From an uncultured Flavobacteriales bacterium (lineage in GTDB: Bacteria; Bacteroidota; Bacteroidia; Flavobacteriales; BACL11), in NCBI GenBank assembly GCA_905478555.1, contig CAJQIZ010000018.1, positions 42,471 to 106,470 of the forward strand: a DNA stretch of 64,000 nt. Direction: 5' to 3'. Below the pieces are notes generated by a model that did not search any database, was not told the DNA's origin, and worked only from the letters and a program-made list of their open reading frames with translations. Shown in pieces: positions 1 through 64,000 of this stretch. The translations under genes and the position numbers were made by a program. How positions within the stretch are numbered: position 1 is the stretch's first letter; the number at the start of each line of letters is the position of its first letter.

Positions 1-918
1 ATCTCTTCCCTGACCTAATTTTGTCTCTCCATAAGAGAACCAAGAACCACTTTTCTTAATTACATCCGTATCTACTGCCATATCTAAAACTTCACCACTT
101 CTAGATATTCCTTTACCAAACATAATATCAAACTCTACTTTCTTAAATGGAGGAGCCACTTTATTTTTAACAACTTTTACTCTAGTTCTATTTCCAATAA
201 TATCCTCTCCATTCTTAATCGCTCCAATCCTTCTAATATCTAATCTTACAGATGAATAAAACTTAAGAGCATTTCCACCAGTTGTAGTTTCAGGATTTCC
301 GAACATAACCCCAATTTTCATTCTTAACTGATTAATAAAAATAAGAGTACAACCTGTTTTACTTATAGTTGCAGTAAGTTTTCTAAGTGCTTGCGACATT
401 AATCTAGCATGAAGACCCATTTTACTATCTCCCATTTCTCCTTCAATTTCAGATCTAGGGGTTAAAGCTGCTACCGAATCAATTACCACCAAATCTACCG
501 CTCCCGAACTAATTAAATGATCTGCAATCTCTAAAGCTTGTTCTCCATTGTCTGGTTGAGAGATAAGCAGATCATCTGTATCTACCCCTAAATTTGCTGC
601 ATAACTTGCATCAAAAGCATGTTCTGCATCAATAAAAGCAGCAATACCACCTTGCTTTTGTACTTCAGCAATTGCATGTATCGTTAAAGTAGTTTTACCT
701 GAAGATTCCGGCCCATATATTTCTACTACTCTACCTCTTGGGTATCCTCCAACACCTAAAATAGTGTCTAATCCTAAAGAACCAGTAGGAATAGCATCAA
801 TATCTTCCACTACCTTATCTCCTAACTTCATCACTACTCCTTTCCCGTATGATTTTTCTAACTTACCTAAAGTAAGTTCTAATGCCTTTAATTTAGATGT
901 TTTTTCTTTATCGCTCAT
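1..918 (-). CDS. recA: Recombinase RecA (3' end outside the window)
   Basis: RecA binds single-stranded DNA, performs ATP-dependent strand exchange and triggers SOS-type cleavage. My translation of the minus strand from ATG at 916-918 begins [20 protein letters not shown] and stays open to base 1, giving 306 residues. It has a Walker A motif [10 protein letters not shown] at residues 69-78, a Walker B-like strand [12 protein letters not shown], and loop-region sequence [20 protein letters not shown], all standard RecA signatures. Roughly 30-40 C-terminal residues should lie beyond the window. nth lies 86 bases upstream on the same strand; no terminator was seen between them, so read-through is possible. 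Confidence 0.97.
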
Positions 919-1004
919 AATAATTTAATTTACTACAAAAAAGAGAAAATATCTATCCATTTTCAAACAAAAAAGCTTGTAGTTATTAACAAACTCTACT
1001 TTTT

Positions 1005-1643
1005 TTATTTATGTTTTTTATAATATTTACAAAGGAAAGTTATACCACATTTTTCACATTCTGCTCTCCTAGCTTTACATACATACCTACCATGCAAAAT
1101 AAGCCAATGATGAGCAATATTCAATTTCTCTTCTGGGAAAAGTTTCAGTAACTGAAGTTCTGATTGAAGAGGGTTTTTTGTGTTTGTAGTCAATCCTATT
1201 CTGTTTGATACACGAAAAACATGAGTATCTACAGGCATAGCAGGAATATCAAAATAAACGGACCCCACGACATTAGCTGTTTTTCTACCAACACCAGGTA
1301 ATTTTTGTAATTCCTCTATACTATCAGGAATTTCAGAATTAAAATCTTCTATCAACATTTTTGCTAATCCAGATAGATGTTTTGCTTTATTCCTTGGGTA
1401 ACTACAACTTTTAATAAGATCAAATATATAATCTATTGACGCTTCCGCCATTACTTCTGCTGTAGGCAAATGTTCAAATAATGTTTCAGTAATTATATTA
1501 ACTCTTTTGTCGGTGCATTGTGCCGACAAAACTACTGCCACAGTAAGCTCAAAAACATTACTGTAATTTAACTCTGTTTTTGCTTCCGGTAGGTTTTCCG
1601 AAAAATAATCAATGAAGAGACGAACTCTTTCTTGTTTGTTCAT
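1005..1643 (-). CDS. nth: Endonuclease III (DNA glycosylase/AP lyase)
   Basis: Base-excision repair enzyme that removes oxidised pyrimidines and nicks AP sites. The 212-residue product has the helix-hairpin-helix LPGVGRKTANVV (115-126) with catalytic Lys121, catalytic Asp139 in PVDTHVFR, and a C-terminal [4Fe-4S] loop with Cys189, 196, 199 and 205 in the C-x6-C-x2-C-x5-C spacing of the family. An upstream in-frame ATG would add 11 hydrophobic residues, but a promoter -7 element (1648-1655) lies inside that extension. The ATG at 1643, giving MNKQERV, is therefore the likely start, only 4 bases from the element. Confidence 0.96.
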   Translation of the reverse strand: MNKQERVRLFIDYFSENLPEAKTELNYSNVFELTVAVVLSAQCTDKRVNIITETLFEHLPTAEVMAEASIDYIFDLIKSCSYPRNKAKHLSGLAKMLIEDFNSEIPDSIEELQKLPGVGRKTANVVGSVYFDIPAMPVDTHVFRVSNRIGLTTNTKNPLQSELQLLKLFPEEKLNIAHHWLILHGRYVCKARRAECEKCGITFLCKYYKKHK

Positions 1644-1647
1644 ATTA

Positions 1648-1677
1648 CAAAAATACAAATAAAAAAGGCCGAACAAA
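1648..1677 (-). promoter_or_regulatory. Bacteroidetes-type promoter of nth
   Basis: On the minus strand a TTTG -33 element (1674-1677) is followed after 18 bases by TATTTTTG (1648-1655), matching the Bacteroidetes TTTG / TAnnTTTG consensus. The nth ATG starts 4 bases further on, so the transcript should be leaderless or nearly so. The -33 element sits inside the hairpin that ends the upstream sigma-factor unit. Confidence 0.7.
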
Positions 1678-1693
1678 ATAATTTGTTCGACCT
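1661..1693 (-). terminator. Rho-independent terminator of the sigma-factor unit
   Basis: The 12-base arms 1666-1677 and 1682-1693 pair with one C-A mismatch around the loop ATAA. On the minus strand the stem is followed by a T-run (1666-1661). It lies just after the 62-residue gene at 1715-1903. Confidence 0.75.
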
Positions 1694-1714
1694 AAAATAA
1701 AAAACCAAAACCAA

Positions 1715-1903
1715 TTAGTTATTTACAATTAAAACATCTCCAATGGAGCTTGTTTTAATGTTTCTTACAGAACGAGAATAGGCAACTAACATTTGTATTG
1801 CACTTTCTTTTACACTATTGTTATCTTCTAGCTCTTTTTCAGATTTCTTTTTTTCTATTTGCGAATTCTGATACAAATTTTCTAAAGTAGAGTTTCTTTT
1901 CAT
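1715..1903 (-). CDS. Small hypothetical protein downstream of the sigma factor
   Basis: A 62-residue protein starting MKRNSTLENLYQNSQ, with a charged, probably helical N-terminal half (KKKSEKELEDNN) and a C-terminal half reading MLVAYSRSVRNIKTS. It has no signal peptide and I recognise no domain. It follows the ECF sigma-factor gene by 62 bases on the same strand and is followed at once by a terminator hairpin, which suggests co-transcription as the last gene of that unit. A role in modulating the sigma factor is conceivable from position only. It could also be an unrelated small conserved protein. Confidence 0.6.
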   Translation of the reverse strand: MKRNSTLENLYQNSQIEKKKSEKELEDNNSVKESAIQMLVAYSRSVRNIKTSSIGDVLIVNN

Positions 1904-1965
1904 ATAATATTTTTTTATTCATATTAATAAAATAACGACTCTTTAAAAACTATATTGTATTAAAA

Positions 1966-2550
1966 CTAATTTAATTGCAATTGAATGTTATGTTTTTCTA
2001 CCAACTTACGTAAATTAATAACAGCATATCTCATTCTACCTAATGCAGTATTTATACTTACATCAGTAATTTCAGCAATTTCTTTAAAACTTAAATCTCT
2101 GTAATATCTCATCATTAACACTTCTTTCTGATCAGAAGGAAGTTCTTGAATTAATTTTTTAACATCAGAAGTAATTTGTTCATCAATAAGTATTTCTTCT
2201 GCATTTTTCTCATCAGTAGAAATTACATCAAAAATATCAAAGTCTTTTGTTGGGGCAATACTTCTTGTTTTCTTTTGCCTACGAAAATGATCTATTACTA
2301 AATTATGAGCTATTCTCATTACCCAAGGTACAAATTTCCCTTCTTCATTATACTTACCTCTTTTTAATGAATTAATTACCTTAATAAATGTATCCTGAAA
2401 TACATCATGTGCTAAATTATAATTTTTGAGTTTTGATAGGATAAAAGCAAAGACCTTATCTTTGTGTTTTCTTATTAGTACTTCAAAAGCAGCTTCATCA
2501 CCACTTAAGTACGATTGCACTAAAATTTGATCAGATTGTTTAATAGACAT
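1966..2550 (-). CDS. RNA polymerase sigma factor, ECF (sigma-70 family)
   Basis: A 194-residue ECF-type sigma factor. Region 2 spans about residues 21-92, including the core-binding/-10 segment DVFQDTFIKVIN and PWVMRIAHNLVIDHFRR. Region 4 spans about 135-186, with LPSDQKEVLMMRYYRDLSF and a helix-turn-helix KEIAEITDVSINTALGRMR that would contact the -35/-33 region. No anti-sigma factor gene is adjacent; the only companion is the 62-residue protein downstream. The neighbouring plus-strand uvrA is divergently transcribed. The family call is firm; the regulon cannot be inferred from sequence. Confidence 0.93.
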   Translation of the reverse strand: MSIKQSDQILVQSYLSGDEAAFEVLIRKHKDKVFAFILSKLKNYNLAHDVFQDTFIKVINSLKRGKYNEEGKFVPWVMRIAHNLVIDHFRRQKKTRSIAPTKDFDIFDVISTDEKNAEEILIDEQITSDVKKLIQELPSDQKEVLMMRYYRDLSFKEIAEITDVSINTALGRMRYAVINLRKLVEKHNIQLQLN

Positions 2551-2639
2551 TTTACTTAGTTTTAATTAATAAATAGTTTAAAGTAAAATTTCGTCTATAA
2601 AATGTTTTTTTTAGTTAATAATCTGTTTTTAATACGGTA

Positions 2640-2647
2640 CAAATATA
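2640..2647 (-). promoter_or_regulatory. Candidate -7 element for the sigma-factor gene
   Basis: TATATTTG on the minus strand, 90 bases before the sigma-factor ATG. No TTTG -33 element is found at a normal distance, so this is only a weak promoter call. Confidence 0.35.
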
Positions 2648-2655
2648 GTAAAAGT

Positions 2656-2689
2656 TTTGTAAAAAACTAAATCTTATTAACTAAATTTG
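2656..2689 (+). promoter_or_regulatory. Bacteroidetes-type promoter of uvrA
   Basis: TTTG at 2656-2659, a 22-base spacer and TAAATTTG at 2682-2689 fit the TTTG / TAnnTTTG consensus. The start codon follows at 2709, giving a leader of roughly 15 bases. Confidence 0.7.
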
Positions 2690-2708
2690 CAAAATAGGGA
2701 AAAAGAAA

Positions 2709-5483
2709 ATGAGTAAAAAGAAAAAAAACAATCAGGAATACATTGAAATTATAGGAGCTAAACTCCATAATTTAAAAAACATATCTTTAAAAATACCTAA
2801 AGACAAACTTATAGTTGTTTCTGGTGTTTCTGGTTCTGGTAAATCCTCTTTAGCATTCGATACTTTATTTGCAGAAGGACAAAGAAGGTATATTGAAAGT
2901 TTATCCTCATATGCTCGACAATTTTTAGGAAAACTACAGAAGCCTGATGTAGAAGCAATAAAAGGAATATCCCCTGCAATTGCTATTGAACAAAAAGTAA
3001 TATCAAAAAACCCTAGATCAACAGTAGGTACAGTAACAGAAATTTACGATTACTTAAAACTACTATACGCACGAATAGGAAAAACATACTCTCCTGTTTC
3101 TGGGAAAACTGTAAAAAGACATCAGGTACAAGATGTTGTAGAATTTATTACAAATCAGGAAACATCAACTGCTTGCATTCTACTAACTAAAATAGAAGAT
3201 GGAAATTCTGAAAAACTAAACACCCTACTAAAACAAGGGTATTCCAGAATATCACATAAAGGTAAGTTAGAAAAAATAAATACTATTCTAGAAAAAAAGA
3301 TAAAATTATCAAAAGAGAAATTATTTTTAATCATTGACAGAATAATAGTTTCAGATAAGGATAGCGACTTAATCAGTAGGATTACCGACTCAATAGAAAC
3401 TGCCTTCTTTGAAGGAAAGGGAGAATGTATCGTTGAAATAAATAACATCAATTCTCTTTTTTCAAATAAATTTAAGCTCGATGGAGTTGTATTTGAAACA
3501 AACTCTGTCCCCTTATTTGCTTTTAATAATCCTTACGGAGCTTGTCCTAAATGTGAAGGGTTTGGAATTACTTTAGGTATAGATAAGAATAAAGTAATCC
3601 GAGATAAAAAACAATCTGTATATGGTGGAGTAGTAAGTTGCTGGTCTGGAATAAAATTAAGTAAATGGAAAGAAAAATTCATTTTAAACTCTGCAGAATA
3701 TAATTTTCCAATACATAAAAAATATCAGGATTTATCAAAAGAAGAAAGAGATCTATTATGGAATGGAAAAGGGAAATGTAAGGGTATATTTCAGTTTTTT
3801 AATAAGTTAGATAGAGAGAAACACAAAATACAAAGTAGAGTTATTTCTGCCAGATATAGAGGTAGAACCGAATGTGATGCTTGTGATGGAAGTAGACTGA
3901 GAAAAGAGGCACTATATGTTAAAATAAATAAAAAAACAATTGCGGATATCACTAAAATGAATATTGAACAAGCAATTTCGTTTTTTGAAAAATTAGAACT
4001 AAGTACTTCCGAAAAAAAAATTGCAGACAGAATACTAATTGAAATAAAAAATAGATTAGAATACTTAGAAAAAGTAGGACTCTCCTATCTAACATTATCC
4101 CGAAAGTCGGCAACTTTATCTGGAGGAGAGAGTCAGAGAATTAATCTAGCAACATCATTAGGAAGTAGCTTGGTTGGTTCTATGTATATATTAGATGAAC
4201 CATCAATAGGACTACACTCAAAGGATACAGAAAATCTAATAAAAGTACTGAAGGATTTACGAGATATTGGGAATACAGTAATTATTGTAGAACATGATGA
4301 AGAGATAATGGAACAAGCAGATCAGATTATTGATTTAGGACCAGACGCAGGTATTCATGGTGGAGAACTTATCTTTCAAGGAAAATTAGAAGACATTCAC
4401 AAAGCAAAAAAAAGTTTAACTACTCAATATTTATCTGGGAAGAAGAAGATAGAAGTTCCAAAACAAAGAAGAAACTGGAAACATTCTGTGAAAATAGACG
4501 GAATAAACATCAATAATATTAGTAAAATGGATGTTGAAATACCTTTAGAATGTTTTACATTAATTACTGGTGTAAGTGGATCTGGAAAATCATCTTTAGT
4601 GAGAGAAGTACTAAAACCATCATTAGAGCAAAAATTCACTGGCCAAACTACTACAAAACGAAACTATAAGGAATCTACAATAAATACCAATAAATACAGT
4701 AAATTAGAATTTGTTGATCAGAATCCTATAGGAAAATCATCTCGATCTAACCCGATAACCTACATAAAAGCATATGATGAAATTCGTTCTCTTTTTGCAA
4801 AACAAAAACTTGCAGTAAGCAGGAGTTATAAAACAGGATTCTTCTCTTTTAATGTAGATGGTGGTAGATGTAATAAATGTAAAGGAGAGGGAGAAACTAC
4901 TGTAGAAATGCAATTTATGGCAGATGTACATCTGCTATGTGAGGAATGTAAAGGACATAGGTTTAAAGATGAAATATTAGAAATAAAATTTTCAGATAAA
5001 GACATATCAGGAATATTAGACCTAACAGTAGATGAGGCTTTAGTGTTTTTTAAAGAGAATGAGCAAGAAAAAATTGTAAAGAAAATACAACCTCTACAAG
5101 ATGTAGGATTAGGATATGTAAAACTAGGTCAATCTTCCTCTTCACTCTCTGGAGGGGAAGCACAAAGGATAAAATTAGCCTCATTTTTAGGTAAAGGAGA
5201 AAATTCCGAAAAAATTATTTTTATTTTTGATGAGCCAACTACAGGACTACATTTTCATGATATTAATAAATTACTTAAATCTTTTAATGAACTTATTAAA
5301 AAAGGTCATTCGGTTATTTGTATAGAACACAACCTAGATGTTATAAAATGTGCAGATTGGATTATTGACCTGGGACCTAAAGGTGGAGATAAAGGAGGGA
5401 AAATTATTTTTGAAGGAACCCCTGAACAATTGATAAAGAATAAAAAGTCAGTCACAGCTAAATATCTTAAGAATAAATTATAA
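2709..5483 (+). CDS. uvrA: Excinuclease ABC subunit A (UvrA-type DNA damage sensor)
   Basis: Damage-recognition ATPase of nucleotide excision repair, 924 residues. It carries two ABC ATPase modules: Walker A motifs GVSGSGKSS near residues 39 and 620, signatures LSGGESQRINL near 470 and LSGGEAQRIKL near 813, and Walker B segments ending DEPSIGLH and DEPTTGLH. The insertion after the first P-loop (about 115-250) is present, as in UvrB-binding UvrA. The second zinc module is intact (CNKCKGEG, then CEECKGHRF, about 719-750). The first zinc module keeps only CPKC near 279; the preceding CxxC pair is replaced by a stretch reading FKLDGVVFETNS. Many Bacteroidota carry more than one UvrA, so this may be either paralogue. 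Confidence 0.93.
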   Translation: MSKKKKNNQEYIEIIGAKLHNLKNISLKIPKDKLIVVSGVSGSGKSSLAFDTLFAEGQRRYIESLSSYARQFLGKLQKPDVEAIKGISPAIAIEQKVISKNPRSTVGTVTEIYDYLKLLYARIGKTYSPVSGKTVKRHQVQDVVEFITNQETSTACILLTKIEDGNSEKLNTLLKQGYSRISHKGKLEKINTILEKKIKLSKEKLFLIIDRIIVSDKDSDLISRITDSIETAFFEGKGECIVEINNINSLFSNKFKLDGVVFETNSVPLFAFNNPYGACPKCEGFGITLGIDKNKVIRDKKQSVYGGVVSCWSGIKLSKWKEKFILNSAEYNFPIHKKYQDLSKEERDLLWNGKGKCKGIFQFFNKLDREKHKIQSRVISARYRGRTECDACDGSRLRKEALYVKINKKTIADITKMNIEQAISFFEKLELSTSEKKIADRILIEIKNRLEYLEKVGLSYLTLSRKSATLSGGESQRINLATSLGSSLVGSMYILDEPSIGLHSKDTENLIKVLKDLRDIGNTVIIVEHDEEIMEQADQIIDLGPDAGIHGGELIFQGKLEDIHKAKKSLTTQYLSGKKKIEVPKQRRNWKHSVKIDGININNISKMDVEIPLECFTLITGVSGSGKSSLVREVLKPSLEQKFTGQTTTKRNYKESTINTNKYSKLEFVDQNPIGKSSRSNPITYIKAYDEIRSLFAKQKLAVSRSYKTGFFSFNVDGGRCNKCKGEGETTVEMQFMADVHLLCEECKGHRFKDEILEIKFSDKDISGILDLTVDEALVFFKENEQEKIVKKIQPLQDVGLGYVKLGQSSSSLSGGEAQRIKLASFLGKGENSEKIIFIFDEPTTGLHFHDINKLLKSFNELIKKGHSVICIEHNLDVIKCADWIIDLGPKGGDKGGKIIFEGTPEQLIKNKKSVTAKYLKNKL

Positions 5484-5484
5484 A

Positions 5485-5516
5485 AAAATCCCATCTATCA
5501 TGATAGATGGGATTTT
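5485..5516. terminator. Bidirectional terminator between uvrA and the T9SS protein gene
   Basis: A perfect inverted repeat: arms 5485-5500 and 5501-5516, core ATCCCATCTATCA, with A-runs before and T-runs after. It sits between the converging ends of uvrA and the gene at 5540-7549, so it can serve both strands. Confidence 0.88.
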
Positions 5517-5539
5517 TTATTTTTTATATCTAGTAAAAA

Positions 5540-7549
5540 TTATTCCTTAATAAATTTCTTTACAATTATTTCATTCCCAATTTGAGCTTCAACTATATAA
5601 ATTCCTTTAGAAAAATTAGAAATATCAAATGTTAAAGAATGAGAACCTATCATGTTACCATAATTTCCTTTAGCAATTAGTTTTCCTTCAATACTTTTTA
5701 CAGAAATAGAAACTTCTTTCTCAGTATCAATAGTCATTAATAGAGTACTAGTTGAAACTGCAGGATTAGGGAAGATATTTATAGAAACATTTGAAGAAAT
5801 ATTATCTACAGAAACAGGGTTATTGTTTATAGATACTGGCAAAGAAACTGCATTATCAATATTTCCATTATTTAACAACATTCCTACTACATGCATTTCA
5901 TTTATATCCCAACTAGGGTCAGCAGTAAATTGGAAGTTTGTAGTAAACACATCCCCAACATTATAAGTTGAAGATGGTAAAGATCCTCCACCAAAAGAAG
6001 GTAAAATCTCTCTTCCTACATGTCTGTAAATCATTTGTGCATCCGGAACCCATCCTGGTAAATTCATCCAGTCAACTCCATCTACATCAATTAATGAAGA
6101 ACCACCAGAATAAGAATTAGATTGGTACCAAGTACCTCCAGAACCTGTAACACTATCTTCAACTAAAACACAGGCAAAGGTCCAGTTACCACTAATTGCA
6201 GAAGTTACTGTAGTTGAAATTTCAACATCAATTATATTTGCTGAAGCAACAGCAACACCAGTGAATGTAGCAGAAATAGGAGATATAATTTTTTGTATAA
6301 ATTCCTGTTCAAATCCTGAAGGATCAATTTCTGTACCTCTATCTACAATAGCTGAAGGGTAACCTCCAATATAAGGTGATAAACCAGCATCATAAGCAGT
6401 ATTAGTCATTGGATCTCCATTATGAACCGCTATTCCCTGAAAGTAACCATAGTAATCTCTATCCATAAAATTAAGTGCAACTGCACCTCTTGGACACCAA
6501 CCACACCAAGTACCAGTAGCTTCTTCACCAATTACTAATTTTCCAGGAGTTGGTTCTATAGCAATAACATCTGTATTCATAGAATCATCTGTAGGGTCAT
6601 CATCTTGTCCTAATCCATTTACATTGGATACTGTTGCAGTACCAATATTAGTACCACCAATTAAGTTAAGAGGAGTAGTAAAGTTTACTGTAGTTCCTGT
6701 AACTGAAGGAATATTTACTCCAGTAATGTTTTCTGAAATTGTTGTTCCGTTATACAAGAAATCAACATCAAAAGAAGTAATAGTATTTATACCAAAATTA
6801 AATACATCAACAGATATATCTCTTGATTGACCAGCCAAACCACTAACTGAAGAAATAGAATTGATTTTCGCATTTAAGTTAGGAAGTATCGCGGGAGTAT
6901 AATTATAACAAATATCATCAACATAAAACTCATGACCAATAATTGGATACAAATCTAAAGATGCAATCTGATTAGTTGTATTTGTAAAGCTTCCTTGAGA
7001 CACACCATCAATAAATAACTCCCAGATATTATAAGTTAAATCTGCAACTATCTTTAACTCAAACCAGACATCTTCTGGATAAGTTGTAGTTAAAAAATTT
7101 AAACTACTTCCGGTATTCTCTAAAACTAGAGTACCTAAATCCATTTTACAATCTAAACTCCAAGTTGTTCCTGGTAAATTATCTGCTTGAAAATTAAAAT
7201 AAGCACCAGTACCAGAATTGACATAAAACATAGAAGTAAATTCAAAAACTCCTAAAACATAAGGAGTTCCGACACCAAATGGTAATACAACATCTTGCAA
7301 TCCTTGAGTAGCTCCTGAAAATAAATAAAGTGAGTTAGATCCACTGTTGGAAATCACATTAGAAACATAAGCATCATCTGCAAAAGGAGGTATTGGTGCT
7401 GTTATAGATCCCCAAGTTTCCCAATCAGTTGAAGTTTGTGCAATAGGATCCCCGTTTGAATACGAATCAAAATCTTCACAAAAACTAGCCTGAGAAGAAG
7501 CATTAAAAGCTAATAAACTAGCAAATAATAAAGTGTAAATATTTTTCAT
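5540..7549 (-). CDS. T9SS-exported Omp28-like protein with a thioredoxin-type CxxC
   Basis: A 669-residue secreted protein. The signal peptide is MKNIYTLLFASLLAFNASSQ. Residues of about 20-220 are beta-rich, with the opening SFCEDFDSYSNGDP typical of LamG/jelly-roll-like modules in such proteins. Next comes a CARDB-like Ig segment (about 225-330), then a region resembling Omp28-related proteins with GEEATGTWCGWCPRG (CGWC near 348-351), a thioredoxin-like redox motif. The C-terminal 75 residues (INIFPNPAVS to IIVKKFIKE) form a type A T9SS sorting domain. It is a single gene ending at a bidirectional terminator. A cell-surface thiol-disulfide or redox role is plausible from the CxxC but not shown. 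Confidence 0.85.
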   Translation of the reverse strand: MKNIYTLLFASLLAFNASSQASFCEDFDSYSNGDPIAQTSTDWETWGSITAPIPPFADDAYVSNVISNSGSNSLYLFSGATQGLQDVVLPFGVGTPYVLGVFEFTSMFYVNSGTGAYFNFQADNLPGTTWSLDCKMDLGTLVLENTGSSLNFLTTTYPEDVWFELKIVADLTYNIWELFIDGVSQGSFTNTTNQIASLDLYPIIGHEFYVDDICYNYTPAILPNLNAKINSISSVSGLAGQSRDISVDVFNFGINTITSFDVDFLYNGTTISENITGVNIPSVTGTTVNFTTPLNLIGGTNIGTATVSNVNGLGQDDDPTDDSMNTDVIAIEPTPGKLVIGEEATGTWCGWCPRGAVALNFMDRDYYGYFQGIAVHNGDPMTNTAYDAGLSPYIGGYPSAIVDRGTEIDPSGFEQEFIQKIISPISATFTGVAVASANIIDVEISTTVTSAISGNWTFACVLVEDSVTGSGGTWYQSNSYSGGSSLIDVDGVDWMNLPGWVPDAQMIYRHVGREILPSFGGGSLPSSTYNVGDVFTTNFQFTADPSWDINEMHVVGMLLNNGNIDNAVSLPVSINNNPVSVDNISSNVSINIFPNPAVSTSTLLMTIDTEKEVSISVKSIEGKLIAKGNYGNMIGSHSLTFDISNFSKGIYIVEAQIGNEIIVKKFIKE

Positions 7550-7607
7550 AATTATATTGTTTAATTTTTAGAATACAATATTACAAAAAAAATCTGATAA
7601 TATAAGG

Positions 7608-8018
7608 TTATTTATAAGACAGGTAATCTTGCAGAATAATAGTAGCACTAACTTCATCAATCAAAGATTTGTTTTGTCTTTTCTTTTTCTTAATCCCTGA
7701 ATCAATTATAGATTGAAATGCAATTTTTGAAGTAAAACGCTCATCTATAGAATGTACCCCTAATTTGGGAAATAACACTTTTATCTTTTCTATAAATTGA
7801 TAAATAAGAAGGGTGCTATCTGTATCTGTTCCATCTAAATTTTTAGCTACGCCTACTACAATAGTATCTACCTTCTCTTTTTCAACTAAATTAATTAAAA
7901 ATTTAAATATCTCTTTAGTAGATACAGTACAAAGTGCGCTAGCTATAATCTGAGTAGAATCAGAAATAGCAATCCCAACTCTTTTTGTACCATAGTCTAT
8001 ACCAATTGCTTTCGTCAT
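7608..8018 (-). CDS. ruvX: RuvX/YqgF family Holliday-junction resolvase-like nuclease
   Basis: A 136-residue RNase H-fold protein of the YqgF family, implicated in pre-16S rRNA 5' maturation and possibly Holliday-junction processing. The conserved acidic positions are visible: Asp8 in IGIDYGTKRVGIAISD, Glu93 in DERFTS and Asp121 in IDEVSA. Length is normal for the family. Its ATG shares one base with the stop codon of the upstream C25 protease gene (TAATG), so translation is probably coupled, an unexpected pairing of a cytoplasmic nuclease with an exported protease. Confidence 0.93.
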   Translation of the reverse strand: MTKAIGIDYGTKRVGIAISDSTQIIASALCTVSTKEIFKFLINLVEKEKVDTIVVGVAKNLDGTDTDSTLLIYQFIEKIKVLFPKLGVHSIDERFTSKIAFQSIIDSGIKKKKRQNKSLIDEVSATIILQDYLSYK

Positions 8019-11000
8019 TAATTTTTTACAATACTATAAGTAATAGCTTCAGGCATTATTTTTACAGTATAAGTACCTGCGGAATAATTTGAAATATCAA
8101 AAACGATATTTTTAGATGAGTTTTCAGAATAAATTAACTTTCCATTAATATCGTAAATTAAAGCAGTATGATTTTTATTATCAGAAAATGAAATTTCAAA
8201 TCTCCCCATTGTTGGGTTAGGAAATAATTTAATTTCAGAAAAATTATCTTCTAAAGAAACACTCCCTAAATCAATAGGAGGAAAAACAATATAGTCAATA
8301 AAAGCACAATCTTGTCCTGAAGAAAGACCTCCATCTTTATCATATTCCCACTCAAAAGTATTTGTTCCTACTCCTACAGGAAAAGAAACCCAAGTCCAAT
8401 CTGCATCTATTCCTGACCACTCCCCTACTTTCTGTCCATTTATTTTAAACTTCAAAAAGTCATAATCTTCTTCAGAGGAAAGTTTTTTAAAGAAAGAGAT
8501 ATCCCCAGCAGCAAGTACATCAACCGTTATCTCAATTTCAGAATCTTGATTATCTGGCAGATTATTAAACGATCTACTACAACTACTTCCTTCATAAGGA
8601 ATATTAGGAGAAATAAACCAAGGGTATTGTCCTTGCACCCATGAATATTGGGTAAAATCTCCTGTCTCATAATCTTCATCTATTACCCCTATAGTTTCAG
8701 AAAATATATTATTATGAGAATAAATACCATCTGTTATATCAAAAGGGAATTCAGCTAATGTACCGAAAGGAGTATTTGCATCTACAGTAATACTAAATAT
8801 TGTAGATTGTTGAGCCAAAGGAAATAAAGAAGAAACACTCACACCAAAAGGATTGTTTATTGTTACATAAGAAGATAAAGAACTTAAAATCGCATTTAGA
8901 TTAATAGATTCAGCATGTCCGCTATTATCCACATCTACAATCAGATTTAATGTTTCTCCAGCATCTATTTTTCCATTAGAATTTCCTGTAGTTGCATCAT
9001 CTATAGTAAATAGTACATCTCCTAATATAGGAGAGTTTAAAGTAACAAATAGACTAGAGTTCCAACTATTACCTAAGTTATCTGTAATAGTTAATACAAA
9101 TGTAACTATATGTTGGTCGGGAACAAATGCAGCTACCTGAAAAATAAAAGGGGAAGAAATATTAATTACATTATTTGCACTTACTGTGGCAAGAAAATCT
9201 ATACTATCTATTAGTGTTACATACTGGTCTGTAGTAGAAATAACAACATCTACATTTTGTGTTGGCTGACTTCCTACATTATTTAACTCTAAATCTAATT
9301 CTATAAGTTCGTTATAATCTACTATCAGATTATTATTTCCTGTTGGATCGTTTACAGTATGTGTATTATAAACTATAAATGGAGCGTTGGAGGAAATTAT
9401 ATTTAGAGTACTTATATAAGGTTGTTTAAATTGTTTAGTAACTACAACATCAGCAGTACCAACAATAGATAGTGTAGGGAAAATTAAGTTTACTATTCCT
9501 GTAGGTCCCGCTAATTGTGCATCTAATAAAACTCCATTCATAGAAAGAGCAACATAAGCATTCTCTTCAGTATTTACTGTAAAAGAAGTGGTTCCTATTG
9601 GTGTGGCAGCTGAATGAGAAACAGTTAATGTAGTTGGCACACCAATATAAGGCATTAAAGAAGGATCTCCCATAAGATGATAAATTTCCCAATAATATTG
9701 TTCAGAGCCTCCTGCTTGTGTTACGGCCATATTTCCAGAATGAATTACTTGTCCTGCTGTATAAAACCAATCTGCTTGTGCTTCTCCATTTTCGTGCATT
9801 AAGCAATCGTACAAACCTAAATCTGTAGCAGCATAGGTAGGATTTGCAGTAATATTTGATGTACTACCAACTGCCCACCAAAAATCTTCATCCCAGTAAG
9901 TGTTGTTAGATCCACCAACATAACCTACGGCACCTTTACTAGGAGCTCTTAAAAGTTTTTCTCCGAAACATACATTTACATCAAATTTATTCGACTGGCA
10001 ACAGTTTCCTACCATAAAACCAAACTGATCAATATTTTGCAATCCACTTACATCTGAAGTCTCAAAAGAAGGGTCCGACCAACCTGAAGTACCGCAATGT
10101 GCGGTATAGTTTGCAAAACCAACTCCATCACTTATATCCGAAATAATTGCAGCAGAAGCATTAGACATATCAGAAGTTATTGGACTGCCAGAACCATATA
10201 GATAACTATAAACTGTTAATCCATGAGCCGTATTAAAATAATTATCTGTTCCATAATTTATCTGTCCGTTACCATGAGTGGGAGCAAAACTACCATCCAC
10301 ACCTGCTACCAAAACTACTTCATCTAAAAAGGAAGGGTCAGTAAAAGTATATAACTCATGTGTTAATGTTTTATTTACTTGAATTTCCACCTCAGCAGCT
10401 GTAGTTGCCGAAAACCTACCATAGTACATTTCTGGATAAAAATCTCCTCCTCCATCAAATTCACAATAGTACATATCCGATACATGAGAACCATTATCAA
10501 AAGAAGGTATTTCTGCCAAATCACCAATTAACAATAAATAAGTTGGAGCAGGATCGAGTGGTGTAGCATTGTCGTACATATTTTTTATAAAACTATGAAT
10601 AGAAGTAATTGTAGTGCCTACTAAAGGATTATTAGTATATTCTTCAATCACCAAAAATCCTTTCTTTCTTTTCCAATCTACTAAAGGTTGTAAAGCCGTC
10701 TGAAATTGAGGGTCAGATACAATTACATATTTTACTGGGTAAGTAGTAATTACATCTTTTTCTGCTACTGGAGTATAATTTACACAACTCTTAAATAGAG
10801 TTTCGAACTCAGAGGAATAATATTTCTTTCTGTTAGCTACATCTTCTGATATATTTACATTTTTAAAAAAAACTTGCACTTCTAATTTAGTTATAATTTT
10901 TAACTGATTATTTACAGGATTATATTGAATAGGAGAAATAGACAGTCTAGCTAATTGTTGTCCTCTCATTTTTCCTAAAAGTTCTGTTTTCACTAATTCG

Positions 11001-11452
11001 TTTGAGGTAAAATCATTAATATCGTAAAAGGTAGAGTTATAATAAAAAGGAACATCAGTTGCACTTTTTGATATAGAAGGTTGATTAGGAAATAATGGTA
11101 AATCAATTCCATAATCAGATAAATTAATAATAGTTTCTTCTTTATTTAAAATTTTAATTTTAATATCCGAACCAAAAGGAACTCTTATCAGTTGTTTCAC
11201 TACTGGTAATTCTGCATTTCCATCTATCGCATCAGAAGAATAAGAAGGAATAACTAACTTCACAAAATTACCTTCTTCTGTTTTTACTATCATAGTTTGT
11301 ATTTCAGATATGGAATTAATAAAAGTAAAATCAGTTACTGATTTAGTAGTTACTCTAAAGTAATTATCATTATCATTCAGTTTTATATCTGTAGAAAAAA
11401 CAGAAATAGAAATAAATACGAATAGTAATAAAGAAATATTTTTTAGTTTCAT
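8018..11452 (-). CDS. Gingipain-like C25 family cysteine peptidase with T9SS sorting domain
   Basis: An 1144-residue secreted protease. A signal peptide (about 1-20) and a propeptide-like region (to about 230) precede a caspase-fold C25 domain. The catalytic His lies in YTAHCGTSGWSDP (near 451) and the Cys in VGNCCQSNKF (near 483), closely resembling gingipain active sites. Several Ig-like beta domains (about 600-960) and a jelly-roll-like segment (EDYETGDFTQYSW onward) follow, then a type A T9SS sorting domain starting IKLFPNPTMG. PorU, the T9SS sortase, is also C25, but this protein has a cargo-type C-terminal domain and no T9SS neighbours, so it is more likely a secreted protease. Confidence 0.93.
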   Translation of the reverse strand: MKLKNISLLLFVFISISVFSTDIKLNDNDNYFRVTTKSVTDFTFINSISEIQTMIVKTEEGNFVKLVIPSYSSDAIDGNAELPVVKQLIRVPFGSDIKIKILNKEETIINLSDYGIDLPLFPNQPSISKSATDVPFYYNSTFYDINDFTSNELVKTELLGKMRGQQLARLSISPIQYNPVNNQLKIITKLEVQVFFKNVNISEDVANRKKYYSSEFETLFKSCVNYTPVAEKDVITTYPVKYVIVSDPQFQTALQPLVDWKRKKGFLVIEEYTNNPLVGTTITSIHSFIKNMYDNATPLDPAPTYLLLIGDLAEIPSFDNGSHVSDMYYCEFDGGGDFYPEMYYGRFSATTAAEVEIQVNKTLTHELYTFTDPSFLDEVVLVAGVDGSFAPTHGNGQINYGTDNYFNTAHGLTVYSYLYGSGSPITSDMSNASAAIISDISDGVGFANYTAHCGTSGWSDPSFETSDVSGLQNIDQFGFMVGNCCQSNKFDVNVCFGEKLLRAPSKGAVGYVGGSNNTYWDEDFWWAVGSTSNITANPTYAATDLGLYDCLMHENGEAQADWFYTAGQVIHSGNMAVTQAGGSEQYYWEIYHLMGDPSLMPYIGVPTTLTVSHSAATPIGTTSFTVNTEENAYVALSMNGVLLDAQLAGPTGIVNLIFPTLSIVGTADVVVTKQFKQPYISTLNIISSNAPFIVYNTHTVNDPTGNNNLIVDYNELIELDLELNNVGSQPTQNVDVVISTTDQYVTLIDSIDFLATVSANNVINISSPFIFQVAAFVPDQHIVTFVLTITDNLGNSWNSSLFVTLNSPILGDVLFTIDDATTGNSNGKIDAGETLNLIVDVDNSGHAESINLNAILSSLSSYVTINNPFGVSVSSLFPLAQQSTIFSITVDANTPFGTLAEFPFDITDGIYSHNNIFSETIGVIDEDYETGDFTQYSWVQGQYPWFISPNIPYEGSSCSRSFNNLPDNQDSEIEITVDVLAAGDISFFKKLSSEEDYDFLKFKINGQKVGEWSGIDADWTWVSFPVGVGTNTFEWEYDKDGGLSSGQDCAFIDYIVFPPIDLGSVSLEDNFSEIKLFPNPTMGRFEISFSDNKNHTALIYDINGKLIYSENSSKNIVFDISNYSAGTYTVKIMPEAITYSIVKN

Positions 11453-11475
11453 GATAGTCGTTTTAATTTAAGTAG

Positions 11476-11483
11476 CAAATTTA
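11476..11483 (-). promoter_or_regulatory. Candidate -7 element for the C25 peptidase gene
   Basis: TAAATTTG on the minus strand, 23 bases before the ATG. No clear -33 TTTG is seen. Confidence 0.45.
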
Positions 11484-11534
11484 AAGAATAATTTACACAT
11501 TGGTAACTATAATTAAATTCATTCTTATCTGTTC

Positions 11535-11573
11535 AAAAAAAAATCCCAAAACCTTATTAGGGGAATGGGATTT
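11535..11573 (-). terminator. Terminator after the 142-residue exported protein gene
   Basis: AAATCCCA (11541-11548) pairs with TGGGATTT (11566-11573). On the minus strand a run of nine T residues (11543-11535) follows. It lies 22 bases after the stop codon of the gene at 11595-12023. Confidence 0.65.
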
Positions 11574-11594
11574 AAATATAATAATAAATGACGC

Positions 11595-12023
11595 TTATCT
11601 TTTCATATAATAATAATGCGTAACCACATTACCTTCTTTCATTACAGTAGAATTAATAAAAGACCAACCGTATTTTGCAGCCTTATTTACAGCCTCTGCC
11701 ATAGTTCTTAACGAACGAGAATCTGACATCAGTTCTATCATTTGTTTATCTCTGTTATTACCTACATCATAAGTAACAAAAAGCTTGGAATTAGGTTTAA
11801 CTAATTCTTTCATCTGAACTTCTCTTCTGTCGGCAGATTCTTTTTCGTCTACACCTTCAGTAGCTATTATAATCTCCACTCCTTTTATAATCATAAAAGT
11901 AGCAGCAACTTCTTCTTTTACTTTTGTAGTAGTTGTCGTCTTTGTATCTTTTTTGCTTCTCTTCTGAGCTATAGTTGCAAACGGAATCGATGCAACTAAC
12001 AATAGTAATGCAATTTTTTTCAT
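11595..12023 (-). CDS. Small exported hypothetical protein
   Basis: A 142-residue protein with a clear signal peptide, MKKIALLLLVASIPFATIAQ, followed by a lysine/threonine-rich linker (KRSKKDTKTTTTTKVKEE) and a compact mixed alpha/beta region from about 40 to the end, KYGWSFINSTVMKEGNVVTHYYYMKR. No known domain is recognised. It lies 44 bases downstream of the prohibitin-like gene on the same strand and is closed by its own terminator, so it may be the last gene of that unit. The export signal predicts the periplasm or outer membrane. Confidence 0.75.
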   Translation of the reverse strand: MKKIALLLLVASIPFATIAQKRSKKDTKTTTTTKVKEEVAATFMIIKGVEIIIATEGVDEKESADRREVQMKELVKPNSKLFVTYDVGNNRDKQMIELMSDSRSLRTMAEAVNKAAKYGWSFINSTVMKEGNVVTHYYYMKR

Positions 12024-12067
12024 TTTTTAGTTTTTTAGTTTTTATTTATGTTTATTATAAAATAATT

Positions 12068-12886
12068 TTATTGTCCTCCTAATATAATAGGTAAATCACC
12101 ATCTCCGTTACCGATTACAATGACTTTAGCATTCTCTGATTTTGCAATTTCTTGTGTTGCTTCTACTCCCTTCCATTTTAGTAATTGAGGAGTAATAGTT
12201 CGGTTCACAATTTGTTGAAACGTGGCAATACCATTAGCTTCAATTTCTTTTCTTTCCGCTTCTTTTCTTGCTTTATCAATTTTAAACTCGTACTCCAACG
12301 ACTCTTGTTCTTGTTTTAATTTTTGTTCAATAGCCTTTACAAGTGTAGCTGGAAGAGTTACATCCCTAATATATATAGCAGGAAGATCAATATCTTTTTC
12401 ACTAACAATTTTTAGGGTTTGTTTATAAATTTCTTCTTCAATCTCTTTTCTTTTAGTATTATATAATTCTTCTGGCAAATAATTACCAATCACTTGTCTA
12501 GTAACTGATCTAACTGCTGGCTTAATAATCTTCTCCAGATAATTTGTCCCAAGATTATCATGTAAATATCCAATTCTATCAGCTACTGGCTTATGAAGAA
12601 TAGATAAGTCTATTTTTATAGATAACCCATTACTTGATAATACTTCCATTTTTTCGAAAGTTTCTGTTTCTTTCACATCATAAACAATCATATCGTTCCA
12701 GGGAGCTATAATATGTAATCCTTGTCCGTAAATTGTTTCCTTATCTAATCCATCTCCTAATGTCTCAAAAAGAACTCCTTTTTGTCCTGGGTTAATGGTT
12801 ATAAACATACTAGATCCGAATATGAATACTAGTACAACTCCTAATAGTCCGAAAACTACAACTCTTGGTAATCCTTGATTTTCCAT
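12068..12886 (-). CDS. Prohibitin/SPFH-domain membrane protein
   Basis: A 272-residue protein with one N-terminal membrane segment (about 8-31, VVVFGLLGVVLVFIFGSSMF) followed by the SPFH/band 7 fold, starting INPGQKGVLFETLGDGLDK, with GQGLHIIAPWNDMIVYDVK and the long coiled-coil helix KAIEQKLKQEQESLEYEFK. This is the prohibitin subgroup. Such proteins assemble into large membrane rings that modulate proteases such as FtsH and organise membrane domains. No NfeD or protease gene is adjacent; the upstream neighbour is a lipoprotein gene 25 bases away. Confidence 0.9.
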   Translation of the reverse strand: MENQGLPRVVVFGLLGVVLVFIFGSSMFITINPGQKGVLFETLGDGLDKETIYGQGLHIIAPWNDMIVYDVKETETFEKMEVLSSNGLSIKIDLSILHKPVADRIGYLHDNLGTNYLEKIIKPAVRSVTRQVIGNYLPEELYNTKRKEIEEEIYKQTLKIVSEKDIDLPAIYIRDVTLPATLVKAIEQKLKQEQESLEYEFKIDKARKEAERKEIEANGIATFQQIVNRTITPQLLKWKGVEATQEIAKSENAKVIVIGNGDGDLPIILGGQ

Positions 12887-12911
12887 AATTTTTATTTTAT
12901 TTTGTTATTAT

Positions 12912-13943
12912 TTAGTTATCTAATTGTTCTTTTAATCTTTCTGCGTCTTTCACTCTTCTTTTTAGAGTGTATATGTAGGATGTAGCTCTTTTTTCTCCCA
13001 TTTGTTCAGCTTTTTTAGCGTATTCAATTGCAGTTTGTAAGCTTCCTTTTATTTCGGAAGCTACTGCTAAGTTGAAGTATGCTTTTCTGGCAATTTTATA
13101 ATCTAAGTTTTCGGTGATGGGTTTCCATATTTCTATTGCTTGTTCCCAATCTCCTCTTTTCACATAATTTTTTGCTAATTTAAACTCCTCCCCTTTTCCT
13201 ATAAAATAGCTTCTACTTACTCTCAACCAAACAGGGGTAATTCTTAATCCGTATTGTTCTCCAGCAAAAACACCTGAAGTTTTTAATGCTTGTTGTTTTG
13301 ATGGTAACTGAGACATAGCGTCAGTATGACTACTACCCCACGATTCAAATTCTTTTACTTCTGTAAAGGTATTTACATCTACTATTTTTTTTGTGATATT
13401 ATTATAAATTCTCCACCCACTTTCTATATCCATTATTAAACTTACCGGATATCTAATTTCTTTTATTTTCGCTCCTTTTACAGTTTTAATTTTCACTACC
13501 GATTTCCCTTCAAAAGTTCGGGAATCAGAATCGAAAGTAGAAAGTACAATTATGGCATCTGCACCATAAGTTTCGCATATCGTATTTACATCTTCCCAAC
13601 TCAATATTTCAGGAAAGGTAGAAGTACCTGTTCCATTTAAAGTAATTTCACTTCCTTTTAAAGTATATCTTTCGGAGTTTTGCAACATGTCCGATAATCC
13701 TTTTACACAAAATTCCGATCCTTTTTTATCTGCTCCTATTCCTTCTCCACTAAACAAACCTTCTACTATATTTCCTACTATATTTCCTTTTCCGGCTATC
13801 GATCTGTTTACTACTATTACATTTTTAATCGACTGAGGAACGGAAATATCAGCTGGTCGTTGTACATTTACCATTACTGTAGCAGTACCACAACTTACAA
13901 ATATACTCACTACTAATAAGAAAATCAAATTTTTAAATCTCAC
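12912..13943 (-). CDS. Lipoprotein with C-terminal TPR-like repeats (DUF6340-like)
   Basis: About 343 residues. The signal sequence RFKNLIFLLVVSIFVSCG ends in a lipobox Cys, so the protein is probably lipid-anchored. It contains NVQRPADISVPQSIKNVIVVNR and a mid-section YGADAIIVLSTFDSDS, resembling the DUF6340 family as I remember it, and helical TPR-like repeats in the last 90 residues (KNYVKRGDWEQAIEIWKPI, KAYFNLAVASEIKGSLQTAI). The longest frame starts with GTG at 13964, but a -7 promoter element (13964-13971) overlaps it, so the next GTG at 13943, at the head of the signal peptide, is preferred. It precedes the prohibitin gene by 25 bases. Confidence 0.78.
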   Translation of the reverse strand: MRFKNLIFLLVVSIFVSCGTATVMVNVQRPADISVPQSIKNVIVVNRSIAGKGNIVGNIVEGLFSGEGIGADKKGSEFCVKGLSDMLQNSERYTLKGSEITLNGTGTSTFPEILSWEDVNTICETYGADAIIVLSTFDSDSRTFEGKSVVKIKTVKGAKIKEIRYPVSLIMDIESGWRIYNNITKKIVDVNTFTEVKEFESWGSSHTDAMSQLPSKQQALKTSGVFAGEQYGLRITPVWLRVSRSYFIGKGEEFKLAKNYVKRGDWEQAIEIWKPITENLDYKIARKAYFNLAVASEIKGSLQTAIEYAKKAEQMGEKRATSYIYTLKRRVKDAERLKEQLDN

Positions 13944-13963
13944 ATTATATTTTTTTAGGAGCA

Positions 13964-13971
13964 CAAAAGTA
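13964..13971 (-). promoter_or_regulatory. Candidate -7 element for the lipoprotein/prohibitin unit
   Basis: TACTTTTG on the minus strand, 20 bases before the GTG at 13943. It overlaps the first possible GTG, which decides the start. The rest of the 217-base gap up to the glycosyltransferase holds nothing else I recognise. Confidence 0.5.
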
Positions 13972-14148
13972 ACAAAACAAATAGAATAATATTATAATAT
14001 GGGTAATAAAAAAACTACGAGATTTTGGAAGCAAGTTAAAAATCTTCCTCTTTCTATTAAACAGTCTGATTATATTAACATATTACTATATACTATACTC
14101 CTATTATAAATTCAGCATTTATTACTCCAAGCAACTAACAACAATTAG

Positions 14149-14156
14149 TATCTTTG
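14149..14156 (+). promoter_or_regulatory. Candidate -7 element for the glycosyltransferase operon
   Basis: TATCTTTG followed by C, a good match to TAnnTTTG, 25 bases before the ATG at 14182. The -33 region lacks a clean TTTG. Confidence 0.5.
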
Positions 14157-14181
14157 CCTAAATCACTACAAACATTAATTT

Positions 14182-15303
14182 ATGAGAATAGGGTTAGATG
14201 CTAAGCGTGCTTTTTACAATTATACCGGTTTAGGAAACTATTCCCGTGATGCCATACGTATCCTCTCTCATTACTATCCAACAGAGGAATATTTTTTATA
14301 CAGTCCAAAAGAAAAGAAAAATAACAGATTATCATTTCTACAGCAAAGAGACAATGTTTTTGTTCGCACCCCTTTCTCCTTTTTAGGAAACCTCTTTAAA
14401 AAATATTGGAGAACTTACGATATTGTAAAAGACCTACAGCAAGACGAGATAGATGTTTTTCATGGTCTTTCCCACGAATTACCAATTGGTATAGAAAAAA
14501 CAAATATTAAATCAGTAGTCACTATTCACGATCTCATTTTTATCAGATACCCCTATTTATTTCCTTACATAGATAGGAAAATATACTTTGAAAAATTTAA
14601 ATCTGCTTGCAATCGATCCAATAAAATAATTGCCATATCTGAGCAAACAAAAGCAGATATTATAAAATACTTTGGAACCGAAAAAAACAAAATTGATGTG
14701 GTATATCAAGGTTGCAATAAAGTATTTCAATCTGAAATAGATGAAAAAACTAAAACAGACATTTGTAAAAAATATAATTTACCTACCCAATTTTTACTAA
14801 ATGTAAGTAGTATTACTGATAGAAAAAACCAACTCACAATACTCAAAGCACTATTACATCTTCCTAATCAACATCTACTTATAATTGGAGATGGGAAAAA
14901 GTACAAACAACTTTGCCAAAATTTTGTTGCCAATAACAATTTATCTTCCCGGGTTACTTTCCTTAATGATTTAAACCTTTCTGAAATGGCTGCCCTTTAT
15001 CAATCTGCTCAAATCATGATATATCCTTCCATCTTTGAAGGTTTCGGTATTCCTATTTTAGAAGCTCTATTTTCCAAAATACCTGTAATAACATCTGTAG
15101 ATAGTTGCTTTGCAGAAAGCGGAGGAAAACATTCTGTTTATATAAACCCACTAAAAGAAATAGAATTAGTAGAAGCCATTACCAAAATAAACTCCGACTC
15201 TTCTTTCCGAAACAATATGATTATTAAAGGATACCAACACGCACAAAACTTTACCGATAGTAAAGTAGCAGCAAACCTTTACAAAACCTACAAATCCTTA
15301 TAA
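14182..15303 (+). CDS. Glycosyltransferase, GT4/family 1 type
   Basis: A 373-residue GT-B glycosyltransferase, probably acting on a cell-surface or capsular glycan. The N-terminal half has MRIGLDAKRAFYNYTGLGNY and VFHGLSHELP. The C-terminal GT4 domain begins near residue 200, with FLLNVSSITDRKNQLTILKA, the donor-binding strand LLIIGDGKKYKQL, and the nucleotide-sugar motif YPSIFEGFGIPILEAL with its E-x7-E signature near 290-300. No signal peptide or membrane segment is present, so it is cytoplasmic. It heads a tight plus-strand run: the next gene starts at the base after its stop codon. Confidence 0.93.
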   Translation: MRIGLDAKRAFYNYTGLGNYSRDAIRILSHYYPTEEYFLYSPKEKKNNRLSFLQQRDNVFVRTPFSFLGNLFKKYWRTYDIVKDLQQDEIDVFHGLSHELPIGIEKTNIKSVVTIHDLIFIRYPYLFPYIDRKIYFEKFKSACNRSNKIIAISEQTKADIIKYFGTEKNKIDVVYQGCNKVFQSEIDEKTKTDICKKYNLPTQFLLNVSSITDRKNQLTILKALLHLPNQHLLIIGDGKKYKQLCQNFVANNNLSSRVTFLNDLNLSEMAALYQSAQIMIYPSIFEGFGIPILEALFSKIPVITSVDSCFAESGGKHSVYINPLKEIELVEAITKINSDSSFRNNMIIKGYQHAQNFTDSKVAANLYKTYKSL

Positions 15304-15846
15304 ATGGAAAAAGAAATTAGCAATTCAATAGAAGTTTTAAAAAATGGAGGAATACTACTCTACCCCACCGATACCATTTGGGGAATAGGTTGTGACGCTA
15401 CAAACAAGCAGGCAATAAATAAAATATATAAAATAAAACAACGAGCAGAAAGCAAATCACTTATTTCATTAGTATCCGACACAAAAATGCTAAACAGATA
15501 TACTAATCACCTTCCTAAAACAGATGTCACTTCTAGTCCTACTACGGTAATATACCAAAATGTAGAAGGATTACCTAAAAACTTATTAGCAAGGGACAAT
15601 ACAGCTGCCCTACGGATTGTGCAAGATGATTTCTGCAAAAAATTAATAGAACAATTTGGAAAAGGAATCGTTTCTACCTCTGCAAATATCAGTGGGGAAA
15701 TAAGTCCGAAACAGTTTTCAGAAATCTCTACTTACATAAAAAAAAATGCAGATTATATAGTAAATTTGCGGCAAGAAGAAAGAATGGAATTTCCTTCTTC
15801 CATTATAAAAATAAACGAAAACGGAATCATAACAAAGATACGATAG
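15304..15846 (+). CDS. tsaC: Threonylcarbamoyl-AMP synthase (Sua5/YciO/YrdC family)
   Basis: A 180-residue protein of the YrdC family, which makes threonylcarbamoyl-AMP from threonine, bicarbonate and ATP for the t6A37 modification of ANN-decoding tRNAs. Family motifs are GGILLYPTDTIWGIGCDATN, KIKQRAESKSLISLV, the beta strand TAALRIVQDDF, and the near-invariant STSANISGE near residues 125-135. It corresponds to the short TsaC type without the Sua5 domain. The start abuts the glycosyltransferase stop codon and its TAG overlaps the next GTG start by one base, indicating translational coupling. Confidence 0.92.
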   Translation: MEKEISNSIEVLKNGGILLYPTDTIWGIGCDATNKQAINKIYKIKQRAESKSLISLVSDTKMLNRYTNHLPKTDVTSSPTTVIYQNVEGLPKNLLARDNTAALRIVQDDFCKKLIEQFGKGIVSTSANISGEISPKQFSEISTYIKKNADYIVNLRQEERMEFPSSIIKINENGIITKIR

Positions 15847-17267
15847 TGAATTTAAAACAACATCTTACCAACCCTATATTCAAATTTATATCTCAAGTTT
15901 CAGATAGTGAAAATTTAGAAACCTATGTAGTAGGTGGTTTCGTTAGAGATATATTACTAGAAAGAAAACAAGATAAAACAGATATCGATTTTGTTTGTGT
16001 AGGTTCGGGTATAGAATTAGCAAAATCAGTTGCCAAACAACTAAAAGGAAGTACGGATGTAAAATACTTTAAAAATTTTGGCACTGCTATGATTCATTAT
16101 AATGGAGAAGATTATGAATTTGTAGGAGCCAGAAAAGAATCGTACAGAACAGATAGCAGAAAACCAATTGTAGAAGACGGTAGCTTGCAAGACGATCAAA
16201 ACAGAAGAGATTTCACTATAAACGCCATGGCTATCTCATTAAACACAGCAACTTTCGGAGAACTTATCGATCCTTTTAACGGAAAAAAAGATTTAGAGTC
16301 AAAAACCATACAAACTCCATTAAATCCTGATGTCACTTACACAGATGACCCCTTACGAATGATGAGAGCCATTCGTTTTGCATCTCAACTTAACTTCAAA
16401 ATTACGGAAGAATCTTTACAATCTATTTGCAAAAATGCAGAGCGACTATCTATTATATCACAAGAACGAATTACAGAAGAATTAAATAAAATTCTACTCT
16501 CTAAAAAACCATCTGTTGGTCTTAAACTTTTATTCAACAGCAATTTATTACATCAGTTCTTCCCAGAAATGATAGAGTTATACGGAGTGGAAAAAAGAGG
16601 GAGTTTTGCACATAAAGATAATTTTTACCACACCCTAGAAGTAATAGATAATATTAGAGAAAATACTAATAGTTTATGGTTAGTTTGGGCGGCTCTTCTA
16701 CATGATATCGCCAAACCACAAACAAAAAAATTTGAACAAGGACATGGTTGGACTTTTCATGGGCATGAATTCTTAGGAGGGAAAATGGTTCCCCGAATTT
16801 TTAAGAAATTAAAACTTCCCTTGAACGAAAAAATGAAGTATGTTAAAAAATTAGTCACTCTTCACTTACGACCAATAGTACTCTCACAAGATATTGTAAC
16901 CGATTCGGCTATAAGGCGTTTACTATTTGATGCAGGAGATGATGTAGATGATTTAATGACACTTTGTGAAGCAGATATTACATCAAAAAACCCTAAAAAA
17001 GTTGCAAAATATATCGATAACTTCAAATTAGTTAGATTAAAACTAAAAGAAATTGAAGAAAAAGATCAAATCCGAAATTGGCAACCACCAATAAGTGGAA
17101 CAGAAATAATGGAGATATTCAATATCAAAGCAGGTAAAAAAGTAGGAATTTTAAAAAATTCGTTAAAAAACGCAATACTAGATGGTATAGTGAAAAATGA
17201 GAAAGAAGAAGCCCTGCTATTTATGAAAGAAAAATCAAAAGAATTAAATTTAAACTCTAATGATTAA
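15846..17267 (+). CDS. cca: CCA-adding enzyme / tRNA nucleotidyltransferase with HD domain
   Basis: A 473-residue class II nucleotidyltransferase. The N-terminal palm has VVGGFVRDILLERKQDKTDIDFVC, with the GG and DxD catalytic motifs, followed by the conserved RRDFTINAMA and DPLRMMRAIRFASQL of the poly(A) polymerase/CCA family. A C-terminal HD domain (LWLVWAALLHDIAKPQTKK, about 277-295) resembles that of CCA enzymes with phosphohydrolase activity. It completes or repairs tRNA 3' CCA ends. The start is GTG, sharing one base with the tsaC stop (TAGTG). The 3' end overlaps the next gene by 8 bases. Confidence 0.93.
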   Translation: MNLKQHLTNPIFKFISQVSDSENLETYVVGGFVRDILLERKQDKTDIDFVCVGSGIELAKSVAKQLKGSTDVKYFKNFGTAMIHYNGEDYEFVGARKESYRTDSRKPIVEDGSLQDDQNRRDFTINAMAISLNTATFGELIDPFNGKKDLESKTIQTPLNPDVTYTDDPLRMMRAIRFASQLNFKITEESLQSICKNAERLSIISQERITEELNKILLSKKPSVGLKLLFNSNLLHQFFPEMIELYGVEKRGSFAHKDNFYHTLEVIDNIRENTNSLWLVWAALLHDIAKPQTKKFEQGHGWTFHGHEFLGGKMVPRIFKKLKLPLNEKMKYVKKLVTLHLRPIVLSQDIVTDSAIRRLLFDAGDDVDDLMTLCEADITSKNPKKVAKYIDNFKLVRLKLKEIEEKDQIRNWQPPISGTEIMEIFNIKAGKKVGILKNSLKNAILDGIVKNEKEEALLFMKEKSKELNLNSND

Positions 17268-17742
17268 ATTAAGAATAATATTAGAAACAAAGGAAGATGT
17301 AATTCGTGAAATTGCAATAAGTAAACAAGAAAACCTAGAACAATTACACCACTCTATTATTAAACACTTTAATTTAGATGAATTTGAGATGGCATCCTTT
17401 TACAGATGTAATGCAAACTTGGAATTAGGAGAAGAAATATCCCTTTTCGATACTTCAGAAAATGGAATTCCATCAAATATAATGAACAATAACAGTATTT
17501 CCTCTATACTTTTTAAAGAGGAATCTCAACTTGTATATGTCTATGATTTTCTTAAAATGTGGAGATTTCACATACAATTTGTAGAAGAAAATGAAAATTT
17601 AGAAAGTGGATGTATAAAATCCGTAGGAGAAGTACCCGATCAAGCTCCTGAAATAAACTTTGAAGAAGAAAGGAAAGAAGAATTTAATCCGAATGGAGAC
17701 GCTTTTGATGATTCTGAAGAATTTGATAACTATGAATACTAA
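17260..17742 (+). CDS. PRiA4_ORF3-like (IS1096 TnpR-family-like) acidic protein
   Basis: A 160-residue protein resembling the plasmid pRiA4b ORF3-like family: the N-terminus reads IILETKEDVIREIAISKQ and LEQLHHSIIKHFNLDEFEMASFY, followed by SQLVYVYDFLKMWRFHIQFVE, the usual Y-x-YDFGD-x-W position here in degenerate form. The tail from about residue 125 is strongly acidic (PEINFEEERKEEFNPNGD, then DDSEEFDNYEY). The function of the family is unknown; the IS-derived name does not make this a mobile element. It sits inside the tRNA-modification run, overlapping cca by 8 bases and miaA by 11. Confidence 0.8.
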   Translation: MIKLRIILETKEDVIREIAISKQENLEQLHHSIIKHFNLDEFEMASFYRCNANLELGEEISLFDTSENGIPSNIMNNNSISSILFKEESQLVYVYDFLKMWRFHIQFVEENENLESGCIKSVGEVPDQAPEINFEEERKEEFNPNGDAFDDSEEFDNYEY

Positions 17743-18625
17743 AACACTAATCATAGTTTTAGGACCTACCGCAATAGGAAAAACTTCCCTTAGTATACAA
17801 CTTGCAAAGCACTTTAATACTGAAATTATTTCTGCAGATTCTCGCCAGTTTTATAAAGAATTACTTATTGGTGCTGCACCACCTAACACAGAAGAACTTA
17901 AAGAAGTCCAGCATCATTTTATTCAACATCTTTCTGTTTCAGAAGATTATAATGTAGGTAAGTTTGAAGAAGACGCAATAAATAAAATAGAAAAACTATT
18001 TATAAATAAAGATAAAATAATAATGGTAGGTGGTTCCGGATTATATATTGACTCTATATGTAAAGGTTTTGATAAAATGCCAGAAACACCTACAGGAATA
18101 AGAGAAAAAGTAATAGAACTCTACAAAAAAAACGGTTTAGAATTTTTGCAAAATGTAGTAGAAAAAAAAGACCCGCTATTTTACAAAGAAGTAGACAAAA
18201 ACAATCCTCAACGACTCCTGCGTGCACTGGAAGTTATGTATAATACTAATAAAACTTTCTCATCATTAAGAAAAAAAGAAGATAAAAAAAGAAACTTTAA
18301 TATTATAAAAATAGGATTAGAAAGCGATAGAGAGTTACTCTACAACAGAATAAATAGCAGAGTAGATAGAATGATGAAAAATGGTTTATTGAAAGAAGTT
18401 GAGTCTCTAATCAATTTTAAAAATAAAAACTCATTACAAACAGTGGGTTATAAAGAAATATTTGAATACCTAGAAGGAGAAACTTCTATAAATGAAGCTA
18501 TAAGTAAGATAAAACAAAATAGCAGAAGGTTTGCCAAAAGACAAATAACTTGGTTTAAAAAAGATACTTCAATTAAATATTTCTCTCCTAAAAGTTTAAA
18601 GGAAATTATTAAGTTTATCGGATAA
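17732..18625 (+). CDS. miaA: tRNA dimethylallyltransferase MiaA
   Basis: A 297-residue enzyme that transfers a dimethylallyl group to N6 of A37 in tRNAs reading UNN codons. It has the P-loop GPTAIGKTS (residues 11-19), DSRQFYKELLIGAAPP (substrate binding), MVGGSGLYIDSICKGFD, NPQRLLRALEV and the C-terminal LQTVGYKEIFEYLEG and RRFAKRQITWFKK, all diagnostic. A longer frame from 17660 exists, but the ATG at 17732 places the P-loop at the usual distance. Its 3' end overlaps by 11 bases the converging SprB-repeat gene. Confidence 0.96.
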   Translation: MNTKTLIIVLGPTAIGKTSLSIQLAKHFNTEIISADSRQFYKELLIGAAPPNTEELKEVQHHFIQHLSVSEDYNVGKFEEDAINKIEKLFINKDKIIMVGGSGLYIDSICKGFDKMPETPTGIREKVIELYKKNGLEFLQNVVEKKDPLFYKEVDKNNPQRLLRALEVMYNTNKTFSSLRKKEDKKRNFNIIKIGLESDRELLYNRINSRVDRMMKNGLLKEVESLINFKNKNSLQTVGYKEIFEYLEGETSINEAISKIKQNSRRFAKRQITWFKKDTSIKYFSPKSLKEIIKFIG

Positions 18626-21599
18626 TAGTAACAGTCCCTTTTATTTTATCAATATCATCTCCCAAGTCAATCACATAAAAATAAGCACCATCCTCTACTT
18701 GATTACCTGATTGATTTGTTCCATCCCAAGGAGTAACATAACCTACAGATTTAAACAGTAATTTTCCATACCTTCCATACACCCTAACCTCTGAATCTGA
18801 AAAAAAGAAAGCATCTTCTAAATTCCACACATCATTCGAACCATCATTGTTAGGTGTAAATACATTAGGAATACAATCGGAAGTCATGGCCGCAATATGA
18901 AAAACAGTGTCCACTTTACAGAAATTTGCATCCATTACCTCTACAGAATAAACTCCAGGGTTTAAAGATAAATTTATAGGGTTCATTGTTTCTCCTGAAC
19001 TCCACAAATAAGAGTAATCTCCTGTACCTCCAGTTACAGAAACTTCTAATTCTACATTTAAATTTGTAATATCACATTCAATCAATATCTCAGAAGGAGT
19101 TAAGTTTAAAAATATCTCTTCAACATTTACCGACCCAACAACTTCACAACCATTTACATCTGTTACCCAAACTCTATGATAGCCAGGACATATATTTCCA
19201 TGAACAGTAACATCACCATTATCCCACAAATAAGTATAAGGTGCCGCTCCCCAAAGTAAAGAGTCGTTATAAACAGAAGTAGTATTTTCATCTATAATTC
19301 CACCCATTGGAAAGTAAAGTTCTGCAAGTATACTATCTGTTACTTCACAATTATTTCCATCTATAGTGGTTACAAAATACCATTCAGGACATAAATCTTC
19401 TAAAATAGCATTTACTTCTCCTGCAATCGGGTTCATATCCGTATCATACCACTGGTAATTAAATGGAGAGCCTATCGTAGAATTAATCACCCCTACTTCA
19501 GCAAAATTATTAGGATTATTTACATGATATATATCTGTTTCTAATTCATAACCAACTACAGAAAAAGTATACATAGATGTATCTCCACAAGAATCTGTTA
19601 TAATTACCCATTGATCTCCGCCTCCAAAATCAGAAGCAGAAGATGAAGTTTCTCCATTACTCCATATGTAAGTAACAGGACTAGTACCTCCTGTGTAGAT
19701 AACAGAAGCGGAAGCCCCTACATTACAAGTAGCAGGAATAAAGGAACCAGAAGCAACTAAGATGTCCGGTTCTGTAATAACAATTTGCTGATTAGCAGAA
19801 CATCCATTTTCATCTATAATATCTATCTCCAACTCAGAAGCAGAAACAACAATCTGATACAAAGTATCCTCTACATTTCCTGTATTCCACAATAAACTAT
19901 AAGGAGCAGTCCCTCCTACAATATTTGTATTTATTAAAGTTTGTCCTCCATTACAACTTAAAGGATTAGTATATCCTGAAAAAGCTACTTCTAATAAATT
20001 AGGAGATACTACTATAACACTATCTGAAAAAGTACAACCTAAACTATCAATAGTATTTACATAATAAGTTCCTTCCGTTAAATTATAAACTGAATCCGGA
20101 GTTCCTGCAGCATTTAACCAAGAATAGGATAAAGAAGAGGTTCCACCTGAAATATTGATACTGATACTTCCATTAGCATCTCCAAAACAAAGAGGAGTAT
20201 AAATAGTTTCATTTAAAATTACATCAGGATTTTCAAACACTTCATGTTCATCTATATAAATACATCCTAATGAATCAGTAATAAATAAAGTATAAAGTCC
20301 CGCAAATAAATTATTTGTATCAATACCTCCCCACTGAACAGAATAAGGAGAAATACCACCATAGATTGAATCCACTTGTAACGAACCAGAATTTGTTCCA
20401 AAACACTCTGCAATTTTAGATGTAACATTACAGTAAATTGTATTAGGAGCTGTGAGAGTATAATCTATAGAATCTTTACATCCATAAATTAAGTCAGTTA
20501 TAAAAACAGTGTAAGTGCCAGATCTAACAAAAATAGAATCTGCAGATGTTCCTATCCAATTATAACCAACTACAGGGTTTCCCCCAGAAATACTATCAAT
20601 TTTTAAACAAGTACTATCTTGTTCGCAAACAATTAAAGGATTTATAGAAACATGTAAAGTATAATTATCTGGTTCCATAACATAAATGGTACTATCCATA
20701 ATACAATTATTAGAATCTGTAATACTAAGAGTATAGCTTCCAACTGATAGACTATCAAATAAAACTAAACTTGTAAGGGTATCTAAAACTACATTCTGAC
20801 TAATGTTAATACTATTAATAGTTCTAATAGTATCATTATTAGAATTTGTTAGATAATAATTATAACGATTTACTGAGTCTATCAATCTCCCTCCAAAAAT
20901 AGACACAAGTACAGAGCCAGTATTTGTTCCTTTACAATGAACAGAATTAATTGCTAAAGAATCTACATAAAGTTTTAAAGGTTGAGATATAATTGAAGGA
21001 CTAGGATTCCCTACCGCATCTAAATGTTGAAATACACAACCGGATTGGTCCTCAACATTAACAAGGTAACTTCCAACATTAAGAAAAGAAAGAAGTGTAT
21101 CGTTCTGTGCAGAAGAAAGTAATGATCCATTTTTATACCAACTATAAATATAATATTCATCACCAGAATCTACAATACCATCTGGATCATAAGGCATTCC
21201 TCCTTTGATAATTTCTTTTAACATTCCTGTAGAATCTGCAAAACATAACACATTAGCATGTTCTCTTAACTCTGAAACCATTGGACAATCAATATAAAAA
21301 GTATCTTGATCAGAAATACCACCAGAAATATCATATATATTACATATGTATGTACCACAAACTGTAAAATATACTAATGTGTCACCTACAGTCTGATTAT
21401 TTAATGAATCTAGTAAAGGTTGAGATACCATATTAGAGTCTAAAAAATACCAAACAATAGAAGCAGCAGCTGTATTTAGTGAAATTGAAATCATACCGGA
21501 TCCATTACAATTAGTATTCACTTGAACACTGTCAATTGTTTGAGAGTTCCCCTGTAAGAAAGAGAAACATAAAATAAATATAAAGGTGATTTTTTTCAT
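18615..21599 (-). CDS. SprB-repeat surface protein with type B T9SS (gliding-type) C-terminal domain
   Basis: About 994 residues, secreted. The signal peptide MKKITFIFILCFSFLQGNSQ is followed by a chain of SprB-type Ig-like repeats of about 70-85 residues, each with variants of CFGDANGSISINISGG, YSWLNAAGTPDS and the GTYYVNTIDSLGC turn. The C-terminal 90 residues (CIPNVFTPNNDGSNDVWNLE to KGTVTIIR) are the gliding-motility-associated type B sorting domain. Such proteins are large surface adhesins in gliding Bacteroidota. A -7 element (21627-21634) overlaps the first possible TTG start, so the ATG at 21599, which begins the signal peptide, is the start. Confidence 0.94.
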   Translation of the reverse strand: MKKITFIFILCFSFLQGNSQTIDSVQVNTNCNGSGMISISLNTAAASIVWYFLDSNMVSQPLLDSLNNQTVGDTLVYFTVCGTYICNIYDISGGISDQDTFYIDCPMVSELREHANVLCFADSTGMLKEIIKGGMPYDPDGIVDSGDEYYIYSWYKNGSLLSSAQNDTLLSFLNVGSYLVNVEDQSGCVFQHLDAVGNPSPSIISQPLKLYVDSLAINSVHCKGTNTGSVLVSIFGGRLIDSVNRYNYYLTNSNNDTIRTINSINISQNVVLDTLTSLVLFDSLSVGSYTLSITDSNNCIMDSTIYVMEPDNYTLHVSINPLIVCEQDSTCLKIDSISGGNPVVGYNWIGTSADSIFVRSGTYTVFITDLIYGCKDSIDYTLTAPNTIYCNVTSKIAECFGTNSGSLQVDSIYGGISPYSVQWGGIDTNNLFAGLYTLFITDSLGCIYIDEHEVFENPDVILNETIYTPLCFGDANGSISINISGGTSSLSYSWLNAAGTPDSVYNLTEGTYYVNTIDSLGCTFSDSVIVVSPNLLEVAFSGYTNPLSCNGGQTLINTNIVGGTAPYSLLWNTGNVEDTLYQIVVSASELEIDIIDENGCSANQQIVITEPDILVASGSFIPATCNVGASASVIYTGGTSPVTYIWSNGETSSSASDFGGGDQWVIITDSCGDTSMYTFSVVGYELETDIYHVNNPNNFAEVGVINSTIGSPFNYQWYDTDMNPIAGEVNAILEDLCPEWYFVTTIDGNNCEVTDSILAELYFPMGGIIDENTTSVYNDSLLWGAAPYTYLWDNGDVTVHGNICPGYHRVWVTDVNGCEVVGSVNVEEIFLNLTPSEILIECDITNLNVELEVSVTGGTGDYSYLWSSGETMNPINLSLNPGVYSVEVMDANFCKVDTVFHIAAMTSDCIPNVFTPNNDGSNDVWNLEDAFFFSDSEVRVYGRYGKLLFKSVGYVTPWDGTNQSGNQVEDGAYFYVIDLGDDIDKIKGTVTIIR

Positions 21600-21626
21600 C
21601 TGAAAAAATAATTTTTTGAATAAGTG

Positions 21627-21634
21627 CAAATATA
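21627..21634 (-). promoter_or_regulatory. Candidate -7 element for the SprB-repeat gene
   Basis: TATATTTG on the minus strand, 27 bases before the ATG at 21599. It overlaps the alternative TTG start, which rules that start out. Confidence 0.5.
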
Positions 21635-21659
21635 AATAATTTAAAACAATTAGAAACTC

Positions 21660-22580
21660 CTATAAATCAGAAAAGTTAATTGTAAGACCTTGTTCTGCAA
21701 CTATTGTGTTTTTAAATACCGTTTTTGTTTCCTTTAAAAGATCTTCACTAGATTTATATCGTTGTGAAAAATGACCTATCATTAAGTGTCTTACATTTGC
21801 TTTCTTTGCGATAGTAGCAGCTTCAATTGTAGTAGAATGATTAGTTTGTTCGGCTCTACTTTTTCTATCTTGCATAAAAGTAGCTTCATGATAAAGCAAT
21901 GTAGCCCCCTTTATTTTTTCAAGTAAATCTTCATTGTATTTAGTGTCTGAACAAAAAGCATAAGATATTGAACCTGTATTTTCAATAGTTAATTCTTCAT
22001 TTAATATCTTTACATCCTCTTCTGTAAAAAAATCTAATCCATTTTTAATACCTTTAATCTTATCAATTGGTATGTTATATTCTTTAATCTTTTCCTTTAA
22101 TATTTTACGAGCAGAGCGCTTCTCTTCAAATAAAAATCCATTACACTCTATACCATGTTTTAAAGGGAAGGTAGAAATCTTAATCTTTTTATCTTCAAAT
22201 AATACAGCATCTTTTTCAGGAAATAAAGGATGAAAAAACAATGGATAACAAAGTTCAGTATTTGCAGCTGATAATTGAATATCAATAATATCTTTCAATT
22301 TAGGATGAGCATAAATATGTAATTCTTTTTCTCTACCTAACAAATGCATACTACTAATTAAACCAATAAGTCCGAAATAATGATCTCCATGCAGGTGACT
22401 AATAAAAATTCTATTTATTTTATGAAATTTAATTTTATATTTCCGGAGCTGCACCTGGGTACCTTCTGCGCAATCAATTAAAAAAAACCGCTCGTTTGCA
22501 TTTAGCAACTGAGCGGTAGGATTTTTATCAACTGTAGGAATAGCGGAACTACTTCCTAAAACTGTAAGCTTGTATGACAT
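21660..22580 (-). CDS. rnz: Ribonuclease Z (tRNA 3' endonuclease)
   Basis: A 306-residue metallo-beta-lactamase-fold nuclease that trims pre-tRNA 3' ends. The metal motif HLHGDH sits at 62-67 (FISHLHGDHYFGLIGLISSM), with later ligands in SYAFCSDTKYNEDLL and HLMIGHFSQRY, and an exosite-like insertion between about 150 and 200 (GIECNGFLFEEKRSARKILK). Length and motif order match bacterial RNase Z. The upstream T9SS protein gene ends on the adjacent base, so the two are probably co-transcribed along with pyrB/pyrR-side genes. Confidence 0.95.
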   Translation of the reverse strand: MSYKLTVLGSSSAIPTVDKNPTAQLLNANERFFLIDCAEGTQVQLRKYKIKFHKINRIFISHLHGDHYFGLIGLISSMHLLGREKELHIYAHPKLKDIIDIQLSAANTELCYPLFFHPLFPEKDAVLFEDKKIKISTFPLKHGIECNGFLFEEKRSARKILKEKIKEYNIPIDKIKGIKNGLDFFTEEDVKILNEELTIENTGSISYAFCSDTKYNEDLLEKIKGATLLYHEATFMQDRKSRAEQTNHSTTIEAATIAKKANVRHLMIGHFSQRYKSSEDLLKETKTVFKNTIVAEQGLTINFSDL

Positions 22581-23414
22581 TTACTGAGTAATTATCATTT
22601 GTTTAGAAAGTAAAACATTATTATTATTTACAGAATAAGTGTAAATTCCAGCACTTAATGAATTAGTTAACTTCAATGTATTCATTCCACTTACTGTCTG
22701 AATAGACTCAGAATAAATTAATTTACCAAACATATCTACTAATGTAAATGTTACATTTCCTGATATTGGAGTATTAAATTTAATTTCTGTATTTCCATTA
22801 GAAGGATTTGGGTTATTTTGCAATAATGTAAATTCATTAGAATTAATTACCTCAACAGTTGTTGCAGAAGTAACTATTATTTCATATCCTGTAATACTTT
22901 CGTAAGAACCAGTAGCATCATATAAAGAAGTAGCAATTGGATATTGAATAATACCTAAATCTAAAATTCCGTGAGTGTATATATCTATTAAAATAACAAT
23001 TGGATAAATTCCGACAGGATCTGAAGTAACGCCATCAACTGAAACACATGTTAGAAGATTACCATCTAATACGCAACTAGATGAAACACAATTTAAGTTC
23101 AATCCATTAGGAAGACCTGAAACCTGTACTAAACTCATACTATCAACAGGCCAATCTGCAATCTGAAAAGTAGAACCTAAAGTATCAAAAGATGTCATTG
23201 AAGAATCTCCTGCAGCTGCTTCAATTAATGTTGATGGAGTTTTAATTGTTAATTCAGCATGATAATTTAGACCTATATTACAAGAAGGTAAATTCTGAAT
23301 AGTGTCAGGCCAAATTCCAAACAACGAATCTTGATACAAAACATCAGGAGTACATTGAGCGTTAACATTTGAATACCCTAAAACTAGGGCAAGTAAAAGT
23401 AGAGTTTTTTTCAT
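22581..23414 (-). CDS. T9SS-secreted hypothetical protein
   Basis: A 277-residue protein with signal peptide MKKTLLLLALVLGYSNVNAQ, a Cys-containing beta-rich middle part (CTPDVLYQDS, LNLNCVSSSCVLDGNLLTC) of unrecognised fold, and a type A T9SS sorting domain from about residue 197 (FTLLQNNPNPSNGNTEIKFN to SKQMIITQ). It is likely a cell-surface or released protein. It is inserted between rnz and the STAS-like gene, two genes that are often adjacent in related genomes as I recall, so it may be a later arrival in that operon. Confidence 0.85.
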   Translation of the reverse strand: MKKTLLLLALVLGYSNVNAQCTPDVLYQDSLFGIWPDTIQNLPSCNIGLNYHAELTIKTPSTLIEAAAGDSSMTSFDTLGSTFQIADWPVDSMSLVQVSGLPNGLNLNCVSSSCVLDGNLLTCVSVDGVTSDPVGIYPIVILIDIYTHGILDLGIIQYPIATSLYDATGSYESITGYEIIVTSATTVEVINSNEFTLLQNNPNPSNGNTEIKFNTPISGNVTFTLVDMFGKLIYSESIQTVSGMNTLKLTNSLSAGIYTYSVNNNNVLLSKQMIITQ

Positions 23415-23429
23415 TTTTTTAATTTTAAG

Positions 23430-23738
23430 TTAAAATTCTAATTGTCTTTCAATTTCTTCCATCTCTATAAAATCAAAAGCCTCTTGTATTGTAGGTACTA
23501 TATTAAGTTCTTCATTGAAGTTGCAAGTAGTGACTAATACAAACGACCCTTTTTTGTCATAAATTGATTGTCCAAAGTTAAGCAAATTATTCTTAATAAC
23601 TTCAATTACCTCAACATTTACATCTCTCATATCAGCAATAAAGTTAACAACATCATCTGTAATATTTATGTTAGACATTTCTCCTTTCTCTGATATCTTA
23701 AAAACTAAGATATTCCCATTAATTATTTCACTACTCAT
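23430..23738 (-). CDS. STAS-like small protein
   Basis: A 102-residue protein with no signal peptide. The pattern resembles the STAS fold of anti-anti-sigma antagonists: ILVFKISEKGEMSNINITDD, a central helix VEVIEVIKNNLLNFGQSIYD, a strand SFVLVTTCNFN, and a final helix VPTIQEAFDFIEMEEIERQL. No conserved phosphorylatable Ser is evident. Similar short proteins sit next to rnz in related Bacteroidota as I recall, sometimes mislabelled ribonuclease Z. It lies 4 bases after the pyrB stop codon, so it belongs to the pyrR-pyrB transcript. Confidence 0.7.
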   Translation of the reverse strand: MSSEIINGNILVFKISEKGEMSNINITDDVVNFIADMRDVNVEVIEVIKNNLLNFGQSIYDKKGSFVLVTTCNFNEELNIVPTIQEAFDFIEMEEIERQLEF

Positions 23739-23742
23739 TTTA

Positions 23743-24672
23743 TTATTTCTTTAATTTTCCGGCAAGTAAATACATCACTGCCATTCTTATTGCGACTCCA
23801 TTTTCTACCTGATCTAATATTATTGCAAAATCAGAATCTGCTAAATCCGAACTTAATTCTACTCCTCTATTTATAGGTCCTGGATGCATCACTACAATTT
23901 CTTTTTCTAAGGAATCTAATATCTCTTTATTCACACCATAAACCATAGAATATTCCCTTAATGAAGGGAAGTAATTAACATCTTGTCTTTCTAGTTGTAT
24001 TCTTAACACATTAGCAACATCACACCAATTTAAAGCCTTTTTCAAGTCTGAATAATGATGGACACCTAATGAATTAATAAATTTCGGAATTAAAGTAGAA
24101 GGACCACATACAGCAACCTCAGCACCTAACTTTTGGAGGCAATGAATATTTGACAATGCAACTCTAGAATGCAAGACATCTCCAATTATCACTACTTTCT
24201 TTCCTTTCACCTGACTAAGTCTTTCTCTAATTGAAAAAGAATCTAACAAAGCTTGTGTAGGATGTTCATGAGCACCATCTCCAGCATTTACAATAGTTGC
24301 CTTTACATTTCTAGAAAGAAACTCAGCAGCACCCGGATTTGGATGTCTGATAACTACCATATCCACCTTCATTGCCAGAATGTTGTTTACAGTATCTACT
24401 AAAGTCTCTCCTTTTTTTACAGAAGATGAAGAGGATGAAAAGTTAATAACATCTGCTGAAAGTCTTTTTTCAGCTAATTCAAAGGAAAGTTTTGTTCTTG
24501 TAGAATTTTCGAAAAAGAGATTAGCAATGGTAATATCTCTTAAGGTAGGAACCTTTTTAATAGGCTGATTTATTATTCTTTTAAAATTATCTGCTGTTTT
24601 AAATATTAACTCAATATCTTCTCTTTGCAGATTTTTTATTCCTAATAAATGATTTACAGATAATTCACTCAT
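23743..24672 (-). CDS. pyrB: Aspartate carbamoyltransferase catalytic subunit
   Basis: A 309-residue ATCase catalytic chain that condenses carbamoyl phosphate with aspartate in pyrimidine synthesis. Motifs: FFENSTRTKLSFELAEKRL (carbamoyl-phosphate loop), SSSSSVKKGETLVDT (the 80s loop), HEHPTQALLDSF, GDVLHSRVALSN and VMHPGPINRGVEL near the end. No regulatory chain gene (pyrI) is adjacent. The start overlaps the end of pyrR by 4 bases (ATGA), so the two are translationally coupled. Confidence 0.97.
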   Translation of the reverse strand: MSELSVNHLLGIKNLQREDIELIFKTADNFKRIINQPIKKVPTLRDITIANLFFENSTRTKLSFELAEKRLSADVINFSSSSSSVKKGETLVDTVNNILAMKVDMVVIRHPNPGAAEFLSRNVKATIVNAGDGAHEHPTQALLDSFSIRERLSQVKGKKVVIIGDVLHSRVALSNIHCLQKLGAEVAVCGPSTLIPKFINSLGVHHYSDLKKALNWCDVANVLRIQLERQDVNYFPSLREYSMVYGVNKEILDSLEKEIVVMHPGPINRGVELSSDLADSDFAIILDQVENGVAIRMAVMYLLAGKLKK

Positions 24673-25217
24673 TCTTCTGATTTTAATAATATTATTTCAT
24701 CTTTAACTTCCTCATTCTCAGACTTCCATTTTACAACAACTCTTTCAGAAAAAATTGAATCTACAGTTTTACCGACATAATTTGGCTGTATTGGTAAATG
24801 TCTTTTTAATCTTCTATCAATTAACACCATTAACTCTACTTGTTTAGGTCTCCCAAAACTCATTAACGCATCCATAGCAGCCCGAATAGATCTACCTGTA
24901 AATAATACATCATCAATTAAAACTACTTTCTTTCCTTCAACAGAAACATTCATATCTAATTCCTGTGCTTCAATAGGAGTATCTCTTCTTCCAAAATCAT
25001 CTCGAAAAAAAGTAATATCTAAACTCCCTGAAACAATATTTTTATTTTTTGTAATCTCTATTAACCTCTCTAATATTCTACTATTAAACTCCACTCCTCT
25101 TGGTTGCAGACCTACAAGTATAGTCTCTGAAAAATCAGAATGATTTTCGATTAGCTGATGAGCCAATCTTTCAATCATAATTTCAAATTGATTACTACTT
25201 ACTATTTGTTTTTCCAT
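24669..25217 (-). CDS. pyrR: PyrR, uracil phosphoribosyltransferase/pyrimidine regulator
   Basis: A 182-residue type I phosphoribosyltransferase. The PRPP-binding motif is VVLIDDVLFTGRSIRAAMDA, preceded by LVGLQPRGVEF and SLDITFFRDDFGRRDTP and followed by VELMVLIDRRLKRHLPIQPNYVGK, the PyrR signature. PyrR can regulate pyr operons by binding mRNA and has uracil phosphoribosyltransferase activity; its position before pyrB fits this. Start candidates are closely spaced ATGs at 25229, 25223 and 25217. The -7 element ends at 25232, which would put the first at or before the transcript start, so 25217 is chosen. Confidence 0.94.
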   Translation of the reverse strand: MEKQIVSSNQFEIMIERLAHQLIENHSDFSETILVGLQPRGVEFNSRILERLIEITKNKNIVSGSLDITFFRDDFGRRDTPIEAQELDMNVSVEGKKVVLIDDVLFTGRSIRAAMDALMSFGRPKQVELMVLIDRRLKRHLPIQPNYVGKTVDSIFSERVVVKWKSENEEVKDEIILLKSEE

Positions 25218-25231
25218 TTTCATTTTCATTA

Positions 25232-25239
25232 CAAAAATA
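25232..25239 (-). promoter_or_regulatory. Candidate -7 element for pyrR-pyrB
   Basis: TATTTTTG on the minus strand, directly after the rpsA terminator and 14 bases before the chosen pyrR ATG. The leader would be about 10 bases, too short for a PyrR-controlled attenuator upstream of pyrR itself. Confidence 0.5.
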
Positions 25240-25242
25240 GTA

Positions 25243-25273
25243 TAAAAAAAAGTCCTAATAAAAATTAGGACTT
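25243..25273 (-). terminator. rpsA terminator
   Basis: AAGTCCTAAT (25250-25259) pairs perfectly with ATTAGGACTT (25264-25273) around a 4-base loop. The minus-strand transcript then runs into T residues (25249-25243). It lies 10 bases after the rpsA stop codon; a T-run also follows on the plus strand. Confidence 0.88.
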
Positions 25274-25282
25274 CTTTTTTTG

Positions 25283-27244
25283 TTATTCACCTTTATCTTC
25301 AAGGTTCTTTTTCAAATCAGACAACCCTGACAGATCTCCTAAAGTGGATTTCTGTTGAGTCTGTTGTATTTGTTTCACTACTTTTTCAGTAACAACTTTA
25401 GCTTGTTTTTTATTCTTTATTTCTTCTTCTCTAAAAGTAGAAGTATGAGAAACTAATATTCTTCTATTTTCTTTTGAAAACTCTAACACTCTAAACATTG
25501 CAGTATCTCCTACAACTAATTTGTTACCATCTTCTTTTTCAAGATGCCTTAAAGGAGCAAACGCTTCTACTTCATCTCCAATAGAAATGATAGAACCTTT
25601 AGCGAAAATTTCTTTCACTGTACCTTCAAAGTCGTTTCCAATAACATAAGTAACTGCATAATTATCCCAAGGATCTACCTCAGTTTGTTTATGACCTAAA
25701 CTAATTCTTCTGTTATCAACATCTACTTCTAATACAATAACTTCCATATTCTCACCTACTTTAGTAAACTCAGCAGGATGTTTTACTTTTTTAGTCCAAG
25801 ATAAATCAGAGATATGTACTAAACCATCTATCCCTTCTTCTAATTCAACAAAAATACCGAAATTAGTAAAGTTTCTTATTTTAACAGTATGTCTTGAATC
25901 AACAGAATATTTTTTATCAATATTCGACCAAGGATCTTCAGAAAGTTGTTTGATACCTAATGACATTTTTCTGTCATCTCTATCTAAAGTTAATAACTTA
26001 GCTTCAATTGCATCACCTACTTTATAGAAATCTCCAGCACTCTTAAGGTGAGTAGACCAAGACATTTCAGATACATGAACTAAAGCTTCAATTCCTGTTT
26101 GTATTTCAACGAATACTCCGTAATCAGCAACCACAACAACTTTACCAGTTACTGTATCTCCTTCTTTCATTTTTTCATCTAAAGAATCCCAAGGGTGCTC
26201 TCCTAATTGTTTTACACCTAATTGAATTCTTTTCTTTTCTTTGTCAAACTCTAAGATAACAACATTAATTGTTTCGTCTAATTTAACCACTTCTTCTGGG
26301 TGAGAAACTCTACCCCATGATAAGTCAGTAATATGAACTAATCCATCAACACCACCTAAATCAACAAATACTCCGTAAGATGTTATGTTTTTAACCACAC
26401 CTTCAATTACTTGTCCTTTTTCTAATTTAGACATGATTTCTTCTTTCTGACCTTCAAGATCTGCTTCAATAAGAGCTTTATGAGATACTACAACATTTCT
26501 GTAAGCCTCATTAACTTTAACTACCTTGAATTCCATATTTCTACCAACATACTCATCATAATCTCTAATAGGCTTAACATCTATTTGAGATCCTGGTAAG
26601 AAGGCTTCAATACCATACACCTCAGCAATCATACCTCCTTTAGTCCTACTCTTAATTTTACCTTGAACTACTTCTCCAGTTTCTAAAGCGATATTCACTT
26701 TCTCCCAAGCTCTTAATACTCTTGCTCTTCTGTGAGATAAGATTAATTGTCCGTTTTTATCTTCTTGTTTTTCAACTAGAATTTCAACTTCATCACCAAC
26801 TTTTAAATCTTCATTATATTTAAATTCTGAACTAGAAATAATACCATCCGATTTAAAGTTAATATCTACAATAACTTCTCTATCTGAAATACTGACAACT
26901 TTACCGTCTAATACTTGTTTCTCTTCAATTTTCGGCATTGTAGAAGAATACATTGTTTCTTCTTCTTTGTTTAAGATTTCCACGAAACTTTCTGTTAATA
27001 AAGTAGACCAATCAAAGTCTTCTGCTTTCGCTCTAGGTTCTTCTTCTTTAGTTTCTATTTCTTCTAACTTAACTTCTTCAACAAAAGCTGCAGTAGTTGC
27101 TTCCACAGCAACTTCTTTAACTTCTTCAACTTTTTCGGTAGATTTTGATGTCGCTTTCTTAGTAGTTTTAGCCGCTTTATTTACAGTCTTTTTTACTGTA
27201 GTTTTTGTTTCTTTTTTTACTTCTTTTTCTAACATCTGAATCAT
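25283..27244 (-). CDS. rpsA: 30S ribosomal protein S1
   Basis: A 653-residue S1 protein, which binds mRNA on the 30S subunit during initiation. After an N-terminal Lys/Glu/Ala/Thr-rich extension of about 100 residues (VKKETKTTVKKTVNKAAKTT and similar) come six S1/OB domains, starting near VLDGKVVSISDREVIVDINF, VVQGKIKSRTKGGMIAEVYG, VIEGVVKNITSYGVFVDLGG, TVTGKVVVVADYGVFVEIQT, HTVKIRNFTNFGIFVELEEG and DFEGTVKEIFAKGSIISIGD. The start could be either of two ATGs 9 bases apart (27244 or 27235). It has its own promoter, a structured leader and a terminator, so it is monocistronic. Confidence 0.96.
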   Translation of the reverse strand: MIQMLEKEVKKETKTTVKKTVNKAAKTTKKATSKSTEKVEEVKEVAVEATTAAFVEEVKLEEIETKEEEPRAKAEDFDWSTLLTESFVEILNKEEETMYSSTMPKIEEKQVLDGKVVSISDREVIVDINFKSDGIISSSEFKYNEDLKVGDEVEILVEKQEDKNGQLILSHRRARVLRAWEKVNIALETGEVVQGKIKSRTKGGMIAEVYGIEAFLPGSQIDVKPIRDYDEYVGRNMEFKVVKVNEAYRNVVVSHKALIEADLEGQKEEIMSKLEKGQVIEGVVKNITSYGVFVDLGGVDGLVHITDLSWGRVSHPEEVVKLDETINVVILEFDKEKKRIQLGVKQLGEHPWDSLDEKMKEGDTVTGKVVVVADYGVFVEIQTGIEALVHVSEMSWSTHLKSAGDFYKVGDAIEAKLLTLDRDDRKMSLGIKQLSEDPWSNIDKKYSVDSRHTVKIRNFTNFGIFVELEEGIDGLVHISDLSWTKKVKHPAEFTKVGENMEVIVLEVDVDNRRISLGHKQTEVDPWDNYAVTYVIGNDFEGTVKEIFAKGSIISIGDEVEAFAPLRHLEKEDGNKLVVGDTAMFRVLEFSKENRRILVSHTSTFREEEIKNKKQAKVVTEKVVKQIQQTQQKSTLGDLSGLSDLKKNLEDKGE

Positions 27245-27285
27245 TTTCTCTTGTATCTCGAAACCATTTAAGGTTAATGTTTGGT

Positions 27286-27351
27286 ATTCCGAGAGGAATT
27301 ATTTTATATTTTTAGTCCTTTTTACACCTTAAAATTAACACTGTAAAAAGG
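27286..27351 (-). promoter_or_regulatory. Structured 5' leader of rpsA mRNA
   Basis: An inverted repeat CCTTTTTACA (27317-27326) / TGTAAAAAGG (27342-27351) with a 15-base loop lies at the very start of the predicted transcript, just inside the -7 element. A second short hairpin, ATTCC/GGAAT with a 4-base loop (27286-27299), follows before the start codon at 27244. S1 autoregulates its own translation in other bacteria; a similar role here is inference. Confidence 0.5.
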
Positions 27352-27355
27352 TTTG

Positions 27356-27363
27356 CAAATATA
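27356..27363 (-). promoter_or_regulatory. Candidate -7 element for rpsA
   Basis: TATATTTG on the minus strand. Transcription would begin near 27350, giving a leader of about 106 bases. No TTTG -33 at normal spacing. Confidence 0.5.
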
Positions 27364-27392
27364 CAATAATCAGCAAAATAGAAGTATTTTTT

Positions 27393-28268
27393 TTATTTTA
27401 TTTCGGAAATGTATTCCGACACCCTTTCCATTAGCCACAAAGGGGTAGATGTTGCACCACAAATACCTACAGAATTAGCACTAACAAACCATTCCTTTTT
27501 TATTTCATCTACATCCGAAATAAAATAAGAATCTGAATTTTCATCTTTACAAGAAGCGTATAACATTTTCCCATTAGAACTTTTAGTACCACTTACAAAA
27601 ACAATTACGTCATGTTTCTCTGAAAACTTCTTTAATTGTGGCTCTCTTCCAGAAACCTGCCTACACAAAGTATCGTTCACAACAAATTGCAAGGGATCAG
27701 AAAAACCATGAGATTGTCTTCTCTGCTCAATTTCAATTTTAAGATCCGCATATGCCTTAGGGTTTTTAGTAGTTTGCGAATACATAAATATTGGCCTTGT
27801 GAAATCTAATTGATTTAAATCCTCAACAGAAGAAACCAACACTGCATCTCCTCCAATCTGACCTATTAAACCAGTAATTTCAGCATGACCCTTTTTACCA
27901 TACACAACAATTTGTCCATTAATTTTAGAGACATCCTTATATCCTTCCTTAATTTGATGTTGTAATTTCAACACAACAGGACAAGAAGCATCTAATAACT
28001 GAATATTATTTTCCATTGCAATTTTATAAGTTGATGGTGGCTCTCCGTGAGCTCTAATCAATACTTTGCAATCTTTATATTTTTTTAAATCATCATGGCT
28101 AATAATTTCTAAACCTAAATCATTTAATCTTTCTACCTCTTTATTATTATGAACAATATCACCTAAACAATAAAGTTTATCACTTTTAACTAGTTCATCT
28201 TCTGCCATCTGGATAGCGTACACTACCCCAAAACAGAAACCAGAATACTTATCAATTTCTATGTTCAT
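27393..28268 (-). CDS. ispH: 4-hydroxy-3-methylbut-2-enyl diphosphate reductase (IspH/LytB)
   Basis: The last enzyme of the MEP isoprenoid pathway, reducing HMBPP to IPP and DMAPP with a [4Fe-4S] cluster. The 291-residue protein shows the three cluster cysteines: Cys12 (GFCFGVVYAI), Cys96 (LDASCPVVLK) and Cys202 (NDTLCRQVSGREP). It also has the His-containing IRAHGEPPS, GKKGHAEITGL, the TTKNP motif and FVSGTKSSNGKMLY. The gene overlaps the end of cmk by 4 bases (ATGA), so porQ, cmk and ispH form one coupled operon. Confidence 0.96.
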   Translation of the reverse strand: MNIEIDKYSGFCFGVVYAIQMAEDELVKSDKLYCLGDIVHNNKEVERLNDLGLEIISHDDLKKYKDCKVLIRAHGEPPSTYKIAMENNIQLLDASCPVVLKLQHQIKEGYKDVSKINGQIVVYGKKGHAEITGLIGQIGGDAVLVSSVEDLNQLDFTRPIFMYSQTTKNPKAYADLKIEIEQRRQSHGFSDPLQFVVNDTLCRQVSGREPQLKKFSEKHDVIVFVSGTKSSNGKMLYASCKDENSDSYFISDVDEIKKEWFVSANSVGICGATSTPLWLMERVSEYISEIK

Positions 28269-28957
28269 TTTTTTAAAATTTTATCTATTTGAGAGAAAAT
28301 AAGTATATTTTGTTCTTCTAAAGATATTTGTGAATTATCAATTAAAATAGCGCCTTCCGCCATTTTCAAAGGGTTTATCTTTCTACTTGTATCGTTACTA
28401 TCTCTCATTTCTATATTATCTAACACCTGAGTAAAACTCACCTCTTCATTTTTCAACTTTAACTCCCTTAATCTCCTACCAGCTCTAACCTCAGCATCAG
28501 CAGTTATAAAGAACTTTACTTCCGCATCAGGGAAAACCTTAGTACCAATATCCCTTCCATCCATTACTACATTTTTCTGTTCCCCTATTTTTTGTTGCAG
28601 AAAAACCAACTTTTCTCTAACCATCTGAATTTTAGCAATAATACTAACATTTTCCGAAACCTCAATCCCTCTAATCTCATCTTCAACATTTATCTGATTA
28701 AGTATAGTGTGAGACATCTCTTCTTTCAAATCATATACAAACTCTACATTAATATTAGAAAGGTTACTCTCTAACATATCTATATTTACTACTCCATTTA
28801 CTATAATATTATTCTGTATACAATACAAAGTTATAGCACGATACATAGCTCCGGTATCTATATATCTCATTTTATATTTCATAGAAATTGCTTTAGCGAC
28901 AGTACTTTTCCCACAAGAAGAAAATCCATCAATAGCAATATTAATTTTTCTACTCAT
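28265..28957 (-). CDS. cmk: Cytidylate kinase
   Basis: A 230-residue (d)CMP kinase, supplying CDP/dCDP. It has the P-loop IDGFSSCGKSTVAKAIS (about 8-24), YIDTGAMYRAITLYC, the NMP-binding MDGRDIGTKVFPDAEVKFF, the Arg-rich lid AEVRAGRRLRELK, and RDSNDTSRKINPLKMAEGAI near the end, all standard for Cmk. It overlaps porQ by one base (TAATG) and ispH by four, so all three should be translated from one mRNA. Confidence 0.96.
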   Translation of the reverse strand: MSRKINIAIDGFSSCGKSTVAKAISMKYKMRYIDTGAMYRAITLYCIQNNIIVNGVVNIDMLESNLSNINVEFVYDLKEEMSHTILNQINVEDEIRGIEVSENVSIIAKIQMVREKLVFLQQKIGEQKNVVMDGRDIGTKVFPDAEVKFFITADAEVRAGRRLRELKLKNEEVSFTQVLDNIEMRDSNDTSRKINPLKMAEGAILIDNSQISLEEQNILIFSQIDKILKK

Positions 28958-29982
28958 TATAAACTGAAATTTGACAAGTTAGTAATTAAGGAAAAACTAT
29001 TTAACACAGAAGAAGAATGCAAAGCACTTCTGGAATAGTTAATCTGTATTTTCTTAAAAGAAAAACCCATGCCCCAAGAAAATCCACTCATTGAAAAGGA
29101 AGAAGATAATTTTAAATCTTCTCTTCTCTGAAAGTTAAAACCTGCTCTTAAATACAAACTTTTCCTAAAAGGATTTAACTCTCCACCCAAAATAACATGT
29201 CTCAACATTTTTTTAGCAACAGTCTCCTTTTTTATAATTATAGTATTGGTAGTAAGATCGTAGATAGTATTTAAATTATAATCGTTAGAGATATCATAAA
29301 CATTAAGATGGTGAAGTACTAAAGAATAACGAAAAGGAAGATGTTGTAATGATTTAGACAAACCTAATTGAATTTCGAAAGGTAAGTTTTCAGAATTAGA
29401 AGTATACGACTTAATTGGTTTACCCATATTTTTAAAAAGTATAGTAGCCGCTAAATTATTTTCTTTATTAAAATAGGTAGTAGAAACATTAGAAGACAAA
29501 GACAAGGAATGGTAACTTTCTAACTGAGAGTTAAGAAGCTTAATATTAGTACCTATTGTAAATTTATCACTTAACTGCTTTGCGGTTCCTAAAGTGAAAA
29601 TTTGTTGGTTTGCAGTAAATACTGAAGTAGAATTCCCAGTAGCATCCGAACCAATAAATTCTCCATAATTTATAGCATCTAATCCAGAAAAGATCATTGA
29701 ATTATTGGATATTTTTTGAGCGTAATGGAAAGAGATAAAATTAATATCCGAAACATAATCTACAAAATTAAAAGACATTTGTCTGTTCATTTCTTTATTT
29801 AACAAAGATGGAGCCTGAAAAGCTAGACTAACATCATTATCAACAATAGATATAACATCTCCTCCCATGGATAAAACACGAGAAGAGTTATTTAAATTTA
29901 AAGAATTATAAGATGAATTCTGTATCTGAGCAAATAGAATATTCGGTAAAAAGACACTTATTATGATGAATTTTCTGATCAT
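28957..29982 (-). CDS. porQ: Type IX secretion system protein PorQ
   Basis: A 341-residue outer-membrane protein with signal peptide MIRKFIIISVFLPNILFAQ. The opening YNSLNLNNSSRVLSMGGDVISIVDNDVSLAFQAPSLL and the all-beta remainder, with alternating strands ending SSVLNSFSLITNLSNFSL, match PorQ, a PorV-like porin of the T9SS attachment complex. The neighbours cmk and ispH directly downstream agree with the synteny I recall in other Bacteroidota. In Porphyromonas PorQ helps attach A-LPS to cargo together with PorU, PorV and PorZ; the exact role here is inferred. Confidence 0.88.
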   Translation of the reverse strand: MIRKFIIISVFLPNILFAQIQNSSYNSLNLNNSSRVLSMGGDVISIVDNDVSLAFQAPSLLNKEMNRQMSFNFVDYVSDINFISFHYAQKISNNSMIFSGLDAINYGEFIGSDATGNSTSVFTANQQIFTLGTAKQLSDKFTIGTNIKLLNSQLESYHSLSLSSNVSTTYFNKENNLAATILFKNMGKPIKSYTSNSENLPFEIQLGLSKSLQHLPFRYSLVLHHLNVYDISNDYNLNTIYDLTTNTIIIKKETVAKKMLRHVILGGELNPFRKSLYLRAGFNFQRREDLKLSSSFSMSGFSWGMGFSFKKIQINYSRSALHSSSVLNSFSLITNLSNFSL

Positions 29983-29997
29983 CTATTTATAATATAT

Positions 29998-30603
29998 TTA
30001 TAACTTTACTCCAAAGTTAAAGCCAATTTTTGGTATAACTCCTGTATAAAATCTTGCATCATAGTTAGTAGATCTTCTATTTCCCGCCTCAACAGAATAC
30101 TGAATTCCACCACCTAAAAAGAAATCGAACACAAGAACATTTGACATAACATATTGAACCCCCATAACAATTCCCGCTTGTCCAATTTTAGAGCTAGCAG
30201 TGACAGAAATTTCTTCATCCCAACTAGCAATGTAGTTTCCTAAATCATCATACTCATAACGCCAATCTCTATAAGTGTGATTCATTTTAAAATAAGATAA
30301 CATTCCAAAAGGAGAAACGTAAATACCATTTAAATTAGATTCTGAATTTTTAAATTTTAAAACATATTTCCGTAATTGAATTTCAGCAGTAAGTCCAATT
30401 TCATCTTCATAGTTCCATCCATCTTCTGTTAAATGGATCCCTCCACTATAGTTTACAGATTTATTGCCATCTAACTCCTTTTCTATACTTAAGTTAAAAG
30501 TAGCGTCTATAAAATGGAATGGACTATTTTTAAGTAAAATATCTTGTGCATTTAGTATAGTAAATCCAAATAATCCAAGCCCAACTAGCATTATTTTTTT
30601 CAT
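29998..30603 (-). CDS. Exported beta-rich hypothetical protein
   Basis: A 201-residue protein with signal peptide MKKIMLVGLGLFGFTILNAQ and an even pattern of amphipathic strands: LNLSIEKELDGNKSVNYSGG-like start, IGLTAEIQLRKYVLKFKNSE, YVSPFGMLSYFKMNHTY, VLVFDFFLGGGIQYSVEAG and a terminal IPKIGFNFGVKL ending in a hydrophobic residue. This looks like a small eight-stranded outer-membrane barrel of the DUF3575/OprF-like kind, but no specific family is recognised. It ends 15 bases before porQ on the same strand and could be co-transcribed with it. Confidence 0.75.
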   Translation of the reverse strand: MKKIMLVGLGLFGFTILNAQDILLKNSPFHFIDATFNLSIEKELDGNKSVNYSGGIHLTEDGWNYEDEIGLTAEIQLRKYVLKFKNSESNLNGIYVSPFGMLSYFKMNHTYRDWRYEYDDLGNYIASWDEEISVTASSKIGQAGIVMGVQYVMSNVLVFDFFLGGGIQYSVEAGNRRSTNYDARFYTGVIPKIGFNFGVKL

Positions 30604-30668
30604 TTTTTATTTATTTTACTATGATTAACTAATTTATTGTCTTTTTATTATTAGCAAAACTAATATAT

Positions 30669-33116
30669 TTATACAATATACGGATTACTTACTTTTGATT
30701 TTAATAAAGCAATTTCTATCACCTCATTCATCTTTTTTACATAATGAAATTTTAACCCTTTTAAATATTTTTTTTCTATATCTAAAATATCTTTTCTGTT
30801 AGCATCACACAAAATAATCTCTTTTATACCCGATCGCTTTGCAGCCAACATTTTTTCTTTTATACCTCCTACAGGTAACACCGTTCCCCTTAAAGTAATC
30901 TCACCTGTCATAGCTAAATTACTTTTTACTTTTCTACCAGTAAAAGAAGACACTAAAGAAGTAAACATAGTAACCCCAGCTGAAGGTCCATCTTTTGGAG
31001 TAGCGCCTTCAGGAACATGAACATGAGTATTCCACTTAGAGAAGACGTCATTACTTATTCCGTATTCCATCGAATGGGACTTTAAATACTCTAAAGCAAT
31101 AGTAGAAGACTCTTTCATCACCTTACCTAGATTACCTGTAATAGTCATCTGTCCCTTCCCCTTACTTAATGTAGATTCAATAAATAGAATATCTCCACCA
31201 ACAGAAGTCCAGGCCAAACCCGTAACCACTCCAGCAACATCATTGTCAATACTTTTATCTCTATCAAAACTAGAAGGACCAAGAATTTTCTCTAATCTTT
31301 CTAAAGTAATTTTCACATCATAAGATTCTTCCATAGCAACTGATTTAGCTGCAAACCTCACTACTTTAGCTATATTCTTATCCAGACCTCTAACCCCAGA
31401 TTCTCTAGTATATCCATCAACAATTTTCTCTAAAACTGTATCTGAAAGTTGTATATCTTTTTTCGTTAAACCGTGCTCTTTTATTTGTTTTGGCAATAAA
31501 TGTCTTTTCGCTATTTCCACCTTCTCTTCTATAGTATATCCATTTATTTCAATTATCTCCATTCTATCTCTAAGTGCTGGTTGAATTGTAGAAAGAGAGT
31601 TAGCAGTTGCAACAAATAATATCTTACTTAAATCAAATCCTAATTCTAAATAATTATCATGAAAACTATTATTTTGCTCCGGATCTAAAACCTCTAAAAG
31701 AGCAGAAGAAGGATCTCCATGCATATCTCTTGTTACTTTATCAATTTCATCTAAAACAAAAACTGGATTAGAAGAACTTGCTTTATTTACAGATTTAATA
31801 ATTCTACCTGGCATAGCGCCAATATATGTTCTTCTATGACCTCTTATTTCTGCTTCATCTCTTAGTCCTCCTAAAGAAACACGAACATATTCCCTATCTA
31901 AACTCTCTGCTATTGACCTCCCTAAAGATGTTTTACCAACACCAGGAGGTCCATACAAACACAATATCGGAGATTTCATATCGCCTTTAAGTTTTAAAAC
32001 TGCAAGATGTTCAATTATTCTTTCTTTTACTTTATCTAAACCAAAATGATCTCTATCTAATATTGATTTGGCTCTTTTCAAATCAAATTTATCCTCTGTA
32101 AATTCGTTCCAAGGAAGTTCCAACATCAACTCTAAATAGCTTCTCTGTACAGAGAAATCTGCCATACTAGGATTCATTCTTTGAAGTTTTTTTAATCCTT
32201 TATCAAACTCCTCTGATACTTCTTTATTCCACTTCTTTTTGAATGATTGCTTACGCATTTCCTCTACTTCCTTTTCAGACCCAGCTCCTCCCAATTCTTC
32301 CTGAATAGCCTTCATCTGTTGTTGCAAATAATATTCTCTCTGTTGCTGATCTAAATCAGTTTTCACTTTAGATTGAATCTCATTCTTCATCTCCAACATT
32401 TGCAACTCCTTTATCAGTAATGAAAGTGCTTTATTAGCTCTGTCAAACAAATCTGTGTTCTCTAAAAGATTTTGCTTTTCTTTCAAAGAAATATTCATAT
32501 TAGAAGAAACAAAATTTATTAAGAAAGAAGTGCTTTCTATATTTTTAATAGCTATTGTAGCCTCAGTTGGAATGTTTGGAGATAATTCTATTATATTTAA
32601 TGCTAAATCTTTTACTGAATCTACTAAAGCTTTAAATTCTTTATCTGATTTTGAAGGTTTTGCTTCTACTAACTCTGTCACAGAAGCTTTGTAAAAAGGT
32701 TCCTCTTGCATCATTTCCCCTAATTCAAATCTTTTTCTACCTTGAATAATTGCCGTTATATTTCCATCAGGCATTATTAGCATCTTCAAAATATGAGCAA
32801 CAGTACCAACGGTATTTAGGTCCGACACTTCTGGCATCTCAATAGTTGCATCTTTCTGAGATAAAACTCCTATGATTTTATCTCTTTTATAAGTTTCTTT
32901 TATAAGCTTTATAGATCTATCTCTACCAATTGTAATTGGAATAATTACTCCAGGAAACAAAACTGTGTTTCTAAGTGGTAAAATAGGTAGAATATTAGGA
33001 GTTTCCTCCTTGTTTATTTGTTCCTCATCTTCATTACTCATTAATGGAAACATTTCTGTTTCTTCATCAAACGCATTTGAAAGTGAAAAACTAAAATCAT
33101 TTTTATGTTTCTTCAT
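30669..33116 (-). CDS. lon: ATP-dependent protease Lon
   Basis: An 815-residue LonA protease, which degrades misfolded and regulatory proteins. It has an N-terminal LAN domain (ILPILPLRNTVLFPGVIIPI), a coiled-coil segment (QQREYYLQQQMKAIQEELGG), the AAA+ module with GPPGVGKTSLGRSIA and FVLDEIDK, and the C-terminal Ser-Lys protease domain with HVPEGATPKDGPSAGVTM (nucleophile Ser near 713) and GGIKEKMLAAKRSG (Lys near 752). Length is typical. It stands alone, 66 bases upstream of the exported beta-rich gene. Confidence 0.97.
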   Translation of the reverse strand: MKKHKNDFSFSLSNAFDEETEMFPLMSNEDEEQINKEETPNILPILPLRNTVLFPGVIIPITIGRDRSIKLIKETYKRDKIIGVLSQKDATIEMPEVSDLNTVGTVAHILKMLIMPDGNITAIIQGRKRFELGEMMQEEPFYKASVTELVEAKPSKSDKEFKALVDSVKDLALNIIELSPNIPTEATIAIKNIESTSFLINFVSSNMNISLKEKQNLLENTDLFDRANKALSLLIKELQMLEMKNEIQSKVKTDLDQQQREYYLQQQMKAIQEELGGAGSEKEVEEMRKQSFKKKWNKEVSEEFDKGLKKLQRMNPSMADFSVQRSYLELMLELPWNEFTEDKFDLKRAKSILDRDHFGLDKVKERIIEHLAVLKLKGDMKSPILCLYGPPGVGKTSLGRSIAESLDREYVRVSLGGLRDEAEIRGHRRTYIGAMPGRIIKSVNKASSSNPVFVLDEIDKVTRDMHGDPSSALLEVLDPEQNNSFHDNYLELGFDLSKILFVATANSLSTIQPALRDRMEIIEINGYTIEEKVEIAKRHLLPKQIKEHGLTKKDIQLSDTVLEKIVDGYTRESGVRGLDKNIAKVVRFAAKSVAMEESYDVKITLERLEKILGPSSFDRDKSIDNDVAGVVTGLAWTSVGGDILFIESTLSKGKGQMTITGNLGKVMKESSTIALEYLKSHSMEYGISNDVFSKWNTHVHVPEGATPKDGPSAGVTMFTSLVSSFTGRKVKSNLAMTGEITLRGTVLPVGGIKEKMLAAKRSGIKEIILCDANRKDILDIEKKYLKGLKFHYVKKMNEVIEIALLKSKVSNPYIV

Positions 33117-33220
33117 TTTTATCCTCTTATATTATTAAATGTATAAATAACTTTTATTTCTACAAATAAACAGATTCAATTAATGTACCAAACGAAAAAA
33201 AAGGAAATATTGTCAGTGTT

Positions 33221-34378
33221 TTAGTAGTTTCTATACTTTGATGTCAGTTCAAAAACTTTTTCCAAAATAAATTTATCGGTATCAGAAAACTCAATATCTC
33301 TTCTTCCCATTACAACAGAAGCTACTTCAAAAACTTTATTTGTTTTATAAGTTGTAAAACCAGAAGCCCCTCCCCAACTAAAAGATGGAATAATATTTCT
33401 AGGAAAACCACTACCAAAAACATTTGCACTTACCCCAACAACAGTACCTGTATTAAACATAGTGTTTATACCACATTTAGAATGATCTGCCATTATCAGA
33501 CCACAAAATTGCAGTCCTGTTTTTTTAAACCTTTCTGTTTTATAATTCCATAATTTAACTTCAGCATAATTGTTTTTCAGATTAGAGTTATTGGTATCCG
33601 CACCTAAATTACACCACTCTCCTATTACAGAATTACCTAAAAAACCGTCATGAGATTTTGATGAATATCCAAAAAATACAGAATTATTAACTTCACCACC
33701 AACCTTGCAATAAGGACCCAAAGTAGTCGGTCCGTAAATTTTAGCCCCCATTTTAAGTGTTGAGTTATTACACATTGCAAATGGACCTCTAACTAAAGAA
33801 CCTTCCATTATCTCCGCATCTTTACCAATATAAATTGGTCCATCATTAGAATTCAAAACACTACACTCTACCTTAGCTCCTTTTTCTAAATAAATAGGAT
33901 TATTCCCTACCACTTTATTAGTGATAGAAAGTTCCTCTCCAGAGTCATCTTTTACTAAATGATTAAAATCAGATTTTATTTCATCTCCGTTTAAAGAGAA
34001 AATATCCCACAAATCATTTATTTTATTAAAAATAGAATGACTTTCAATAGCGTCTAATCCTACAGTATTCATATCATGATTACAAACTGCAATTACATCT
34101 CCATTATTTTCTAAAAACTCTCCATTCCTCAATGAGTTAATTTCTGTAATTAAATCTTGACTAGGTAATATAGACGAATCTATCCAAACATTATTTTTTT
34201 GTAAATGTATTGGATACTTTTCAGATAAATAATCTACCGTTTTTACTGATACGGATTTATAGTAAAATTCCCATTTTTGCTTAATACTTACTATCCCTAC
34301 TCTAAAATCAGAAATAGGACGCGTAAATGTTAAAGGATATAAGTTTTCTCTATCGCTATCAAATAAAATTATATTCAT
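33221..34378 (-). CDS. GlmU-like putative sugar-nucleotidyltransferase
   Basis: A 385-residue protein of the GlmU-related family common in Bacteroidota. The N-terminal part has NIILFDSDRENLYPLTFTRPISDFRVGI, a divergent Rossmann-like nucleotidyltransferase start without the usual LAGGxGTRM loop. The second half is a left-handed beta-helix with hexapeptide repeats (GPIYIGKDAEIMEGSLVRGP, TTLGPYCKVGGEVNNSVFFG, SVIGEWCNLGADTNNSNL). The true GlmU (UDP-GlcNAc synthesis) has a canonical N-terminal loop, so the substrate here is uncertain. Confidence 0.82.
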   Translation of the reverse strand: MNIILFDSDRENLYPLTFTRPISDFRVGIVSIKQKWEFYYKSVSVKTVDYLSEKYPIHLQKNNVWIDSSILPSQDLITEINSLRNGEFLENNGDVIAVCNHDMNTVGLDAIESHSIFNKINDLWDIFSLNGDEIKSDFNHLVKDDSGEELSITNKVVGNNPIYLEKGAKVECSVLNSNDGPIYIGKDAEIMEGSLVRGPFAMCNNSTLKMGAKIYGPTTLGPYCKVGGEVNNSVFFGYSSKSHDGFLGNSVIGEWCNLGADTNNSNLKNNYAEVKLWNYKTERFKKTGLQFCGLIMADHSKCGINTMFNTGTVVGVSANVFGSGFPRNIIPSFSWGGASGFTTYKTNKVFEVASVVMGRRDIEFSDTDKFILEKVFELTSKYRNY

Positions 34379-34394
34379 AATAAAAATTATTTTA

Positions 34395-34402
34395 CAAACT
34401 TA
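34395..34402 (-). promoter_or_regulatory. Candidate -7 element for the GlmU-like gene
   Basis: TAAGTTTG on the minus strand, 16 bases before the ATG, just after the rpmE2 terminator. Confidence 0.5.
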
Positions 34403-34404
34403 AA

Positions 34405-34440
34405 TAAAAAAGCCCACACTAAATAGTGTAGGCTTTTCTT
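34405..34440 (-). terminator. rpmE2 terminator
   Basis: GCCCACACTA (34412-34421) pairs with TAGTGTAGGC (34424-34433) with one C-A mismatch, extended by A/T pairs on both sides. The minus-strand transcript then meets a T-run from the A-tract at 34406-34411. It lies 20 bases after the rpmE2 stop codon. Confidence 0.8.
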
Positions 34441-34459
34441 TTATCTGTTAAAACTTAAA

Positions 34460-34714
34460 TTACTTTTTTAAGTTTTTATATCTATTCTTAAATTTATCAA
34501 TTCTACCAGCAGTATCAATAAGCTTACTTTTACCTGTATAGAAAGGGTGAGAATCGGAAGAAATCTCCATTTTAATTAATGGGTATTCGTTTCCGTCTGT
34601 AAATTTTATCTTCTCTTCAGAAGGTGTACAAGACTTTGTAAGCATCATGTAGTCAGTTGACATATCTTTAAATACGCATAATCTGTAATCTTCTGGGTGT
34701 ATTCCTGTTTTCAT
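34460..34714 (-). CDS. rpmE2: 50S ribosomal protein L31, type B
   Basis: An 84-residue L31 of the zinc-independent type [41 protein letters not shown] and the conserved [28 protein letters not shown]. The type A CxxC zinc motif is absent, as expected. An in-frame extension of 22 residues upstream contains the promoter element at 34748-34755, so the ATG at 34714 is the start. Confidence 0.96.
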
Positions 34715-34747
34715 TTTTTTATATTTTTTATTCCCGAAATAGGACGG

Positions 34748-34781
34748 CAAAAATAGTAATTTATTAAAAACAAACAACAAA
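34748..34781 (-). promoter_or_regulatory. Bacteroidetes-type promoter of rpmE2
   Basis: On the minus strand TTTG (34778-34781), a 22-base spacer and TATTTTTG (34748-34755), 33 bases before the ATG at 34714. Confidence 0.6.
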
Positions 34782-34796
34782 AGTTATATTTTTATT

Positions 34797-35483
34797 TTAT
34801 TTTATTCTTTTTGTAGATGGAAACAAAAAACTTAACAACAACACATGCAGGAAAAGAGCGCATTCAATTACTAAAATATACCAAGGCCAATCGCCAATTA
34901 AAAACGGATTTTTTGCTAAAGGAGGTTCTCTCAAAAATAAATAGTTAGAATTTATAATAAAATTAAGGGGAAGATTAATAAATACTAAAATCTGAACATA
35001 AAAATAGGAATTTAACCATGCGAATTTCCTAACTTTATAACCTCTTATCCTAATTAAATATAAAGGGATGAGCAATAAGAAAATATGAGAAAAGTAATAA
35101 TAAAATACTAACCAATTACTGTCACCCATAGGAAGTTCTGGAGTAATCACAGCATGAAAACCAGAAGGAATTCCAATAAAAACACTCCATTCGAACATCC
35201 ATTGTTTTGGTTTCCATAAAAATAAAATTAAAATAAGGAATGAAACCCAAGATACATGCAGAGGCAAACTATCTTGTATGGTCCAGATATTATTGTAAAT
35301 TTCATAAAGAACACTAAAAACCCAAATTAAAAGCGCTAAAACAGCAGTAATTTTCATGAAAGACTTATGTGCAGACTCATTTTGTTTTTTTAATACTAAT
35401 AATAATAAAGGAATTATAGTGCAACTAACAAAGATTCCTTTACACCACATAGGTGATAATATGTCTATTATTATATGTTTCAT
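34797..35483 (-). CDS. YwaF/TMEM164-like integral membrane protein (TIGR02206 type)
   Basis: A 228-residue protein with about six to seven membrane helices. The features SLPLHVSWVSFLILILFLWK, FIGIPSGFHAVITPELPMG, YYYFSHIFLLLIPLYLI and FLREPPLAKNPFLIGDWPWY match the YwaF/TMEM164 family (TIGR02206), with conserved His residues in the membrane. Family function is not firmly known in bacteria. A longer start at 35498 would overlap a -7 element TATGTTTG (35492-35499), so the ATG at 35483 is chosen. Divergent from typA. Confidence 0.75.
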   Translation of the reverse strand: MKHIIIDILSPMWCKGIFVSCTIIPLLLLVLKKQNESAHKSFMKITAVLALLIWVFSVLYEIYNNIWTIQDSLPLHVSWVSFLILILFLWKPKQWMFEWSVFIGIPSGFHAVITPELPMGDSNWLVFYYYFSHIFLLLIPLYLIRIRGYKVRKFAWLNSYFYVQILVFINLPLNFIINSNYLFLREPPLAKNPFLIGDWPWYILVIECALFLHVLLLSFLFPSTKRIK

Positions 35484-35528
35484 ACAACAAGCAAACATAG
35501 ATAAAATATAATTTACATTAATTAACCT

Positions 35529-35555
35529 TTTGCATAAAGAATAAGGTTAGTTTTG
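35529..35555 (+). promoter_or_regulatory. Candidate promoter of typA
   Basis: TTTG (35529-35532), a 15-base spacer, slightly short, and TAGTTTTG (35548-35555), 22 bases before the typA ATG. Confidence 0.5.
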
Positions 35556-35577
35556 CAAACTTTTTAAAAGTAAAATT

Positions 35578-37374
35578 ATGAAATTAAGAAATATAGCGAT
35601 TATCGCCCATGTAGATCATGGAAAAACAACTCTAGTAGACAAGATGTTACTTGGTTCTGAAATATTCTCTGAACACGACAAACCAGGAGAACTAATAATG
35701 GATTCAAATCCTTTAGAGAAAGAAAGGGGAATTACCATTTTAGCTAAGAATGTATCTGTAACTTATAAAGATTACAAAATTAATATTTTAGATACTCCAG
35801 GTCACTCTGATTTTGGTGGAGAGGTAGAAAGAGTGCTGAATATGGCGGATGGTGTTGTTCTATTAGTAGATGCTTTTGAAGGACCAATGCCTCAAACAAG
35901 ATTTGTACTTTCTAAGGCATTAGAATTAGGTTTAAAACCTATTGTTGTTGTAAATAAAGTAGATAAACTTAACTGTATTCCAGAAGAAGTAAACGATATG
36001 GTTTTCGAACTAATGTTTAACTTAGAAGCTACAGAGGATCAATTAGACTTCCCTACTATTTACGGTTCAAGTAAAAATGGATGGATGGGTCCAGATTGGA
36101 CAAATCCTACAGACGATATCAATTACTTAATGGATCAGATAATTGAACACATCCCAGCTCCACAAGAAAATAAAGGGAGCACACAATTATTAATTACATC
36201 TTTAGACTACTCTTCTTTTATTGGAAGAATCGCTATTGGTAGAGTACATAGAGGATCAGTAAAAGAAAATCAGAATATAATGCTTTGCAAGAGAGACGGG
36301 TCTATTGTAAAAGCAAAAATAAAAGAAGTATTTATCTTTGATGGTTTCGAAAAAAGAAAAGTATCAGAAGTAAAAGCTGGTGAAATATGTGCTATTACAG
36401 GTGTTGAAGGTTTCGATATTGGAGATACTATTGCTGACTTTGAAAACCCAGAAGCCTTACCTACTATTAAGATTGATGAACCAACAATGAGTATGACATT
36501 TACCATTAACGATTCTCCATTTTTTGGACAAGATGGTAAGTTTGTAACTTCTCGTCAGATAAAAGAAAGGTTGGAAAAAGAGGAAGAAAGGAATCTTGCA
36601 CTTAGAGTAAAACCAACAGAATCTGCAGATACATTTAGAGTATTTGGTAGAGGAGTTTTACACTTATCTGTACTTATTGAAACAATGAGAAGAGAGGGTT
36701 ACGAATTACAAATTGGGCAACCACAAGTTATTATAAAACAAATTGATGGAATAAAATGCGAACCAATTGAAGAATTAACAATTGATATTCCAGAAAATGT
36801 AAGTGGTAAAGCAATTGAGATGGTTACTATCCGTAAAGGAGAAATGACTATTATGGAACCTAAAGGAGATTTAATGCATTTAGAGTTCACCATCCCTTCA
36901 AGAGGAATTATTGGATTAAGAAACTACTTACTTACTGCAACTGCTGGGGAAGCAATTATGTCTCACAGGTTTACTGAATTCCAACCATATAAAGGGGAAA
37001 TTCCTGGAAGATTAAACGGATCTTTAATCTCTATGGAACAAGGAAATGCTATTCCTTATTCTTTAAACAACATGCAAGAAAGAGGAACTTTCTTTGTAGA
37101 ACCTAACCAATCTATTTATGAAGGTCAGGTTATTGGAAAAAATACAAGAGCAGACGATTTAGTTATTAATGTTACTAAAACTAAAAAGATGTCAAACATG
37201 AGATCTTCTGGTAATGATGATAAGGTAAAAATAGCTCCTCCAATTATATTTACTTTAGAAGAAGCTTTAGAATACATACAGGCAGATGAGTATGTAGAAG
37301 CAACTCCTAAAAACTTAAGATTAAGAAAAGTATTTTTAAAGGAACACGATAGAAAAAGAACTAAAATTAAATAA
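35578..37374 (+). CDS. typA: Translational GTPase TypA/BipA
   Basis: A 598-residue ribosome-binding GTPase that assists 50S assembly and stress adaptation. G1 is IIAHVDHGKTTLVDKML (about 8-24), switch II is LDTPGHSDFGGEVERVLNMA, and G4 is VVNKVDKL. It continues with domain II (FIGRIAIGRVHRGSVKENQN), the EF-G-like domains, and the TypA-specific C-terminal part: SRGIIGLRNYLLTATAGEAI, and RKVFLKEHDRKRTKI at the end. A monocistronic unit with its own promoter and strong terminator. Confidence 0.97.
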   Translation: MKLRNIAIIAHVDHGKTTLVDKMLLGSEIFSEHDKPGELIMDSNPLEKERGITILAKNVSVTYKDYKINILDTPGHSDFGGEVERVLNMADGVVLLVDAFEGPMPQTRFVLSKALELGLKPIVVVNKVDKLNCIPEEVNDMVFELMFNLEATEDQLDFPTIYGSSKNGWMGPDWTNPTDDINYLMDQIIEHIPAPQENKGSTQLLITSLDYSSFIGRIAIGRVHRGSVKENQNIMLCKRDGSIVKAKIKEVFIFDGFEKRKVSEVKAGEICAITGVEGFDIGDTIADFENPEALPTIKIDEPTMSMTFTINDSPFFGQDGKFVTSRQIKERLEKEEERNLALRVKPTESADTFRVFGRGVLHLSVLIETMRREGYELQIGQPQVIIKQIDGIKCEPIEELTIDIPENVSGKAIEMVTIRKGEMTIMEPKGDLMHLEFTIPSRGIIGLRNYLLTATAGEAIMSHRFTEFQPYKGEIPGRLNGSLISMEQGNAIPYSLNNMQERGTFFVEPNQSIYEGQVIGKNTRADDLVINVTKTKKMSNMRSSGNDDKVKIAPPIIFTLEEALEYIQADEYVEATPKNLRLRKVFLKEHDRKRTKIK

Positions 37375-37408
37375 AAAAAGGGACACTTTCGTGTCCCTTT
37401 TTTTTTTA
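37374..37408. terminator. typA terminator
   Basis: AAAAAAGGGACAC pairs with GTGTCCCTTTTTT around the loop TTTC (37387-37390), ending in a run of T residues to 37407. It starts at the typA stop codon. The A-run on the left could also let it terminate the converging gene at 37406-38131. Confidence 0.9.
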
Positions 37409-38131
37409 ATTTCGGGAGTTAAGTTTAGATAACAATCGTAGTATTTCTAAATACAACCAAACTAAGGTTACTAATAAACCAAAAGCACCATACCACTCCA
37501 TATATTTTGGGACCCCTTTTTCTGCAGCGTCTTCTATAAAATCAAAATCCATTACTAAGTTTAAAGAAGCGATAACAACTACAAATAAAGAAAAACCAAT
37601 ACTCATCCAACTTCCGTTAGATGAATCCATAATTGACATTCCACTTCCAAAAAAACTCATTACAAAACTAGCTAAGTATACTATTGCAATACCACCAGTT
37701 GCTGCAAAAACTCCTAATTTAAAATTCTCTGTTGCTTTTATAATTTTCGTCTTGTATGCAAACAATAATGTAAAAAATATTCCAAATGTTAGGAATATTG
37801 CTTGTTGAACTATTCCAGTATATTCATGAGCATATATACTAGAAATACCTCCTAAAGCTAAACCCTCTAACACCGCATAAATAGGAACTGTAATAGGAGA
37901 CCATTCCTTTTTAAAAATAGTAATTATAGCTAAAATAAAACCTCCAATAAAACCGGGCCATATTAATGATAGGTTCTGGCTACTATATGTATAATAAGCT
38001 GCAACCATTAAAAGAATCAGTCCAATAGCAGTCTTATTGACTGTACCATCAAGGGTCATCACTCCTTCTCCTGTATTTGTTAAGTTTTCAAATGTTTTTT
38101 TGTTCAAAGCCGGATTTCCTGATCTCATCAT
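37406..38131 (-). CDS. Bax inhibitor-1/YccA-like membrane protein
   Basis: A 241-residue integral membrane protein with about seven helices (for example TAIGLILLMVAAYYTYS, FIGGFILAIITIF, IFLTFGIFFTLLFAYKTKII, AATGGIAIVYLASFVMSFFG and a last one near YGAFGLLVTLVWLYLEIL). The N-terminus RSGNPALNKKTFENL and MTLDGTVNKTAIGLIL is typical of the BAX inhibitor-1/YccA family, with conserved acidic residues in the loop LNLVMDFDFIEDAAEKG. Related proteins act as calcium leak channels or FtsH modulators; the function here is not known. Confidence 0.85.
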   Translation of the reverse strand: MMRSGNPALNKKTFENLTNTGEGVMTLDGTVNKTAIGLILLMVAAYYTYSSQNLSLIWPGFIGGFILAIITIFKKEWSPITVPIYAVLEGLALGGISSIYAHEYTGIVQQAIFLTFGIFFTLLFAYKTKIIKATENFKLGVFAATGGIAIVYLASFVMSFFGSGMSIMDSSNGSWMSIGFSLFVVVIASLNLVMDFDFIEDAAEKGVPKYMEWYGAFGLLVTLVWLYLEILRLLSKLNSRN

Positions 38132-38178
38132 AATTTTTATTTTTTTATTAACATTTCATTTTGCTAAGCTACATAAAT

Positions 38179-39126
38179 TTACTTAAATACCCCAATTACA
38201 TCAATATTATAATTATCAAACACTTGCCAGTCGTCTTCATATCTTACACCACTTATTCTGAAATTGTTTGTATTGTGATCATAATCATCTCTATCAAAAA
38301 AGTTCTTTAATGAATTGAAATTATAATTAAAAATATAAACCCCTCCATATTCTGAGATAGTAATTGACAATTCTTCTCTATCCGTATCAACAAATTTAAT
38401 ATTAATATTTTTTTTATAATTTGATTTTTCATCTTTAATAACCTCAAACAAACATGACATCTTATCTCCATCTATTAATTCAATAATAGCAATGTTTGGA
38501 TCCATAAAAGTTAATTTTTTAATTACCGACTCATCTGCATCATATTTAAATTTATTATTATCTCTATCATAACTATAAATATCATCAAAATCAATGTACT
38601 CACTCTGCTTACTTAATACTAATGTTTGCATGTCCCACGTACCTATAATATTCTTTCTAGAAAAAGTAGATTTTGACACAAGATCCTTTAAAGAAATAAT
38701 ATTATGGATTTTAATATTTTGTAATGAATCTATCAAAATATTTTCTCTTTGTAATTCATTTTTTGATACAATCAATGAGTCTTCTAATTGTGAAATCTGA
38801 AATTCTAAAGTTGTAATTTTATTCTTGTTTTCTTCTTCTTTTTTTGAAGAAGACTCATTGTCTCTTTCTAATTTTTTCTTTTCTCTAATAAGTAAATTAT
38901 TTTTGTTCTTTATTTCAGTAATTTCAATATCCAAATCTGAAATTTCTGTTTTAAGAATATCCTCACTAGATTTCATCTTAATAGATTCTTCGATCTGTGA
39001 TTTTATTATAGAATTTAAATTACTAATTTTATCTTGATATTGAACTACTGTTTGCTTCAATTCCTTTTTACTTTGTCCAATAACAAAAAATGGGATGCAA
39101 AATAAAATAAATATCAGTTTCTTCAT
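38179..39126 (-). CDS. Exported coiled-coil hypothetical protein
   Basis: A 315-residue protein with signal peptide MKKLIFILFCIPFFVIGQ, a long heptad-rich coiled coil from about 20 to 150 (SKKELKQTVVQYQDKISNLN, KKEEENKNKITTLEFQISQL), then a C-terminal globular part that begins IIGTWDMQTLVLSKQSEYID and reads like a lipocalin-type beta-sandwich (IAIIELIDGDKMSCLFEVIK, GVYIFNYNFNSLKNFF). No named family is recognised. It lies upstream of, and divergent from, the TonB receptor gene. Confidence 0.75.
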   Translation of the reverse strand: MKKLIFILFCIPFFVIGQSKKELKQTVVQYQDKISNLNSIIKSQIEESIKMKSSEDILKTEISDLDIEITEIKNKNNLLIREKKKLERDNESSSKKEEENKNKITTLEFQISQLEDSLIVSKNELQRENILIDSLQNIKIHNIISLKDLVSKSTFSRKNIIGTWDMQTLVLSKQSEYIDFDDIYSYDRDNNKFKYDADESVIKKLTFMDPNIAIIELIDGDKMSCLFEVIKDEKSNYKKNINIKFVDTDREELSITISEYGGVYIFNYNFNSLKNFFDRDDYDHNTNNFRISGVRYEDDWQVFDNYNIDVIGVFK

Positions 39127-39140
39127 AAATTAATTTTCGA

Positions 39141-39148
39141 CAAATATA
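39141..39148 (-). promoter_or_regulatory. Candidate -7 element for the coiled-coil protein gene
   Basis: TATATTTG on the minus strand, 14 bases before the ATG at 39126. Confidence 0.45.
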
Positions 39149-39195
39149 CTAATTCATTTATAAAGAAATATAAAAAATTAGTAATCGTTAAGTCT

Positions 39196-39224
39196 TTTGT
39201 TTAATAGTAATTTCTATATCTTTG
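39196..39224 (+). promoter_or_regulatory. Bacteroidetes-type promoter of the TonB receptor gene
   Basis: TTTG (39196-39199), a 17-base spacer and TATCTTTG (39217-39224) followed by C, a near-consensus promoter. It lies inside an in-frame upstream extension of the reading frame, so the ATG at 39248 is the start. Confidence 0.78.
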
Positions 39225-39247
39225 CAAACCTAAAATCAAATAACCAA

Positions 39248-41629
39248 ATGAGTAAAAATATATTTCTATTATCACTTTTTTTAATCTGTAGTTTTATTTC
39301 TTTTTCTCAGACTTACACAATTAGTGGTTACGTCCAAGAAGAATCGAACGGAGAGAATTTAATTGGGGTGTCTGTTTTTGATAAAAAAACAAATAAAGGT
39401 TCATCGACTAATCAATATGGATTTTATTCTATCACTCTTGAGAAAGGAAAACATAATATTGTATATTCATTTATTGGATTAAAAACTATAGAAAAAGAGA
39501 TAAATCTAGAAAAAGATTTAAGAATCAATATATCACTAATTGAGAATTCCACTGTAATAAATGAGATTCAGATAACAGAAGAAGGGTTAGATCAGAATGT
39601 TGAGAAAACCAGTATGAGCCAAGTAAAGCTGAAAATTAAAAATATAAAATCAATACCAGCAATACTTGGTGAAGTTGATATTCTAAAGGCAGCTCAATTA
39701 CTACCTGGAATATCTGGAGGTGGAGAAGGAAGTGCTGGGCTATACGTTAGAGGAGGTGGTCCAGATCAGAATTTAGTTTTACTTGACGAAGCAGTAGTAT
39801 ACAATGCTGCACATTTGTTTGGTTTTTTCTCTGTATTTAATGCAGATGCAATCAAAGATGTTAATATTATAAAAGGTGGAATGCCAGCTCAATATGGAGG
39901 AAGACTTTCATCAGTTCTAGACATTTCAATGAAGGATGGAAATAATAAAAAATATCAAGTTGATGGGGGGATTGGACTACTATCTTCAAGAATGACATTT
40001 CAAGGACCTATAAAAAAGAATAAAAGTTCATTTATTATTTCTGGAAGAAGAACATATGTAGATGTGCTATCAAAACCATTTCTTAACAAAGAAAACAAAG
40101 AGACAGGTGAACCAAATCCTTTTGCTGGTTCTGGATACTATTTTTATGATCTCACAACAAAAATAAATTATCGTATTTCAGATAAAGATAGAATATATTT
40201 GAGTGGATACTTCGGAAGAGATGTTTTTAATTTCTCTGACAATGAAAGTGGATTTGGAATTGAGATTCCATGGGGTAACGCTACAACTTCTCTTAGATGG
40301 AATCATTTATTTAACGATAAATTATTTATGAATACTTCTGCAATATTCACAGATTACAGATTTGAATTTAACATTGCTCAGACAGATTTTGAATTAAAAA
40401 TATTTTCAGGAATTAATGATTGGAATCATAAAACAGATTTCTTATATATTCCAAATACTAACCATGAAATTAAGTTTGGTTCTAATTTCACTTATCATAT
40501 TTTTACTCCAGGAAATGCTACTGGACAAGCTGGTGAAGTAGATTTTAGTCCAGATGAAATTTTTAAACAGTATTCCAATGAAGGAGCTCTGTATATTAGT
40601 GATGATATTATTCTTAATGACCAATTTAAGATGAATATTGGATTAAGATACTCTTCATTTCAACATAGTGGAGATATTAACCCAATTACATTCCTAAAAA
40701 ATGAAATAAGATTAGATACAAACAACAATTATAGACATATTGAGCCTAGAATCGCATTGCGTTACCGTTTAGACCTTAATTCCTCTATTAAAGCTTCTTA
40801 CTCAGAAAATTATCAATATGTACACTTAGCTTCTACAGGAGCAGTTAGTCTACCTACTGATTTATGGGTACCTAGTTCAGATATTGTAAAACCTAAATAT
40901 TCTAAACAATATGCTACTGGATATTTCAAGAATTTTAAAGATAATATGTATGAGACTTCATTAGAATTATATTATAAGGAGATGGAAAACCTTATAGAAT
41001 ACAAAGAAGGTATACTGCCGGAAGATAATACTAATACTAGTAGTGATGAATCGTTTACATTTGGTAATGGAGAATCATATGGGATGGAAATACTTCTAAA
41101 AAAGAATCAAGGTAAAACAACTGGATGGATTGGTTATACTTTATCTAAAACAACACGATATTTTGATGAAGTAAATGATGGCACTCCTTATCCTGCTAAA
41201 TATGACAGAAGACATGATATTTCTTTAACATTAACACATAAATTGACAGACGCATGGGACTTAAGTTCTGTTTTTGTTTATGCAACTGGTAATTCCATTA
41301 CTTTACCTTCAGAGAGATATGTAATTGATGGTAATATTTACACCGAATTTACTTCTAGAAATGGATATAGAATGATGCCATATCATAGACTAGATATTGG
41401 AGCTACATACACACCTAATAAGAAAAAGAAGAAGAGATTTGAATCTTCATGGAATTTTTCAGTATATAATATATATAACCGAAAGAATCCATACTTCATA
41501 TATCTTGGACTAGAAGATAATATTGAAGATCAAAATGGATCTATTCAAGATGGAAACCTAACACCTAAAGCGTATCAAGTATCTATTTTCCCAATCTTAC
41601 CTTCTATAACCTGGAATTTTAATTTTTAA
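39248..41629 (+). CDS. TonB-dependent outer-membrane receptor
   Basis: 793 residues. The signal peptide MSKNIFLLSLFLICSFISFS is followed by a carboxypeptidase-D regulatory-like domain (TISGYVQEESNGENLIGVSV, about 22-110), a TonB plug (ILKAAQLLPGISGGGEGSAG, LYVRGGGPDQNLVLLDEAVV) and a beta-barrel to the end, terminating WNFNF with an aromatic C-terminal residue typical of Omp85/BAM substrates. The substrate is not evident; the partner DUF4249-type lipoprotein gene follows after 2 bases. This pairing is frequent in Bacteroidota and distinct from SusC/SusD. Confidence 0.92.
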   Translation: MSKNIFLLSLFLICSFISFSQTYTISGYVQEESNGENLIGVSVFDKKTNKGSSTNQYGFYSITLEKGKHNIVYSFIGLKTIEKEINLEKDLRINISLIENSTVINEIQITEEGLDQNVEKTSMSQVKLKIKNIKSIPAILGEVDILKAAQLLPGISGGGEGSAGLYVRGGGPDQNLVLLDEAVVYNAAHLFGFFSVFNADAIKDVNIIKGGMPAQYGGRLSSVLDISMKDGNNKKYQVDGGIGLLSSRMTFQGPIKKNKSSFIISGRRTYVDVLSKPFLNKENKETGEPNPFAGSGYYFYDLTTKINYRISDKDRIYLSGYFGRDVFNFSDNESGFGIEIPWGNATTSLRWNHLFNDKLFMNTSAIFTDYRFEFNIAQTDFELKIFSGINDWNHKTDFLYIPNTNHEIKFGSNFTYHIFTPGNATGQAGEVDFSPDEIFKQYSNEGALYISDDIILNDQFKMNIGLRYSSFQHSGDINPITFLKNEIRLDTNNNYRHIEPRIALRYRLDLNSSIKASYSENYQYVHLASTGAVSLPTDLWVPSSDIVKPKYSKQYATGYFKNFKDNMYETSLELYYKEMENLIEYKEGILPEDNTNTSSDESFTFGNGESYGMEILLKKNQGKTTGWIGYTLSKTTRYFDEVNDGTPYPAKYDRRHDISLTLTHKLTDAWDLSSVFVYATGNSITLPSERYVIDGNIYTEFTSRNGYRMMPYHRLDIGATYTPNKKKKKRFESSWNFSVYNIYNRKNPYFIYLGLEDNIEDQNGSIQDGNLTPKAYQVSIFPILPSITWNFNF

Positions 41630-41631
41630 CT

Positions 41632-42666
41632 ATGAATAAATATTTTATATACTTCTTTACCATCTCTATTTTAATTTCTTGCAGAAAAGAAATAACATTA
41701 AATCTAGCTAATGCTTCAGAAAAAGTAGTAGTTCAAGGATCTATTGAACCTGGATTTCCTCCATATGTTATTTTAACAAGAAATCAAGGATATTTTGACC
41801 CAATAGACAGCAATACATATAATGATCTATTTATTTATGAAGATGAAATATCTAAAATAAAGGTTTTTAAATTAGATAAAACTGAAATTATAGACTCAAT
41901 AGAATTATCTTACGAAATGATAGGAGACATAGCAGTATTTACTAATTTAAACTTAACTATAGATTGGACAACATTTAGTCAAGAAGGGTTCCGATACAAT
42001 CTAGAGTTCAACTGGAATGAAACTTTAATTACTTCAACAACTACAATACCATTCTCTAACCCACTAGATTCAATATGGGTTGAAGAAACTGATAATATAC
42101 AAGATAATAAATATAACTATGATATAAATGCTATATTAACTGATCCTGATTCAATTGGAAATAATTTTTTAATTAGAAGTAAAAGATTAGAACATTGGAT
42201 AATAGATACTCTTGCATCTAATGGAACACCTAGAAATGAAAATGATAATTCATTATTACTGGTGGATTGTGGACCTGATGTTCTAGTAAATGGAGAGTCA
42301 TTTGAAACTAGATTTCCAAGACCAAGTGGACAAGGAGGTTTCCCTAATGGATCATATAAATCATCTAGATATAAAACTTTTATAGATACATATCCCTATA
42401 ATATAGATAGTATCCTTTTACCTGAAGATTTAGTATTAATAAAATTCAGTCAAGTAGATCTTGCTGCAATGAAGTTTTGGAGAGGGGTTGTAAGAAACTC
42501 TACGGCTGGAAATAATCCCTTTTCGGAACCAATGAACCTTTCAAGTAACATCAAAGGAGGACTAGGATCATGGACGGGATATGGATCAAGATATTATCTT
42601 GTTCCAATAATAAAAGATACTACAATTACAACAGAATATGTTCCAACTATATTTGATATCTTTTAA
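41632..42666 (+). CDS. DUF4249-type lipoprotein partner of the TonB receptor
   Basis: A 344-residue lipoprotein with signal MNKYFIYFFTISILISC and lipobox Cys17. EITLNLANASEKVVVQGSIE and PPYVILTRNQGYFDPIDSNT correspond to the DUF4249 family as I recall it, followed by a beta-rich body with ISKIKVFKLDKTEIID. It starts 2 bases after the TonB receptor stop codon and should be translated with it; it probably covers the extracellular face of the receptor. The ligand is unknown. Confidence 0.82.
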   Translation: MNKYFIYFFTISILISCRKEITLNLANASEKVVVQGSIEPGFPPYVILTRNQGYFDPIDSNTYNDLFIYEDEISKIKVFKLDKTEIIDSIELSYEMIGDIAVFTNLNLTIDWTTFSQEGFRYNLEFNWNETLITSTTTIPFSNPLDSIWVEETDNIQDNKYNYDINAILTDPDSIGNNFLIRSKRLEHWIIDTLASNGTPRNENDNSLLLVDCGPDVLVNGESFETRFPRPSGQGGFPNGSYKSSRYKTFIDTYPYNIDSILLPEDLVLIKFSQVDLAAMKFWRGVVRNSTAGNNPFSEPMNLSSNIKGGLGSWTGYGSRYYLVPIIKDTTITTEYVPTIFDIF

Positions 42667-42718
42667 TAAATAATATATTATAACTTTATATATGTATTCA
42701 ATAAAAAAATAAAAGAAG

Positions 42719-43666
42719 ATGAGTGAAGAATTAGAAAAAATTGAGGTTCTTATTATAGGATCAGGACCAGCAGGATATACTGCAGCTATTTATGCTGCCA
42801 GAGCAGACTTAAAACCTGTAGTAATACAGGGTTTACAACCTGGAGGTCAACTTACAACAACTACAGATGTAGATAATTATCCAGGTTATGCTGAAGGAGT
42901 TACAGGCCCAGAAATGATGGAAGATTTTAAAAAACAAGCTGAAAGATTTGGAACAGATACTAGGTGGGGTATGGTTACTAAAGTTGATCTTTCACAACGT
43001 CCATTTAAAATTGAGATTGATGAACAAAAAAATGTACTTGCTGAAACCGTAATTATTGCTACAGGAGCTTCAGCAAGATGGTTAGGAATAGAAGATGAAA
43101 AAAGATTAAACGGATATGGTGTATCTGCTTGTGCTACTTGTGACGGATTTTTTTACAAAGGAAAAGATGTGGTAGTAGTTGGTGCTGGAGATACTGCAGC
43201 TGAAGAAGCAACTTACCTTGCTAAAATGTGTAATAAAGTAACTATGTTGGTTCGTAGAGATGAGATGAGAGCATCTAAAGCAATGCAACACAGAGTAACA
43301 AAAACAAAAAACTTAGAAGTTTTATTTAACCATGAAACTAAAAGTATTAACGGAGAAGCAGGCCCTATTGGTGTAGAGAGTGTAACTACAGTAAACAACA
43401 TTACAGGAGAGGAAACGATTGTTCCTTGTTCCGGATTTTTTGTTGCTATTGGTCATACACCCAACTCTGCTATATTTAAAGAACAGTTAGAAATGGATGA
43501 AAACGGATATTTACTTATTGAAGCAGGAACATCAAAAACTGCTATTCCTGGAGTATTTGCCGCTGGAGATATTGCCGACCATGTTTATAGACAAGCAGTT
43601 ACTTCTGCTGGTACAGGATGTATGGCAGCATTAGACGCAGAAAGATTCTTAGCTTCTCAAGAATAA
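42719..43666 (+). CDS. trxB: Thioredoxin-disulfide reductase
   Basis: A 315-residue FAD/NADPH enzyme that reduces thioredoxin. It has the FAD-binding GSGPAGYTAAIYAARAD (14-30), the redox motif CATC (Cys138, Cys141) in SACATCDGFFYKGKD, the NADPH fold VVVGAGDTAAEEATYLA and FAAGDIADHVYRQAVTSAGTG near the end. Length and order are canonical. No thioredoxin gene is adjacent. Confidence 0.97.
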   Translation: MSEELEKIEVLIIGSGPAGYTAAIYAARADLKPVVIQGLQPGGQLTTTTDVDNYPGYAEGVTGPEMMEDFKKQAERFGTDTRWGMVTKVDLSQRPFKIEIDEQKNVLAETVIIATGASARWLGIEDEKRLNGYGVSACATCDGFFYKGKDVVVVGAGDTAAEEATYLAKMCNKVTMLVRRDEMRASKAMQHRVTKTKNLEVLFNHETKSINGEAGPIGVESVTTVNNITGEETIVPCSGFFVAIGHTPNSAIFKEQLEMDENGYLLIEAGTSKTAIPGVFAAGDIADHVYRQAVTSAGTGCMAALDAERFLASQE

Positions 43667-43711
43667 TAATAAATAAAAATGTCTTTCTGATAAGAGGGAC
43701 TTTTTTTTATC

Positions 43712-43719
43712 TATATTTG
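43712..43719 (+). promoter_or_regulatory. Candidate -7 element for the CDGSH protein gene
   Basis: TATATTTG, 15 bases before the ATG at 43735, so the gene need not depend on read-through from trxB. Confidence 0.45.
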
Positions 43720-43734
43720 AAGAAAAATGAAACA

Positions 43735-43974
43735 ATGGAAAATTTACCAAAAATAGTACAAAAGAAACCATATTTAGTAGATGAAAAATCTGGAAAAAAA
43801 GCATTTTGTAGCTGTGGTTTAAGTAAAAAAGATCCTTATTGTGATGGTTCCCACAAAGGAACAGGATTCTCTCCAAAAATAGTTGAAATTACAGAAGACA
43901 GAAAAGTAGCATGGTGTGGATGTAAAAACTCTAAAAAAGGAGCCTTTTGTGACGGCTCACATAAAAAATTATAA
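43735..43974 (+). CDS. CDGSH-type iron-sulfur protein (double zinc-finger-like motif)
   Basis: A 79-residue protein with two CDGSH motifs: CSCGLSKKDPYCDGSHKG and CGCKNSKKGAFCDGSHKK. Each gives three Cys and one His, the ligand set of the 2Fe-2S clusters of mitoNEET-like proteins. Tandem small CDGSH proteins are common in bacteria; likely a redox or Fe-S storage role, not shown. A longer frame starts inside trxB at 43618, but the ATG at 43735 gives the compact domain and follows a promoter-like element. Confidence 0.92.
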   Translation: MENLPKIVQKKPYLVDEKSGKKAFCSCGLSKKDPYCDGSHKGTGFSPKIVEITEDRKVAWCGCKNSKKGAFCDGSHKKL

Positions 43975-43976
43975 TA

Positions 43977-44006
43977 AAAAAATCCAGTATAAATACTGGA
44001 TTTTTT
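43977..44006. terminator. Bidirectional terminator between the CDGSH gene and rnpB
   Basis: Perfect arms AAAAAATCCAGTAT (43977-43990) and ATACTGGATTTTTT (43993-44006) directly between the CDGSH stop codon and the 3' end of rnpB. Both strands would end in a U-run, so one hairpin can terminate both converging transcripts. Confidence 0.88.
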
Positions 44007-44307
44007 AGTAGCTACTCGTAAGCCGGATTCTGTTTCCATAAATGGATTCTATCATTTATCTAGGATGAAAATTACTCTTCACCTCCATCTGCCCACCCCC
44101 TAAGTCGGCCGAGAAGACCTCAAATCTTAGTGTACATGACATTGCAAGACATAGAGTTTACCTGGTTTCACTACAGCCGAACTGTACTTGCTTTCTGTTG
44201 CACTTGTCCGCTCCTTACGGAGGACGGATGTTATCCGCTATGTTTCTCTATCTTGTCCGGACTTTCCTCTTCTTAAGAAAGAAGCGATAGATTCCGCAAC
44301 TACTTCT
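44007..44307 (-). ncRNA. rnpB: RNase P RNA (bacterial type A)
   Basis: The catalytic RNA that removes pre-tRNA 5' leaders. On the minus strand the 5' part contains GAGGAAAGTCCGGACA (44254-44269), the conserved P4-side core, and the 3' part ACAGAATCCGGCTTA (44019-44033), the other half of that core. The ends pair as P1: AGTAGTTGC near 44296-44304 against GAGTAGCTACT at 44007-44017. Length of about 300 bases is at the short end for type A RNAs. A -7 promoter element lies just upstream and a terminator just downstream, which fixes both ends to within a few bases. Confidence 0.95.
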
Positions 44308-44308
44308 G

Positions 44309-44316
44309 CAAAAATA
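44309..44316 (-). promoter_or_regulatory. -7 element of the rnpB promoter
   Basis: TATTTTTG on the minus strand, ending 4 bases before P1. Spacing agrees with transcription starting at the RNA 5' end. No TTTG -33 is evident. The rest of the gap to tgt holds nothing I recognise. Confidence 0.6.
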
Positions 44317-44413
44317 CATCTTTTAATTGTTTAATTGTTTATTCGTTTAAGTGATTATTTTAATATATCATACAAATCAGCGAATCAACACATCAACAAA
44401 CTCTCAAATTGAT

Positions 44414-44421
44414 TACTTTTG
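44414..44421 (+). promoter_or_regulatory. -7 element of the tgt promoter
   Basis: TACTTTTG, followed after only 5 bases by the tgt ATG, so the mRNA is probably leaderless. Confidence 0.55.
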
Positions 44422-44426
44422 CCACA

Positions 44427-45557
44427 ATGAAATTTACAATACATAAAAAAGATCCATTTTCGAATGCCCGATTAGGAGAATTTGAAACAGCACACGGAAA
44501 AGTAGATACTCCAATTTTTATGCCTGTCGGTACCGCAGGAACGGTAAAAGGAGTACACCAACACGAAATTGAAAAAGATACTCAAGCACAAATAATTTTA
44601 GGAAATACCTATCATCTATATTTACGACCAAAATTAGATATTATTGAGAGTGCAGGAGGATTACATAAATTTATTGGATGGAATAAACCTTTACTGACGG
44701 ACTCTGGAGGATATCAAGTATATTCCCTTTCAGGAGCCCGGAAAATAATTGAAAAAGGAGTTACTTTTCAATCACATATTGATGGTGCTTATCACTTTTT
44801 CACTCCAGAATATGCAATAGATATACAAAGAACAATTGGGGCCGATATAATAATGGCTTTTGATGAGTGCACTCCATATCCTTGCGAATATGATTATGCG
44901 AAAAACTCCATGCACATGACGCACAGATGGCTAAAAAGATGTTGCGACAGATTTGATGCCACAGAAGGAAAATACGGATACGATCAAACTTTTTTTCCCA
45001 TAGTACAAGGCAGTGTATATAAAGATTTAAGAATTCAATCTGCAGAGAAAATAGCTAGTTTTAACAGGGCAGGGAACGCTATTGGAGGACTATCAGTAGG
45101 AGAACCACATGATATGATGTATGAAATGACTGATATTGTTTGTTCTGTATTACCAATAGATAAACCAAGATACTTAATGGGAGTAGGAACTCCATCTAAT
45201 TTATTAGAAAATATTGCATTAGGTATCGATATGTTCGATTGTGTAATGCCAACCAGAAATGCCAGAAACGGAATGATATTCACATCAGAAGGAACCATAA
45301 ATATAAAAAATAAAAAGTGGGAAAAAGACTATACTGTTTTAGACCCAAACGGAACATCTTATGTGGATAGCAGTTACACAAAAGCATATGTTCGACACTT
45401 ATTTAAGGCCAACGAAATGCTAGGAAAACAAGTTGCTACTCTACACAATATTCGTTTTTATTTATGGTTATTGGAACAAGCTAGAGAGAAACTAAAACAT
45501 GGAACCTTTACTATTTGGAAAAATAAAATGGTAAAAAAACTTGCTATTCGATTGTAA
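44427..45557 (+). CDS. tgt: Queuine/preQ1 tRNA-guanine transglycosylase
   Basis: A 376-residue enzyme that exchanges G34 for a queuosine precursor in GUN-anticodon tRNAs. It has LTDSGGYQVYSLSGARKI (acid/base Asp), the substrate loop IMAFDECTPYPCEYDYAKNS, GGLSVGEP and the nucleophile region DMFDCVMPTRNARNG. The C-terminal zinc site is degenerate: the usual C-x-C-x2-C is replaced by TSYVDSSY, though the later HN of VATLHNIRFYLW remains. A similar loss is, as I recall, common in Bacteroidota Tgt. The next gene starts on the base after its stop. Confidence 0.95.
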   Translation: MKFTIHKKDPFSNARLGEFETAHGKVDTPIFMPVGTAGTVKGVHQHEIEKDTQAQIILGNTYHLYLRPKLDIIESAGGLHKFIGWNKPLLTDSGGYQVYSLSGARKIIEKGVTFQSHIDGAYHFFTPEYAIDIQRTIGADIIMAFDECTPYPCEYDYAKNSMHMTHRWLKRCCDRFDATEGKYGYDQTFFPIVQGSVYKDLRIQSAEKIASFNRAGNAIGGLSVGEPHDMMYEMTDIVCSVLPIDKPRYLMGVGTPSNLLENIALGIDMFDCVMPTRNARNGMIFTSEGTINIKNKKWEKDYTVLDPNGTSYVDSSYTKAYVRHLFKANEMLGKQVATLHNIRFYLWLLEQAREKLKHGTFTIWKNKMVKKLAIRL

Positions 45558-46637
45558 ATGAACAAAATAGATAGATATATTATAAAGAAGTTTTTAGGGA
45601 CTTTCTTTTATGCTTTAATACTGTTATTATTAGTAGTAATAGTAATTGATATATCTGAAAAAATAGATGATTTCATGCAGCATGATCTTAGTATTGGTAC
45701 CATAATTACCGAATACTATCTACACTTCATCCCATATTTTGCAAATCTATTTTCTCCATTATTTATTTTCATATCAGTAGTTTTTTTTACTAGTAAACTA
45801 GCAAATAATTCCGAAATTATTGCCATTTTTAATAGTGGAATGAGTTTTAGAAGATTCCTCCGTCCATTTATTATCTCGTCTATTTTTTTAGCAGCTATTT
45901 CCTTTTTATTAGGAAGTTTTATCATTCCAATTTCCAATAAAAACAGAATAAATTTTGAGAATAAATACTTAAAATCTCAGAAGAAACTTTTAAGAAAAAA
46001 TATACACCTACAAACTTCCGAAAATCAATATATATACTTGGAAGGATACAATAATAAAAGAAATATAGGATATAAATTTTCTATTGAAAACTTTGACAAA
46101 GGAGTATTAAAAAGTAAGATTAGAGCCAACTATATTCAGTGGAATGAAGAAACAGAAAACTGGACTATAAATAAATATGAAATAAGAAACTTTTTTAAAG
46201 AAAAGGAAACAATAATAACAGGACTGCAAATAGATACCAACCTACTAATAGTACCATCCGATTTTATAATACAATTAAATCTTGCTCAAACAATGAATTT
46301 GCAAGAATTAAATGAAAATATTATTACCGAAAGTAATCTAAGTTCTGGAAAAGCAAAGTTATACAAAATTGAAAAACACAAAAGAATCGCCTTTCCGTTT
46401 GCTATTATAATACTTACCATTATTGCAGTAGCACTTTCAAGTAAAAAAACAAAAGAAGGAATTGGTACAAATATGGGATTAGGATTACTAATTTCCTTTT
46501 CGTACATCTTATTTTTTCAATTCTCTTCTACTTTATCTACAAATGGAGACTTAGAACCCTGGATTGCAGTATGGATACCCAATTTACTTTATATCATACT
46601 GGGCATGTTATTATTGAGGAAAACTCAGAATAGTTAA
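45558..46637 (+). CDS. LptF/LptG family LPS-transport permease
   Basis: A 359-residue YjgP/YjgQ-type permease. Six membrane helices are visible: three N-terminal (FYALILLLLVVIVIDISEKI; FANLFSPLFIFISVVFFTS; PFIISSIFLAAISFLLGSF) and three C-terminal (IAFPFAIIILTIIAVALSS; GLGLLISFSYILFFQFSS; VWIPNLLYIILGMLLL). A periplasmic beta-rich segment lies between. With LptBC it extracts LPS from the inner membrane. Only one copy is in the window; other partners must be elsewhere. It is joined to tgt without a gap. Confidence 0.9.
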   Translation: MNKIDRYIIKKFLGTFFYALILLLLVVIVIDISEKIDDFMQHDLSIGTIITEYYLHFIPYFANLFSPLFIFISVVFFTSKLANNSEIIAIFNSGMSFRRFLRPFIISSIFLAAISFLLGSFIIPISNKNRINFENKYLKSQKKLLRKNIHLQTSENQYIYLEGYNNKRNIGYKFSIENFDKGVLKSKIRANYIQWNEETENWTINKYEIRNFFKEKETIITGLQIDTNLLIVPSDFIIQLNLAQTMNLQELNENIITESNLSSGKAKLYKIEKHKRIAFPFAIIILTIIAVALSSKKTKEGIGTNMGLGLLISFSYILFFQFSSTLSTNGDLEPWIAVWIPNLLYIILGMLLLRKTQNS

Positions 46638-46778
46638 TCTTTCTTTGGTGCTGTCAAAGTATTAGAACCTCTAGATGAATAAGAATTCCTTATATCACTT
46701 TCAATAATAAATTTGCATCTGTGAAAAAACAGAAATAGGTAAACAAATCAGCAGGAAAAAGCAGAATAATTTTTTCAT
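46634..46778 (-). pseudogene. Small secreted-protein gene broken by a one-base frameshift
   Basis: The minus strand from ATG 46778 encodes a perfect signal peptide, MKKLFCFFLLICLPISVFSQ, then stops after five more codons. If one base is skipped after the SQ codons, the frame stays open for 27 residues, CKFIIESDIRNSYSSRGSNT through LTAPKKD, to a TAA at 46634-46636. Total length is 145 bases, one more than 48 codons. This looks like a small exported protein with a single-base insertion, or a sequencing error. The end overlaps the LptF/G gene by a few bases. Confidence 0.5.
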
Positions 46779-46801
46779 AATAAAACTACAAAAAAATACT
46801 T

Positions 46802-48493
46802 TTACCCTCTAATCAACTTCTTATATTTAATTCTACTTGGTATATTTTCTCCTAATCTTTTCTTTCTATTTTCTTCATAGTCCGAAAATCCACCTTCAAA
46901 ATAATAGGCCTGAGAATCTCCTTCAAAAGCTAAAATATGAGTACATATCCTATCTAAAAACCATCTATCGTGAGAAATAATTACGGCACAACCAGCAAAA
47001 TTCTCTAATCCTTCTTCTAAAGACCTTAAAGTATTTACATCCAAATCATTTGTTGGTTCATCTAATAAAAGAACATTTGCTTCTTGCCTTAATGTCATTG
47101 CCAAATGCAATCTGTTTCTTTCTCCACCAGAAAGTACACCTACTTTTTTATTTTGATCAGCACCATTAAAGTTGAATTTAGCTACATAAGCTCTCGAGTT
47201 CATTTTCTTCCCTCCCACCTCAACTAATTCTTGACCATCTGTAATTTGTTCCCAAATAGTTTTTTCTAAATCAATATCAGTATGCTGCTGATCTACATAA
47301 GCTATTTTTACTGTATTCCCTACTTTAAAAATTCCACTATTAGGGGCTTCCTGATCCATTATCATTCGGAATAAAGTAGTTTTACCAGCACCATTCGGTC
47401 CGACAATTCCTACAATTCCTGCAGGTGGAAGTTTAAAACTTAAATTTTCATATAACAACTTATCACCAAACGCTTTACTCACTCCTTCTGCATCAATTAC
47501 ATTGTTTCCTAACCTTGGACCTGGTGGAATATACAATTCTAATTTTTCTTCTTTCTCTTTTCCTTTTTCAGAAAGTAAATTTTCATAATTACTTAATCTG
47601 GCTTTCGATTTTGCATGTCTTCCTTTTGGAGTCATACGAACCCATTCCAACTCTCTTTCTAAAGTTTTTCTTCTTTTACTTTCCGTTTTTTCTTCTAAAA
47701 CCAATTTCTTTGATTTCTGATCTAGCCAAGTAGAATAATTACCTTCCCATGGAATTCCTTCTCCTCTATCTAATTCTAAAATCCAACCCGCTACATTATC
47801 TAAAAAGTATCTATCGTGAGTAATAGCAATTACAGTTCCTTTATATTGCTGTAGATGTTGTTCCAACCATTGTACCGATTCTGCATCCAAATGATTTGTT
47901 GGCTCATCTAAAAGTAAAATATCTGGTTCTTGTAGTAATAATCTGCAAAGAGCGACCCTTCTTTTCTCTCCACCAGACAGATGTTCTATACTTGCTTCTT
48001 GAGGAGGGCATCTAAGTGCATCCATTGCAATATTTAGTTTAGTTTCCAAATCCCATGCACCACAAGCATCAATTTGATCTTGCAAATTTCCTTGCTTCTT
48101 CATTAGATCCTCCATTTTATCAGCATCCTCATAATATTCAGGAAGTCCGAAAAGATCATTTATTTTATTGTATTCTTCTAGAATTTCAACTTGCTCTTTC
48201 GCTCCTTCTTTTACAATATCCATAACGGTTTTACTCTCGTCTAATTTCGGTTCTTGTTCCAAATAACCAATAGAATGTTCTCCTTTAAAGTGAACATCTC
48301 CTTGAAACTGTTTCTCAACTCCAGCAATTATCTTTAAAAGTGTAGATTTACCCGAACCATTTAAACCTATAATACCAATTTTAGCACCATAGAAAAACGA
48401 AAGATATATATCTTTTAATACTTGTTTGTTATTGTTATTGAAGGACTTAGAGAGTCCTACCATTGAAAAAATTATTTTTTTATCGTCTGCCAT
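46802..48493 (-). CDS. ettA: Energy-dependent translational throttle protein EttA (ABC-F)
   Basis: A 563-residue ABC-F protein that binds the ribosomal E site and gates elongation by ATP/ADP ratio. Two ABC domains: GLNGSGKSTLLKIIAG and GPNGAGKTTLFRMIM (Walker A), signatures LSGGEKRRVALCRLLLQEPD and LSGGERNRLHLAMTLRQEAN, and Walker B ends LLLDEPTNHLDAES and LLLDEPTNDLDVNT. The arm and linker segments (LERELEWVRMTPKGRHAKSK) match EttA. Convergent with the small pseudogene; divergent from the LiaI-like gene. Confidence 0.96.
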   Translation of the reverse strand: MADDKKIIFSMVGLSKSFNNNNKQVLKDIYLSFFYGAKIGIIGLNGSGKSTLLKIIAGVEKQFQGDVHFKGEHSIGYLEQEPKLDESKTVMDIVKEGAKEQVEILEEYNKINDLFGLPEYYEDADKMEDLMKKQGNLQDQIDACGAWDLETKLNIAMDALRCPPQEASIEHLSGGEKRRVALCRLLLQEPDILLLDEPTNHLDAESVQWLEQHLQQYKGTVIAITHDRYFLDNVAGWILELDRGEGIPWEGNYSTWLDQKSKKLVLEEKTESKRRKTLERELEWVRMTPKGRHAKSKARLSNYENLLSEKGKEKEEKLELYIPPGPRLGNNVIDAEGVSKAFGDKLLYENLSFKLPPAGIVGIVGPNGAGKTTLFRMIMDQEAPNSGIFKVGNTVKIAYVDQQHTDIDLEKTIWEQITDGQELVEVGGKKMNSRAYVAKFNFNGADQNKKVGVLSGGERNRLHLAMTLRQEANVLLLDEPTNDLDVNTLRSLEEGLENFAGCAVIISHDRWFLDRICTHILAFEGDSQAYYFEGGFSDYEENRKKRLGENIPSRIKYKKLIRG

Positions 48494-48513
48494 TTTATTA
48501 TGTTATGAGATTA

Positions 48514-48521
48514 CAAATATA
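48514..48521 (-). promoter_or_regulatory. Candidate -7 element for ettA
   Basis: TATATTTG on the minus strand, 20 bases before the ettA ATG. The plus strand of the same gap has TTACTTTCG just before the LiaI-like gene, a poorer match. Confidence 0.45.
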
Positions 48522-48548
48522 ATTATTACTTTCGTGAAAATTTAAAAG

Positions 48549-48719
48549 ATGAAAAAAAGTATTGGAATTTCCTTGTTTTTAATTGTGCTAGGTGTATTAT
48601 TTTTATTAGACAACCTAGGTATTATACAAAACTTCTCAGTTGGTCAATTAATAAAAACCTATTGGCCAGTAATTTTAATTTGGATGGGTGTCGAAAAATT
48701 ATTTAGAGATTTCAACTAA
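48549..48719 (+). CDS. Small LiaI/LiaF-like membrane protein
   Basis: A 56-residue protein read directly from the sequence: MKKSIGISLFLIVLGVLFLL then DNLGIIQNFSVGQLIKTYWP, then VILIWMGVEKLFRDFN. It has two hydrophobic segments separated by DNLG and YWP, the pattern of the LiaI-LiaF-like transmembrane region (DUF5668). These modules usually accompany envelope-stress regulators; here no such neighbour is present. The stop codon lies inside the 3' end of the converging radical SAM gene (21-base overlap). Confidence 0.75.
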   Translation: MKKSIGISLFLIVLGVLFLLDNLGIIQNFSVGQLIKTYWPVILIWMGVEKLFRDFN

Positions 48720-49634
48720 CCTACCCTGCATAGAGTCTCTTTCTTCCAACCTTTTTTCTACCAAATGTTTTACTTCAAAATTCTTTAAACCATATTGCGG
48801 ATAAATTAACATATTAGAAGGCGATTCGCTAAAAAATCGTTCTATAATAATTTCTGGTTTTAGTAGCTCTATAAAATCAACTACTAAGTCAATGTATTCA
48901 TCTAACTCCATAAAGGTAAACATCTCTGGAGTTTTTTTAAACTGAACGGCCATCATAGTGTGTTTTACAATCTGTAAATGATGTATTTTAAGAGTATTTA
49001 TAGGTAACTGAGAAACCAATCTGGCATGATTCAACATATCTTCTTTTGTTTCACCTGGAAGGCCTAAAATAAGATGACCTCCTAAATGTAGTCCTCTCCC
49101 ATCTGCCCTATTAAAAGCATTAATTGCTTCCTCATGTGTTTGGCACCTATTTATAGCTTCCAAGGTTTCATTCTTAGTAGACTCTAATCCAAACTCTAAT
49201 TTTATAAAATTACCTGACGCGGCTAATTCCTCTAGATAATCTAAAACCTCATCTTTAATACAATCGGGCCTAGTAGCAATTACCAAACCAATTACATCCG
49301 GATGAGAAAGGGCTTCTTCATACATCTTTCTCAAATCAGAAAGAGGAGCGTAAGTATTAGTAAATGCTTGAAAGTAAGCCAAGTATTTTTGAGTTTTATA
49401 CTTTCTAGAGAAAAATTCAATTCCCTCCTCAATTTGTTGCTTTATAGGTTTTATTGGTTTGCAATAATCAGGGTTGAATGTATTATTATTACAATAAGTA
49501 CAACCTCCTACTCCTTTAGTTCCATCCTTATTAGGACAAGTAAATCCAGCATCAATAGAAACCTTTTGTACTCTACCGTTAAACTTCCTTCTAATGAAGG
49601 AACTGAAATCATTATATCTTTTAATTTTCTCCAT
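48699..49634 (-). CDS. TIGR01212-type radical SAM protein (YhcC-like)
   Basis: A 311-residue radical SAM protein. The cluster motif is C-x14-C-x2-C: FTCPNKDGTKGVGGCTYCNN, the extended spacing typical of the TIGR01212/YhcC group. Other family parts are LAYFQAFTNTYAPL, GLVIATRPDCIKDEVLDYLE, FIKLEFGLESTKNETLEAIN and LHLGGHLILGLPGETKEDML. The function of the family is not established. The longest frame starts with TTG at 49646, which overlaps a promoter -7 element (49644-49651), so the ATG at 49634 is chosen. Confidence 0.9.
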   Translation of the reverse strand: MEKIKRYNDFSSFIRRKFNGRVQKVSIDAGFTCPNKDGTKGVGGCTYCNNNTFNPDYCKPIKPIKQQIEEGIEFFSRKYKTQKYLAYFQAFTNTYAPLSDLRKMYEEALSHPDVIGLVIATRPDCIKDEVLDYLEELAASGNFIKLEFGLESTKNETLEAINRCQTHEEAINAFNRADGRGLHLGGHLILGLPGETKEDMLNHARLVSQLPINTLKIHHLQIVKHTMMAVQFKKTPEMFTFMELDEYIDLVVDFIELLKPEIIIERFFSESPSNMLIYPQYGLKNFEVKHLVEKRLEERDSMQGRLVEISK

Positions 49635-49643
49635 ATTATTTTG

Positions 49644-49670
49644 CAAAAATATAAGATTATAAACAACAAA
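49644..49670 (-). promoter_or_regulatory. Candidate promoter of the radical SAM gene
   Basis: On the minus strand TTTG (49667-49670), a 15-base spacer and TATTTTTG (49644-49651), 9 bases before the ATG at 49634. Confidence 0.5.
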
Positions 49671-49700
49671 GGATAAAAATTACCGTAATCAAAAAAAGAT

Positions 49701-49934
49701 TTGTATTTTAAAAAAAATAAAACCGTGAAGGGTACAGAAATATCTTCTTTCGAAAAAATTGGCTATATAAAAAACCTACAAAAAGATGCCGATATCAATG
49801 ATTTTGAAACTATTTCTATAAATACTAAAAACGGAGAACAAGTCACCCTTTACAGAAATAAAGAATATAAAAATGAAAGAGATGAAAAATTAAATTTCAG
49901 AAATAGCTGGGAAGTTTTTAATTCTCTTCTTTAG
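49701..49934 (+). CDS. Small hypothetical protein
   Basis: A 77-residue frame, starting with TTG at 49701 or with GTG at 49725 (then 69 residues). It reads FEKIGYIKNLQKDADINDFE and TISINTKNGEQVTLYRNKEY, then EKLNFRNSWEVFNSLL, a plausible alpha/beta domain with no signal peptide and no recognised family. Neither start has a clear promoter or ribosome-binding site. The 3' end overlaps the converging DUF6356-like gene by 17 bases. Amino-acid composition resembles real proteins of this genome, but the evidence is limited. Confidence 0.45.
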   Translation: MYFKKNKTVKGTEISSFEKIGYIKNLQKDADINDFETISINTKNGEQVTLYRNKEYKNERDEKLNFRNSWEVFNSLL

Positions 49935-50139
49935 CCTGATCTCTTCTTTTTTGCATTCCTTTACTTAAAGTAAGTATCCTGTCACTTACATCAGTTACAT
50001 AACAAAAAGGTAACAATGCATGAACTAAGGCTTTAAAACTTAAAGAGAGTAATAACAAACAAAAACCTAAAGCTTGTCCGAAATGCTGTAAATAAGATTC
50101 TCCTACTTCATTTGGGTGTTCTGTAAAAATATTTTTCAT
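49918..50139 (-). CDS. DUF6356-like small membrane protein
   Basis: A 73-residue protein: MKNIFTEHPNEVGESYLQHF then GQALGFCLLLLSLSFKALVH and ALLPFCYVTDVSDRILTLSK. The N-terminal HPxxVGExYxxH pattern, one hydrophobic helix and the ALVHALxPF motif match the DUF6356 family as I recall it, which is found in bacteria as a small membrane protein of unknown function. It starts one base after the MBL hydrolase stop codon and is probably co-transcribed with it. Confidence 0.75.
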   Translation of the reverse strand: MKNIFTEHPNEVGESYLQHFGQALGFCLLLLSLSFKALVHALLPFCYVTDVSDRILTLSKGMQKRRDQAKEEN

Positions 50140-50140
50140 T

Positions 50141-50983
50141 CTATAAAATTTCTGATAATGAGAAGGTATCTTTTAATCTAATCCCTTTTTCTGTTCTTTG
50201 TACCGTACAGCACTCACTATAATTATCGTGTTGCAAAAATATAATGTATTCTCTTTCTGCCGCCTCATTAAGGAACTTTTCTTTTTCCGAGAGAGTTATA
50301 AGAGGTTTTGTATCGTATCCCATAACATATGGAAGTGGAATATGTCCCGTACTTGGCAATAAATCAGCTGCAAATACAATGGTTTTATTTTTATAAGTAA
50401 TATGTGGAATCATTTGTGCTTCTGTATGTCCGTTTACAAATAATGCATTAAAATTCTTAAAAATTTCATTTTCTTTTTCTACAAAATTAAGATGACCAGA
50501 TTCCTCAATTGGAATAATGTTCTCGCTTAAAAAGGAAGCTTTTTCTCTATTATTGGGAACGGTAGCCCACTGCCAATGATCCTTATTGCTCCAATATTTC
50601 GCATTTTTGAATGCCATTTCAAATCCACTTCTATCCTTATTCCACTTCACACTTCCTCCACAATGATCAAAATGTAAATGAGTTAAGAAAACATCCGTAA
50701 CATCATCTGCAGAAAATCCATGTTTTGCCAAAGAAGAATGTAGGTTTACATTTCCATGCAAATAATAATGTTTCAAAAATTTATCGTCTTGCTTATCTCC
50801 TATTCCATTATCAATCAGAATCAGTCTATTTCCATCTTCAATAAGTAAAGATCTCATAGCCCAAGGACATAAATTATGATCATCTGTAGGATTAGTTCTA
50901 CTCCACAAAACTTTCGGAACCACTCCAAACATTGCTCCTCCATCTAATTTAAAATATCCTGTATCTATTGTGTACATTTGCAT
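50141..50983 (-). CDS. MBL-fold metallo-hydrolase
   Basis: A 280-residue metallo-beta-lactamase-fold hydrolase. It has LIDNGIGDKQDDKFLKHYYL, the metal motif THLHFDHCGGSVKW (HxHxDH near 118-123), NGHTEAQMIPHI with a further His, and FAADLLPSTGHIPLPYVMGY. The arrangement resembles quorum-quenching lactonase-like and other small-molecule hydrolases; the substrate is unknown. The longest frame begins with GTG at 51004 within the -7 element (51004-51011), so the ATG at 50983 is the better start. It heads a two-gene unit with the DUF6356-like gene. Confidence 0.88.
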   Translation of the reverse strand: MQMYTIDTGYFKLDGGAMFGVVPKVLWSRTNPTDDHNLCPWAMRSLLIEDGNRLILIDNGIGDKQDDKFLKHYYLHGNVNLHSSLAKHGFSADDVTDVFLTHLHFDHCGGSVKWNKDRSGFEMAFKNAKYWSNKDHWQWATVPNNREKASFLSENIIPIEESGHLNFVEKENEIFKNFNALFVNGHTEAQMIPHITYKNKTIVFAADLLPSTGHIPLPYVMGYDTKPLITLSEKEKFLNEAAEREYIIFLQHDNYSECCTVQRTEKGIRLKDTFSLSEIL

Positions 50984-51003
50984 GTTAGTAAATTTTAGTT
51001 GCA

Positions 51004-51011
51004 CAAAAATA
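51004..51011 (-). promoter_or_regulatory. -7 element for the MBL hydrolase unit
   Basis: TATTTTTG on the minus strand, 20 bases before the ATG at 50983. Confidence 0.5.
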
Positions 51012-51057
51012 AGAAATGAATTTTATCTTTAATTTAGTTTCGGAAATTATTTGACAA

Positions 51058-52383
51058 ATGAAAATACATTTAATTGCAATAGGAGGAAGTGCCATGCACA
51101 ATATGGCACTTGCGCTACATCATAAAGGATACCATATAAGTGGATCAGATGACGCTATTTTTTCACCTAGTAAGGAACGCTTAGAAAAACAGCATCTAAT
51201 TCCGGAGAAAATGGGTTGGTTTCCCGAAAAAATAACATCCGATTTGGATGCAATTATCTTAGGAATGCATGCCAGGATTGACAATCCTGAACTAAAAAGA
51301 GCAAAGGAATTAAATATTCCTATTTTCTCCTATCCAGAATATATTTACGAGCAATCTAAAAATAAAAAAAGAATTGTAATTGGAGGAAGCCATGGGAAAA
51401 CCTCTATAACTGCAATGATATTACATGTACTACAAAACCTAAAAATAGATTGTGACTATATGGTTGGAGCACAATTAGAGGGTTTTGATACAATGGTAAA
51501 ATTAACTCATAATTCTCCCATTATTATTTTAGAGGGAGATGAGTATTTGAGTTCCCCAATTGACAGTCGTCCGAAATTTCATTTATACAAACCTCATATT
51601 GCAGTACTAAGTGGTATTGCTTGGGATCATATTAATGTATTTCCCAATTTTGAAATGTATGTAGATCAATTCCGTATTTTTAAGAACATGATAACAGAAA
51701 CTCTTATCTATTGTTCAGAAGACAAGGAACTAAATAAACTTATAAAAGAGGATAGTAAATGTAAACTTGTTTCTTATTCCACACCAAATCATGAGATACA
51801 TGATGGTATTACATCTGTAGAAAATACAGAGCTTATAATCTTTGGAAATCACAACTTACAAAACCTAAATGCAGCTAGATTAGTCTGTAATGAATTAGGG
51901 GTTTCACATAGAGATTTTTTTACTCAAATATCTACTTTTAAAGGAGCCTCAAATAGATTAGAATTAGTTAAGAAAACAAAAAACTCTGCCGTCTATAAGG
52001 ATTTTGCCCATTCCCCCTCTAAACTAAGAGCTACATCTTTTGCCATGAAAAAACAGTTTAAAAAAAGAAAATTGATTGCTTGTATGGAATTACATACATT
52101 TAGTAGTTTGAATGAGGAGTTTCTAAAGCAATACAATGGATGTATGGATGAACCAGATACTGCAATTGTATATTTTAGTCAAGAATCGATTAAACATAAG
52201 AAGTTAGATCCCATTACAACGCAGCAAGTACACACTTCTTTTAATCGTGAAGACTTATTAGTTTTTACCAACACTCAAAAACTAAAAGAATACTTAAAAA
52301 CCTTAAATTGGGAAAATAAAAATTTACTAATGATGAGCTCAGGCACTTTTGAAGGATTAAATATTAGTAGGTTAATAAAATAG
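51058..52383 (+). CDS. mpl: Mur ligase family protein, Mpl-like (peptidoglycan recycling)
   Basis: A 441-residue Mur ligase. The N-terminal Rossmann part has MKIHLIAIGGSAMHNMALAL and HISGSDDAIFSPSKERLE; the ATP-binding P-loop is IGGSHGKTSITAMIL (about 103-117), and the central domain has ILEGDEYLSSPIDSRPKF and LSGIAWDHINVFPNFEMY. Gene length and N-terminus are closest to Mpl, which attaches recycled L-Ala-gamma-D-Glu-mDAP to UDP-MurNAc. A MurC assignment is less likely because of the Mpl-type start and the missing cell-division cluster. Confidence 0.85.
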   Translation: MKIHLIAIGGSAMHNMALALHHKGYHISGSDDAIFSPSKERLEKQHLIPEKMGWFPEKITSDLDAIILGMHARIDNPELKRAKELNIPIFSYPEYIYEQSKNKKRIVIGGSHGKTSITAMILHVLQNLKIDCDYMVGAQLEGFDTMVKLTHNSPIIILEGDEYLSSPIDSRPKFHLYKPHIAVLSGIAWDHINVFPNFEMYVDQFRIFKNMITETLIYCSEDKELNKLIKEDSKCKLVSYSTPNHEIHDGITSVENTELIIFGNHNLQNLNAARLVCNELGVSHRDFFTQISTFKGASNRLELVKKTKNSAVYKDFAHSPSKLRATSFAMKKQFKKRKLIACMELHTFSSLNEEFLKQYNGCMDEPDTAIVYFSQESIKHKKLDPITTQQVHTSFNREDLLVFTNTQKLKEYLKTLNWENKNLLMMSSGTFEGLNISRLIK

Positions 52384-52447
52384 AACTTTTTATGGAATAT
52401 TTTGTAATGAACCAAAGTTAATTAAAATTATAAAACAATAAATAGAT

Positions 52448-53392
52448 ATGAAAAACAAGAAAAAAGATAATAGAAGGCAATTTCTTAGAAACAGTTCATT
52501 AGCTGCATTATCACTTGGAATTATTCCATCAATAACAAAATCTGCAAATAATACTAATTCTACTGTTTTATGTGATGAAATTACTGAAGATTACTACGGT
52601 CAAGGCCCTTTTTATACGGTTAACGCACCTAACATACAAAACAATCAGTTGGCGGATACTAATGAGGCAGGAACTAAAATAATTATTAGCGGTCGTGTAT
52701 TCAACCTTGATTGTTCGGAAGCAATTCCAAATACTATTTTTGATATTTGGCAAGCTAATGATGCTGGAACATATGATAATTCCGGATTTAACTTAAGGGG
52801 TAAAACCGTATCTAACTCTCAAGGGTTTTATATTTTTGAAAGTATCAAACCTGGTTTATATCTGAACGGTGCAACTTACAGACCATCTCATATTCACTTT
52901 AAAATCACAACACCTTTACAATCTCCATTTACAACTCAACTTTATTTTAGCGGAGATCCTTATATTGCAAATGATGCTGCCGCGTCTATCACTTCTGGAA
53001 CATATGATGCAACAAATAGAATTATTCCACTAACGGCCAATGCAAATGGAGATTTGGAAGGGACTTGGGATGTAGTAATTAGTGGAAGTGGAATTTCTGT
53101 AGGAGATAATAATATACATCTGGACAAAGGAATGATTTATAGCGCAAGTCCGAACCCATTTAAGGATAGAGTAGAAATAAAATATGGAGTTTTTCAAGAG
53201 GGAAAAGTCAGTGTATTTGTCTACGACATACACGGAAGAGTAGTATCACAATTGGAAAAACAACAATTGATCCCTGAAAAATATGAAGTAATTTGGAAAC
53301 CAGAAAGTAAACTTCCAAATGGACATTATTTTATTGCTTTAAAAATAAATGATTTGCAAGTCCATTACATAAAAATAGTCAGAAAGAGATAA
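52448..53392 (+). CDS. Intradiol ring-cleavage dioxygenase-like protein with twin-arginine leader and T9SS tail
   Basis: 314 residues. The N-terminus has a Tat-type signal NRRQFLRNSSLAALSLGI. The middle (about 70-220) is an intradiol dioxygenase beta-sandwich. All four Fe(III) ligands are in place: Tyr109 (NDAGTYDNSG) and Tyr144, His148, His150 in GATYRPSHIHFKI. From about 233 (IYSASPNPFKDRVEIKYG to IKIVRKR) there is a type A T9SS sorting domain. This predicts folding and metal loading in the cytoplasm, Tat export, then T9SS secretion. Such enzymes open catechol-type rings; the real substrate is unknown and no aromatic-catabolism genes are nearby. Confidence 0.88.
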   Translation: MKNKKKDNRRQFLRNSSLAALSLGIIPSITKSANNTNSTVLCDEITEDYYGQGPFYTVNAPNIQNNQLADTNEAGTKIIISGRVFNLDCSEAIPNTIFDIWQANDAGTYDNSGFNLRGKTVSNSQGFYIFESIKPGLYLNGATYRPSHIHFKITTPLQSPFTTQLYFSGDPYIANDAAASITSGTYDATNRIIPLTANANGDLEGTWDVVISGSGISVGDNNIHLDKGMIYSASPNPFKDRVEIKYGVFQEGKVSVFVYDIHGRVVSQLEKQQLIPEKYEVIWKPESKLPNGHYFIALKINDLQVHYIKIVRKR

Positions 53393-53489
53393 AAAATAAT
53401 CTAAAAAATAATTGGATTTCCTTATTGGAAAAGTATCTTTTAAAATAATTCTGTTATACTTTTAAAGAAAAAAATATTAAAATATTATT

Positions 53490-53911
53490 CTATTTAAATG
53501 TACCTAGTTTCGCTTTTACTTCAACATTAAAACCTCTATTGATTAAACAAATCCCCAAAATAGGACATGTTGTCTTTTTCTCTATCTGAGGATAGAAAAT
53601 AAAATCATAACCATCATTTTCTTCTAATAAATTATACATAGCATATGATGTCGTAGCATCACCAAGATATTGTCCTATAATACAGGAATAGAAGAAACTG
53701 TTGATCCTGGCCCCATTTGCTTAATAAAATATCTATGAAAATCAATACCAATAAAAGTAATGCTTGAAGCATTTGCTGTTTTTTGTTCAGTTAAGTCAAA
53801 ATCGTCCATTCTAATATCTACAGAAGAAAATGGTTGTTTAATAGACTTGTTGATTGTTGTACAGCTTGAAATAGTCACAACTAATCCAATAATAAATAAT
53901 AGTCTTTTCAT
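53490..53911 (-). pseudogene. DUF6567-like lipoprotein gene with a frameshift
   Basis: The minus strand from ATG 53911 encodes MKRLLFIIGLVVTISSCTTI, a lipoprotein signal with lipobox Cys17, then RMDDFDLTEQKTANASSITF and IGIDFHRYF, and stops with TAG at 53675-53677 after SSIPVL. Two bases further on, another frame continues IGQYLGDATTSYAMYNLLEE and ENDGYDFIFYPQIEKKT through VEVKAKLGTFK to TAG at 53490-53492. Joining the two gives a 140-residue lipoprotein of DUF6567 type, as I recall that family. The total of 422 bases is one short of 141 codons. Either a real one-base deletion or an assembly error. Confidence 0.8.
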
Positions 53912-53983
53912 AATATTTAAATAATTTTAATTAATAATATACAGTATTAACTAAATTTAAAATAACAGACAAATTAATATTAG

Positions 53984-53991
53984 TATTTTTG
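53984..53991 (+). promoter_or_regulatory. -7 element for the KE-rich exported protein gene
   Basis: TATTTTTG, followed after 4 bases by the ATG at 53996, so the mRNA is probably leaderless. Confidence 0.55.
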
Positions 53992-53995
53992 TTCC

Positions 53996-54871
53996 ATGAG
54001 AAATTTATTCCTTATTCTAATTTTATTCTTTACATTCAATATTTCAGCACAAAAAACAGAACAATATTCTGGGGTACTTACACTTGCAAACGGGACTGTT
54101 CTTCTTTTTGAAATAGAGATAATAGAAGACAAAGGAATTGTAAACGGATTTTCTATAACTGGAAAAGGAACATCAGATGAAACAAAATCGGACTTAAGTG
54201 GAATTTTTAATAAGAATACCAAAACTTATAAATTAAAAGAAACTCAAGTTCTATCGACTAATTCAGAAGCAGACTTAAATACTTTTTGCTATATAAACAT
54301 GGAAATAAGGGAGGTAGGAAAACTGTCTCTAAAAAGGTATGAAGGAGAGTTTTTCGGACTTTTAACAAACGGAAAAGAATGTGCTAAAGGCAAAATTATT
54401 TTGATAGAAAGTGAAAAACTAGAAAAGAAAATTGCTAAAGTAAATAAGAAAATTAATAAAAAAATAGAGAAAGAAAAGAAGAAAGAAGAGAAAAAACAAG
54501 AGAAAGAAATAGAAAAAGAAGAACCTTTATTAATTACTCAAGTTTTAAAAGATGGAGATGATATGACAATAAATTGTCAATCTAATAAAATAACTATTTA
54601 CATTTGGGACGCTAATATAGAGGATGGAGATAAAGTAAATTTAACCATCAATGGTAGAGAATTACTAAACAACTTTACAACAAGAAGTAAAAGGAAGAAA
54701 ATAAAATATAAATTAAAAGAAGGGGTAAACACCATAGAAATAACAGCTACTAACCTAGGAAGTACACCACCAAATACTAGTAGAATAGAAATAGTAGATA
54801 GTAAAACAAAATATCCAATTATCACCCAATTAGAACTTGGGAAATCTGCAGTAATTAAGATTTTGAAGTAG
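53996..54871 (+). CDS. Exported hypothetical protein with KE-rich coiled coil
   Basis: 291 residues: signal peptide MRNLFLILILFFTFNISAQ; an N-terminal beta-sandwich-like part (YSGVLTLANGTVLLFEIEII to TNGKECAKGKIILIESE, about 25-140); a Lys/Glu-rich coiled coil (about 140-175, KKINKKIEKEKKKEEKKQEK); and a C-terminal Ig-like part (ITIYIWDANIEDGDKVNLTI, GVNTIEITATNLGSTPPNTS). Similar C-terminal segments occur in Bacteroidota exported proteins, but I do not recognise the family. It overlaps by 17 bases the converging CotH-kinase gene. Confidence 0.75.
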   Translation: MRNLFLILILFFTFNISAQKTEQYSGVLTLANGTVLLFEIEIIEDKGIVNGFSITGKGTSDETKSDLSGIFNKNTKTYKLKETQVLSTNSEADLNTFCYINMEIREVGKLSLKRYEGEFFGLLTNGKECAKGKIILIESEKLEKKIAKVNKKINKKIEKEKKKEEKKQEKEIEKEEPLLITQVLKDGDDMTINCQSNKITIYIWDANIEDGDKVNLTINGRELLNNFTTRSKRKKIKYKLKEGVNTIEITATNLGSTPPNTSRIEIVDSKTKYPIITQLELGKSAVIKILK

Positions 54872-57152
54872 ATTTCTTCTTTCTCCTTCGTCTAATTAAA
54901 AAAAAAAACAAGGGGATTAATATCGATCCTCCTAAAGAAGATATTACTATTCTCCTACTTTTTCTTGCTTTCAATTCTCTAATCTTAATTCCTTCTAAAA
55001 CATTTGTATATGAGTAATTATGAAATCCTATTGTAGATTGTTCTATATTCCTCCACTCTAACTTAGTTCCATCAAACTCTTCAAAAGGTATGCTTCTTGA
55101 ATAAGCCGATTTAGTTTCCTCTAACTTATAACTAACTCTATCAACTAACTGGTTTTTATTATCGTATAAAGTTATCGACTCATTAGAAGATGATAACCTA
55201 AATCCAATTTTATGATACTCAACAGAATCAATTTTATTTATAATATCAGAATAATGAAAAACAGAAAAACTCCCTTTTTTCAATAGCAAGCTATTTACCT
55301 TATATTTGTTTTTATTCTTATCCAGAATTACCCACCCTGATAGATCAAGATCTTTATCCTCTCTATTATATATCTCAAAACAATCATCAACATAATTAAT
55401 TTCATTTATTATTACATCTGTCTCAGAAAGTTTATTTTCAATAAATCTAATTGAAAGATTAAGTGTATCGCCACTTCTTGCTGTAATTGTCTTCCCCATA
55501 TAACCAACATATGAATATCCAATATCAGCTTCTATACTAATCGGTAATTCAAATTCACTATAGAAAGAACCAAAAAATGAATCTGATTTAAGTTCATTAT
55601 TATTTAAATTTACCTTACCATAATTAGGGTTCTCAATCTTCAAATCTAAATAATACGGTTTATTTAAATTAAACTTTCTTTCCAAATGTAATAATGAGAA
55701 CTCATCTCTTTCTTCAAAAAAGTTTTGTATATCTTTAATAGATTTTATCCATTTTTTATAATTACCCTGATAATTCTGAAATTTCCTTCTCTTTTTAAAA
55801 TGAATCTTCATTTCATCATCATATAAATTCTTAAATTCATTTATTCTCTCTAATGTATGTTCAGAACTTAGAGTAGAACTAAGAATAAAAGAGGATTGAT
55901 GAATAAAATCTTTCGTAAACTCTTCATTTTTCAGAAGGTTTCTTAGTAGAAAAGTAGCCCACCTTGGGTTATACCAATCTGTCATACGTTCATTAGTGAA
56001 ATCTTTTAATAAATCTGCATTCACTCTACCAGGACCACATCCTAAATCAGTATCATAAATAATCCATCTAAATTTACCATCTAATGAATCAGATTTCCAA
56101 AATCTAATGTTACCTCTTACATCATGATTAGCATAGAATATTTGATGAATCCAGAAATTTATAAAATTCCTTGTATCTATCATTTTCTGCACTTCAATAT
56201 AATTAAAATTTATCTCCAGGTTATTGTTCTGCACAAACTTTAATAATTTATTATAATCATCTGAAGTTCCTTCATCAACTGTCTTTAAACCCTGTAATAT
56301 ATCAATTCCTTCTGTTCCACAATTATAATTATTATCAATGTAATATTCATTAATCTTCTCCCTAATATTATAAATCCCCCAATACTCTGAATTAACAAAT
56401 AAATGGGATGGAGAAGAAGATTGAATATCTAAACCAGATTCTGCAGCTAAAGATGTTGAAAAAGCGTCCTTGAATCGTAATTTTCTATAGTCATTACCTG
56501 AGTGTCGTAATATAAATTGTTTGTATTTTTTCTTACCTTGATTAAATAGATTAGCATCAAATCTTGATGTTCCATACTTATTTCTAGCAATTAGCCTTAA
56601 CGATTTTTCAGGGTAATATTTAGTCATCCCTCCAAAAATTTTAATGCCAGAATTCTGAGATACAATCCTCTCTCCTTTTTCATTAAAAATCTCAACAAAA
56701 TTTTCTCTTTCCCATTTTCTTTCCCAATTTACATTTCTATAATGATTGGAAACTGTATCAAAATATGCTCTCGGTCCTTTTACATAAATGCCTTTATATT
56801 TATCAAATAAAAAATCATTGTTTATACTAATTGAAACTACCTTAAAACTAGTATTAAACCCAATAAAATAACTAAAGGATCCTAATTTACGAACAGAATC
56901 TGCATGAGAAACTAAGAGAGAAATTGTACTTGTCTTATCAACTAATAATGAATCTGGGAATGATTTTCTGTCTTTATCAATATTATTCTCATCAAAATAA
57001 AATAACTCACCTTTTTCTACATTTAATTTCAGATAAAAAGGTTCATTATAAAAACCGGATTCATGAGAAAATGAAACTACACTTGATATCTGAGAAAAAG
57101 TGAAATTCGAAACAAGAATAAAAACAAGAAAGAAAGTTCTATTATTGAACAT
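54855..57152 (-). CDS. CotH-kinase-family surface protein with lamin-tail domain
   Basis: 765 residues with signal peptide MFNNRTFFLVFILVSNFTFS. The CotH kinase domain spans about 140-440: GIKIFGGMTKYYPEKSLRL, LRHSGNDYRKLRFKDAFSTS, SPSHLFVNSEYWGIYNIREK, INFWIHQIFYANHDVRGNIR and the metal-binding WIIYDTDLGCGPG. Next comes a lamin-tail-like beta domain (DVIINEINYVDDCFEIYNRE, about 590-690), and at the end a single membrane anchor (VISSLGGSILIPLFFFLI) followed by RRRRKKK. CotH proteins of spores are protein kinases; the role here is unknown. The start overlaps by 11 bases the OmpA/phosphatase-like gene upstream. Confidence 0.88.
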   Translation of the reverse strand: MFNNRTFFLVFILVSNFTFSQISSVVSFSHESGFYNEPFYLKLNVEKGELFYFDENNIDKDRKSFPDSLLVDKTSTISLLVSHADSVRKLGSFSYFIGFNTSFKVVSISINNDFLFDKYKGIYVKGPRAYFDTVSNHYRNVNWERKWERENFVEIFNEKGERIVSQNSGIKIFGGMTKYYPEKSLRLIARNKYGTSRFDANLFNQGKKKYKQFILRHSGNDYRKLRFKDAFSTSLAAESGLDIQSSSPSHLFVNSEYWGIYNIREKINEYYIDNNYNCGTEGIDILQGLKTVDEGTSDDYNKLLKFVQNNNLEINFNYIEVQKMIDTRNFINFWIHQIFYANHDVRGNIRFWKSDSLDGKFRWIIYDTDLGCGPGRVNADLLKDFTNERMTDWYNPRWATFLLRNLLKNEEFTKDFIHQSSFILSSTLSSEHTLERINEFKNLYDDEMKIHFKKRRKFQNYQGNYKKWIKSIKDIQNFFEERDEFSLLHLERKFNLNKPYYLDLKIENPNYGKVNLNNNELKSDSFFGSFYSEFELPISIEADIGYSYVGYMGKTITARSGDTLNLSIRFIENKLSETDVIINEINYVDDCFEIYNREDKDLDLSGWVILDKNKNKYKVNSLLLKKGSFSVFHYSDIINKIDSVEYHKIGFRLSSSNESITLYDNKNQLVDRVSYKLEETKSAYSRSIPFEEFDGTKLEWRNIEQSTIGFHNYSYTNVLEGIKIRELKARKSRRIVISSLGGSILIPLFFFLIRRRRKKKSTSKS

Positions 57153-58563
57153 TTTCTATTATCTTAAACTCAATCCTTCTATCTCTTATGTCATTATAAA
57201 CAGGACTATGAGATCCATATCCTTTAACCGATATATTCGACATATCTAAACCTATATTTTGCAGATAGTTAAACACAGACTGAGCTCTTAAAGTAGAAAT
57301 ATTGTCATTAACAAAATCAGTACCAGTAGCACCATCTGCATGACCTCCTATTTCTACCATCACCTCTTTATCAGATGATAACATAAGTTTTATTTCTTGT
57401 AAAATATTTTTATCTTTATTTGTAATAACTGAACTATTTTTTTCAAAATTAATTTGGTAAGATATTTTCTGAATCTTAAATTCAATTCTTCTGTTTTCTG
57501 CACTTAACCCATCCTTCATGTCCTTCAAAACAGTTTCACCATATCCTTTATAACTTAACTGAATAGTATCTACTCCTTGACCAACTAGATAGTCGTATAC
57601 ATTTTTTGACCTCTTCTCTGACAAAGATAAATTATATGATTCAGCACCTTTTGAGTCTGTATGACCACCAACCTCAATTGACAAATAAGAATGTAATTTT
57701 AACATATTTGCATATTCATCTAAAAAAGTTGAAACAGAAGGAGGTAGATCCGATACATTAGATGGGAATCTAACTTCTACTTTTAATGATTTCAACTCTT
57801 CATTATTATTTAAAGGGACATCATTCTCCCTTGTATCTTCATAACATGGACATATAATATCACTAATTTCCTTTGGTATCTTATATTTTTCAATTGGCTG
57901 AAAATCTCTTATTGCATTTCTAATTCTATCATACCCTCTAGTCCAATTATCGGCACAATCTTCCCAGTAATGAACGCTCTTTACATTATCATATTCACAA
58001 AATTGTTTCAGCAATACAGCTGCAACGAAACCTGACTGGTGCCAACCATTCCAACAATGTAAATAGACAGGACCTACCTCCTTATTCATTATGGCATTAT
58101 AAGAAAACATTAAAATACTATCTAATTCCGAATCTGTATTACCTCCTAATTGATAATACATTAAAGAATCTCCATCATTATCATCTACTAAGTATGGAGG
58201 AGATGTTTCAAAATTTACCGTATATAAATAAACAGAAGTGGAAAAATCATTTTCCAACAAATTAGTTAAACCATCCATTGGTAGTGGGTTTTTATTATTC
58301 CTCTTATCTGATCTATGATAATAATTATTCCCACCTCCTCTATAAGCTACTCCATGTAAGATAACTCTGAAGTTTCTTGTTCCATACAAATCTTCAAATC
58401 CATTCCCTCTATTATCAGTAATTTTATCTTGAACACATTCAGCTCCATACAGAATTTTATAGTTAGTAAATTTATCAGTATTAATAAATGTAGAATCAGA
58501 TTGGGATAAACATGATGTGAAGAAAAACAGAAATACAATAAGAGAAGAGAGTGTTTTTAACAT
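57142..58563 (-). CDS. PTP-like domain fused to two OmpA peptidoglycan-binding domains
   Basis: 473 residues. Signal sequence MLKTLSSLIVFLFFFTSCLS, ambiguous between a lipoprotein (Cys18) and a cleaved signal. Residues of about 35-230 resemble a tyrosine/dual-specificity phosphatase fold: GPVYLHCWNGWHQSGFVAAV fits the HCx5R(S/T) loop with Cys170, but the essential Arg is Gln176. Then two OmpA-like domains follow: about 262-365 with VGGHTDSKGAESYNLSLSEK and KGYGETVLKD, and about 370-470 with IGGHADGATGTDFVNDNIST. Each ends in NRRIEFKI or DRRIEFKI. Likely an outer-membrane or periplasmic protein bound to peptidoglycan. In an operon with the CotH gene. Confidence 0.85.
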   Translation of the reverse strand: MLKTLSSLIVFLFFFTSCLSQSDSTFINTDKFTNYKILYGAECVQDKITDNRGNGFEDLYGTRNFRVILHGVAYRGGGNNYYHRSDKRNNKNPLPMDGLTNLLENDFSTSVYLYTVNFETSPPYLVDDNDGDSLMYYQLGGNTDSELDSILMFSYNAIMNKEVGPVYLHCWNGWHQSGFVAAVLLKQFCEYDNVKSVHYWEDCADNWTRGYDRIRNAIRDFQPIEKYKIPKEISDIICPCYEDTRENDVPLNNNEELKSLKVEVRFPSNVSDLPPSVSTFLDEYANMLKLHSYLSIEVGGHTDSKGAESYNLSLSEKRSKNVYDYLVGQGVDTIQLSYKGYGETVLKDMKDGLSAENRRIEFKIQKISYQINFEKNSSVITNKDKNILQEIKLMLSSDKEVMVEIGGHADGATGTDFVNDNISTLRAQSVFNYLQNIGLDMSNISVKGYGSHSPVYNDIRDRRIEFKIIENVQ

Positions 58564-58592
58564 ACAAGAATTTTTTTTAAATTATAATAAGA

Positions 58593-58600
58593 CAAATATA
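58593..58600 (-). promoter_or_regulatory. Candidate -7 element for the OmpA/CotH unit
   Basis: TATATTTG on the minus strand, 29 bases before the ATG at 58563. Confidence 0.45.
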
Positions 58601-58669
58601 ATTAAAAATACAGTCTTCTTTACAGAGTATAAAATCAGTTATTAACAAAAGTAATTCCTCAAATTTTAT

Positions 58670-58677
58670 TAGTTTTG
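58670..58677 (+). promoter_or_regulatory. Candidate -7 element for the vWA/OmpA gene
   Basis: TAGTTTTG, 18 bases before the ATG at 58696. With the element at 58593 it forms a divergent promoter region of about 130 bases. Confidence 0.45.
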
Positions 58678-58695
58678 ACAAATACAAATTAAAAT

Positions 58696-61600
58696 ATGAA
58701 ACATTTTAAATTATTAGTCTCTATTTTCCTTTTTTGCTCAATATCAGTAAATTCACAAAATATTTTTGAAGATATGACATTTTCCAAAAACATGAAAAGA
58801 ATTGAAAAAGGAGAACTTTCAAAAGCATTCATTAAAATTGAGAAAGCATTGTCAAAAAATGATGATGAATTAAGAAATAATTTCGCAATATCATTAATCT
58901 ACACAAACCAGGATTTTGATCAATATAGTACAAAAAATGCATATAATTTTTTATTAAAATCTGAAAAAGAATTTCACCTTATTATAGATGAAAAAACTTT
59001 AGAGAAGCTAAATAAAACTCCTATAAATGATTCTATATATCTTATTAATTTTAAAAACATTTGCAACAGAGCCTTAGAAGATGCTCTTATTATAAATAAA
59101 ATAGATCACTATAATGATTATATACAATTTTACTACAAATCATCTTTAGAAAACAAGAAAATAGCGATTAAAAAAAGGGATATAGTAGCTTTCAATACTG
59201 CCGTAATCACTCATACAATTAAATCTTATAAATATTTTATTAATAACTACCCACAAGCAGAACAAATTAATGAAGCTTGGTCTCAAATTTTCAATATTGC
59301 TTTTGATGAAGCAACATCAGTAAATACTATAAAACAATACAAAGATTTTATTTCATCTTATCCTAAAGCTCCTCAAATACCTATAGCTTCTGAAAAAATA
59401 CATATCATAGCATTTGATAATGCTAAAAGCTTAAACACATCTTTCTCTTACAAAAATTTCTTTGAAACATATCCAAACAGTACTCAATACAATGAATCTT
59501 TTAACTTATATGAATCTACACAGTTTTTAGAAAACACAAAAAATGAAGATTGGATGTCCTATCAAAAATTTATAAATAATTTTTCTTCTAATTCTAAAAT
59601 TGATCAAGCAAAAGACAGTATTTTAACTTTAGGTATAAGATATAGAAACATAGACGCTTTAGAAAGCTACATTAACAACTATTATAACAAAAGAGAATAC
59701 GCTCTAGAATATCTTTACCCATTATTCACTAAAGATGGAGAAGAAAGTACTATTAATTTATTTATAAATAAGTATGGGCAAGTTGAATCCCTGTTTGATC
59801 AGATAAATAAGGATTTATCTATTTCTTCAGAGTCTAGTCTGTTATTACTAAATCTTCCTTTTGACAAATCAAAAGAAGATGAATACAAAGAATTTATAAG
59901 AAAATCTTCTCCCTCAGAAATTGCATTTGTTACTCTGCAACGATTAATTTCATATAGCATCAATAAAAAAAGATGGAATTCAGCTTTACTAATAATGGAT
60001 GAATTTGATTCATTATTTTATAATAATCAAAACTTTATCAATCTAAAAAATATCTTAAACAGCAGTTGGGATAAATCTATTTATTCAAAATCTATAGGCA
60101 GTAAAATAAATAGATCTTCAGGGGAAGAATATGGAGCAGTAATTTCTGCAGATAATAATTACTTATATTTCTGTGGGAAAAATAAATCGTCAAATATTGG
60201 TGGAGAAGATATTTTTATGTCAAAAAATAGCAGTGGATCCTGGAGAACACCAAGAATTATTGATGACCTATCTACTATAAACTACAATGAAGCAACAGTA
60301 AACATATCTACTGACGGTACCACTCTAATCCTTTTCAAAGAAGGTAAACTGCTCTCTTCTGACAAAACAAATACAGGATGGAGTTCACCTGAAGAACTAC
60401 CCTATTCTATAAACTCTGGAAAATGGAATTCAGACGCAACAATATCTAGTGATGGATCTGCACTCATATTCGCTTCAGTTAGAGAAAATTCTAAAAATCT
60501 TTTTTCAGAAAATGAAAATCATTACCATGGTGACAATCAATATCCTTCTGATTTATTTGTTTCTTTAAAAGATAAAAATGATAATTGGGGAATACCTTTC
60601 AATATAGGAGATTCACTTAACACAAGATATACAGAAAGATCTCCCTTCCTTCATCCTGATATGAAAACTTTATATTTTAGTTCTGATGGACATGGGGGTA
60701 TGGGAAAACTAGATGTATTTATGACTACTCGACTATATGATAGTTGTTGGACTTGTTGGAGTGAACCTGTAAACTTAGGGAAAGAAATAAATACTATTGA
60801 ATCTGATTGGGGATACAAGATATCTACAGATGGTAAAACAGCATATTTTACAAAAGAAACAACGAACTATAAAAAAAATAGTTTATTGCTACTATTAGAC
60901 ATATCTGGAAGTATGAGTGGAGAGAAACTTAGGTCTTTAAAAGAAGCGGCAAAAGATGTATGTGAAAATGCAATAAATAATAACTCTAAAGTTAGTATAA
61001 TGGCATTTGAAGGAGAATGCAATTCCCCAATTGATACAATGCTGGACTTCACAAATAACATTCAAGATGTTGATAGCTTTATTAATACATTATACACACA
61101 AGGAGGGACTCCAATGTATAATGCATATATTTTAGCATCAAAACATATTTACAAGAATGCAGAACGAAATAGCAACAAAATGATTATTTTAATGACAGAT
61201 GGAGACGCTACAGATTGTGGGAAGACATTAGATGAATCATTAAGAGCTATTAGGCATAATAAAAATAAAGTACAAACCCAAACTATTGCTTTTATGGTAG
61301 ACAGTTTCAGTAAAGCCTTCAATGATTTACATGAGATATCTGACTACACTGGTGGAGAACTTTTTTATGTAGAGAACAGTAGTAATTTAAAAAGTTCCTT
61401 TTCGAAAGCAACAAACAGCTTATATGGTATGGGAACAAATAGCAATAAAAAAGATATCTACACTGTAACACTTCCAGTCCACTTAAGACCTGATTTAGTT
61501 GCAACAGTTGAGGGGAAATTACTAGACTCTGATAGTGTTCCTATAAATGCAAAAATACGATTTGAAGACTTAGAAACAAACAAACTTATAGGCAAGATAA

Positions 61601-62121
61601 AAAACAACCCAGAAGATGGAAGTTATTTTATTGTTTTACCTTTAGGGAAACTTTATGGACTATACGTAGATAAGGATGAGTATTTTCCCATTTCTGGAAA
61701 TATAGACCTAAGAAATGAAAAACAGATAATTAAAATAGAAAATAATATACCTCTTTATACTTTTAAAGAAATGATCGAAAAAGGTATTGCTGTACCAATA
61801 AACAACATATTTTTTGACTCAGGACTTAGTGAGTTAAAGGATTATTCATTACCTGAATTAAAAAGAATATCCAAGATAATTATTGAAAATAATTTGACAG
61901 TTGAACTTAGTGGACATACAGATAATATAGATACTGAAGAATTTAATTTGAAACTCTCTGAAGATAGATCGAATGCGGTAAAGGAATTTTTAGTAAATTA
62001 CGGGTGTGATGAAAATAAAATTATCACTATTGGATATGGAGAGAGTAATCCTCTTAATAATAACTCTAACAGTTCAGAACGGAAAAAGAACAGAAGAGTA
62101 GAATTTAGATTTATTAAATAA
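58696..62121 (+). CDS. Multidomain PD40 / vWA / OmpA envelope protein
   Basis: 1141 residues with signal peptide MKHFKLLVSIFLFCSISVNS. About 140-340 holds roughly 40-residue helical repeats of the type YKxFIxxYPxAxQ (SYKYFINNYPQAEQIN, QYKDFISSYPKAPQIP). About 470-720 has PD40/WD40-like beta strands (GEEYGAVISADNNYLYFCGK, ISSDGSALIFASVREN, TLYFSSDGHGGMGKLDVF). A vWA domain spans about 730-910, with the metal-site DISGSMSGEKL and IILMTDGDATDCGK. A CarboxypepD_reg-like sandwich lies near 925-990, and an OmpA domain at about 1025-1141 (VELSGHTDNIDTEEFNLKLS, KKNRRVEFRFIK). Probably an outer-membrane-tethered peptidoglycan-binding scaffold. Confidence 0.9.
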   Translation: MKHFKLLVSIFLFCSISVNSQNIFEDMTFSKNMKRIEKGELSKAFIKIEKALSKNDDELRNNFAISLIYTNQDFDQYSTKNAYNFLLKSEKEFHLIIDEKTLEKLNKTPINDSIYLINFKNICNRALEDALIINKIDHYNDYIQFYYKSSLENKKIAIKKRDIVAFNTAVITHTIKSYKYFINNYPQAEQINEAWSQIFNIAFDEATSVNTIKQYKDFISSYPKAPQIPIASEKIHIIAFDNAKSLNTSFSYKNFFETYPNSTQYNESFNLYESTQFLENTKNEDWMSYQKFINNFSSNSKIDQAKDSILTLGIRYRNIDALESYINNYYNKREYALEYLYPLFTKDGEESTINLFINKYGQVESLFDQINKDLSISSESSLLLLNLPFDKSKEDEYKEFIRKSSPSEIAFVTLQRLISYSINKKRWNSALLIMDEFDSLFYNNQNFINLKNILNSSWDKSIYSKSIGSKINRSSGEEYGAVISADNNYLYFCGKNKSSNIGGEDIFMSKNSSGSWRTPRIIDDLSTINYNEATVNISTDGTTLILFKEGKLLSSDKTNTGWSSPEELPYSINSGKWNSDATISSDGSALIFASVRENSKNLFSENENHYHGDNQYPSDLFVSLKDKNDNWGIPFNIGDSLNTRYTERSPFLHPDMKTLYFSSDGHGGMGKLDVFMTTRLYDSCWTCWSEPVNLGKEINTIESDWGYKISTDGKTAYFTKETTNYKKNSLLLLLDISGSMSGEKLRSLKEAAKDVCENAINNNSKVSIMAFEGECNSPIDTMLDFTNNIQDVDSFINTLYTQGGTPMYNAYILASKHIYKNAERNSNKMIILMTDGDATDCGKTLDESLRAIRHNKNKVQTQTIAFMVDSFSKAFNDLHEISDYTGGELFYVENSSNLKSSFSKATNSLYGMGTNSNKKDIYTVTLPVHLRPDLVATVEGKLLDSDSVPINAKIRFEDLETNKLIGKIKNNPEDGSYFIVLPLGKLYGLYVDKDEYFPISGNIDLRNEKQIIKIENNIPLYTFKEMIEKGIAVPINNIFFDSGLSELKDYSLPELKRISKIIIENNLTVELSGHTDNIDTEEFNLKLSEDRSNAVKEFLVNYGCDENKIITIGYGESNPLNNNSNSSERKKNRRVEFRFIK

Positions 62122-62126
62122 TAACA

Positions 62127-63563
62127 TTACTTATTACCAATACCAATCATCAGTCGATTACCATATTCTGAAGGAATGAATGTCACAGAGTAGTTAATAT
62201 TTTTTGAATTATTTAATGCAAAAGAATAAGTACTTGTAAATTCACCAAAAGACCACATTACTCCATATCCTAACTCAAGATCATCTTTTGTTAATCCTAA
62301 TGCTAATGAAGACTCAAACAATGTTGGACCTTTTTTAAATATTGCCCCTATGTTTGCATCTAATTTAGAAACAATCCCAAATTCTTCATTATTCCACCAG
62401 GGTGTTCTTAATTGATAACCATATTGCGCATAAGAAGATAAACGATTGGTATATACATTGTCATTAGAATATATTATCTTATTAGGATTTCCAGTTCTAA
62501 CATAATCTGCATTCCAACCACCTACTATTGAATAACTAAATCTAAAATTATTTATCCAAAAATCGTTATTATGCTTTTTATAAAAATCCTTATACCATTC
62601 ATAAAAACCCTTTACAGGTGGAAGAGGATTAGGATTAGGAAAAGGTGGTGAAATGGGTTCAATTACTAGGTTTTCATCACAATTATAATTTCCAGGAATC
62701 AGACTATATGCATAATCAATCGTATGAATATCGGAGTACTTTACCCAGAAATAACCATCATCTCCCCAATTATCTCCCCAACTGTTCATGACCTCAAAAG
62801 CTCCTCCAAATTTACTGTCATCATATCCAACGATACAAAGTGCGTGACCTCCACTTCTATTAAAATGATATGTTTTTCTGTTTCGAGTAATGAATTTCCA
62901 TTCTCCAGATTCTGAAATATATTCTGGATATAATGAATTTCCTTTACCTGGAATATCATATACATGCATAGCAATCACGACAGGCTCATTATTATCTAAT
63001 GCTACTTTAATATTATTTACTCCTAATTCTCCCTGACAATTTAATGTTCTAAAATTATATAATTTATTATAATATTTATTATCTTCAGTATCTTTTTTAC
63101 AAATATTATTATAATCTTGATATTCTGGAGAACCATAATTCTTTAACAAGTTTAAAGCATCTCTTGGCGATGAACCAGCACAATCATTCTGATAAGGATA
63201 ACGATCTGTCTTTATCTTATTATATGTGCTTAATGGAGAAAAAGGACCTATCTTATTCTTACATTCAATTCTTCTAACAATAGTAAACGCTGCATATGTA
63301 GTAGCCCATCCAGTACATGATCCTACTTGACCTTGATCACCCATATCAGGACAAAATTTCTTTAAAGATACCGCATTAGACAGTCCTCCTCTTTTAATTG
63401 GTAAGTCTTCTTTCTTAAATTTTTTCTCTATTTCAGGATCTATTATACATCCATCAAAGACAAGTTTTTCCTTAACTTTATTTTTATCATTTCCTCTTGA
63501 AAAATAGTCCTGTCCAAATCCAATCAAAGGCACGCATAATAGTATAAGTAACATTTTCTTCAT
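62127..63563 (-). CDS. Papain-like (C1) cysteine peptidase with beta-rich tail
   Basis: 478 residues with signal peptide MKKMLLILLCVPLIGFGQ. The peptidase spans about 60-290: oxyanion and nucleophile in DQGQVGSCTGWATTYAAF (Cys83), catalytic His in GGHALCIVGYDD (near 240), Asn in VMNSWGDNWGDDGYFWVKY (near 261). A Pro-rich linker (ISPPFPNPNPLPPVKGFYEW) leads to a C-terminal 140-residue beta-rich part (FRFSYSIVGGWNADYV, LNNSKNINYSVTFIPSEYGN, RLMIGIGNK) that could be a small membrane barrel or a surface anchor. No T9SS domain is seen. Convergent with the vWA/OmpA gene (5-base gap). Its -7 element lies 4 bases before the ATG. Confidence 0.9.
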   Translation of the reverse strand: MKKMLLILLCVPLIGFGQDYFSRGNDKNKVKEKLVFDGCIIDPEIEKKFKKEDLPIKRGGLSNAVSLKKFCPDMGDQGQVGSCTGWATTYAAFTIVRRIECKNKIGPFSPLSTYNKIKTDRYPYQNDCAGSSPRDALNLLKNYGSPEYQDYNNICKKDTEDNKYYNKLYNFRTLNCQGELGVNNIKVALDNNEPVVIAMHVYDIPGKGNSLYPEYISESGEWKFITRNRKTYHFNRSGGHALCIVGYDDSKFGGAFEVMNSWGDNWGDDGYFWVKYSDIHTIDYAYSLIPGNYNCDENLVIEPISPPFPNPNPLPPVKGFYEWYKDFYKKHNNDFWINNFRFSYSIVGGWNADYVRTGNPNKIIYSNDNVYTNRLSSYAQYGYQLRTPWWNNEEFGIVSKLDANIGAIFKKGPTLFESSLALGLTKDDLELGYGVMWSFGEFTSTYSFALNNSKNINYSVTFIPSEYGNRLMIGIGNK

Positions 63564-63567
63564 AAAG

Positions 63568-63575
63568 CAAACTTA
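63568..63575 (-). promoter_or_regulatory. -7 element for the C1 peptidase gene
   Basis: TAAGTTTG on the minus strand, 4 bases before the ATG at 63563, giving a probable leaderless mRNA. The remaining 255 bases up to the next gene hold only a short reading frame without a start codon (about 63614-63711, minus strand). Confidence 0.5.
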
Positions 63576-63793
63576 CAAAAAATGATGAGAAATATGAAAA
63601 GAAAAAAATTTAGGTAGCAGGATTACAACCTACACTTTTCACTAGATTACAGCAATCTTTAAAACTAAAATTTGCACCACTATTTGCACCGCTAACAAAT
63701 CTACTGAATCAAACTTAAGAAATTTATTTGGTCATATAAGTAAACTCTTATTTTATAAAATATTAAATTTGAATTTATAAAGATAAGGGTTAT

Positions 63794-63825
63794 AAAAAGA
63801 AAAAACCCACTCAAAAGAGTGGGTT
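63794..63825 (-). terminator. Terminator of the T9SS cargo gene at the window end
   Basis: AACCCACTC (63804-63812) pairs with GAGTGGGTT (63817-63825) around the loop AAAA. The minus-strand transcript continues into a T-rich run opposite the A-rich stretch at 63794-63805. It lies 5 bases after the stop codon at 63831. Confidence 0.85.
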
Positions 63826-63830
63826 GTTAT

Positions 63831-64000
63831 TTATTCAAGAATTAGTTTCTTTTCTATTGTACCATCATCATACAAATAAAACAATAATTGATTTTCTTGA
63901 ATTGCATTTACTTCTCTACCATAAAGATCAACTATCTTAATTAATTGTCTTGAATTGAGACCACTAGATTCATTTAAAGATGTGAACATAGGGTTGCCAG
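63831..64000 (-). CDS. C-terminal end of a T9SS-secreted protein (partial)
   Basis: My translation of the minus strand entering at base 64000 gives 55 codons ending at TAA 63831-63833: GNPMFTSLNESSGLNSRQLI, KIVDLYGREVNAIQENQLLF, YLYDDGTIEKKLILE. The DLYGRE and YDDGTIEKK pattern is a compact T9SS-type sorting tail as seen in Flavobacteriales surface proteins. The catalytic or binding part of the protein lies beyond the window, so its function cannot be inferred. Confidence 0.75.
   Translation of the reverse strand, partial: GNPMFTSLNESSGLNSRQLIKIVDLYGREVNAIQENQLLFYLYDDGTIEKKLILE

Follow-up and report, generated by a model that had tools for sequence, protein, structure and literature searches.

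A conserved two-gene unit of a CotH-family kinase gene and a gene for a predicted phosphatase-fold, peptidoglycan-binding protein at a Flavobacteriales locus

The window analysed here, a stretch of 64,000 nucleotides from an uncultured Flavobacteriales bacterium, belongs to an assembly of 1.79 Mb in 44 contigs with an estimated completeness of 98.98%. Four neighbouring genes are under study: a CotH kinase-family gene (54855..57152, reverse strand, 765 aa), the PTPO gene for a protein with a phosphatase-fold domain and two OmpA domains (57142..58563, reverse strand, 473 aa), the PD40/vWA/OmpA gene VWAO (58696..62121, forward strand, 1141 aa) and the papain-like protease gene PAP (62127..63563, reverse strand, 478 aa). 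The last 11 bases of the PTPO gene are also the first 11 of the CotH gene (57142..57152, reverse strand). The window ends where contig C18 ends, and genes past PAP are therefore out of view. The original prediction, which took the four genes as a candidate joint system, gave all four reading frames and the 11-base overlap exactly, and its domain calls (CotH, lamin-tail, double OmpA, PD40/VWA/OmpA and Peptidase_C1) are borne out by Pfam. On the other side of the CotH gene, a convergent gene (53996-54871) overlaps the CotH gene end by 17 bases and encodes a 291-aa protein with a Lys/Glu-rich stretch; a relative stands in the same place in four of the five congener loci, the exception being L008, whose contig ends there. 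Further along, an intradiol-dioxygenase-like protein (52448-53392) has a tail for type IX secretion (PF18962, 34.1 bits), and its start resembles a twin-arginine signal at a score below the cut-off.

The CotH protein begins with a hydrophobic start, predicted as a signal peptide, which is followed by the CotH kinase domain (residues 170-485; 55698..56645, reverse strand; PF08757, E 1.3e-37), a lamin-tail domain (residues 577-676; 55125..55424, reverse strand; PF00932, E 1.1e-14) and, in the hydropathy scan, a predicted C-terminal transmembrane helix (residues 735-751; 54900..54950, reverse strand) with the basic tail RRRRKKK behind it. Its PF08757 score, 130.5 bits against a curated cut-off of 23.8, places it in the family. 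A single-sequence search of the PDB with this protein gave no match, whereas a 27-row CotH profile matched the Bacillus cereus CotH 5jd9 at E 8.2e-12. By positions counted by hand from the profile alignment, Asp344 (56121..56123, reverse strand) corresponds to D224 of the 5jd9 chain, taken as B. subtilis D228, and Asp367 (56052..56054, reverse strand) to D247, taken as B. subtilis D251. The two residues are 23 apart in the window CotH, in 5jd9 and in B. subtilis CotH, and both are invariant across the 27 rows of CotH alignment A3. Changes of D228 and D251 in B. subtilis CotH are described as inactivating in PMC7821199. Judged by sequence, the window CotH keeps both aspartates required for kinase activity. 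As for the fold, it was modelled on the fused relative L063 rather than on the window protein; the best PDB match of that model is CotH 5jd9 (E 1.4e-11, TMt 0.74), with lamin tails and phosphatases ranking lower. The pTM of the fusion model, 0.64, is too low to support a domain arrangement or interface.

PTPO likewise has a hydrophobic start predicted as a signal peptide. Its phosphatase-fold domain, modelled over residues 19-238 (57850..58509, reverse strand), is followed by two OmpA-like peptidoglycan-binding domains, the first at residues 266-352 (57508..57768, reverse strand; PF00691) and the second at about residues 367-457 (57193..57465, reverse strand), where a second Pfam stretch and NCBIfam NF045788 (367-457) fall; the Pfam OmpA match has E 1.3e-33. 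The AlphaFold2 model (pLDDT 93.7, pTM 0.91) and its PDB structure matches predict a PTP/DSP fold for the first domain, and the Pfam match to Y_phosphatase2 stays below threshold (19.9 bits against a cut-off of 27). The P-loop reads HCWNGWHQSG (residues 169-178; 58030..58059, reverse strand), with Gln176 at the site of the catalytic Arg of phosphatases. The phosphatase domain originally called thus stands as a fold, and its catalytic CX5R signature does not, the Arg being replaced by Gln.

To what extent the two genes belong together was addressed by one scan of genome contigs, which gave 64 PTP loci, sorted into classes by an ORF search and by length. In 15/15 PTP-OmpA loci (L007-L021), all five congeners included, the next gene downstream is CotH, and the two genes overlap in 11 pairs, abut in three and stand 5 bases apart in one; in L018 and L019 the contig stops within the CotH gene. 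Ten further loci encode fusions of 1061-1185 aa, CotH first and then PTP (L052-L054, L057, L062-L066, L069), the fused CotH-PTP-LysM form belonging to a lineage other than that of the window, and in L067 a CotH gene is followed 79 bases on by a PTP-LysM gene. The remainder comprises six PTP-LysM genes (L055, L056, L058-L061) and 31 bare PTP genes of 236-276 aa (L022-L051, L070), both without CotH in the flanks examined, and one cut contig (L068). Moreover, a search with the PTP part of a fusion led to 35 protein clusters of 655-1196 aa, with LysM in 32 and, according to precomputed domains, CotH in 34, the exception being a 655-aa piece on a 2.5-kb contig. The wall anchor varies among OmpA, LysM or both while the PTP domain is constant. 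CotH genes are common in Bacteroidota, being found in 77/395 class genomes at 1e-60 with a CotH profile, which would favour a chance neighbourhood of CotH and PTPO. This explanation is refuted by the fusions and by an adjacency conserved in differing surroundings, with two gene orders, and we regard it as scarcely credible, the CotH-PTP pairing itself being highly probable. Fusions of PTP and CotH were also sought in the bare-PTP genomes, and the candidates were rejected, as the long CotH frames there had no PTP match; four of them, by eye, resemble secreted LTD-CotH proteins with sorting tails. Beside the fusion gene of L065, a transglutaminase-like gene (L065:6486-7505; PF01841, E 2e-10) ends 17 bases before the CotH-PTP-LysM frame.

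Regarding the other two genes, Pfam finds PD40 (6.6e-13), VWA (5.4e-15) and OmpA (6.3e-18) in VWAO and Peptidase_C1 (9.8e-15) in PAP. The genome comparison covered the own assembly plus 59 more, of which 5 are congeners, 31 belong to the same family and 23 to the same order. At 1e-20, PTPO was found in 5 of the 59, which are the five congeners, with CotH directly downstream in each, and a CotH match was found in 11. For VWAO there was no match at 1e-60 in any of the 59, congeners included; PAP had none in the five congeners, whose assemblies are 79-97% complete, and gave partial matches in 4/59 genomes, the best at 1.2e-27. The expected recurrence of all four genes in relatives was accordingly not borne out. 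As far as their contigs reach, the congeners match the window on its left side (the gene at 53996, the gene at 51058, which from its sequence we take to be Mpl-like, and others), and upstream of PTPO they carry other genes, presumably PlsY- and ClpS-like, where the window carries VWAO and PAP; L009 has further extra genes there. One 128-aa reading frame upstream of PTPO in L009 (L009:1992-2378) has a start of about 18 residues near-identical to that of the window PAP, which hints at recombination.

That all four genes form one extracytoplasmic signalling system draws on a different set of genomes. VWAO relatives occur at 1e-60 in 9 of 34 PTP-bearing genomes, as against none around the own genome; in L054 a full-length, 37%-identical relative (L054:11622-14957) follows the CotH-PTP-LysM fusion at about 400 bases, and in L053 the contig that bears the fusion also has one, about 12 kb away. 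Against this stand the five congeners, which keep the pair and in which neither gene was found, and the flanks of the 64 loci, where no PAP relative was seen beyond the signal-peptide match in L009. The four-gene reading is largely refuted for PAP and as a whole very improbable, VWAO keeping a weak claim to the module through its neighbour in L054. The conserved unit is the two genes PTPO and CotH, with the vWA and papain genes as neighbours outside it. Thus, of the joint system first proposed, the link between a kinase-like and a phosphatase-like protein with peptidoglycan anchoring is strongly supported, and the membership of VWAO and PAP is not.

A 36-row PTP profile (A1) was further run on samples not chosen by motif, namely evenly drawn genomes, the own one included. 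Matches were found in 6/395 genomes of the phylum sample (the own genome, G214 and four from a different family of the phylum), in 7/395 of the class sample (the own genome, G759, G214, G657 and three weak ones) and in 8/395 of the order sample (six of the own genus, G833 and G839, the last two being PTP-CotH pairs). G759 holds a fusion, and in G214 the PTP gene overlaps a CotH gene by 4 bases; G759, G833 and G839 correspond to L057, L014 and L013, loci already counted. The three weak class matches (1e-9 to 9e-6) keep the Arg, with HCWHGSDRTG, HCFHGSNRTG and HCWGGIGRTG. G657 counts against the main model: it has an A-type PTP-OmpA protein with no CotH within 7 kb, and the best CotH of the genome falls outside the linked clade described below. 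In G214, inspection by eye of the CotH paired with PTP (L095:10266-13301) suggests a second membrane-spanning pair at its end, together with about 220 residues without Pfam match.

The CotH proteins were compared in two trees. In a tree of 44 CotHs, from which the short rows of L018, L019 and L093 were left out and for which L088 was below threshold, 26/26 PTP-linked or fused CotHs fall in one clade of 28 (100/99); the other two members are L082 and L065_0, which is truncated at the edge of its locus, and the 16 unlinked CotHs lie outside. A harder tree was built on a chosen subset of 43 rows, 18 of them linked, with the top-scoring unlinked CotHs of the class sample added. The linked clade holds at 100/99 with 24 rows: the 18 linked CotHs, four from the genomes of L056 and L058-L060, in which PTP-LysM stands apart from the linked-clade CotH, L065_0 and the second CotH of the L012/L055 genome. 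Outside it are the 18 unlinked CotHs, without exception, and the G657 CotH. With every PTP-linked CotH tested in one clade in both trees, the kinase/phosphatase-like link suggested at first is upheld by lineage as well as by adjacency and fusion. A profile of linked-type CotH (A4) was run on 38 genomes. Of the five genomes with PTP-LysM alone, that of L061 matched in part and the other four at 1.3e-155 or better; the best match in the L055 genome was the CotH that pairs with PTP in L012, a locus of that assembly, and linked-type CotH was absent from the L068 genome. None of the 31 bare-PTP genomes matched below 7e-89 (best 7.4e-89); bare genes make up about half of the PTP loci, and their genomes are without linked CotH, so the PTP domain has a role without CotH as well, which also counts against the main model. 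A rank test of A4 on the 395 class genomes was discarded as support: the four strong PTP genomes do take the first four ranks, yet three of them supplied rows of the profile and the fourth is G657, whose CotH is outside the clade. Besides the L012 pair, the L012/L055 assembly contains L055 and, apart from it, L146; with its two linked-clade CotHs and two PTP-family genes it looks as though the module were present in two copies. In addition, L082 (L082:1229-4630) joins its linked-clade CotH with a multi-helix LPG_synthase_TM domain (PF03706, E 3.5e-35) in a single protein, which may hint at lipid-linked substrates; L126 and L127 resemble it by eye, and the three genomes have their PTP-LysM gene elsewhere.

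The P-loop of the PTP family was tallied from protein searches on many words, which may favour members sharing words. In these searches, one of which listed the best 120 of 787 matches, the catalytic Arg is absent in 216/216 readable relatives, its site being open to Q, M, A, S and G rather than fixed as one residue, and the Cys and Gly are present in 215/215 proteins and Ser/Thr in 214. The tally of 215 leaves out three canonical phosphatases and four near-copies and includes L095, whose P-loop has M. It replaced a count from motif-fetched loci alone, which was biased, HCWNGWHQ being one of the fetch patterns; an earlier PTP row set did not include L068, L096, copies fetched again or the short sample loci L089-L092, L094, L104, L105 and L109-L115, and had missed L095 because of the M. 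The main rival to a binding role starts from what is retained: the PTP domain might still be an active phosphatase with a rewired pocket, in which the Arg of GTRNxR or YRGG, or the invariant P-loop His, replaces the lost Arg, and the pair would then be a kinase and an eraser. The conserved Cys, Gly and Ser/Thr speak for it, as do R45 and R57 (numbered by the first row of A1), invariant over 36 rows. However, the P-loop Arg is lost in every readable member, and residues 96-151 of A1, where the general acid is expected, have no invariant Asp/Glu in the 36-row profile, with the nearly invariant D187 lying elsewhere. We consider an active phosphatase rather unlikely.

From the gene pair, the fusions, the OmpA or LysM domains on the PTP side, the two kept CotH aspartates and the loss of the catalytic Arg from an otherwise near-invariant P-loop, we propose that the pair is an envelope kinase with a wall-tethered pseudophosphatase that binds the phosphorylated product, a model to which we give an even chance; a binding role of the PTP-fold domain, taken alone, is put at even or slightly below. 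The C-terminal helix would anchor CotH, facing the periplasm, in the inner membrane, and the PTP domain would sit on peptidoglycan. A C-terminal hydrophobic helix, each time followed by at least one Lys/Arg, was found by hydropathy scan in 11 of the 14 pair CotHs that are complete, among them that of the window; the three lacking it (L013, L014, L016) count against the model. In the fusions, both domains would remain periplasmic through a double helix with a basic turn that separates them; a helix was detected ahead of the PTP domain in 10/10 and a second one, at the threshold used, in 7/10. CotH may then phosphorylate an envelope protein or the wall, and the Arg-less pocket may read or hold the product, or CotH itself, at the wall, leaving the phosphate in place. 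Two further points weigh against this model: the nucleophilic Cys is invariant though a pure binder does not need it, and ATP is not expected in the periplasm. An improbable idea is that the HCWNGWHxSG pocket performs a new phosphate-handling chemistry, in which its Cys, in the absence of the Arg, would give a long-lived phosphocysteine or retain a phosphate carrier, phosphate being exchanged with CotH across the gap between inner membrane and wall; if true, such an extracytoplasmic phosphorelay would explain from where a kinase outside the cytoplasm draws its phosphate, or where it stores it.

A different substrate is conceivable for the same two proteins, in that CotH phosphorylates, and the PTP-fold pocket binds, wall glycan or another small molecule. 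The peptidoglycan-binding modules on the PTP side fit this, as does Siw14, among the closest folds, whose structure is titled as a PP-IP phosphatase; PFA-DSP1 acts on inositol pyrophosphates too, and the LPG_synthase_TM fusion in L082 points the same way. On the other hand, OmpA and LysM may serve for positioning only, and characterised CotH phosphorylates proteins according to PMC7821199; a small-molecule substrate appears unlikely.

The spore-coat kinase CotH (B. subtilis; B. cereus 5jd9/5jda) has the same domain, the same fold (through the fused relative) and both catalytic aspartates. In contrast to it, the window CotH adds a predicted signal peptide and a lamin-tail, the pair CotHs usually have a C-terminal membrane helix, and the present lineage is paired or fused with a phosphatase-fold domain. 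PFA-DSP/Siw14 proteins share 16-18% identity with the PTPO domain, which is without the catalytic Arg, predicted exported and wall-tethered; of their P-loop HCxxGxHRxG, read from the alignment, PTPO keeps the His and replaces the Arg. Pseudophosphatases (STYX, MK-STYX, inactive myotubularins) have a PTP fold with an altered HCX5R motif, as in PTPO, which lacks the HCX5R motif with its Arg and carries the mutated form that is included in the definition of pseudophosphatases in PMC8269279. According to the same source, known members act as anchors, competitors and modulators, and STYX-domain proteins keep the Arg and MK-STYX is without the Cys, whereas PTPO keeps the Cys and loses the Arg; PTPO differs further in being bacterial, predicted periplasmic and coupled to a kinase. 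The PRL phosphatases on CNNM transporters are enzymatically active and have a partner other than that of PTPO. PorE/CHU_0125 of the type IX secretion system share PD40 and OmpA with VWAO, which has vWA between them and scores far below the curated NCBIfam cut-offs (115.5 of 600 and 147.2 of 620 bits). TpbA of the Pseudomonas aeruginosa TpbA/YfiBNR system is a working periplasmic phosphatase; a diguanylate cyclase (GGDEF) domain was absent from the six window proteins scanned. Anti-phage defence (Zorya ZorB, PADLOC) was rejected, the best stretches lying in the OmpA parts except for one weak row from PTPO residue 231.

Among the papers listed in searches of the open-licence literature, which covers print in part, there was no report of a CotH-phosphatase partnership. 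CotH-family kinases are widespread, and the literature located on them centres on spores and fungi; with this pair, one CotH lineage has a phosphatase-fold partner of its own, backed by fusions, and through it envelope phosphorylation in Bacteroidota becomes directly testable. The partner belongs to an unusual P-loop family in which nearly everything is kept save the Arg. One bare HCWNGWHSSG protein, P0204, is named Bdellovibrio bacteriovorus by its source, so the family reaches outside Bacteroidota.
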